NCBI GenBank assembly: GCA_026386845.1 | Contig: JAPLMW010000076.1 | Span: forward strand, 1-34,054 | DNA length: 34,054 nucleotides | Origin: Phycisphaerae bacterium | GTDB taxonomy: Bacteria; Planctomycetota; Phycisphaerae; Sedimentisphaerales; UBA12454 | Direction of reading: 5' to 3' | Shown: positions 1 to 34,054 of the stretch, one piece after another | Position numbering within the stretch: position 1 is the stretch's first letter | Layout: each line of letters starts with the position of its first letter | The notes under the pieces: generated by a model | What the model was told of the DNA's origin: nothing | Seen by the model: the letters and a program-made list of their open reading frames with translations, nothing else | Database searches by the model: none | Translations under genes and position numbers: made by a program

Positions 1-1
1 T

Positions 2-316
2 GCCGCCCGCACATTCCAGGCCTTGCGCATACTGGTCAATGATGAACTCGGTTCTTTGAAAGAGCTTTTAAGACTTGCCCCGTACTGCCTGCGTCCGGGC
101 GGCCGAATCGGCATAATTAGTTTTCATAGCGGCGAAGACCGTCTTGTTAAGCAGTCGTTTCGCGATGGTGTTCAAGCCGGCATATACCAGTCGGCGACCA
201 AAGATGCAATCGTGCCGCGAACCAGGGAGATTGTCTCGAATCCGCGCAGCGCATCGGCCAAATTCCGCTGGGCGGTAAAAGGTAATGGTGAAGAACTTGT
301 AATCAGGCGAAAATAA
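2..316 (+). CDS. rsmH: 16S rRNA (cytosine-1402-N4)-methyltransferase RsmH, C-terminal part
   Basis: RsmH (MraW) methylates N4 of C1402 in 16S rRNA using S-adenosylmethionine. Only the last ~104 residues are in the window. The frame is open from base 2 and begins with the family motif ARTFQALRI-x-VNDEL, followed by RPGGRIGIISFHSGEDRLVK (the conserved SFHSxEDRxVK block) and the typical NPRSASAKFRWA ending. The TTG at 23 is therefore not the start; the gene begins left of the window. In most bacteria rsmH is followed by ftsL and ftsI in the dcw cluster. Here the next gene, 19 bases on, is a GH3 glucosidase, as expected in lineages that have lost the classical divisome. The identification is secure. 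Confidence 0.93.
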   Translation, partial: AARTFQALRILVNDELGSLKELLRLAPYCLRPGGRIGIISFHSGEDRLVKQSFRDGVQAGIYQSATKDAIVPRTREIVSNPRSASAKFRWAVKGNGEELVIRRK

Positions 317-335
317 TTTCAGAAATGGTGGTTAG

Positions 336-2057
336 ATGAAAAGTATTTTTTCTGTTTTTTATTGTGCGATAGTTGTCCTTGGAGGTGTTATGTCGGTATC
401 TGCCAAAAACAAACCTTTGTCTTTTTATGACCCGCAGGTCGAAAAATTACTTTCACAAATGACCCTCGAAGAAAAAATCGGGCAGATGATCCAGGCTGAA
501 CACGGGGGGCTTAAGGATATAACAGATGTAGAGAAATATTATCTTGGTTCCCTTCTCAGCGGCGGCAGTTCCGACCCTGAAAATGGTAATAGTCTCCAGG
601 CCTGGACAGACCTCTACGATAATTACCAAAAGCATGCGTTGAAAACCCGGCTCGGTATTCCGCTTCTCTATGGTATAGATGCAGTTCACGGACATAATAA
701 TGTGTTTGGTGCGGTAATATTTCCTCACAACATAGGTCTGGGCTGCACAAGAGACCCTAAGCTTGTTGAACAAATTGCCCGCATTACTGCAATAGAAGTC
801 CGTGCTACCGGTATAGAAGCCGCCGTTCGCGGCTATCAAAGTTCTGACCTGAAAAATCCGCTTTCCATTCTTGCCTGTGCCAAACATTATGCCGGCGATG
901 GCGGAACTGTCTTTGGTTCATCGGAGCTAACCAAGATGCTTGACCAGGGGGATACGCGTCTTGATGAGGCAACGCTGCGGAAAATTCATATTTTTCCATA
1001 TGTTGCGGCTGTTCAGGCGGGCGTCGGTTCCATTATGCCTTCATACAGCAGTTGGAACGGCGTAAAATGTTCGGCGAGTAAACGTCTGCTTACTGAAATA
1101 CTTAAAGAAGAGTTGGGTTTCGAGGGCTTTTTGATTTCTGATTATACCGCGATTAAGCGAATAAATCCTGATTACAAGACCGCTGTCGAAATCTCAATCA
1201 ACGCAGGTATGGATATGGCTATGGAGCCAAAGGAGTACCGTCGGTTTTTCACGACTCTTAAGGAACTGGTTGAAGAAGGCAAAGTGCCGATGTCGCGCAT
1301 CGATGATGCGGCAACTCGAATCCTGCGGGTGAAGTTTGCTATGGGACTTATGGACAAAAACAAATCTGTTTTTGCTGACAGGGGTTTGCATAAAAAGTTC
1401 GGCTCAGCCGAACACAGAGAAATCGCACGTCAGGCTGTCAGGCAGTCGCTTGTGCTGCTTAAGAATGAGAGAAATACTCTGCCGATTTCGAAAAAAGTTG
1501 CACATGTTCACGTCAGTGGAAAGAGTGCCGACGATATAGGTAATCAGTGCGGCGGCTGGACGATTGATTGGCAGGGAAAAAGCGGCGATGTAACAACAGG
1601 CGGCACTACGATTTTACAGGCCGTAAAAAATACTGTTTCAAAAGATACGAAAGTTACTTTTTCCAAAGACGGTACAGGTGCAGACGGCGCGGATATCGGT
1701 GTTGTAGTAATTGGCGAGGTGCCTTACGCCGAAGGCAAAGGTGATGTTGTTGAACCGATACTTGCCCAAGAGGACATTGAGGCTGTTAATAATATGAAAA
1801 AGGCCGGCATTCCTGTAGTTGTAATTCTAATTTCCGGCAGGCCTTTGATTATCAATGATGTGCTTGAGCGGGCAGATGCGTTTATTGCAGCCTGGCTGCC
1901 GGGAACAGAAGGTCAGGGTGTAGCGGATGTTCTATTCGGCGATTATAGGCCGACCGGCAAACTTTCGTTTTCCTGGCCGCGGTCAGTTTCGCAGATTGGG
2001 GCTGGTGCCGCTAAAAAAGACCCGCTTTTTGCGTATGGTTACGGTCTGACATACTAA
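336..2057 (+). CDS. Exported GH3 beta-glucosidase (ExoI-like) with an internal deletion
   Basis: This is a family 3 glycoside hydrolase that would remove glucose from beta-glucans or cello-oligosaccharides outside the cytoplasm. Residues 1-23 form a signal peptide ending SVSA. Visible motifs are YGIDAVHG (D115), AKHYAGDGG (K183-H184), LISDY with nucleophile D269, [12 protein letters not shown], and LPGTEGQG with the acid/base E525. The C-terminus YGYGLTY is typical, and the layout resembles the two-domain barley ExoI enzyme. The anomaly is that EVRATGI (to residue 160) runs directly into EAAVRGYQ. Family members have about 38 residues between these, including the FAP and DxRWGRxYE motifs with a substrate-binding Arg. 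The frame stays open, so the protein may be made but is probably misfolded or altered in activity. ATG 336 follows a GGTGG about 5 bases upstream. Confidence 0.9.
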
Positions 2058-2076
2058 AAGCCGCAACAAAAAGTCG

Positions 2077-2105
2077 TTGACTTATAAGGAGTTATGTATT
2101 AAGCT
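2077..2105 (+). promoter_or_regulatory. Possible sigma-70 promoter for tRNA-Gln
   Basis: TTGACT (2077-2082), a 17-base spacer, then TAAGCT (2100-2105), which keeps only the three most conserved -10 positions. It lies 20 bases before the tRNA, so the leader would be short. The -35 is good and the -10 is weak. Confidence 0.35.
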
Positions 2106-2125
2106 CTACTAATAAATAAATATAT

Positions 2126-2196
2126 TGGGGAATAGTGTAACGGTAGCACGAGTGGCTCTGAACCATTTAGTCTAGGTTCGAATCCTAGTTCCCCAG
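2126..2196 (+). tRNA. tRNA-Gln (anticodon CUG)
   Basis: A full cloverleaf can be drawn: acceptor TGGGGAA/TTCCCCA with the U1-A72 pair usual for tRNA-Gln, a D arm containing AACGGTAGC, an anticodon stem AGTGG/CCATT (one G-U pair) closing the loop CTCTGAA with anticodon CTG, and a T arm CTAGG-TTCGAAT-CCTAG. The discriminator is G2196. The 3' CCA is not encoded and must be added. A palindromic repeat starts at the very next base. Confidence 0.95.
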
Positions 2197-2257
2197 TGGT
2201 TCGACGCGGCGGAGGGTTTTACCCTCCGCCTTGCTCACCATTTTTAGCGTCGAACCA
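2197..2257 (+). repeat. Nested REP-like palindrome after tRNA-Gln
   Basis: The outer arms are TGGTTCGACGC (2197-2207) and GCGTCGAACCA (2247-2257), an exact 11-bp inverted repeat. Inside is a second hairpin, GGCGGAGGG (2208-2216), loop TTTTA, CCCTCCGCC (2222-2230), then TTGCTCACCATTTTT. The GTGGTTCGAC core and the GCTCACCA word both recur in the two repeats inside the dinG-like gene at about 26.0 and 26.4 kb. The inner hairpin may also end the tRNA transcript, although its T tract is displaced. Confidence 0.75.
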
Positions 2258-2296
2258 TCCCGAGCAAACGAATGAAATGAGTGCGTCGAGGGATAA

Positions 2297-2574
2297 ATGT
2301 GGTATTTGTATATTGTTGAATGTCGAAATAAATCATTATATACTGGCATCACCGGTAATATAGAACGTCGGTTTAAAAAACATCAAATGGGCGATGGGGG
2401 TCATTATACGTATTGTCATAGGCGGAAAGAATTTTATATACCGAAAAATTTAACAATAAATCAGATGCAGAAAATAGAGAACGACAAATTAAACGGTGGG
2501 GTAGGGGTAAGAAATTAGCATTAATCAAAGGCGACCAGGTAGAGTTAATCAACTTGAGCAAATCGCGGGATTAA
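2297..2574 (+). pseudogene. Frameshifted GIY-YIG nuclease-like gene
   Basis: This is a small single-domain GIY-YIG protein (UvrC N-terminal-like). The first frame reads MWYLYIVECRNKSLYTGITG with NIERRFKKHQ, the expected domain start, and runs to about HYTYCHRRKE. The expected continuation YTEKFNNKSDAENRERQIKR and then WGRGKKLALIKGD lies in another frame and ends at TAA 2572-2574. The shift from frame 2 to frame 1 falls near 2420-2440, around GGCGGAAAGAATTTTA, and equals one missing base. The uncorrected frame ends at 2518 with a nonsense tail. No standard slippery heptamer lies in the zero frame there, so a mutation or a homopolymer sequencing error is more likely than programmed frameshifting. 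GAGGG at 2288-2292 is the ribosome site. Confidence 0.8.
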
Positions 2575-2592
2575 TAATCTGCCAATATTGAT

Positions 2593-5169
2593 ATGGATAG
2601 CGATAATAAAACTAAAACAAATGGCGGCAGGAAATCCCAGGCCTGGGATTTTGATTATATAAGTTCTCCAGCTGAAATTATTTTTGAGGGATTAAAAACC
2701 TCAGAAAAAGGGCTTGCTGAGCAGGAGGCGGAAAACCGTCTTTTGGAATATGGCTTTAACGAGCCTGCCAGAAAAAAGAAACGCACCATTATTTTTCAGA
2801 TTTTTTCCAAACTTGTAAACCCTCTGGTAATTGTGCTCTTAATTATTGCGGGGTTTTCTTTGTTCTTTGGAGAAAAGGTCAGCGCAGTTCTGATTATATT
2901 AATGGCGGTTATGAGCGTGTTCCTGTCTTTTATACAGGAATACCGCGCAGGCAAAGAGGCAGAGCGGCTCAGTGAAATGGTGCGCGCCACAGCGACTGTT
3001 TGGCGTAACGGCAAATCCCATGAGGTAAAAATCAGAGAAATTGTCCCCGGAGATGTTGTTGATTTGTTTGCAGGCGATATGATTCCCGCGGATTTGAGAA
3101 TTATTTCCTGTAAGGATTTGTCTATTAATCAGGCTTCTCTGACCGGCGAATCCTTTCCTGCGGATAAGGTTTCAACTCCGATACAGCCGAAGAGCAATTC
3201 GGCATCGGAATTAACAAACATTGCTTTTATGGGTTCGAGCGTGGTAAGCGGGACAGGTTTTGGCGTAGTTGTAAAGACCGGTCTTGAAACCCAGTTTGGC
3301 GCACTTTCACGCAGGCTCGCCACAATGCCGGTAGAAACCGGTTTTGATAAGGGGATACGCAAGTTTACCTGGCTGATGATTCGCATTATGATTATTTTAG
3401 TAATAGTTATCTTTGCCATAAATGCCTTGACCAAGGGTAATTTTATTGAGGCACTTCTTTTCTCACTGGCAGTGGCGGTGGGAGTTACGCCTGAAATGCT
3501 GCCTATGCTGGTCGCGATAAATCTTTCCAAGGGCGCAATCGCGATGTCGAAGAAAAAAGTTATAGTAAAGCGTCTGAATTCCATCCAGAACTTTGGCGCT
3601 ATGGACGTGCTTTGCACCGATAAAACCGGGACTCTCACATTGGATAAAATTGTCCTGGAGCATCATTGCGATGTTGTAAGAGAGGAGAATGATGAGGTAT
3701 TAAAACTTGCTTATATCGTCAGCTTTTATCAAACCGGTCTAAAAAACATATTGGACAAGGCTATTCTCAAGCATGAGGAATTGCAGATAAAGCAGTACAA
3801 AAAGATTGATGAGATACCGTTTGATTTTTCCAGAAAAATAATGTCGGTGGTCGTTGAGGAAGACGGCAGACACAGGGTTATTGTCAAAGGTGCCCCGGAA
3901 GAAATTTTTAAGAGATGCACAAAGTATGAATTAGACGGCGAGATATTTGACTCAAACGATATGATATTTACCGATTTAAAAGAGGAATATGACAACTTAA
4001 GTATGGATGGCTTCCGGGTTTTGGCGGTGGCATACAAGGATATGAAAGACAATAAAGAGGTATATTCGAGAGATGACGAATGCGACCTGATTCTTAAGGG
4101 ATACATCGCTTTTCTTGACCCTCCCAAGCCGACAGCCAGGGAAACAATAGAAGCCTTAAGGGCTTTGGGAATAGAATTTAAGGTTTTAACCGGCGACAAC
4201 GAGCTGGTAGCGAAGAAAATATGCGGCGATGTCGGCATTGACGTTAAAGGGTTGGTTACCGGCGAGCAGATAGAAAAGGCAAGCGACAAAGAGCTTAAGG
4301 AGTTGGTAAAATCCGCATCTGTTTTTGCCAGGCTTTCACCTTTGCAGAAGGAGCAGGTAATTCACGCTTTGCATGAAAATAAACATATTGTGGGTTATCT
4401 GGGAGACGGAATAAACGATGCACCAGCGTTAAAAGCTTCAGATGTCGGAATATCGGTCAATAACGCGGTAGATATTGCCAAAGAATCCGCTGATGTAATT
4501 CTTTTGAAGAAGAGTCTTATGGTTCTCAGGGATGGCGTGATGGAAGGAAGAAAAACTTTTGGCAATATTCTCAAATATATCAAAATGGGCGCGAGTTCGA
4601 ATTTTGGCAATATGTTTAGTATGACCGGAGCAAGTCTGTTTCTGCCATTTCTGCCTATGCTGCCCATACAGATACTTTTGAATAATTTTCTTTATGACCT
4701 TTCGCAGGTAGCCATTCCATCAGATGAGGTTGACAAGGAATATCTTTTAAAGGCAAGACCCTGGAACGTGGACTATATCAGAAAGTTCATTTTTGTTATT
4801 GGTCCAATCAGCTCCATATTTGATTTTATAACATTCGGCGTATTGTGGTATATTTTTCATGCTTCCCCGGCTCTTTTTCATACCGGCTGGTTTTTGGAAT
4901 CTCTTTGCACTCAGACGCTGGTTATACATATTATCCGCACAGGTAAAATTCCTTTCATTGAAAGTAAGCCCAGCCAGTTTTTGTTATTTACTTCTATTTA
5001 TATAGTTACTATAGGATTAGTAATACCATTTACCCCATTGGGCGGATATTTTAAGTTTGTTGCTCCGCCGCCTTTATATTTTCTGGCTCTTTTCGTTATT
5101 GTTGCTGCCTATTTGTTCACGGTACAGGTTGTAAAGAAATGGTTTATGAACAAATACGGCTATGAGTAA
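2593..5169 (+). CDS. mgtA: Magnesium-importing P-type ATPase MgtA
   Basis: This P3-type ATPase takes up Mg2+ across the inner membrane using ATP. At 858 residues it is close to the family length. Motifs in order: a cation-ATPase N domain, TGES (184-187, actuator), the M4 segment AVGVTPEMLP (~295-304), the phosphorylated D343 in CTDKTGT, VKGAPE in the nucleotide-binding domain, and GDGINDAP before the C-terminal membrane bundle. The stretch VIVKRLNSIQNFGAMDVLCT and the VTPEMLP helix separate the MgtA/MgtB group from Ca2+ ATPases. ATG 2593 lies shortly after the GIY-YIG remnant, with no obvious Shine-Dalgarno sequence. I found no recognisable Mg2+ riboswitch or proline-rich leader ORF upstream, so control by Mg2+ cannot be read from the sequence. 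Confidence 0.93.
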   Translation: MDSDNKTKTNGGRKSQAWDFDYISSPAEIIFEGLKTSEKGLAEQEAENRLLEYGFNEPARKKKRTIIFQIFSKLVNPLVIVLLIIAGFSLFFGEKVSAVLIILMAVMSVFLSFIQEYRAGKEAERLSEMVRATATVWRNGKSHEVKIREIVPGDVVDLFAGDMIPADLRIISCKDLSINQASLTGESFPADKVSTPIQPKSNSASELTNIAFMGSSVVSGTGFGVVVKTGLETQFGALSRRLATMPVETGFDKGIRKFTWLMIRIMIILVIVIFAINALTKGNFIEALLFSLAVAVGVTPEMLPMLVAINLSKGAIAMSKKKVIVKRLNSIQNFGAMDVLCTDKTGTLTLDKIVLEHHCDVVREENDEVLKLAYIVSFYQTGLKNILDKAILKHEELQIKQYKKIDEIPFDFSRKIMSVVVEEDGRHRVIVKGAPEEIFKRCTKYELDGEIFDSNDMIFTDLKEEYDNLSMDGFRVLAVAYKDMKDNKEVYSRDDECDLILKGYIAFLDPPKPTARETIEALRALGIEFKVLTGDNELVAKKICGDVGIDVKGLVTGEQIEKASDKELKELVKSASVFARLSPLQKEQVIHALHENKHIVGYLGDGINDAPALKASDVGISVNNAVDIAKESADVILLKKSLMVLRDGVMEGRKTFGNILKYIKMGASSNFGNMFSMTGASLFLPFLPMLPIQILLNNFLYDLSQVAIPSDEVDKEYLLKARPWNVDYIRKFIFVIGPISSIFDFITFGVLWYIFHASPALFHTGWFLESLCTQTLVIHIIRTGKIPFIESKPSQFLLFTSIYIVTIGLVIPFTPLGGYFKFVAPPPLYFLALFVIVAAYLFTVQVVKKWFMNKYGYE

Positions 5170-5282
5170 TCTTCAGGTAAAAGCAGCCAAAAAGAGGTTA
5201 CAATTTACCCTTGCCCGACAGGTTTATTTTTTGTATCATCTTATGTTTTCAGCATTTATTACCGTTTTTCAGGAGTTTTATT

Positions 5283-7319
5283 GTGGCTAATATCGATGAT
5301 TTTCGCAATATAGTGTTACTTGGACACGGCAGTGCGGGCAAAACCAGTCTGGCTGAAGCCATATTACATAAGACCGGAAAAACAAACAGGTTAGGCACGA
5401 TTGAGGAAAAAAATACCGTTGCGGATTTTGACGAGGAAGAGAAGGAAAGAGGCCATTCCATACATTCCGCCCTGCTCCATACAACACATAACAGCAAAAC
5501 CATAAATCTTATTGACACCCCCGGCTATCCTGATTTCGCAGGAGCTGCACTTACTTCAATACCGGCTGTTGATTGTTGTGCGGTTGTTATCAGCGCTTCA
5601 GCAGGCATTGAAATGAATACCAGAAGGCTCTTTCAGGCTGCGATTGACGCCGGTAAATCAAGACTTATTATCGTGAATAAAATCGATGCTGAAACCGCAG
5701 ACCTGCCGGAACTGATTAAGAATATTCAACTGACTTTCGGAACGCAGTGCAGATGCGCAAATCTGCCCACTGAGGATAAATCAGCGGTAATCGATTGCAT
5801 CAAAAATACCAGCGGCAAGTCGCAGGTTTTAGATGTTGCGCAGGCTCATACCGAATTAATCGAAAGCGCAATTGAGGCTGACGATGCCCTGATGGAGGCG
5901 TATCTCGGCGGCGAGCAGATTCCGCAGGAAAAAATTACTTCTGTATTTGCCAAGGCCCTTATCGAAGGAACAATTGTGCCGATTCTCTTTACCAATGCGA
6001 GAAAAGAAGTCGGTGTAGCGGAATTGCTGAATTTTATAACTGATTATGCGCCATCACCGGCCCAGGTAAAACCAGCAAAACTTATTGCGGGAGAAAATAA
6101 GGTTGAGATTAAGCCAGACCCTGCCGGACATCTGACAGGGCTTGTGTTCAGAATCGGACTTGACCCGCGCACGAATATGAAATACTCCTCTATGAGAATT
6201 TTCAGCGGAACACTCAAAAGTGATACCGCAATGTTCAGAAGTGCCGATAAAAAAGCAATTCGACCCGGCCACGTCCTCAAAACACAGGGGGCCGAAATCG
6301 GTGAAATCAACGCCGGTGTCGCGGGAGATATTGTAACTCTTGCTAAAATTGAAGAACTTCGGATAGGAGACCTCATCCACGATGGAAAAGCAGCGGGAAC
6401 ATTTGAGATGCCCAAGCTTCCTTCGCCGATGTTCAGTCTTGCTCTGGAGCCCGCATCAAAGGGAGATGAGCAGAAAATAGGCTCAGCGATGGAAAAGCTT
6501 ACAGAAGAAGATGTTTGCTTCAAGGTCAGCCGCGATCGGCAGACCAGGGAACTTATTATCAGCGGATTGGGAGACCTGCATCTGCGCATTATGCTTTCAA
6601 AGATGGTGAAGAGATTCAAACTGGCGGTTAATACCAAACCTCCGAAGATACCATATCGCGAGACGATTACCGCAAAGGCTGACGGACACTACCGCCACAA
6701 AAAACAGACCGGCGGAGCGGGACAGTTCGGCGAAGTATATTTGAGAGTTGAGCCTGCACCGCGAGGTTCAGAACCGCCTATGCAGTATAGCTGGGATGTT
6801 TTTGGTGGTTCAATCCCCGGCCAATATGAGGCGCCGATTGTCAAAGGTATTCAGGAAGTTATGGAAAATGGCGTCGTTGCCGGCTTTCCACTGCAGGATG
6901 TCAAGGTTTCTATCTATGACGGAAAACATCATCCTGTAGATTCCAAGGAAGTGGCGTTTCGTGCCGCAGGAAAAGGCGCATTCATCGACGCGATAGAAAA
7001 GGCAAGACCTTGTCTTCTTGAGCCGATTGTTAATATAGAAATTACCATACCGGCTGAATACGTCGGCGATATCGCCGGGGATTTGTCCGGCAAAAGAGGA
7101 CGAGTCCAGGGACAGGATATGCTGCCGGGCAATATGATGGTTATAAAGGCACAGGTTCCACTGGCTGAAATCGCCAATTACGACAGTCAGCTCAAAAGCG
7201 TTACCGGCGGCCAAGGCAGTTATTCTATGACATTGAGCCATTATGAAGTTGTTCCGCCGAATGTCCAGCAGATGGTTATTGCCCAATACGCAAAACAGAA
7301 ACAAACAGCGGAAGAATAA
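5283..7319 (+). CDS. Elongation factor G-like GTPase
   Basis: A translational GTPase of the EF-G-like (EF-G2) group, about 678 residues, acting on the ribosome. It has a P-loop GHGSAGKT (~14-21), RGHSI as switch I in place of the RGITI of true EF-G, DTPG, and NKID. It then has domain II, domain III (KVSRDRQTRELIISGLGDLH), domain IV (YRETITAKADGHYRHKKQTG, then GGAGQFGEV) and domain V. The start is GTG 5283, because AGGAG at 5271-5275 sits 7 bases upstream and the first conserved residues follow at once; the longer frame from 5211 would add an unconserved hydrophobic lead. The altered switch I suggests a paralogue rather than the main translocase. Its stop touches the stop of the convergent M20 gene. 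Confidence 0.88.
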   Translation: MANIDDFRNIVLLGHGSAGKTSLAEAILHKTGKTNRLGTIEEKNTVADFDEEEKERGHSIHSALLHTTHNSKTINLIDTPGYPDFAGAALTSIPAVDCCAVVISASAGIEMNTRRLFQAAIDAGKSRLIIVNKIDAETADLPELIKNIQLTFGTQCRCANLPTEDKSAVIDCIKNTSGKSQVLDVAQAHTELIESAIEADDALMEAYLGGEQIPQEKITSVFAKALIEGTIVPILFTNARKEVGVAELLNFITDYAPSPAQVKPAKLIAGENKVEIKPDPAGHLTGLVFRIGLDPRTNMKYSSMRIFSGTLKSDTAMFRSADKKAIRPGHVLKTQGAEIGEINAGVAGDIVTLAKIEELRIGDLIHDGKAAGTFEMPKLPSPMFSLALEPASKGDEQKIGSAMEKLTEEDVCFKVSRDRQTRELIISGLGDLHLRIMLSKMVKRFKLAVNTKPPKIPYRETITAKADGHYRHKKQTGGAGQFGEVYLRVEPAPRGSEPPMQYSWDVFGGSIPGQYEAPIVKGIQEVMENGVVAGFPLQDVKVSIYDGKHHPVDSKEVAFRAAGKGAFIDAIEKARPCLLEPIVNIEITIPAEYVGDIAGDLSGKRGRVQGQDMLPGNMMVIKAQVPLAEIANYDSQLKSVTGGQGSYSMTLSHYEVVPPNVQQMVIAQYAKQKQTAEE

Positions 7320-8420
7320 TCAGGCTAAAAAGTGCAGGATAATCCTCTTGTAAAGGTCAATCCCTTTTCGCAGGTCTTTTATTTCCACATATTCATTACG
7401 CTTGTGACAAAGTTTCGGATTGCCTGGACCGAGAATAACTATCGGCGTCTTTAATATTGTTAGAAACGGCGCATCAGTTGTAAAAGGCACTGTCTTGAGA
7501 TTCTTTATTTTTAAGAGCTGTTTTAAGTGCCTTACAAATCCGCAGTTTTCATCGGTTTGTAATGCCCCTAAATCACGGAAAACTTTCAAGTCGGCACGGA
7601 AGCGAGGAATATGTTTTGAGAGACGGGCAAATATTCTGTTAATGTCTTTAATTATCTGTTTGTGATTTTGTCCTGGTAAAGTGCGGATATCAATACAGGC
7701 ACAGCACGAATCAGGTATGATATTAGCCACACAGCCGCCTGTTATTTTATTTACGCTCAGGGTTGTCCTGCCGAGCAGTTTGTTCCGGGGAGCAATTATT
7801 TTATAATCCGCAAGTTCGTTCAAAAATATTCTCATTGAGTCTATGGCGTTTATTCCAAGCTGGGGCATTGAGCTGTGTGCGGATTTACCTTTTGTGGTAA
7901 TTTCCAGCCATAGCAATCCGCGGTGAGCTGTAACAAGGTCGAAATTAGTCGGCTCCGGCACAACTATTCCGATAAGCCGCGGTATGCTTTTGACGGATTT
8001 CAGGAATTTTTTGACTCCGATACTGTCGGTTTCCTCACCTGCCGTAGCGGCAAAAATTATATCGCCTTTAAGTTTAACATTGGACTGGAATATCTCAGTT
8101 ATTGCGACCGCTGCTGCCGTAATGCCGGCCTTCATATCACAGGAGCCTCTGCCGAATATTCTGCCGTTGCGCTCGGTCGGCTTGAAATCGCGGGGGCCGT
8201 CTGCCGGCACAACATCAAGATGGCTGACAAACAACAGGGCTGGTTTACTGCCTGCGGATTTAAGCCTGGCGGTGATATTTGCGCGGGTTTTATTCCATAC
8301 CTCAACCTTTGGTTTTATGCCCGCCGCGCGAAAGAAATCAGCCAGCACCTTGGCGCATTTGGTTTCGCCGACATCAAGAGTGGATTTTGCCGTAATTAGT
8401 TTTTTCAAAAGCTCTTTCAT
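7320..8420 (-). CDS. M20 family metallohydrolase (ArgE/DapE-like)
   Basis: A cytoplasmic zinc-dependent amidohydrolase of peptidase family M20, 366 residues. The two-metal site is complete: H67 and D69 in SHLDVVP, bridging D95 in GRGSCDMKAG, catalytic E129 with E130 in TAGEET, E156 in PEPT, and H339 in LCHKRNEY. The dimerisation domain with the GKSAHSSMPQLGINAI motif lies between. Substrates in this family include N-acetylornithine, succinyl-diaminopimelate and dipeptides. The neighbours do not decide between them, so no gene symbol is given. ATG 8420 is used; the ribosome site is poor. It faces the EF-G-like gene with no base between the stop codons. Confidence 0.85.
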   Translation of the reverse strand: MKELLKKLITAKSTLDVGETKCAKVLADFFRAAGIKPKVEVWNKTRANITARLKSAGSKPALLFVSHLDVVPADGPRDFKPTERNGRIFGRGSCDMKAGITAAAVAITEIFQSNVKLKGDIIFAATAGEETDSIGVKKFLKSVKSIPRLIGIVVPEPTNFDLVTAHRGLLWLEITTKGKSAHSSMPQLGINAIDSMRIFLNELADYKIIAPRNKLLGRTTLSVNKITGGCVANIIPDSCCACIDIRTLPGQNHKQIIKDINRIFARLSKHIPRFRADLKVFRDLGALQTDENCGFVRHLKQLLKIKNLKTVPFTTDAPFLTILKTPIVILGPGNPKLCHKRNEYVEIKDLRKGIDLYKRIILHFLA

Positions 8421-8425
8421 AATCC

Positions 8426-8457
8426 GGTTATCAGAAATTCAGTTATCGGTTATCAGA
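8426..8457. repeat. Short direct repeat in the divergent M20/DUF362 spacer
   Basis: GGTTATCAGA occurs at 8426-8435 and again at 8448-8457, 22 bases apart, with a third partial GTTATC between. It lies 6-37 bases before the M20 start and about 80 bases before the DUF362 start. It could be a regulator site or simple slippage. Confidence 0.5.
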
Positions 8458-8535
8458 GCATTGTAATCCGGCCTGTTCAAAAGAACAAGATTTGATTTTC
8501 TTGAATAATTATTGAAATGATATAAAGTATTGAAT

Positions 8536-9486
8536 ATGACTCAATCGAAAGTATCGTTGATAAAATGCGATGATTATGAACCTGTCAATGTTCGCGCTGC
8601 ATTGCTGAGACATTTTGAACTTCTTGGCGGCATAGGTGCGTTTATAGCCAGAGGTGATAAGGTTCTTATAAAGCCGAATATGATAGCCCCCAAACCTGCC
8701 GAATGTGCCACCCAGACCGACCCTGTTGTGATTGTAGAGCTTGCAAAAATTCTTCTCGATTTCGGTGCAAAACCAATAGTCGCTGATTCTCCTGCCTGGG
8801 CAGACGCCGCCGCCTGCGCAGAGGCACTCGGTATTGTCGAACCTTTGAATAAACTTGGTGTGCCGATAAAGCAGCTTCGCAAACCTGTGAAACGGACGCT
8901 TGAACATTCAGGAACAAAAATAGGTATAAGTTCTGTTGCTCTTGAAGCTGATAAGATTATAAACCTGCCGAAACTCAAGACCCATCAGCAGCTTGTGATG
9001 ACTATCGCGGTCAAAAATATATTTGGCTGCGTCAGCGGAAAAGCCAAGGCAATCTGGCATTACAGAAAAGGTGCGACGTTTGACGATTTTTGCACAATGC
9101 TTATAGATATTTACAAGCTGCTTGCTCCCGTGCTGACAATTGTCGATGCAGTTGTTGCGATGGAAGGTCCCGGCCCGATAAACGGCAGTCCCAGAAAACT
9201 CGGCTGGCTAATCGCATCTGCTGACCCGATAGCTGCGGAAGTTGTATGTTGTGATTTAATAGGTATCTCTCCTGAACAATTGCCATTAGTCAAAACGGCT
9301 CAGAAAATAGGTTTTGGCTGCATAAATAAACAAGATATTCAGATTATCGGCGACTCACTGCCGGCCGGTATGCCTATAAGACTTGTTCCTGCAGAGTTAA
9401 CGCCGCTGAGATTTACGCCGGCCAGAATTGTTAAAAGCATATTGAAGCAGATTTTTATGCTTGTAAAATCAGGACGTCGCTCTTAA
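8536..9486 (+). CDS. DUF362 domain protein
   Basis: A protein of about 316 residues matching DUF362, a family of unknown reaction often found with iron-sulfur proteins. Recognisable family stretches are KVLIKPNMI, the ADSPAW loop, INLPKLKTHQQLVMTIAVKN, FGCVSGKAK, VDAVVAMEGPGP, and ASADPIAAEVVCCDLIG. It lacks the C-terminal CxxCxxC ferredoxin segment carried by many longer members. I chose ATG 8536 over the in-frame TTG 8530; neither has a clear Shine-Dalgarno sequence. tsaD follows after 46 bases on the same strand and may be co-transcribed, but no functional link is evident. Confidence 0.85.
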   Translation: MTQSKVSLIKCDDYEPVNVRAALLRHFELLGGIGAFIARGDKVLIKPNMIAPKPAECATQTDPVVIVELAKILLDFGAKPIVADSPAWADAAACAEALGIVEPLNKLGVPIKQLRKPVKRTLEHSGTKIGISSVALEADKIINLPKLKTHQQLVMTIAVKNIFGCVSGKAKAIWHYRKGATFDDFCTMLIDIYKLLAPVLTIVDAVVAMEGPGPINGSPRKLGWLIASADPIAAEVVCCDLIGISPEQLPLVKTAQKIGFGCINKQDIQIIGDSLPAGMPIRLVPAELTPLRFTPARIVKSILKQIFMLVKSGRRS

Positions 9487-9532
9487 AATTCCGGCGGCAT
9501 CAGGGGTTATTATTTTATTGTTATTTTATCCG

Positions 9533-10588
9533 ATGCGAACAGATGTAAATATCCTTGGTATCGAAACAAGCTGTGATGAAACTGCTGCTGCGGTAGTCCG
9601 CAATGGAACAGAGGTGCTCTCAAACGTCGTTTCTTCACAGATAGAGCTTCACCAGAAATACGGCGGCGTCGTGCCGGAAATCGCATCGCGGGCTCATATC
9701 GAAAAGATTTACCCGATTATTGACCAGGCAATCCGGCAATCGAAACTTAACAGCGGTGATATAGATGCGGTAGCCGTCGCAAACCAGCCGGGCCTTACGG
9801 TTGCGCTTATCATCGGAATAACCGCTGCAAAGACGCTTGCCCTTGTCTGGGAAAAACCTTTAATAGCGATTAACCATATTCACGCGCATCTTCAGTCGGC
9901 AATGATGGATACAAAAGATTTGCAGCACCGTCAAGTGTCCTGTGGACTTCCCGCCGTAGCTCTTGTTGTCTCAGGCGGACATACAAGCCTGTATGATTGC
10001 GAGAATACTCTCGAACTTAAATTACTCGGCTCCACCATCGATGATGCGGCAGGAGAAGCATTCGACAAGGTGGCGTCAATTTTAAATCTGCCTTACCCCG
10101 GCGGACCAAGCATTGAAAAGGCTGCAAAAAATGGAAATCCTGACGCGATTAATTTTCCCAGGACAATGCTTGCGAAGGACTCCCTTGATTTTTCATTCAG
10201 CGGTCTTAAAACTGCGGTTCTTTATCACTGCTGCGGCAAGGATATGAAGGGAGAAAATCGCGTCGGCAAAATGGGCCAGAAGGAAATTGCTGATATTGCT
10301 GCATCTTTTCAGGCTGCGGTTGTAGATGTGCTTGTAAGGAAAACTCAAATGGCTGCCGGCAGAATTGGAGCGCGAACAATCCTTCTCGGCGGCGGCGTCG
10401 CGGCCAATACTGTTTTGAGAAACGAACTTGAAAAAATGGCGCAGCAAACCGGCAGAAAAATGCTGGTAGCGCCCAGGAAATATTGCACGGACAATGCCGT
10501 TATGATAGCATCTCTTGCTTATTATAAGTATAAAGCGGGCCTTTTTGCCGATATGACGCTTGAGGCAAAAGCGGCTTGTGATGATTGA
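9533..10588 (+). CDS. tsaD: tRNA threonylcarbamoyladenosine transferase TsaD
   Basis: TsaD (Gcp/YgjD) transfers the threonylcarbamoyl group to A37 of ANN-decoding tRNAs, together with TsaB and TsaE, which are not in this window. The protein has about 351 residues. Motifs: GIETSCDETAAAVV at the start, metal ligands H115 and H119 in NHIHAHLQSA, SGGHTSLY, DDAAGEAFDKVA, PYPGGPSIEKAA, FSFSGLKTA, and GGGVAANTVLR. The ATG at 9533 gives the usual N-terminus; the TTG at 9518 adds five unconserved residues. The nnrD remnant starts 10 bases after its stop, so the two were probably one transcript. Confidence 0.95.
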   Translation: MRTDVNILGIETSCDETAAAVVRNGTEVLSNVVSSQIELHQKYGGVVPEIASRAHIEKIYPIIDQAIRQSKLNSGDIDAVAVANQPGLTVALIIGITAAKTLALVWEKPLIAINHIHAHLQSAMMDTKDLQHRQVSCGLPAVALVVSGGHTSLYDCENTLELKLLGSTIDDAAGEAFDKVASILNLPYPGGPSIEKAAKNGNPDAINFPRTMLAKDSLDFSFSGLKTAVLYHCCGKDMKGENRVGKMGQKEIADIAASFQAAVVDVLVRKTQMAAGRIGARTILLGGGVAANTVLRNELEKMAQQTGRKMLVAPRKYCTDNAVMIASLAYYKYKAGLFADMTLEAKAACDD

Positions 10589-10598
10589 AAGGCAGATT

Positions 10599-11287
10599 AT
10601 GCAAAAAATAACAGAGAAGTTGCTGCAATAGAGCCTTGTTATACGACAATTCCGCTTGCCGAGGATTCTTCCGGGAAAATCAGCGCAAAAGCGGTTGATA
10701 CGGTTCTAAAGGCCGTTGAGGAAAATGATATTGTTGCCTTCGGACCAGGAGTAGGCGTGTCCGGCGGCGTAAAAACTATTCTCGAAAATCTTTTGCGGCT
10801 CGATGGGCTTAGACTTGTTATAGATGCTGATGGCTTAAATAATCTTGCCCTCCTGAAAAACTGGTCTGACATAAATAAAGCCAATCTAATTCTTACTCCT
10901 CATCCCGGGGAAATGAAAAGGCTTTGGACAAGTCTTTTAAGAAAACCTATGCCGAGCGATAGACAAACTATTGCCGTTGAATTTGCCAATGCCGCAAAGA
11001 TTGTTTTAGTGCTGAAAGGTCACGGCACAGTTGTTGCCGATGCTGAAAAAGTCTATGTCAATACTACCGGCAATCCCGGTATGGCTACGGCAGGCTGCGG
11101 CGATGTGCTTACAGGAGTAATTACTGCTTTGTGCGGACAGGGTCTTGATAATTTTGACGCCTCGGTGTTAGCAGTTTATATTCACGGTCTTGCGGGAGAT
11201 TTGGCTGCGAAAGATAAAGGGCAGATAAGTCTGATTGCCACGGATATTCTTGATTATTTGCCGCAGGCTTTCAGGAGCACTTGTTAA
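10599..11287 (+). pseudogene. nnrD: ADP-dependent NAD(P)HX dehydratase NnrD, internally deleted
   Basis: NnrD dehydrates the damaged hydrated form of NAD(P)H using ADP (ribokinase-like fold). A start at ATG 10599 reads MQKITEKLLQ and stops at TAG 10629. In another frame, from about 10615, the sequence reads EVAAIEPCYTTIPLAEDSSG and continues unbroken as AFGPGVGVSGG, LVIDADGLNNL, ILTPHPGEMKRL, VLKGHGTVV, NPGMATAGCGDVLTGVI and VYIHGLAGD to 11287. The family has about 50-55 residues between these two parts, including the first Gly-rich AGSxGMSGAAxLA stretch. A block not divisible by three has therefore been lost. An internal GTG at 10757 could start a 176-residue fragment, but that would lack the N-terminal half of the fold. 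Catalytic Asp and Gly residues downstream are intact, so the damage looks recent or artefactual. Confidence 0.82.
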
Positions 11288-11291
11288 GTAT

Positions 11292-11735
11292 TTAAAATGC
11301 GGCAGCTATTGTCTTCGCGTTATTTATGGCTGCATCTTGTGCTTTTTTAACAGTATTTTCGTCGGCAAGCATTGGCTGGCAAAAGACATTTTTTATATCT
11401 GTAAAACCTATAAACCCCAGAATAAATTCGAGATATTTTTTCTGAAAAGCTATTGGTGAATCGTTATCATAACTTGCTCCGCGGGCGAGTATCAGGCATA
11501 TCGGTTTGCCGCCGGCAAGACCTTTATAACCTGTATCGGTTACCGTGAAGGTATAACTCGGCTGGACTATAATATCGATGTAATGTTTGAGTTTGTAGGG
11601 AATACTGAAGTTCCACATCGGTGTTGAAATCAGGTATTTGTCGGCAGACTTGAACTGTTCGATTATTTTTTCAATTTCAGACCATTTTTTCACCTTGTCC
11701 CTTGGCGAGGCCTTTATGTAAAGAAGCGTTTTCGT
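11292..11735 (-). pseudogene. azoR: FMN-dependent NADH-azoreductase AzoR, internally deleted
   Basis: AzoR is a cytoplasmic flavodoxin-like quinone/azo reductase of about 200 residues. Here the frame read from 11735 gives TKTLLYIKASPRD, the family N-terminus with its FMN-phosphate loop. It then runs, still in frame, directly into KVKKWSEIEKIIEQFKSADK, YLISTPMWNFSIPYKLKHYI and GFIGFTDIKNVF. About 60 residues normally lie between. The first codon is ACG where ATG is expected, 5 bases after AAGGA (11741-11745), so the start also appears mutated. A GTG at 11693 could start a 133-residue fragment without the first beta strand. The stop is 4 bases from the convergent nnrD stop. I call it a pseudogene. 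Confidence 0.75.
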
Positions 11736-11746
11736 AAAAATCCTTT

Positions 11747-12382
11747 TTATGTAAGTTCGACCGACCAGTATGCGTGGTCGAGAAACTGCTTCCAGCTATA
11801 ATATCTTTCACTGCTTAAGTGAAGATGAATTGTCGGATTGCGTTTCGGCTTGATTGGCTGTCGTATAAGCGATAGACCGGCCTGTTTCGGCAGTCTGCCG
11901 CCTTTTTTGGCGTTGCAATTAGTGCAGGCACAAACGAGATTTTCCCAGCTTGCCGTTCCGCCGCAGCTTTTCGGTACGACATGGTCGAGAGACAACTCTG
12001 TAGTCGGGAATTTTTTCCCGCAATACTGGCACCTATTGCCGTCGCGGGCGAATATGTTGCGCCTGTTGAATTTTACGTCGGTTCTCGGAAGCCGGTCATA
12101 AAACAAAAGTCTGACAATCCGCGGCACGGCTATGTGAAGATTTACGGTCGAAATCCAGTCATGCTCATCCGGCTCGAATGACTTTTTCAGCTTGCTGATG
12201 TCCAGCCAGCTTTCAAAATCGTAATTATAATATTGACCCTGTTCGTATGATATGACTTCTGCAAGTTCCATGCACAGCATACACAGGGCTCTTTTAACGT
12301 TGATGATGCGCAGCGGCATATAATGCTTGTTCAGTACGAGCACGCTGCAATTCAGACCTGATTGTAATTCGGTTAAAGCCAT
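11747..12382 (-). CDS. HNH endonuclease domain protein
   Basis: A 211-residue protein with the N-terminal LVLNKHYMPLRIINVKRAL block that accompanies a widespread stand-alone HNH family. Its C-terminal HNH domain has two zinc CxxC pairs (C118/C121 and C153/C156), D133-H134 (SLDHVVPKSCGG) and N148 in WENLV. Such proteins bind and nick DNA; the cellular role of this family is not established. It is complete, opens with ATG, and lies upstream of azoR on the same strand. The azoR ribosome site overlaps or abuts its stop, implying a shared transcript. No intron or intein is visible, so it is not an obvious homing enzyme. Confidence 0.88.
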   Translation of the reverse strand: MALTELQSGLNCSVLVLNKHYMPLRIINVKRALCMLCMELAEVISYEQGQYYNYDFESWLDISKLKKSFEPDEHDWISTVNLHIAVPRIVRLLFYDRLPRTDVKFNRRNIFARDGNRCQYCGKKFPTTELSLDHVVPKSCGGTASWENLVCACTNCNAKKGGRLPKQAGLSLIRQPIKPKRNPTIHLHLSSERYYSWKQFLDHAYWSVELT

Positions 12383-12438
12383 TTCCTCCCCGCTTAAACC
12401 ATTAGCAATTTAACACCGGAAAAAAATATTCTTACAAA

Positions 12439-12642
12439 TTATTTCAAAAGAACAACTGATTCTGCGCGAGGACCTTTTTCGCCCTGGACTACCTCATAAC
12501 TTACCTTGTCGCCCTGATTGAGTGTTCTAAGACCTTTTGTCTGAAAATTCGTATGGTGTACAAATATATCGGGCTGTCCTGGCGATTCGATAAAGCCGTA
12601 GCCCTTTTTAGGGTCAAACCATTTAACAACTCCCTCTGGCAT
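12439..12642 (-). CDS. Cold-shock domain protein
   Basis: A 67-residue single cold-shock domain, an RNA/ssDNA-binding beta barrel that acts as an RNA chaperone in the cytoplasm. The sequence starts MPEGVVKWFDPKKGYGFIES (RNP1 is KGYGFIE) and has DIFVHHTNF (RNP2). The start is ATG 12642, with AAGGAG 7 bases upstream; the longer open frame from 12726 adds residues outside the domain. The 5' leader of up to about 60-80 bases is AT-rich, as in other cold-shock genes, but I see no clear cold-box. Confidence 0.93.
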   Translation of the reverse strand: MPEGVVKWFDPKKGYGFIESPGQPDIFVHHTNFQTKGLRTLNQGDKVSYEVVQGEKGPRAESVVLLK

Positions 12643-12698
12643 TCGAGTACTCCTTAAATAACTTTGCCTTTCCGCCGGATTCCAATAGACAAGTTTAT

Positions 12699-12726
12699 TT
12701 AATATTTTTTTATGATGCCATAGCAA
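12699..12726 (-). promoter_or_regulatory. Possible promoter for the cold-shock gene
   Basis: Reading the minus strand: TTGCTA (12726-12721), a 16-base spacer, then TATTAA (12704-12699). Each box matches 4 of 6 consensus bases. It lies in the 115-base gap between the HU gene and the cold-shock gene. Confidence 0.3.
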
Positions 12727-12757
12727 TTGATGCTGGAAATATATCTATTTATTGAAC

Positions 12758-13060
12758 TTACGCCGGGGCAGTAGTGTTGTTGCTTAATTTTTCCTTCATC
12801 AACCGGCCCATCTTGAATTTTACCGTCCGTTTGGCAGGAACCTTTACCCTTTCGAGGGTCTTGGGGTTCTGCGCGACTCGGGCCTCACGTGTGCGGACCT
12901 CAAACACGCCAAAGTCCCGGAATTCAAGCCGGTTGTTTTTGCTCAGCTCAGAAACGATTTCATCAAGGAAGGACTGAACAACTCGCTTTACTACAACCCT
13001 TTTGGCCTGTGTCTGTTCCGCAATTCGGTCGATTAATTCTTTCTTCGTTATTGTTGTCAT
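12758..13060 (-). CDS. HU/IHF family DNA-bending protein
   Basis: A 100-residue nucleoid protein that binds the DNA minor groove as a dimer and bends it. Family features: the helical N-terminus TKKELIDRIAEQTQAKR, the beta-arm region RLEFRDFGVFEVRTREARVA followed by QNPKT, and VPAKRTVKFKMGRLMKE. IHF-like and HU-like members cannot be separated here. ATG 13060 follows GAGGT. It sits just upstream of the cold-shock gene on the same strand, and the divergent spacer on its other side separates it from nfnA. Confidence 0.93.
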   Translation of the reverse strand: MTTITKKELIDRIAEQTQAKRVVVKRVVQSFLDEIVSELSKNNRLEFRDFGVFEVRTREARVAQNPKTLERVKVPAKRTVKFKMGRLMKEKLSNNTTAPA

Positions 13061-13201
13061 AGTTTACCTCGTATCAACAGAGAGTTTCAGGAATTGGTTC
13101 GTTATGCTATATACTTTAAATACGTCTTTCTTCAGCTATTATCAAGTTATAAATGCCGCCTTTTATCTGCGGTTGAGTCAATTTTAAAAAACCACAAATC
13201 A

Positions 13202-13230
13202 CTATACAGCAAAGACTTCTATACAGCAAG
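13202..13230. repeat. 11-bp direct repeat upstream of nfnA
   Basis: CTATACAGCAA occurs at 13202-13212 and at 13219-13229, start to start 17 bases. The spacing would not place both copies on exactly the same DNA face. It is a candidate protein-binding site for either divergent gene. Confidence 0.55.
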
Positions 13231-13313
13231 CACTTTTTTTCAGGATTTTTTAAGTCAAAAAGTTGGAAAAACCAGGTTTTCTGTGATAGGGTATAAAAAG
13301 GCGGTATAATTGC

Positions 13314-13342
13314 TTGACCAATACCAGAAAATCAGCAATAAT
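13314..13342 (+). promoter_or_regulatory. Probable sigma-70 promoter for nfnAB
   Basis: TTGACC (13314-13319), an exact 17-base spacer, and AATAAT (13337-13342): 5 of 6 consensus bases in each box. It ends 39 bases before the nfnA start. Confidence 0.5.
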
Positions 13343-13381
13343 CCCACTTTTTAAATAAAACTCTGATAAAAGGCGATTAAG

Positions 13382-14236
13382 TTGTCTCATAACATATTGT
13401 CAAAAAAGCAGTTATGTTCTAATGTCTTTATGGCCGATATTGAGGCTCCGTTGGTTGCGGCAGCCGCAAAACCGGGCCAGTTTGTTATTGTTTGTCTGTC
13501 AACGGCTTACAGCGAAAGAATCCCTCTGACAATAGCAGGGGTGGATGCAAAAAAAGGGACAATCCGCCTTGTCTGGCAGGCTGTCGGCAAAAGTACCGCC
13601 GAACTTGCCGAGCTGCGGGTTGGCGACAAGGTGGAAAATATCCTGGGGCCCCTTGGCAAGCCGACCCATATCGAAAAATTCGGCACGGTTGTCTGTGTTG
13701 GCGGCGGAATCGGTAACGCTCCGCTTCTGCCGATAGCGACCGCTATGAAAAAGGCCGGCAACAAAGTAATCAGCATCCTTGGTGCAAGAATGAAAGAACT
13801 TTTAATCCTTGAGGAGGAATTTAAGACCATAAGTGATGAATTAATCGTTGTTACAGATGACGGCTCTTACGGCAAAAAAGCGCTTGTAACAGAACCCCTC
13901 GAAGAAATTTGTAAAAGAACACCGAAGCCTAATCTCACTGTTGCAATAGGCCCTGCGATAATGATGAAATTCTGCAGTGAAGTTACGAAAAAATTCGATG
14001 TCCCGACCGTTGTTTCGCTTAATACGATTATGATTGACGGCACCGGAATGTGCGGCGGATGTCGAGTCGAAGTCGGCGGACAGACAAAATTCGTCTGTGT
14101 TGATGGACCGGAATTTGACGGCCATAAGGTTAATTTCGATTTGATGATGAAAAGAATGAACGCCTATAAAAAGCAGGAAGCCCAGGCGCTTGAAGAATAT
14201 AAAAAACACAAATGCAAGATTGGTCTTGATGGTTGA
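13382..14236 (+). CDS. nfnA: NADH-dependent ferredoxin:NADP+ oxidoreductase subunit A (NfnA)
   Basis: NfnA is the small FAD and [2Fe-2S] subunit of the cytoplasmic electron-bifurcating transhydrogenase. That enzyme couples NADPH oxidation to reduction of NAD+ and ferredoxin, or runs in reverse. The protein has 284 residues: an FAD domain with AKPGQFVIV and SERIPLTIAG, an NAD domain with VCVGGGIGNAPLLPIA, and the C-terminal cluster motif DGTGMCGGCRVEVGG with KFVCVDGPEFDGH. The TTG start at 13382 follows AAAAGG by about 7 bases and gives the family-typical N-terminus. Related subunits serve dihydroorotate dehydrogenase and sulfide dehydrogenase, but the adjacent nfnB makes NfnAB the best call. 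Confidence 0.88.
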   Translation: MSHNILSKKQLCSNVFMADIEAPLVAAAAKPGQFVIVCLSTAYSERIPLTIAGVDAKKGTIRLVWQAVGKSTAELAELRVGDKVENILGPLGKPTHIEKFGTVVCVGGGIGNAPLLPIATAMKKAGNKVISILGARMKELLILEEEFKTISDELIVVTDDGSYGKKALVTEPLEEICKRTPKPNLTVAIGPAIMMKFCSEVTKKFDVPTVVSLNTIMIDGTGMCGGCRVEVGGQTKFVCVDGPEFDGHKVNFDLMMKRMNAYKKQEAQALEEYKKHKCKIGLDG

Positions 14237-14249
14237 CAAGGAGAAATAG

Positions 14250-15722
14250 TTGGACGAACAGCAATTACTTGATGAGCTTTTGAAAAAACATAAGGCGGGA
14301 ACATTAAAGCCTTCGGATAGATACACTATACCTCCGCAGCCAATGCCGCTGCAGGATTCTGTCAAGAGGCGGTCGAATGTCAACGAAGTTGCGCTTGGAT
14401 ATACAAAAACGCAGGCTCAGCTTGAAGCCTTGCGTTGTCTGCAATGTAAAAACGCGCCCTGCGTCGAGGGTTGTCCTGTAAGGATAAAAATAAAAGATTT
14501 TATCGCTCCAATTGTCGAAGGCGATTTTAAAAAAGCTCTTGATATTATAAAAGAAAACTCACTTCTGCCTGCCGTCTGCGGTCGCGTTTGTCCGCAGGAA
14601 GTGCAGTGCCAGCTTCCCTGCACGGTCGGAAAAAAATTTAAGGCGGTCGATATGTCTGTCTCAATAGGCAGGCTCGAAAGATTCGTTGCAGACTGGGGCA
14701 AAAAATTCCACGATGAGTCAACTCCGGCCGTTGCGGCCGAAACAGGAAAAAAAGTCGCAATCATAGGTTCAGGCCCCGGCGGAATCGTCGTTGCCACCGA
14801 CCTTCGCAGAATGGGTTATGATGTTACAATATTCGAAGCCTTTCACAAACCCGGCGGCGTAATGGTTTACGGCATTCCGGAATTCAGACTGCCGAAGGCG
14901 ATTGTGCAGGAGGAAATCGACCAGCTCAAAACGATGGGCGTTAATATCATCTGCAATTTTGTCGTCGGCAGAACCAAAACCATAAAACAGCTTATGGAGG
15001 AAGATGGCTTCCAGGCCGTTTATATCGGCGTTGGTGCAGGACTGCCGGTGTTTATGGGTATCGAAGGCGAACACCTCGTCGGCGTTTACAGCGCAAATGA
15101 ATATCTGACAAGAGCAAATCTGATGAAGGCTTACCAGTTCGGCAAAGGCGCGGATACGCCGATTGCAAGGTTGAAAAAGGTAGCCGTTATCGGCGGCGGG
15201 AACGTCGCGATGGATTCTGCCAGAACCGCTGTCAGGCTTGGCGCTGAAAAAGTTTATCTTGTCTATCGCCGGAGCGAAAAGGAAATGCCTGCCCGTGTTG
15301 AGGAAGTCCACAACGCAAAAGAAGAAGGTATTGAATTTCATCTTTTGCAAAATCCTAAACGCATTATCGGTAATAGCGATGGTCTGGTTGCAGCAATTGA
15401 ATGTCTCAAATACGAGCTTGGCGAGCCCGATTCTTCCGGCAGACGCAGACCTGTGCCGATAGAAGGCTCTGAATTTACGATAGATGTCGATACTGTGGTT
15501 GTCGCAATCGGCAATGGCGCAAATCCGCTCATTGGTCAGACAACGCCGGGCTTAAATTTGAACAAATGGGGCAATATTATTGTCGATGAGAATTGTAAGA
15601 CTTCTCTCCAAGGCGTTTACGCCGGCGGCGATATTGTTTTGGGCGCCGCAACAGTAATTCTCGCTATGGGTCAGGGCCGCACCGCCGCCGCCGCTATCAA
15701 CGAGTATCTTAAAAATAAATAA
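14250..15722 (+). CDS. nfnB: NfnB / GltD-like NADPH oxidoreductase subunit
   Basis: The large subunit of NfnAB, 490 residues, homologous to the glutamate synthase small chain. The N-terminal domain binds two [4Fe-4S] clusters through CLQCKNAPCVEGCPV and CGRVCPQEVQCQLPC. Two Rossmann domains follow: GSGPGGIVVATDLRRMGYDV for FAD, and VIGGGNVAMDSARTAVRLGA for NADPH. The GGVMVYGIPEFRLPK loop and the C-terminal YAGGDIVLGAATVILAMGQG are typical. TTG 14250 is preceded by AAGGAG at about 6 bases and starts 13 bases after nfnA. A stand-alone GltD role is less likely, because no gltB is present. The end is 10 bases from the convergent propeller gene. Confidence 0.9.
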   Translation: MDEQQLLDELLKKHKAGTLKPSDRYTIPPQPMPLQDSVKRRSNVNEVALGYTKTQAQLEALRCLQCKNAPCVEGCPVRIKIKDFIAPIVEGDFKKALDIIKENSLLPAVCGRVCPQEVQCQLPCTVGKKFKAVDMSVSIGRLERFVADWGKKFHDESTPAVAAETGKKVAIIGSGPGGIVVATDLRRMGYDVTIFEAFHKPGGVMVYGIPEFRLPKAIVQEEIDQLKTMGVNIICNFVVGRTKTIKQLMEEDGFQAVYIGVGAGLPVFMGIEGEHLVGVYSANEYLTRANLMKAYQFGKGADTPIARLKKVAVIGGGNVAMDSARTAVRLGAEKVYLVYRRSEKEMPARVEEVHNAKEEGIEFHLLQNPKRIIGNSDGLVAAIECLKYELGEPDSSGRRRPVPIEGSEFTIDVDTVVVAIGNGANPLIGQTTPGLNLNKWGNIIVDENCKTSLQGVYAGGDIVLGAATVILAMGQGRTAAAAINEYLKNK

Positions 15723-15732
15723 AATAAAGCAT

Positions 15733-16965
15733 TTAATTCGAAGCAGCTTCAGTAATGTTGGCAATTAAAATATCAGAGATATCCCATTGCATATCTTTTC
15801 TTTGTTGATTGTTTGCATCGTGCGGCATAGGCATTATGATACCCGCTGAACCGGCAAGTAAAAATTCATTATCTTTGGTCAATAGCAATTCTACGAATGT
15901 AGTCGGGTTTTTAGTGCCAATCAAATGGCTCCACAACTGTTTGCCGTTCTGGTCTATTTTCCACAGACAAAGGCCTTCCATGAATTTTGACCCTGCAATT
16001 ATAAAGTTATTTCTGTTATCTGTTTCAATTTTGTACATTCCAACGCCGTTTCCTTTATAGAGAAGCTGAGGTTCCCATATTTTGTTGAGTTTACTGTCAA
16101 GGCCGACAACATACGATTCTACAGCAGGGAAATCTGCGATATTATAAGATACTGCATAAATATTGTTTGCTGTCCTTGCAATAGTCGGATGTCTGCCTGG
16201 AAATAAAGTCTCTGCTAAAATAGTGCCTGTGCTGTCGCATTTGATAATCCAGACATTGGATGGTCCACCGCCAAATTTGTTATATTCGCCGCAATCCGCT
16301 GCAAGTATAAAACTGCCGTCCTCTGTTGCTACCATTGATGTGGCATCTTCAGCTTTTCCTTTGTCATAGGTTTTCTGCCACAATATATTTCCATCAGAAT
16401 CAATTTTCATTATCCATGCATCAGGATTGTTATCGCCTAATTCCTGGCCGGATATGAGATATCCATCTTTTATCTTGGCGATATTTCGCAATACATAAGA
16501 CTGTCTGCCCATCGCCAGTTCTTTAGCAAAAGAAATATCTCCTTCTTCATTGAACCTTATCAGCCATGTCCCTGTTTTTGGCTGGCTTTCACGAACAATA
16601 ATCAAACGTTCATTGTTCAGACACAACAGTTTGTCCCAAATGTGTTTTTCATCTTCTTTTGTGTTTGGCAAAACAACCTTCTTGCTCCAAATTCGATTGC
16701 CCTGTAAATCAAGTTTCCAAATCCAAAGCCTGTAATCATAAGATGTCTCTGCGTTGCGAAAACTGGATAACCCGACCGCATAGTATCCGGCGGAAGCAAT
16801 ATTGATTAATTTGGGGTCTCTATCTGTCCAGTTATCTTCACTGTATAGCTTTATCCACTGAGTTTTTGGAATTAATTGTTGTGAAGAGGCAGGATTTTGA
16901 CTATAAGCAGTTTCAGCTAAAATTAGAATGACATAGACAAAAAGATAAATTTGCCTAGTTCGCAT
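15733..16965 (-). CDS. Secreted beta-propeller-like protein of unknown function
   Basis: About 410 residues starting MRTRQIYLFVYVILILAETA, a signal peptide probably cut after AYS. ATG 16965 has AAGGAG about 6 bases upstream and is preferred over the longer frame from 17004. The mature part carries about six repeats around a core of aromatic-x-x-K-[IL]D-x-x-GN-x-[IL]W: LWIWKLDLQGNRIWSK, WIMKIDSDGNILWQKTY, VWIIKCDSTGTILAE, VVGLDSKLNKIWE, and LWKIDQNGKQLWSH. This implies a six- or seven-bladed propeller, exported and probably cell-associated. No catalytic motif is visible and the neighbours give no clue to its ligand. Confidence 0.75.
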   Translation of the reverse strand: MRTRQIYLFVYVILILAETAYSQNPASSQQLIPKTQWIKLYSEDNWTDRDPKLINIASAGYYAVGLSSFRNAETSYDYRLWIWKLDLQGNRIWSKKVVLPNTKEDEKHIWDKLLCLNNERLIIVRESQPKTGTWLIRFNEEGDISFAKELAMGRQSYVLRNIAKIKDGYLISGQELGDNNPDAWIMKIDSDGNILWQKTYDKGKAEDATSMVATEDGSFILAADCGEYNKFGGGPSNVWIIKCDSTGTILAETLFPGRHPTIARTANNIYAVSYNIADFPAVESYVVGLDSKLNKIWEPQLLYKGNGVGMYKIETDNRNNFIIAGSKFMEGLCLWKIDQNGKQLWSHLIGTKNPTTFVELLLTKDNEFLLAGSAGIIMPMPHDANNQQRKDMQWDISDILIANITEAASN

Positions 16966-17034
16966 GTCAATCTCCTTTAACGCAATCCTTATTTTTAAAT
17001 ACAAATAACTATTATATTCTTTATATATAATTTG

Positions 17035-17406
17035 TCAAGATTTGCAGATTTCCAATTGCTGGCTTTCTGCTGTATCGGAAAGTCTGAATCTACCTTTGGA
17101 AATTCTTCCATTGAATATCAATTCTATACAGCAATTACTTTCAGAGACTAATTCGTATTCTCCGCTGTCGACTATTTCCACTGTTCCTTTACCGTTATTG
17201 ACAGGGCCTTGATATGTGAGGAATTTTTTGTCGTGGTCGAAAATGGGCGTTGCTTTTGTTTTCTCTGTCGCTAATTTTTCCGGCGGGGTTTCCAATCGCC
17301 AGGTTTTGAGAATATCACCTTGCTCAATCATCAAATCCCAATGAGTTTGTCCCTCTTGCGTGTGTTTATGAATGACAAATCGTGTTTTGTTTACGATTTC
17401 CGCCAC
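17035..17406 (-). CDS. Stand-alone LigD-type 3'-phosphoesterase domain protein
   Basis: 123 residues matching the DNA polymerase-ligase N-terminal (LigD phosphoesterase) domain, which trims 3' phosphates and ribonucleotides during end joining in LigD. Visible: FVIHKHTQEGQTHWDLMIEQ with H15, H22 and D24, DILKTWRLETPP, FDHDKKFLTYQGPV, and GTVEIVDSGEYEL. The HWDLM form, with Met where Pseudomonas LigD has a catalytic Arg, belongs to a shorter subgroup, so activity is uncertain. No ligase, polymerase or Ku gene is in the window. It starts 6 bases after the pta stop, so it is the downstream member of a pta transcript. Confidence 0.8.
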   Translation of the reverse strand: MAEIVNKTRFVIHKHTQEGQTHWDLMIEQGDILKTWRLETPPEKLATEKTKATPIFDHDKKFLTYQGPVNNGKGTVEIVDSGEYELVSESNCCIELIFNGRISKGRFRLSDTAESQQLEICKS

Positions 17407-17412
17407 AATTTT

Positions 17413-18414
17413 TTAGCCTGAGGCTTGTATGGCTGTTATTGCCACCGCAGCAACAATATCATCGCTATTGCAGCCGCGGGATAAATCATTTACCGGCTTT
17501 GCCAAGCCCTGCAAAATCGGGCCGTAAGCGTTGAATCCTGCCAGTCTTTCCGTAACTTTATAACAGATATTGCCTGCTCCCAGTTCTGGGAAGATGAATA
17601 CATTGGCCTGGCCTTTTAGAGGGCTGTCCGGGCATTTTTTCGCAGCGACTTTCGGCACAAAAGCGGCATCGAACTGCAATTCGCCGTCAATTATGTATTC
17701 GCCATCGAAATCTTTTGCCAGTTTTTCCTTCGCAAGCTCGGTTGCTTTAATCATTTTTGAAGGTACGCTGCCTTGCGCGGAGCCTTTTGTCGAGTAGGAC
17801 AGCATTGCGATTTTTGGCAGGATGTCGAATTGTTTTGCCGTCCTTGCGGTAGAGAGCGTGATATCTGCAATCTGCTCGGCATCCGGTTCTTCGACAAGGC
17901 CGCAGTCTGCGTAAAGGATTGTCATTTTGTCGTTTGTCATAAAGAACATACTCGAAACGGTTTTGATGCCTTTGGCTGCTTTTATGACTTGCAGTGCCGG
18001 CCTGACAGTATCGGCGGTTGAGTGTGTCGCTCCGGAAACAAGACCATCAGCCTCGCCGTTTTTTATCATCATCGTGCCGAAATAGACCCTACCCTTGATG
18101 GTTTTAATGGCTGATTCAGGAGTTACACCTTTGTTTTTACGAAGCTGGTAAAATTGTTCAGCATAATCTTTCAGCTTTTCGCTGGTAAAATTATTTATGA
18201 TATTGATGTCGTTTGTTTTTGCCCCTATATTTTTAAGAGCGCTGCTGATTTGTTTTTCATCGCCGAGAATGGTTATTTTTGCCATTTTTCGCTCGGTGAT
18301 TTTTTTTGCTGCCTCGATTGTTCTTTCATCGTGGCCTTCCGGCAGGACGATATGCTTGTAAAGGGCCGTTGCTTTTTCAATAATCTGTTGAGAAAAATCT
18401 TTATTCGTTTCCAT
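17413..18414 (-). CDS. pta: Phosphate acetyltransferase
   Basis: Pta interconverts acetyl-CoA and acetyl phosphate in the cytoplasm; with acetate kinase (not in the window) it yields ATP from fermentation. The 333-residue length is that of the short, single-domain form. Conserved stretches are IVLPEGHDERTIEAA, GEADGLVSGATHSTADTVRP, MLSYSTKGSAQG, ELQFDAAFVP, NVFIFPELGAGNICYK, and GPILQGLAKPVNDLSRGCN. Both the upstream tRNA-Arg and the downstream LigD-PE gene lie on the same strand. The Shine-Dalgarno sequence for ATG 18414 is weak. Confidence 0.95.
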   Translation of the reverse strand: METNKDFSQQIIEKATALYKHIVLPEGHDERTIEAAKKITERKMAKITILGDEKQISSALKNIGAKTNDINIINNFTSEKLKDYAEQFYQLRKNKGVTPESAIKTIKGRVYFGTMMIKNGEADGLVSGATHSTADTVRPALQVIKAAKGIKTVSSMFFMTNDKMTILYADCGLVEEPDAEQIADITLSTARTAKQFDILPKIAMLSYSTKGSAQGSVPSKMIKATELAKEKLAKDFDGEYIIDGELQFDAAFVPKVAAKKCPDSPLKGQANVFIFPELGAGNICYKVTERLAGFNAYGPILQGLAKPVNDLSRGCNSDDIVAAVAITAIQASG

Positions 18415-18458
18415 ATATTTTCATCTCAAATTTTTAATTTCATATTTTTTTATACAAA

Positions 18459-18532
18459 CGCGTCTGACAGGACTCGAACCTGTAACCTTTGGTTCCGTAG
18501 ACCAATGCTCTATCCAATTGAGCTACAGACGC
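18459..18532 (-). tRNA. tRNA-Arg (anticodon ACG)
   Basis: On the minus strand: acceptor GCGTCTG/CAGACGC, D arm TAGCTCAATTGGATAGAGC, an anticodon stem TTGGT/ACCAA around loop CTACGGA (anticodon ACG, expected to be deaminated to ICG), and T arm ACAGG-TTCGAGT-CCTGT. The discriminator is G, from C18459 on the plus strand. CCA is not encoded. It lies between miaA and pta, all on the minus strand. Confidence 0.96.
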
Positions 18533-18622
18533 AAGTCTTTATTTTACAACAACTTACAAAATAACTTGTTTCCCATTCCGGTCTTGATTTACTTTACATT
18601 TACAGGGGTTGTTTTGCAAGAA

Positions 18623-19549
18623 TTAACATTGCAGGTTCTCCGTGCTTTTTTTAAGTACCTGTTCGACAGTATCATCATTGTTTATATCGAGCCAGTTGAC
18701 ATTTTTGAAAGTCTTGAACCATGTTCGCTGGGCCTTTGCGAATCTGCGGGTATTGATTTTTATCTTCTCAAAGGCTTTTTCGAGAGTCTCTTTGCCTGCA
18801 AGATAATCAATAATTTCAGCGTAGCCTATAGCGCTGCGAGCCTGCAGGCTTAACGGTTTTTCTTCAGCAAGCAAACTTTTGACCTCGTCAATAAGGCCGG
18901 CTTCAATCATTTTTTTTACTCTTGCGTTTATTCGTTTATTTTCTTCATCTTTTTCTCTTCGCAGCCCCAAAATTATCCAGTTGCCTTTTGGCTGCGGCAA
19001 ATCGAACTGCTGCTGGAAGCTGGAAATCGGTTTTCCTGTAAGCTGATAGACTTCGAACGCTCTTATTATTCGTTTTTCATCATTGCGATGGATTTTCTCT
19101 GCGGCAGGGGGGTCGATAGCGGAAAGTTCCTTATGCAATTCTTCGAGAGATGTTTTTTCGATTCGTTCTTTTAGCTGTTTGCGGATTTGTTCATTTGTGC
19201 CGGGGCCTTCGAAAATTCCATAGAGCATCGCTTTTATATACATCGCACTTCCGCCGACGGCGACGACAGGTTTATTTTTAGATTCTATTTGTTTAACGGC
19301 CTGGTCAGCGAGATTCAGAAATCTGTCAACACTGAACGACTCGCTCGGTTCAACAATGTCAATAAGGTGATAATTGAGCTGCTTTTGGGCGTCTTTTGAT
19401 GGTTTCGCAGTGCCGATGTCCATCCTGCGATAGACTTTCATTGAGTCGATGCTGAGTATTTCGGCATCGAGTTTTTTCGCTAACTCAAAGGCCAATCTGC
19501 CTTTGCCGCCGGCGGTTACGCCCAGAATTAGTATCCTTTGTTTGTCCAT
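18623..19549 (-). CDS. miaA: tRNA dimethylallyltransferase MiaA
   Basis: MiaA transfers a dimethylallyl group from DMAPP to N6 of A37 in UNN-decoding tRNAs. It has 308 residues from ATG 19549. Family motifs are LSIDSMKVYRRMDIGTAKPS, YHLIDIVEPSESFSVDRF, VAVGGSAMYIKAMLYG, RIIRAFEVYQLTGKP, and SAIGYAEIIDYLAGK with RRFAKAQRTWFK. The odd point is the P-loop: GVTAGGKG (residues 10-17) has Gly where Ser or Thr normally follows the Lys and coordinates Mg2+. The rest of the enzyme looks intact. The divergent ispA gene starts 78 bases away, and its pathway supplies the DMAPP substrate. Confidence 0.93.
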   Translation of the reverse strand: MDKQRILILGVTAGGKGRLAFELAKKLDAEILSIDSMKVYRRMDIGTAKPSKDAQKQLNYHLIDIVEPSESFSVDRFLNLADQAVKQIESKNKPVVAVGGSAMYIKAMLYGIFEGPGTNEQIRKQLKERIEKTSLEELHKELSAIDPPAAEKIHRNDEKRIIRAFEVYQLTGKPISSFQQQFDLPQPKGNWIILGLRREKDEENKRINARVKKMIEAGLIDEVKSLLAEEKPLSLQARSAIGYAEIIDYLAGKETLEKAFEKIKINTRRFAKAQRTWFKTFKNVNWLDINNDDTVEQVLKKSTENLQC

Positions 19550-19627
19550 AATCAATAATTGGCTGTATGAAGTCTGGAAAATATGTATAATAACAGGTTT
19601 GTGAAAAAACTCCAATAGCGGGTTAAA

Positions 19628-20530
19628 GTGGCTGAAAAAACGGAAAAAATAGATATTAAAATAGAACTTGAACAGAAGGCTAGTCTTGTCAATGAAGTGA
19701 TTGCCGCGGTGATTAAGGGTTTTGTCGGTATTCCTGACAGGCTAAGAGAGGCTATAGAATATACTCTTTCCGCACCGGGCAAAAGGGTGAGGGCAGCGGT
19801 TGTATTATTGTGCTGTGAATCTGTGGCAGGCAATATTAATAAGGATGCTGAAATTGCTGCGGCGGCGATTGAAATGGTTCATACCTATTCTCTTGTCCAC
19901 GATGATTTGCCTGCGATGGATGACGATGATTTTCGCAGGGGCAAGCCGAGCTGTCATAAGGCCTTTGACGAAGCGACGGCAATTCTTACCGGCGATGCGC
20001 TTTTGACAATGGCATTTGAACTTTTATCGACGAAAATCAGCGAGCCTTCGAAGGCAGTTGAAATGATAAAGACCCTTGCCGAGGCGGCGGGACCTGCGGG
20101 TATGATTGCCGGGCAGGTTGACGACCTGCTGGCTCAAAACGGAACGGGCAGCAGTGACAATTTGCATAATATTCATATAAACAAAACGGCAAAAATGTTT
20201 GCCGCCTCCGCTCTTTTGGGTGCGATAGCGGGCGGCGCATCGCGGCAGCAAAAGGATTTGCTCGGCCGATTCGGCCTTAAATTAGGACTGGGATTCCAGA
20301 TTGCGGACGACATTCTTGATGTTTCTTCGACAAGCACGCAGCTCGGCAAGACCGCGGGCAAGGACGCAGAGCAGGGAAAGCTTACGTATCCGGCAGTTTT
20401 CGGCCTTGAGCAGTCGAGAAAAAAAGCTGATGAGTTAGCAAATCAGGCGGCAGAAATTCTTGAGCCTTTCGAAGAAAAAGCGAATATGCTGAAAGGGCTT
20501 GTCCTTGCACTTTTAAACAGGACAAAATAA
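19628..20530 (+). CDS. ispA: Farnesyl/geranyl diphosphate synthase
   Basis: A short-chain all-trans prenyl diphosphate synthase that condenses IPP with allylic diphosphates in the cytoplasm. The 300 residues contain APGKRVRAAVVLL, the first Asp-rich motif HDDLPAMDDDDFRRGKPSCH (D92, D93, D98), TGDALLTMAFELL, GQVDDLL, and the second Asp-rich motif FQIADDILDV (D227, D228). GTG 19628 is the start. The position directly before dxs is the classic ispA-dxs arrangement. It opens a five-gene run with gaps of 3, 6, 13 and 7 bases. A TATAAT at 19586-19591 may belong to its promoter, but no good -35 box is in register. Confidence 0.94.
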   Translation: MAEKTEKIDIKIELEQKASLVNEVIAAVIKGFVGIPDRLREAIEYTLSAPGKRVRAAVVLLCCESVAGNINKDAEIAAAAIEMVHTYSLVHDDLPAMDDDDFRRGKPSCHKAFDEATAILTGDALLTMAFELLSTKISEPSKAVEMIKTLAEAAGPAGMIAGQVDDLLAQNGTGSSDNLHNIHINKTAKMFAASALLGAIAGGASRQQKDLLGRFGLKLGLGFQIADDILDVSSTSTQLGKTAGKDAEQGKLTYPAVFGLEQSRKKADELANQAAEILEPFEEKANMLKGLVLALLNRTK

Positions 20531-20533
20531 AAA

Positions 20534-22417
20534 ATGCAATACGAAATACTTGATAAAATTAATTCACCGGCGGATTTAAAACTGCTTTCAGTCGCACAGC
20601 TGAACAAACTTGCTTCTGAATTGAGGGATTATATTACACAGTCTGTCAGTCAGACAGGCGGGCATCTGGCGAGCAATCTCGGAGTGGTTGAGCTGACGAT
20701 TGCGATGCATTATGTTTTTGATTTCAGCGCCGACAGACTTCTTTGGGATGTAGGACATCAGTGTTACGCGCATAAGATACTTACCGGCAGGAGAGAGCTT
20801 TTCAAGAAATTGAGACAGAAGGACGGTGTCAGCGGTTTTCCGAATCCGGCAGAAAGCCCGTACGACCAGTTTGTTGTAGGTCATGCGGGCAGTTCGATTC
20901 CGACCGCACTTGGTCTTGCGCTTGCGTCTCAGAAGCTCGGTACGAAGGAAAAAATCATCGCCTTTGTCGGCGACGCGAGCATTGTGAACGGCCTTAGTTT
21001 CGAGGCGCTGAATAATCTCGGCCTGGTTAAGAGACAGCTTCTTGTTGTGCTTAACGACAATTCAATGGCGATAGATTCTACACAGGGCGCCATTGCGCAG
21101 TTTCTTGCCAAGGTAAGACTGAGCCATACTTATGAGGATTTGCGCAGGAGAACCGACAGGATACTTGAATATCTGCCGGTATTTGGGAAAAAGATGGAAG
21201 ACGCACTGAAAAATTTCAAAAGAACTGTGCGTATGGCGATTACGCCGAACAGGCTTTTTGAAAGTTTAAATATTCCATATTTCGGGCCGGTTGACGGTCA
21301 TGATACTGCATCGCTGATACAGCTTTTTAAGGCCGTTTCGCATCTTGAAACTCCCGCGGTACTGCATGTCTATACCAAAAAGGGCAGAGGGTTCAGTCCT
21401 GCCGATGACAACCCGACGCGTTTTCATTCGACGGGGCCGTTTGAAATCAACGGCGAGGAGTTCAAAAAGGACGAACAGAAAAAAACATTTACCGAATGTT
21501 TTTCGGATTGCATAGTTGAACTTGCGAAAGAGAATGAAAAAATAACCGCAATTACCGCGGCGATGTCGGACGGCACGGGACTGGCGGCATTCAGAGAACA
21601 ATTCAAAGACCGTTATTATGACGTGGGCATTGCGGAATCGGCGGCGGTGGATATCGCGGCAGGCCAGGCGAAACTGGGGTTAAAACCTTTTGTTTGTATT
21701 TATTCAACATTTCTACAGAGAAGTTTCGACCAGATATTTCAGGAAGTCGCGCTGCAGAATCTGCCGGTGGTTTTCTGTATCGACAGGGCAGGTCTTGTCG
21801 GGGCAGACGGGCCTACCCATCACGGTCTGATGGATATCGGATTTTTGCGGATGATGCCGAATATGGTGCTGATTTCTCCGGCAAACGGCGTCGAGCTTAA
21901 AGGTGCCCTGAAGTTTGCCGCGGAAAGTAATTGTCCGGTTGCAATACGGTATCCGAAAGATTATGTTGACGACAGCTTATGTCCTGAGATTTTTTCACGT
22001 CCCTTTGAAATGGGCAAGAGTATTGTATTAAGGCAGGGCAGAAATAAACTGGCTTTGGTGGCGTATGGCAGTATGGCTATCGAGGCATTAAAGGCGGCCC
22101 AAGCCCTTACATCCGATAATATCGATATAACCGTTATAAACGCGCGGTTTGCCAAGCCCATTGACGAAAAAATTGTTTCATTATTGGCTGGTGGTTTATG
22201 TATAATAACCATTGAAGACCATGCGGCTGCAGGCGGCTTTGGTTCGGCAGTCCTTGAGGCAGCGGCAAATGCCGGTCTTGATACGGCAAAAATTACGGTG
22301 CTCGGCGCTGGTGATAAGTTTATACAAGCCGACAAAAGAGCAGAGCAGCTTAAGCAATGCGGCATGAGCGCTCAAAAAATTGTCGAAGCAGTGAGAAAAA
22401 TAGTAAATGCAGGCTGA
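20534..22417 (+). CDS. dxs: 1-deoxy-D-xylulose-5-phosphate synthase
   Basis: DXS condenses pyruvate and glyceraldehyde 3-phosphate, the first step of the non-mevalonate isoprenoid pathway, using thiamine diphosphate. It has 627 residues. Features: GGHLASNLGVVELTIAMHYV, WDVGHQCYAHK, GHAGSSIPTALGLA, the ThDP-Mg motif FVGDASIVNGLSFEALNN (GDA rather than the commoner GDG), PVDGHD, then YDVGIAESAAVDIAAGQA with the catalytic Glu, DRAGLVGADGPTHHG, and the C-terminal transketolase domain ITIEDHAAAGGFGSAVLE. ATG 20534 begins 3 bases after the ispA stop, suggesting translational coupling. Confidence 0.96.
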   Translation: MQYEILDKINSPADLKLLSVAQLNKLASELRDYITQSVSQTGGHLASNLGVVELTIAMHYVFDFSADRLLWDVGHQCYAHKILTGRRELFKKLRQKDGVSGFPNPAESPYDQFVVGHAGSSIPTALGLALASQKLGTKEKIIAFVGDASIVNGLSFEALNNLGLVKRQLLVVLNDNSMAIDSTQGAIAQFLAKVRLSHTYEDLRRRTDRILEYLPVFGKKMEDALKNFKRTVRMAITPNRLFESLNIPYFGPVDGHDTASLIQLFKAVSHLETPAVLHVYTKKGRGFSPADDNPTRFHSTGPFEINGEEFKKDEQKKTFTECFSDCIVELAKENEKITAITAAMSDGTGLAAFREQFKDRYYDVGIAESAAVDIAAGQAKLGLKPFVCIYSTFLQRSFDQIFQEVALQNLPVVFCIDRAGLVGADGPTHHGLMDIGFLRMMPNMVLISPANGVELKGALKFAAESNCPVAIRYPKDYVDDSLCPEIFSRPFEMGKSIVLRQGRNKLALVAYGSMAIEALKAAQALTSDNIDITVINARFAKPIDEKIVSLLAGGLCIITIEDHAAAGGFGSAVLEAAANAGLDTAKITVLGAGDKFIQADKRAEQLKQCGMSAQKIVEAVRKIVNAG

Positions 22418-22423
22418 ACAAAT

Positions 22424-23287
22424 ATGGTTAAAAAAGGACAAAAACCAAGACTGATTATTTTCGGTGATGCCCGGCGGGATTTTGTGGCTGAAGCAATCGG
22501 CGATTTTACAAAATTTGCTGCAGGAAAGGCCGAGATACTTGCCAATTGTTTTCATGGCGATTGCATCAAGGGCGTTGTCGAAAATGCGGATTTTGCGATT
22601 GTTTTCGGCGGAGACGGAACAATACTTTCGGCTGCCAGAGAATTAAGTCAGACTAGCGTGCCCGTCATAGGCGTGAATGTCGGCAGACTCGGTTTTCTTG
22701 CCGAGTTCAGCATTGAGGAACTAAAAGAGCTTTTCGACAGAGTTACCACTGATGCCGAACTCATAGAAAAACGGATGGTGCTCAGATGTACCATTACGGG
22801 CGGCGGCGGGGAAAAGTTAAGCTCAACAGCGATAAATGATGTTGTGATAAATGCAGGTCCAAGTTACCAAATGGTGGATTTGAAGATAACCGTTGACGGC
22901 CGGAGCCTTGCCGGTTGCGTGAGTGATGGTCTTATTATATCGACGCCTACCGGCTCGACGGCTTATAATCTTTCTGCCGGCGGCCCGATATTAGCGGCTG
23001 ATTTATCGGCAATTGTTATTACCCCGTTATGTCCGCATACTTTGAGTTTCAGGCCTATTGTGATAAGCGCCGACAGCAGGATTGAGATTTATCCGCAGAG
23101 AATAAACGAGGGTACAACGGTAACGCTTGATGGTCAGGCCTTTCGTTCGCTCAAAAATGGTGATGTCGTTACGGTAGAGAGGCATAACGGCGCATTTCTT
23201 GTTGTTAACAATCCGCTCCGTACTCAATGGGACACGCTTGCGGGCAAATTAAGCTGGGCACAGAAGCCGAAATATAAAGGAAAATGA
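22424..23287 (+). CDS. nadK: NAD kinase
   Basis: ATP-NAD kinase, making NADP+ from NAD+ in the cytoplasm; 287 residues. Signature motifs are GGDGT at 62-66 (IVFGGDGTILSAAREL), VNVGRLGFLAEF, the NDVVIN loop, SDGLIISTPTGSTAYNLSAG, and ITPLCPHTLSFRPIVI. It follows dxs by 6 bases. NADP(H) is consumed by the next enzymes of the isoprenoid pathway and by NfnAB, which makes the position sensible, although the ispA-dxs-nadK order is also simply common. Confidence 0.96.
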   Translation: MVKKGQKPRLIIFGDARRDFVAEAIGDFTKFAAGKAEILANCFHGDCIKGVVENADFAIVFGGDGTILSAARELSQTSVPVIGVNVGRLGFLAEFSIEELKELFDRVTTDAELIEKRMVLRCTITGGGGEKLSSTAINDVVINAGPSYQMVDLKITVDGRSLAGCVSDGLIISTPTGSTAYNLSAGGPILAADLSAIVITPLCPHTLSFRPIVISADSRIEIYPQRINEGTTVTLDGQAFRSLKNGDVVTVERHNGAFLVVNNPLRTQWDTLAGKLSWAQKPKYKGK

Positions 23288-23300
23288 TGAAGAGGTTACG

Positions 23301-24746
23301 GTGAAAAAGCGAAAGAATAAAAATATTATTGTTTTTCTGATTATTGCAATTTTAAGTTCGAGTTGTTTGGCTCTTAATGACGAGATAGGCAATCCGACAG
23401 TTCCGCCAAGCAGTGTCAGGAGCGGACTTCGAAGGTCTCCAAATCCTATAGATAACACAAGTGATCTTGCGGTAACCGGCAATGTCAGCGGTATGGGGTA
23501 TTTTCACGGGCCTGTACCTTATCGGTCAACATCAGAATTCGGTGCGCCTATGGGGACTTCAGATATAGGTTCGTTTTTAAGACGTTCTGCGCCGATTAGC
23601 TCGGCAAGGTCGGGGTACTCACCTCAGCCTTATTATCTTCCTTCGAGCACTGTGAGTTCGGCAGCGGCGAGCGGGACGGGCGGAGTTTTGACATATCCGA
23701 AAATTCGGGACAACAAAGGAACCGGCGAATTTGTGATTCCACCGATATCGAGAGTTGAGAAAAGGGCTGAAATACCGGCTGCATCGCCTTTGTATGATTA
23801 CAGCAGAGCCAGACCGTTGAGTTATGAATCGACGGACCTGGAAAGGATGATAACTTATGACCGTATACGCGAGAAAAACAAAAAAGATTTGAGTGGCGCC
23901 CTGCAGAAGGCAAGTGAGAGTATGTACAAAATTCCTGCCCAGGACCAGCAAACCGGGCGGGAAGCAGAAAGTACATTTTCAATACCCCAGCCGAATGAGC
24001 CGATTAAGCAGTCATTCAAGCCGCTTGAACCTTTGCAGCCCGGCAAAATTCCGGCAGCCCAGGCCCAAACGCCTGCCGGTAAAGATATTTATGAGCAAAT
24101 GCTTGAGCAGGTTATGAAGACACCGCAGGGGCAGGAAGTTTCTCAACCCCCCCAGGGGCAGGTTGCCGAGCAGAACCAGCCTGAAGAAAAACGTCCTTCC
24201 GGTATGAGAAGCGAACTGGGTGAGATAGACGAAAAAACTGCTGAGGCTATTGTCGGCGTGCACAAGAGTTTTGCGTCACAGGCAAAGAATAAATTTAATT
24301 ATTATATGCGAACGGCTGAGGAATTTTTAAAGCAGGGCAAATATTATAGTGCTGTCGATGCTTATACCCTTGCCAGCATATATAAGCCCGACGACCCGCT
24401 TGCTTACGCAGGCAGGTCGCACGCCCTGTTTGCCTCCGGGGAGTATGTGAGCAGCGCATATTTTCTCGCAAGGGCGATAAATATCTTCCCACAGTATGTC
24501 AATTTCAAAGTCGACATCAATGCAATGATACCCGACAAGGACCGCCTCGAAAGCAGGATTGCGGATGTGAAACAATGGGCATCAAAGACAGAGTCGGCAG
24601 AACTCAGGTTTTTGCTGGCATACATATATTATCAGCTTGATAAAACTGATTTGGCACTGGAGGCGATAAAATTTTCCGCTGAGAAGATGCCTAACAGTGC
24701 CCCGATAGAGACATTGAAGCAGGCAATAGAAAAAAAGTCACGGTGA
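23301..24746 (+). CDS. Exported TPR protein with a long disordered region
   Basis: 481 residues from GTG 23301 (AAGAGG 5 bases upstream). The N-terminus KKRKNKNIIVFLIIAILSSS followed by CLALN is a signal sequence; LSSSC could be a lipobox, so the protein may be a lipoprotein. Residues ~30-310 are rich in Ser, Pro, Gly and Gln, with no recognisable domain. Residues ~325-480 form helical tetratricopeptide-like repeats: AEEFLKQGKYYSAVDAYTLA, PLAYAGRSHALFASGEYVSS, and FLLAYIYYQLDKTDLALEAI. It is probably a periplasmic or envelope scaffold. It lies inside an operon of cytoplasmic enzymes, which does not explain its role. Confidence 0.75.
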   Translation: MKKRKNKNIIVFLIIAILSSSCLALNDEIGNPTVPPSSVRSGLRRSPNPIDNTSDLAVTGNVSGMGYFHGPVPYRSTSEFGAPMGTSDIGSFLRRSAPISSARSGYSPQPYYLPSSTVSSAAASGTGGVLTYPKIRDNKGTGEFVIPPISRVEKRAEIPAASPLYDYSRARPLSYESTDLERMITYDRIREKNKKDLSGALQKASESMYKIPAQDQQTGREAESTFSIPQPNEPIKQSFKPLEPLQPGKIPAAQAQTPAGKDIYEQMLEQVMKTPQGQEVSQPPQGQVAEQNQPEEKRPSGMRSELGEIDEKTAEAIVGVHKSFASQAKNKFNYYMRTAEEFLKQGKYYSAVDAYTLASIYKPDDPLAYAGRSHALFASGEYVSSAYFLARAINIFPQYVNFKVDINAMIPDKDRLESRIADVKQWASKTESAELRFLLAYIYYQLDKTDLALEAIKFSAEKMPNSAPIETLKQAIEKKSR

Positions 24747-24753
24747 GGTATCG

Positions 24754-26772
24754 TTGATTGACTTTAAGCGGCAGGATGGTTTCAACGAAGAATGGATTTT
24801 TGGTCCTGCGGGGCTTTTAGCAAAGAATTGGCCTGGATACGAGGACAGGCCTCAGCAGAGGCAAATGGCAAAAGCGGTGCAGAACGCCTTAAAAGAGCGT
24901 TTTCATCTTGCGGTTGAGGCGGGAACGGGGGTCGGTAAAAGTTTTGCATATCTGATACCTGCAATAGAAGCGGCAAAACAGCAAAAGTGCAGGATTCTTA
25001 TAAGTACCTATACAATTACCCTTCAGGAACAGTTGATAAACAAAGACATTCCATTTCTGGCTCGCCTGCTGGAAGACTGTTTTACCGCCTGTCTTGCAAA
25101 GGGACGGAATAACTTTATCTGCCTGAGAAGACTTGAGTTTGCCGTAAGGATGCAGCAGGGTCTTTTTGACAGCGATGCCGCTGTGCTTGTGCACCTGAGC
25201 AGCTGGGCAAAACAGAGCGCCGACGGCTCGCTCAGCGATATAGGTTTTGTGCCGCCCTGGCAGGTATGGCATTCGGTTATGAGCGAACACGGCAATTGCC
25301 GCGGCAGAAAATGCCCCCACTTCGATAAGTGTTTTTATTGGCGCAGCCGCAGACGGCTCGAAACCGCCGATATTATCGTAGCGAACCACGCGCTGCTGTT
25401 CAGCGATCTGTTATTAAGGCAGGAGGGTGTTTCAATACTGCCTGATTATCGTTTTGTAATTATTGATGAGGCACATAATATTGAACATGTTGCCGAAGAG
25501 CACTTTGGACTGGATATAAGCGACAGGCGGGTATCGTTTCTTCTGCAGGGCTTGTATAATCAGAAGACAAAAAGGGGCCTTCTCGCGAACCCGCAGCACA
25601 GCGAAACGGTGAGTCTTGTAAATTCCTGCCGAAATGCCGCGGACGATTTTTTCAAATCAGTCGGACGGTGGCTTGCGACAGACAAAGGCAACGGCAGGAC
25701 AAGACCGGGTTTTGTGGCTGATTGTCTTACCGAGCCGGTTAAAAAGCTCAGGCTTGCCCTTACAAAAATCGCCAATCAAATCAAAGATTTTGACGAGCAA
25801 TTCGAGTTTTTGCGTTTTGCCGGCCTGCTGACAGCGGTTGAAGCTGACCTGCAGGATTTTCTTGCGCACAAAAACGACAATGACATTTACTGGGTCGAAT
25901 CGGAAGAAAACAGGAGAAAAACGTTAATGCTCAAAAGCGCCCCGATAAACCCCGCGGAACACATAAAAAAGTATCTGCTTGATAATTTTGAATCTATAAT
26001 ATTTACAAGCGCGACTCTTTGTATCGCTTCATCCTGTGGTGAGCCGGGTCGAACCACCCCGGACGATGAAGGGTTCGGTTTTTTTGCCGAACGTATCGGA
26101 CTCGAAAAATTTGAGCGGTTAAAACTTGGTTCGCCTTTCGATTATCAAAGGCAGGTAACGATGTATATCGAGCCGGACCTGCCCGAGCCGAACGATAAAG
26201 GTTTTGCAGAAGCGGCGGCGGAAAAATTAAAGAAATACATAAAACTGACTAACGGCAGGGCATTTGTGCTGTTTACCAGCTACCAGATGCTCGATGAATT
26301 TGCCGGATTGCTTTCCGACTGGTTTGATGAAAACAATATCGAGCTGCTTATGCACGGCTCAGGGACGGACAGAGCCGAGCTTTTGAGACGGTTTAAAAGC
26401 AGTGTGGTTCGACCCGGCTTACCACAGGCAGGCAGCGTGCTTTTCGGTACGGACAGTTTCTGGCAGGGGGTGGATGTGCCGGGAGAAGCCTTGAGCAATG
26501 TTATTATTGTCAGATTGCCGTTTGCCGTTCCGACGCATCCTCTTGTTCAGGGCAGGATTGAATATATAAAGTCGCAGGGGCATAATCCTTTTTTCAGTTA
26601 TCAATTGCCGACTGCGGTTATAAAATTCAAACAGGGTTTCGGCAGACTCATAAGAAACAAAACAGATACCGGCATTGTGGTTGTGCTTGACAGCAGGATT
26701 ATACGCAAGAACTATGGCAGAGAATTCCTGGCCGCAATCGAAAAGTGCAGAGTAGAAATAGCGTGGCAATAA
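24754..26772 (+). CDS. DinG/XPD-family ATP-dependent DNA helicase
   Basis: A superfamily 2 helicase of the DinG (YoaA-like) group, 672 residues, unwinding damaged or structured DNA 5' to 3'. Motif I is EAGTGVGKSFAYLIPA; motif Ia is STYTITLQEQL. The Fe-S cluster cysteines lie in KGRNNFICLRRLEF, GNCRGRKCPHFDKCFYW. VANHALLFSD, the DEAH box IIDEAHNIEHVAEEH, FTSATLCIA, GSPFDYQRQV, LFGTDSFWQGVDVPGEAL and motif VI QGFGRLIRNKTDTG follow. TTG 24754 has GGTGAGG just upstream. Two segments are foreign to the family: SCGEPGRTTPDDEG (~426-439) after the SAT motif, and SVVRPGLPQAG (~550-560) before SVLFG. Both are encoded by copies of a palindromic repeat. The frame survives and all motifs remain, so the gene is probably functional. 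Confidence 0.92.
   Translation: MIDFKRQDGFNEEWIFGPAGLLAKNWPGYEDRPQQRQMAKAVQNALKERFHLAVEAGTGVGKSFAYLIPAIEAAKQQKCRILISTYTITLQEQLINKDIPFLARLLEDCFTACLAKGRNNFICLRRLEFAVRMQQGLFDSDAAVLVHLSSWAKQSADGSLSDIGFVPPWQVWHSVMSEHGNCRGRKCPHFDKCFYWRSRRRLETADIIVANHALLFSDLLLRQEGVSILPDYRFVIIDEAHNIEHVAEEHFGLDISDRRVSFLLQGLYNQKTKRGLLANPQHSETVSLVNSCRNAADDFFKSVGRWLATDKGNGRTRPGFVADCLTEPVKKLRLALTKIANQIKDFDEQFEFLRFAGLLTAVEADLQDFLAHKNDNDIYWVESEENRRKTLMLKSAPINPAEHIKKYLLDNFESIIFTSATLCIASSCGEPGRTTPDDEGFGFFAERIGLEKFERLKLGSPFDYQRQVTMYIEPDLPEPNDKGFAEAAAEKLKKYIKLTNGRAFVLFTSYQMLDEFAGLLSDWFDENNIELLMHGSGTDRAELLRRFKSSVVRPGLPQAGSVLFGTDSFWQGVDVPGEALSNVIIVRLPFAVPTHPLVQGRIEYIKSQGHNPFFSYQLPTAVIKFKQGFGRLIRNKTDTGIVVVLDSRIIRKNYGREFLAAIEKCRVEIAWQ
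26033..26057 (-). repeat. REP-like palindromic repeat inside dinG-like gene, copy 1
   Basis: On the minus strand it begins GTGGTTCGACCCGGCT and ends CACCACAGG (with one base of overlap between the pieces). The ends GTGGT/ACCAC pair with each other. It matches copy 2 at 24 of 25 bases in the opposite orientation. A further inverted pair, TTCATC (26028-26033) and GATGAA (26065-26070), brackets it. It encodes part of SCGEPGRTTPDDEG, in frame. Confidence 0.85.
26404..26428 (+). repeat. REP-like palindromic repeat inside dinG-like gene, copy 2
   Basis: GTGGTTCGACCCGGCT (26404-26419) followed by TACCACAGG (26420-26428). The single difference from copy 1 is T for C at 26420. The ends GTGGT and ACCAC can pair. 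It lies about 350 bases from copy 1 and inverted to it, and encodes part of SVVRPGLPQAG. Confidence 0.85.
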
Positions 26773-26775
26773 GGG

Positions 26776-27522
26776 TTAAATCTTTTTTATTTTTTTTAGT
26801 AATTGTTCAAGTTTGATTCTAAGCAGCCCAAGTTCCTTTGATTTAAAGGAGCTTTTTGTTTTTTCGAGGGCTCTTACCGTCTCTAAAAGGCCTTCGGTCA
26901 GCTCTTCCAGCCGGGGGCAGTTTAAAAGATTGCAGACAGTCGATTCGGGCTGCTCATCAGTAAGTATGTATGTAAGGTTTTTGACATCGCCCATAGCAGC
27001 ACTTATGTTTCCAAGCGTGAGGTCCAGAAAACTTTTTACGGAAACCGAAAACGTTTCGTGACTTTTTTCTTTCATTACTTCTTCGATATCCTGCATTTGT
27101 TTCTGCCAGGCGTCAAGTCGCTGTTTTGTGTCGGAAACAGCCTGAAAAATATTTTTTCGCCGGATTGCTTCAGCAACTTTTTTCTTAAGTTCTTCAAAAT
27201 CAATAGGTTTCACCATATAAGCAGCTACAGGAAGATTGATAGCCTCTATTGCTGATTTCTGGGATGGAAATGCTGTAACAAGGATAGTAGGCGTTCCTTT
27301 TGCCAGTTTCGGCAGGTCTTTAGTCAGTTCGAGATTTGAATTGCCCGGCATTTTAATATCAGCAATGAGCAAATCGTATGATTGCTGTCCGAGTTTTTCG
27401 ATTGCAGAATAAGCGTCTTTGACGCAGTCGCACTGATAGCCCTCTTTGCGGAGCAATTCGCCTGTAGATTCTCGGAAAGTTTGTTCATCATCGGCCAGCA
27501 AAATTCGTCCGGCAGCGGCCAT
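26776..27522 (-). CDS. Response regulator with novel C-terminal helical domain (paralogue 1)
   Basis: 248 residues. The receiver domain (1-~120) has the acidic pair in ILLADDEQ, phospho-acceptor D55 in LLIADIKMPG, the switch region LVTAFPS, and K106 in MVKP. Residues ~125-248 are helical, with no DNA-binding, GGDEF, ATPase or other known output. The segment CNLLNCPRLEELT and the basic C-terminal helix KSKELGLLRIKLEQLLKKIK are shared with the second regulator at 28719-29480. ATG 27522 has AAGGAG 6 bases upstream. It is the last gene of the minus-strand signalling cluster and may also have its own promoter. Its stop is 3 bases from the convergent dinG-like stop. Confidence 0.85.
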   Translation of the reverse strand: MAAAGRILLADDEQTFRESTGELLRKEGYQCDCVKDAYSAIEKLGQQSYDLLIADIKMPGNSNLELTKDLPKLAKGTPTILVTAFPSQKSAIEAINLPVAAYMVKPIDFEELKKKVAEAIRRKNIFQAVSDTKQRLDAWQKQMQDIEEVMKEKSHETFSVSVKSFLDLTLGNISAAMGDVKNLTYILTDEQPESTVCNLLNCPRLEELTEGLLETVRALEKTKSSFKSKELGLLRIKLEQLLKKIKKI

Positions 27523-27575
27523 AGCAATCTCCTTTATTAATATTCAGGCTTAAAATTCGCTGTAATTTATCCTCT

Positions 27576-27584
27576 ATTATAACA
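27576..27584 (-). promoter_or_regulatory. Extended -10 promoter for regulator 1
   Basis: On the minus strand TGTTATAAT: a perfect TATAAT with the upstream TG of an extended -10, 54 bases before the ATG. No -35 match is present, as is common with extended -10 promoters. Confidence 0.5.
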
Positions 27585-27589
27585 CATAA

Positions 27590-27601
27590 CCTTGAATATT
27601 T
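27590..27601 (-). repeat. 12-mer shared by both regulator genes, copy 1
   Basis: AAATATTCAAGG on the minus strand, 5 bases upstream of the extended -10 element and 68 bases upstream of the ATG of regulator 1. The same 12 bases occur upstream of regulator 2. Confidence 0.5.
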
Positions 27602-27634
27602 GGAGTCATCTTTTTTAAAAAATAGCAGGATGAC

Positions 27635-28606
27635 TTAAAAAGCATTCTGCAGCTGCGAGTTTTCTGATTTCAGCAATTCGGCGTATGACCTGGCGGTGCA
27701 GACAGACTCGAAGCCCAGCAGTTGGCACAGTTGGGTGTCGCTGGCGCCGTTTGATATAAGTTTTTGAGCAAAGCTGTGCCTTAAATCGAAAGGAGTAACT
27801 GATTTATCAAAGCCGGCCTGCAGAATGTATTTTTCAATTCTGCGGTCTGCACTTCTTGTGTCAAGTCTTTTGCCGAATTTATTGATAAACAACGCAGTCC
27901 TGTCAGACTTTTCCTGAGAACCAATTTGTTTTTGTACTAATTGCAGATAATGCCTGATTGTTTCAATCGCTGTTAACGGCAGGTTGAGCTGTCTTTGTTT
28001 GCCGCTGCCGGATGTTACCCGAAGCGATTGCTTATCGAAATCAACATCATCTATATCAAGGTTTACCAGTTCACTGACGCGAATGCCGGTATTACAGAGC
28101 AGTTCCAGCATAGCCTTGTCTCTTGCACCAAGCCAGTTAATAATGTCAGGCAGATGCGGCAATTTGTGGATTTGTTCTTCTGTCAGAATGCCGGGCTTGC
28201 GTTTTTCGACTCTTGGAACTTCTACGCCGACAATCGGATTGAAATCAAGACGATGATGCGAACAGAGGAAATTATAAAAACAGATAAGCGTTGCCAGCTT
28301 GCGCCTTGTAGATGCCTGACTATAATTCTTGTTCCGTAAATATTTCATAAAGGCTCGAACTTTATCAGAATCAACATTCGGCAAAACAGAAGACTGGTCG
28401 GTTTTATGAGGTTGTTGGATTTTCTCGGAAAAATATGCAGCATGCTCCCCCTGTCCGGTAAGACTTTCGGATATAAGAAAGTCCACAAATTGCTCGAGGT
28501 CGCTTCTGTAACTCGTTATGGTTCTTTCCGCCCGACGTTTGCCGTATCTTATAAAATCAGCAAATACATTTATAAGGTCACAATCTCGCACATTACACCC
28601 CCGCAT
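27635..28606 (-). CDS. Xer-like tyrosine recombinase with altered active site
   Basis: 323 residues with a SAM-like core-binding domain (RTITSYRSDLEQFVDFL ... STRRKLATLICFYNFL) and a catalytic domain. Of the six active-site positions, R176 (NTGIRVSEL), K203 (GSGKQRQLNLP), R276 (TPFDLRHSFA) and nucleophile Y308 (TARSYAELL) are present. The His of HxxR is F273, and the His/Trp of LGH is F299. Standard XerC/XerD carry His at both. It may therefore cleave weakly, need a partner, or only bind DNA. ATG 28606 is the only plausible start. The AAGGA in the leader lies in the loop of an inverted repeat, 14 bases from the ATG. It sits between the two response regulators on the same strand. Confidence 0.85.
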   Translation of the reverse strand: MRGCNVRDCDLINVFADFIRYGKRRAERTITSYRSDLEQFVDFLISESLTGQGEHAAYFSEKIQQPHKTDQSSVLPNVDSDKVRAFMKYLRNKNYSQASTRRKLATLICFYNFLCSHHRLDFNPIVGVEVPRVEKRKPGILTEEQIHKLPHLPDIINWLGARDKAMLELLCNTGIRVSELVNLDIDDVDFDKQSLRVTSGSGKQRQLNLPLTAIETIRHYLQLVQKQIGSQEKSDRTALFINKFGKRLDTRSADRRIEKYILQAGFDKSVTPFDLRHSFAQKLISNGASDTQLCQLLGFESVCTARSYAELLKSENSQLQNAF

Positions 28607-28644
28607 GCTTCTATCGTATATCCTTAGCTATATACGCTATCAGC
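28607..28644. repeat. 15-8-15 inverted repeat at the recombinase start
   Basis: Left arm GCTTCTATCGTATAT (28607-28621), centre CCTTAGCT (28622-28629), right arm ATATACGCTATCAGC (28630-28644). The arms match at 12 of 15 positions, with the inner 7 perfect. The arrangement resembles a tyrosine-recombinase core site. As RNA it would form a hairpin with AAGGA in the loop, ending at the base before the ATG. Confidence 0.7.
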
Positions 28645-28681
28645 AGCGAGCATTGTACCCGAACTCTGGCACTACATTGTT

Positions 28682-28709
28682 ATTATAAAAGTATTATCGG
28701 CGATTCCAA
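28682..28709 (-). promoter_or_regulatory. Probable promoter for the recombinase gene
   Basis: On the minus strand TTGGAA (28709-28704), a 16-base spacer, then a perfect TATAAT (28687-28682). It is 76 bases before the ATG, so the transcript would contain the whole inverted repeat at 28607-28644. It means the recombinase can be expressed apart from the upstream kinase and regulator. Confidence 0.6.
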
Positions 28710-28718
28710 TAAAAAATG

Positions 28719-29480
28719 TTAATCTTTTTGGATATTATTTAAGAGTTTTTCCAGTTTTTCCCGGATTATTGCAAGCTGTTTAGATTTATGCGATTCTCTG
28801 CTTTTTTTCAGGGAATTTATGGATAATTCAATGCTTTTAGTGAGTTCGGCAAGTGTGGGGCATTGCATAATCCGGCATATCTGCGTTTGTGGTTTTAATG
28901 TATCAAGCAAATTGATTGTCTGTTGTATGCCTTTGAGAATATCATTTATTTTAATAGTGGTGATTTCGAGAAAACTTCTTAATGCGGTCTTGAACTCATC
29001 GCATTTGCCGTTCTGCAGAGAAAGTTCTATGGTTTCAAGCTCGCCGGTCCACTGTTGCAGATTTTTTCTGATAGAAGTGACGGTTCTATAAAGCCGGCTC
29101 ATTTTTACGGCATCTCTTGTTTTTTGCAGCAACAGGGGAAACTCGACAGGTTTCACTAAATATGCTGCAACCGGCAGGCCAATTGCATCTATGGCCGTCT
29201 GCTGCGACGGGTATCCGGTTACAAGAATAATGCTTGCCGCAGGGGCGTCGCGGGATAACTCTCTGATAAGTTCCAGATTAGAGTTGCCTGGCATTTTTAT
29301 GTCGGCAATCAGCAAGTCGTAAATTTTTGCGGATAGTTCCCTCAAAGCCTCTGTCGCATCTTCGGCACAGTCGCATTCAAAACCTTCATTGCGTAATAGT
29401 TGCGCCGTTGCTTTTAGAAATGTCTTCTCATCATCCGCTATTAAGATTCTGCCAAGCGAATTTTTATTTTGCTGGTTCAT
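28719..29480 (-). CDS. Response regulator with novel C-terminal helical domain (paralogue 2)
   Basis: 253 residues. The receiver has ILIADDEKTF, phospho-acceptor D60 in LLIADIKMPG, LVTGYPSQQTAIDA and K110 in LVKPVEF. The C-terminal ~125 residues match paralogue 1 in order: SFLEITTIKINDILKGIQQT, CRIMQCPTLAELTKSIEL, and KSKQLAIIREKLEKLLNNIQ. The best-conserved signature is C-x4-C-P-x-L-x-E-L-T followed by KSK-x-L-x3-R-x-KLE-x-LL. No DNA-binding motif is visible. ATG 29480 follows AAGGTG. It is 93 bases downstream of the histidine kinase and is its most likely partner. Confidence 0.85.
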   Translation of the reverse strand: MNQQNKNSLGRILIADDEKTFLKATAQLLRNEGFECDCAEDATEALRELSAKIYDLLIADIKMPGNSNLELIRELSRDAPAASIILVTGYPSQQTAIDAIGLPVAAYLVKPVEFPLLLQKTRDAVKMSRLYRTVTSIRKNLQQWTGELETIELSLQNGKCDEFKTALRSFLEITTIKINDILKGIQQTINLLDTLKPQTQICRIMQCPTLAELTKSIELSINSLKKSRESHKSKQLAIIREKLEKLLNNIQKD

Positions 29481-29563
29481 CCCACACCTTCTTTATATTT
29501 AATCTTCTTTAAACCTTTTATAATTCCATTGTCCTTTCGACTTTTAAAAAGATACATACAAAT

Positions 29564-29575
29564 CCTTGAATATTT
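29564..29575 (-). repeat. 12-mer shared by both regulator genes, copy 2
   Basis: AAATATTCAAGG on the minus strand, overlapping the kinase stop codon, 84 bases upstream of the regulator 2 ATG. It is identical to 27590-27601. No strong -10 follows it here. Confidence 0.5.
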
Positions 29576-32309
29576 AGAAGGTGCGGGATTTATTTCCAAT
29601 CGGGATAGAAATATTAAAAACAGTTCCTTTGTCTTTTTTGCTCGTAAAGTCGATAGTCCCATCCATTGCGCTGATGATATCTTTTGTTATAGACAGCCCA
29701 AGGCCGATGCCGCTTCCTGGGCCGCCGCTGCCGGTTGTAAAAAATGGCTCGAAGATTTTATCCCTGATTTTTTCATCTATGCCGTGACCTTCATCGCTTA
29801 CCTGAATATCAAGCCTCGAATCGTCTATAAGGGCTGTGATTTTAACTATGCCCTGCGGCGGAGAAGCCTGTATGGCATTTTGGACGATGTTGTAAATCAC
29901 CTGTCTGAAAAGCGCCTCCGATAGTATGATAGTTACATTATGCGGGCAGTCGATTTCGATGTGTATTTGTTTTTCCTGACTGGCGATTTTCAGAAGTTCG
30001 GTGATATCCTTGATTGCCTCACAAACTTTGAATTTGTCTGCGGAACGCGTATCAGGCCTGTAAAGATCGAACATCTGCCTGACAATCTGCGAAACCCTGT
30101 CGATTTCCTTTTCGATTCTGCCGACATATTCGAAATACGGATGATTTTTGTCAACAGCGTCTTTTACAAGCAGAAATGAATTTTTAATTCCTGCTATCGG
30201 GTTGTTGATTTCGTGAGCAATCTGCGCCGCCAGCTTGCCTGCCCCCGCGAGTTTTTCAGTTTCCTGCAGTATTTTCTGAATGCGGTCTCTTTCCTCGATT
30301 GTCTTTACGAGCTGAGCGTTTATTTGCTGTAATGCGGCAGTTCGCTGTATGACCCTTTGCTCAAGCTCAGAATGGGCTTTCTTGATTTCTTCTTCCGCCC
30401 GCTTGCGCTCGGTGATATCACGAAAACTGCCCATAAGATATTTTCTGCCACCTAAGGTAATTGGCGATGCAGTAATATCTGCGTAAAAAACGCTGCCGTC
30501 TTTCCTTTTTACAGGCAGACTGTCCGCAAGCTTGATTTTTCCCCGCGCCTGGCTCTCAAAAATCTCTATGACTCGCGGCAGGTCCTTTTTAGGATGGATG
30601 TCGTTTACACTAATGCGCGTTATTTCTTCTTCGGTGTATCCTAACATCTTGCATATCATTTTGTTGTGCATTTGGAATTTTCTGGTCTCTGTGTCTGCCA
30701 AAACTATCCCGTCAAAGGAATCTTCAAATATAGTCTTTAATCTTATCTCAGAGTCCTTTAGCTCTTGTTCGGCCTTTAATCTTTCAGTAATATCTTGGCC
30801 GGTTGAAAGCAGACCCGTTACGTTTCCTTTTTCATCTTGCAGCGTTTTATCAAACCACTCGATATATCTGAGGTGTCCGTCCTTTGTTACGATGGGATTA
30901 ACATTACCCCTTGTAGAGGTGTTGGTTATAGCTGTCGCGAAGAGTTTGCGGATTTTTTGCCTGTCTTCTTCAGGCAGCAAGGTGTCAATCCAGTTTTTGC
31001 CTTTTACTTCCTTGAACTGATAGCCGGATAGTTTTTCAAAATATGGATTAAAGGTTACAATATTTGCATCTGTGTCGAGAACCAGAACAATAGTCTGAGC
31101 GGTTTCAATCAGTTTTTGCGCAAAATCTCTTTGTTTCTTTAATTCTTCTTTGATTTCCAGACGTTTTATTGCAAAAGCCAGGTCAGCAGCCGCTGTACGG
31201 AGAAATTCAATTTCTGATTCTGTCCATTGGCGGGTTTCTGTGCAGTTGTCGAAACTCATAAAGCCGTTTAACTGGTTATCTATCAATACTGGAACGATAA
31301 GCAGCGCTTTTATCCGCAGCGATTCCCAGAAGTCAAGTTGCTGGGGCGGAAAGCTTTTGGTGCAGAGGCATATAGTTTTGCCGACTGCCAGCATCTTGTG
31401 CCAGTCAGGGAAAATTTCTCCGAAAAAACGTTTTTCTGTCAGTTCTGTCGGCACAGGCGATATTTTTTCATTACGGCACCATTGTGTTTTTCGCCGGAGG
31501 GGTATGCGGAGATTTTCATCGGCGACCTTTAAAAATATGTGCACTCTGTCGGCGTCGGAGGCAGGTCCTAAAACGGCAAGAAATTCATCATATTTTATTT
31601 CTTCGATTGAGTGTAAAAGTATGCCTGAGGTGGCATCAAGGGCTTCGAGATAACGTTTATGTTTTAGAAGTTCCCGCTCGCGTTCTTTTCTTTCTGTTAT
31701 ATCTCTTGATACGCCGCATAGCCCTGTCGGGTTGCCGTCTTTATCTTTCATCAGCCAGGTTTGACATTCGACAATGATTTTACTGCCGTCGGATACCGTG
31801 TTGCAAATTTCTCCGGACCATCTGCCTTTTTCAAGAGTGGTTTGAATTATCTCTTCCTGAGTTGCGCCTAAAAAAGGGTCCTGACCATAAATTTCGACTG
31901 ATTGTCCGATGAGTTTGTCTTTACTTATTTTTATTCGGTTGCATTGAGCCTGATTTACATAAGTGATAGTTCCTTTAAAGTCGGTAGCTGTAACGCCGTC
32001 GCCGATTTCGTCCAGAAGCGTAGCCTGAAAACGAAGTTGCTCCTCGGACTGAGTCAGTTTTTTGTATGTCCTTCGTAATTCGAACCATCTTCTGAATGCA
32101 AAGACGGCTATTGCTGCCGCGAAAAAACCTGCCCCTGTCAGGATAACATCGAATGTATAATGTTGTGAGCCCAGAAACTCGTAGAATTTGTCAGAAAGCC
32201 TCAAAGAAATTGCTATTGAAAATAAAATCGCAGCGGTAAGAATTAAAATTGCGAATTCTGTGGTTGCCTTGCTTGCCGCTGACGGTTTTCCGGTTTTTTT
32301 TGTCTTCAT
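29574..32309 (-). CDS. Membrane-anchored PAS/GAF sensor histidine kinase
   Basis: 911 residues. Two membrane helices (~18-37 and ~53-72) flank a very short external loop, so sensing is probably cytoplasmic. The order is PAS 1 (~95-210, ending GVSRDITERK), a GAF domain (~225-385, ending LRTAAADLAFAIKRLE), PAS 2 (~400-510), PAS 3 (~520-640), a coiled coil (~640-690), HisKA with H699 in AAQIAHEINNPIAGI, and HATPase_c with the N box NIVQNAIQA, G1 SDEGHGI and G2 GSGIGLGLSI. It has no receiver domain. It would phosphorylate one or both downstream regulators. ATG 32309 has a poor ribosome site. The gene heads a minus-strand cluster: kinase, regulator 2, recombinase, regulator 1. Confidence 0.93.
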   Translation of the reverse strand: MKTKKTGKPSAASKATTEFAILILTAAILFSIAISLRLSDKFYEFLGSQHYTFDVILTGAGFFAAAIAVFAFRRWFELRRTYKKLTQSEEQLRFQATLLDEIGDGVTATDFKGTITYVNQAQCNRIKISKDKLIGQSVEIYGQDPFLGATQEEIIQTTLEKGRWSGEICNTVSDGSKIIVECQTWLMKDKDGNPTGLCGVSRDITERKERERELLKHKRYLEALDATSGILLHSIEEIKYDEFLAVLGPASDADRVHIFLKVADENLRIPLRRKTQWCRNEKISPVPTELTEKRFFGEIFPDWHKMLAVGKTICLCTKSFPPQQLDFWESLRIKALLIVPVLIDNQLNGFMSFDNCTETRQWTESEIEFLRTAAADLAFAIKRLEIKEELKKQRDFAQKLIETAQTIVLVLDTDANIVTFNPYFEKLSGYQFKEVKGKNWIDTLLPEEDRQKIRKLFATAITNTSTRGNVNPIVTKDGHLRYIEWFDKTLQDEKGNVTGLLSTGQDITERLKAEQELKDSEIRLKTIFEDSFDGIVLADTETRKFQMHNKMICKMLGYTEEEITRISVNDIHPKKDLPRVIEIFESQARGKIKLADSLPVKRKDGSVFYADITASPITLGGRKYLMGSFRDITERKRAEEEIKKAHSELEQRVIQRTAALQQINAQLVKTIEERDRIQKILQETEKLAGAGKLAAQIAHEINNPIAGIKNSFLLVKDAVDKNHPYFEYVGRIEKEIDRVSQIVRQMFDLYRPDTRSADKFKVCEAIKDITELLKIASQEKQIHIEIDCPHNVTIILSEALFRQVIYNIVQNAIQASPPQGIVKITALIDDSRLDIQVSDEGHGIDEKIRDKIFEPFFTTGSGGPGSGIGLGLSITKDIISAMDGTIDFTSKKDKGTVFNISIPIGNKSRTF

Positions 32310-32449
32310 ATCTTAGAAAGTTCCATTTCGTGAAGCGCAAGGTAAAATACGCTTCCGGAGCTGTTTCCGATGGATGTTAATCGATGTGAGAAAAGTTTTC
32401 TTTACCACCTCAGGCGGATTGTCCTTGGTTCTTAAACTATGAAATGGTT

Positions 32450-32478
32450 AGGTTAGCTTGCGTTTATTCTATTGTCAA
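32450..32478 (-). promoter_or_regulatory. Possible promoter for the histidine kinase cluster
   Basis: On the minus strand a perfect TTGACA (32478-32473), a 17-base spacer, then TAACCT (32455-32450), which keeps only the T, A and final T of the -10 consensus. Confidence 0.35.
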
Positions 32479-32546
32479 TCCTCAATTGTGCGGACATAAG
32501 ATTTTTTATAGAGGCATAACTGTAGTAAGATACGATATCAATAGAT

Positions 32547-32577
32547 AAAAAAGCCCCCGCTTTTTGCGGGGGCTTTT
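32547..32577 (-). terminator. Intrinsic terminator after the dockerin protein gene
   Basis: A perfect 9-bp stem, AGCCCCCGC/GCGGGGGCT, with a 5-base loop, followed on the minus strand by TTTTTT after the stem C. It starts 36 bases beyond the stop at 32614. The other face also has a short T run, so it could act in both directions. It is the only classical terminator seen in the window. Confidence 0.92.
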
Positions 32578-32613
32578 GAATTTGCGCATTAACATATCTG
32601 ACGTGGAACAACT

Positions 32614-34054
32614 TTACGGTGGGGTGGTCTCCAAGCTTGTAGATTCTACGTAATTTCCTGCGGCATCTGTGATACGAACCCGGTAATAGGCAAGATTTGC
32701 ACCACCCCACGCTCCATCGATATAAGTAACCGTGACACCGCCTGGGGTTGTTGTGGTCCAATCGCTGCCGGAGCCGGAAACACATTCGAAAAAGTAAGTG
32801 AGCGGCAGGCTGGTATCAGTTGCAGCGACGGCCGTCATCGAATGATAATAGAAGCCAGTGTTACCATCGTAGTAAGCGTGCGGCACAAATGCCCACAGGC
32901 CGTTTGCAGTCGGAGTGTATGTTGGCGGAGTAATATCAGGTCCATTCGGCTCGTTCGGTTCATTTGGTTCCGTGCTGCCTTCCGCCAGCGTAGTAGCCCA
33001 GTTCGGCTCAGAGAATTGAGTTGTGTTTTGGGCAGGCGATTTATCACGAGCCTGCACCCGATAAGCGTATGTCGTGTTGGGTTCAAGACCGGTATCTACA
33101 TAAAGTGCGATGTCCTGCCAGTTACTGTCATGGCAGTTGCCGCTGTAACAATCGAAGTAGTATTCGATTGCACATGCATCAGTGGCAGAGGTCGCAATCA
33201 TTCTGATTGAACTTGACGATGTCGCATAAGGTGCTGTTGCCCAGGTCATCGGGTCTGAACTTGTTATCCAGCCGCTGTTGCTTGCACCAGGATTGCCGGT
33301 TGTTTCAGTGAAGTAGTATTGAACTTGAGAACCTGAATTATCCCTTGCGGTAGTCGCCGTCATCATAATTGAGGTTGCTGTTGCCGAGCGAGGTTTTAAT
33401 GCCCAGGTCATTGGGTCTGGTTGCGGCGGAGTGGTTTCTGTCAGGCCGTAATTTTCGGCGAAGGCTGCGAAGTCTTCGAAATCGACTTCGCCATCTCCGG
33501 TTATATCCCGTTCGTGACAGAAATATGGGAAATCGCATCCGGTATCCATCCAGTATTCATAAAAGAGAGCGGCGTCAGTAATATCGACAATGCCGTCGAA
33601 GTTAAAATCGCCGAGTATTTCAGCAGTCAGCGTATAATGGTATCCCATATCTACGTTGGAATCGGCAATGTCGATAACATTATCTTTTCTTGTTGTATGC
33701 CGATACATATTGTTTCTAATTGCGGTATCAAAACCTGCATCGACACAGAAGCTGTTGACGTCATTTGGAGCCGAAGGAATCTTCTGGCTGAGGTAGAAAC
33801 TGCCCCAGTCGCCGATAACAAACAGCGGGCTTTCCGCTGAAGTGCCGCTGAGATTGCTTGCATAGTCCCAGTTGAGTACGCAGTCGGCATCAGCAAATAT
33901 ATTTGCTGCTCCGCCTTTTACGTCGCTGTAAGAGATGGTTACCTCGGCCGTTTGTTTATCTGCGGCGTCGAAGTTGCTGCCAATCGAGATTTCCGGACCG
34001 TAACCAGCTCTGTTGTTCCAGAATATGCTGTTGATAATCTTCGTATTAGCCTGA
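32614..34054 (-). CDS. Secreted beta-helix protein with internal dockerin and Fn3-like repeats (5' end missing)
   Basis: The frame is open from the right edge to TAA 32614, so 479 residues are visible and the ATG at 33708 is internal. The first ~145 residues are the end of a right-handed beta-helix (IINSIFWNNRAGYGPEISIG, VTISYSDVKGGAANIFADAD, ESPLFVIGDWGSFYLS, VDMGYHY). A dockerin follows (~33445-33612) with two calcium loops, GDFNFDGIVDITDAALF and DITGDGEVDFEDFAAFAENY. Next are two tandem repeats beginning DPMTWA (KPRSATATSIMMTATTA and PYATSSSSIRMIATSATDA), an Fn3-like segment, an EPNEPNEPNG linker, and a third related repeat ending at TTPP. It is probably a surface polysaccharide-binding or -degrading protein. 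No sorting signal is seen at the C-terminus. Confidence 0.85.
   Translation of the reverse strand, partial: QANTKIINSIFWNNRAGYGPEISIGSNFDAADKQTAEVTISYSDVKGGAANIFADADCVLNWDYASNLSGTSAESPLFVIGDWGSFYLSQKIPSAPNDVNSFCVDAGFDTAIRNNMYRHTTRKDNVIDIADSNVDMGYHYTLTAEILGDFNFDGIVDITDAALFYEYWMDTGCDFPYFCHERDITGDGEVDFEDFAAFAENYGLTETTPPQPDPMTWALKPRSATATSIMMTATTARDNSGSQVQYYFTETTGNPGASNSGWITSSDPMTWATAPYATSSSSIRMIATSATDACAIEYYFDCYSGNCHDSNWQDIALYVDTGLEPNTTYAYRVQARDKSPAQNTTQFSEPNWATTLAEGSTEPNEPNEPNGPDITPPTYTPTANGLWAFVPHAYYDGNTGFYYHSMTAVAATDTSLPLTYFFECVSGSGSDWTTTTPGGVTVTYIDGAWGGANLAYYRVRITDAAGNYVESTSLETTPP

Follow-up and report, generated by a model that had tools for sequence, protein, structure and literature searches.

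The window, a stretch of 34,054 nucleotides (positions 1 to 34,054 of contig JAPLMW010000076.1 from a Phycisphaerae bacterium), carries a helicase gene in which two short palindromic repeats lie in frame. The host ORF is identified as dinG by profile, by fold and by its sequence similarity to DinG of E. coli (6fwr, E 2.7e-77). An earlier note, made from the sequence alone, had described two 25-bp copies inverted to each other, and both are real where it had placed them: the 25-mers at 26033-26057 (minus strand, GTGGTTCGACCCGGCTCACCACAGG) and 26404-26428 (plus strand, GTGGTTCGACCCGGCTTACCACAGG) are identical at 24 of 25 bases, with one mismatch. The length needs revision, as the repeated unit comprises 24 bp (26033-26056 and 26405-26428) and the 25th base, a G, belongs to the shared flank. 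The features discussed here are as follows.

24754-26772, plus strand: dinG, an XPD-like DNA helicase of 672 aa with a TTG start, which hosts both copies
26033-26056, minus strand: copy 1, a 24-nt unit reading TGGTTCGACCCGGCTCACCACAGG on the minus strand; in the dinG frame it gives (S)CGEPGRT(T), about residues 427-434, after the SAT motif
26405-26428, plus strand: copy 2, a 24-nt unit reading TGGTTCGACCCGGCTTACCACAGG; in the dinG frame it gives VVRPGLPQ, about residues 551-558, between LLRRFK and SVLFGTDSF
2197-2240, plus strand: a degenerate or compound copy, TGGTTCGAC...GCTCACCA, with its structure read by eye

A 15-mer core allowed up to two mismatches is matched three times in the window (the third match is at 2196) and never in 100 shuffled versions. 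The compound copy abuts the 3ʹ end of a tRNA-Gln (2125-2197), and another hairpin lies within its loop (GGCGGAGGG/CCCTCCGCC). The compound copy is followed, within 2125-2290, by a second compound unit on the opposite strand (TCCCTCGAC...GCTCGGGA), and a small, apparently truncated GIY-YIG ORF (2300-2521) lies beside this compound repeat. An Rfam search of the window returned two tRNAs only.

Each dinG copy adds eight residues that have no counterpart in 78 aligned planctomycete DinG proteins, which bears out the earlier claim that these segments are absent from typical representatives. When both 24-mers are deleted in silico, the frame stays open and the protein equals its nearest relatives in length around both sites. 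The helicase motifs had been described as intact, and every invariant column of the DinG alignment is indeed kept in the window protein. In a structural model with a mean pLDDT of 88, both inserts fall outside helices and strands, in low-confidence stretches at residues 429-437 and 551-560 (mean 56 for the latter). The loop sequence CCG is common to the two copies and occurs in no other copy of the same subfamily (the TGG-foot subfamily, described below) listed for this genome, so one dinG copy is probably the source of the other. The post-SAT loop also carries unrelated, longer inserts in the DinG proteins of three relatives, one of which reads NHRERRGHRE... and is repeat-derived in appearance.

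The earlier note had proposed a search of the genome and its relatives, and this search finds the repeat many times elsewhere in both. The exact TGG-foot pattern TGGTTCGACNNNGCTCACCA has 10 copies in the genome of the window and is found in 22 of 148 relatives at the level of the order, from 13 of 83 genera, whereas the same pattern reversed as a control has no match in either set. A second subfamily with a CC foot, CCTTCGACNNNGCTCAGG, is represented by 34 copies in this genome and is present in 81 of the 148 relatives; its reversed controls give none in this genome and two matches in all. Chance origin of the copies is ruled out by the shuffles and these reversed-pattern controls.

Comparison of the copies reveals a common architecture, in which a 3-nt foot is followed by TTCGAC-NNN-GCTCA, the complementary 3-nt foot and a 4-nt tag (CAGG, CAAG or TAAA). 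CAGG is the most frequent tag (80 of 171 cases), ahead of TAAA, CAAG or CGGG, and foot subtypes share these tags. When only core sites outside the search seeds are considered, with three flanking bases per side, the inner, middle and outer foot bases are complementary at frequencies of 84, 86 and 78%, as against 49, 44 and 52% after shuffling. The foot pairs are compensatory, and the paired foot measures 3-4 bp. A stable hairpin formed by one unit was rejected, since a single unit folds no better than its shuffles; for the same reason, it is the compensating foot that would point to a hairpin intermediate.

Three lines of evidence give the unit a length of 24 nt, namely eight-codon gaps in relatives, copies nested within other copies, and head-to-tail arrays. 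Nested copies occupy the loop of an outer copy (TTCGACT^TCGCTCA) as 24-bp insertions; for a minority, in which the outer loop is itself variable, the calculation gives 23 or 32. Arrays that repeat every 24 bp occur in a same-phylum planctomycete genome, in two viral contigs and in a plasmid gene of Treponema saccharophilum. The last encodes a class V aminotransferase with three in-frame head-to-tail 24-bp units (L569, 1502-1570) that read VGERSRNVVGERSRNADGERSRT, and the predicted junction peptides are GERSRNVVGERSRN. The Treponema units carry tags such as TCCG/ACCA in place of CAGG.

Such arrays and nested copies, as well as sister copies with the same loop like those in dinG, could also be made during replication by local template switching or by gene conversion, neither of which would need a dedicated enzyme. 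However, the wide dispersal over unlinked genes, the exact 24-bp unit and the conserved tag exceed what local errors would produce, and we judge this origin rather improbable. The reading that we favour is that the palindromes probably belong to a mobile repeat that is non-autonomous, dispersed and built on a unit fixed at 24 nt.

Filled and empty sites in many genes bear directly on this reading. For proteins encoded by the genome of the window, relatives from the same family have an eight-residue gap opposite the insert in RpoN, MutS, AddB, alkaline phosphatase and an MTHFR-like protein; this is likewise so for a second site in MurF, for an oxidoreductase and, in most homologues, for a terminase-like protein. 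At the first site in MurF and the site in topoisomerase VI subunit B, the surrounding stretch varies in length, and the gap spans 7-10 and 3-8 residues, respectively. Some insertions struck one gene more than once, independently. For example, the MutS proteins of two genomes (G000 and G001) carry independent insertions a few codons apart, and a macro-domain-like protein (named by eye) was hit independently in two genera, such that each provides the empty site of the other. A copy near the N terminus of TrpG recurs with identical flanks in a different genus, and judging from these flanks it looks inherited. In one murF gene (G030), a 24-nt unit resides inside a TGTC-tagged palindrome that itself was apparently inserted in frame, which amounts to a nested in-frame insertion. 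Mobility, which the earlier note had offered only as an inference, is well supported by sequence comparison, through dispersed, nested and tandem copies together with sites that are filled in some relatives and empty in others.

The survival of the host genes follows from the unit's length being fixed at 24. The core and foot together fix a stop in one of the six frames and leave five open, and the TAAA tag adds another stop. With a length divisible by three and a fixed stop in a single frame, the unit does no more than add eight codons in most of its insertions into genes. The frames are used unequally: 31 of 41 copies in ORFs of at least 250 aa use the two frames giving GST.LTT or GE..RT, against 40% expected from the five open frames (p 4e-6, with copies that are partly non-independent). 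In the genome of the window alone, these two frames account for 11 of 14 copies (p 0.004). This bias is consistent with selection for loop-friendly peptides, and selection might thus retain insertions that encode such peptides in flexible loops. The two subfamilies also differ in where they reside in this genome: TGG-foot copies are mostly intragenic, with 11 of 14 lying well inside long ORFs, and CC-foot copies are mostly intergenic, with only 2 of 30 in such a position (p 3e-6), even though both have equal length and equally many open frames. The intragenic excess might stem from a more recent wave of TGG-foot insertion.

The octapeptides are open, in frame and maintained, and their strong frame bias might be taken to mean that they are domesticated parts of DinG and other proteins that are kept for a function. 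We consider this very unlikely. The octapeptides are absent from all other DinG proteins examined and sit in low-confidence loops, the same peptides appear in unrelated proteins, and tolerance explains the frame bias. The suggestion of domestication in the earlier note is therefore not supported.

The sites themselves offer some guidance on how a mobile repeat of this kind might move. Insertion takes place in either orientation and adds 24 bp, and orientation relative to genes is mixed. The sites lack a target-site duplication; one of 4 bp was rejected, as 8% of non-nested sites match and these are apparently tandem neighbours. Copies are found in the loops of TGTC-tagged palindromes with 8-bp stems, which fit the published CGTC description (four loci), and hairpins of the CCCCCAGT/ACTGGGGG type also hold copies in their loops. 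A stem of at least 8 bp flanks 16% of the copies in the genome of the window versus 2.4% of nearby positions, and 4% of copies versus 0.8% of nearby positions in relatives (a moderate enrichment); viral contigs show no clear excess of such stems at their copies. The genome of the window also contains a second repeated hairpin family, for example CCCCCAGT...ACTGGGGGCTAAAC, which often has a CC-foot unit in its loop (six loci).

These observations suggest a route in which the repeat would spread via a single-stranded hairpin intermediate handled by a putative enzyme acting in trans. Such an enzyme would insert the unit into single-stranded or hairpin DNA, and hairpin loops may be its preferred landing sites. 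Two candidate mobilisers were considered. GIY-YIG nucleases came into question because the small GIY-YIG ORF adjoins the copy at 2197, and were rejected on finding a copy within 500 bp at 0 of 34 loci in ten carrier genomes. The other candidate is a Y1 (RAYT/TnpA-REP) transposase that would work in trans on hairpins of single-stranded DNA, which would make the repeat an element of the REP type. A small palindrome with a 4-nt tag and a compensating stem, the lack of a target duplication, the use of loop targets and the presence of Y1 genes in 128 of the 148 relatives all agree with such a process. However, no copy lies within 500 bp of any of the 30 Y1 loci from ten carrier genomes, two carriers (G009 and G135) contain copies and yield no Y1 match, the stem is short, and the tag differs from both GTAG and CGTC. 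Y1 transposases are not supported as the mobilisers, and we regard this explanation as unlikely. About equally unlikely is an RNA intermediate, as proposed for the small dispersed repeats (SDR) of Nostoc, in which the hairpin of a transcript would serve as the template for new DNA. The size class and nesting are as in SDR, and loop targets could be RNA loops, but the mixed orientation relative to genes does not speak for a process bound to transcripts.

A broader form of the mobile-repeat reading, which we put forward tentatively and with somewhat less than even confidence, is that a codon-compatible superfamily exists in several phyla. Its members would share a 24-nt, eight-codon unit with the core TTCGAC-N3-GCTCA, would enter hairpin loops by an undescribed activity, and would spread since their length and frames spare proteins. 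A selfish repeat inside core genes (MutS, RpoN, MurF, AddB and DinG) of a probably free-living bacterium provides many filled and empty sites for studying how elements of about 24 nt, SDR-type ones included, move. The repeat also carries a warning for annotation: where predicted proteins contain peptides like GSTSLTT, CGERSRTT and VVSEVEP, these are insertions derived from the repeat and not domains.

Among known systems, the SDR elements of Nostoc punctiforme and its relatives reportedly consist of 21-27 nt units that have a shared predicted structure with compensatory changes, undergo nested insertion, have moved recently by an enzyme said to be unknown, and are confined to a cyanobacterial subgroup. 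Compared with them by description, the planctomycete repeat falls within this 21-27 nt class and has nested insertions of its own. It differs in the prominence of in-frame insertion in many core genes.

The GTAG/CGTC REPs end in a GTAG or CGTC tetranucleotide (with variants GYRG, TGTC and CCTC), have heterogeneous stems of 6-13 bp with complementary changes, are mostly extragenic, and flank their RAYT (Y1) genes (Di Nocera et al. 2013, PMC3733652). Intragenic REPs are often found in DNA repair genes (uvrA, recB, polA), sometimes twice per gene (PMC3733652). The 24-nt repeat is likewise a small palindrome with a terminal 4-nt tag, complementary stem changes and some intragenic copies, among them two in a single gene. 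However, its tag is CAGG, CAAG or TAAA, its unit is fixed at 24 nt with a foot of 3-4 bp, and no Y1 gene lies beside its copies (0 of 30 loci, 500 bp). The repeat thus falls outside the REPs by its tag, by the length of its stem and by its lack of adjoining RAYT genes.

The Rickettsia palindromic elements, to which the earlier note had likened the dinG copies, also insert as palindromes in frame in genes of unrelated function, and in this behaviour the resemblance holds. The CGTC class includes RPE-4 and RPE-6, and RPE-1 has a greater length (PMC3733652). The 24-nt repeat lacks the CGTC tag of RPE-4 and RPE-6 and is set apart by its fixed unit, its sequence (as judged from description) and its host. 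The core sequences had no relevant match in the literature searched. By analogy, therefore, the kind of element is a known one, SDR-like in form and REP- or RPE-like in its in-frame behaviour, whereas the family itself, the unit fixed at eight codons and the spread across phyla appear to be new to that literature, SDR being compared by description.
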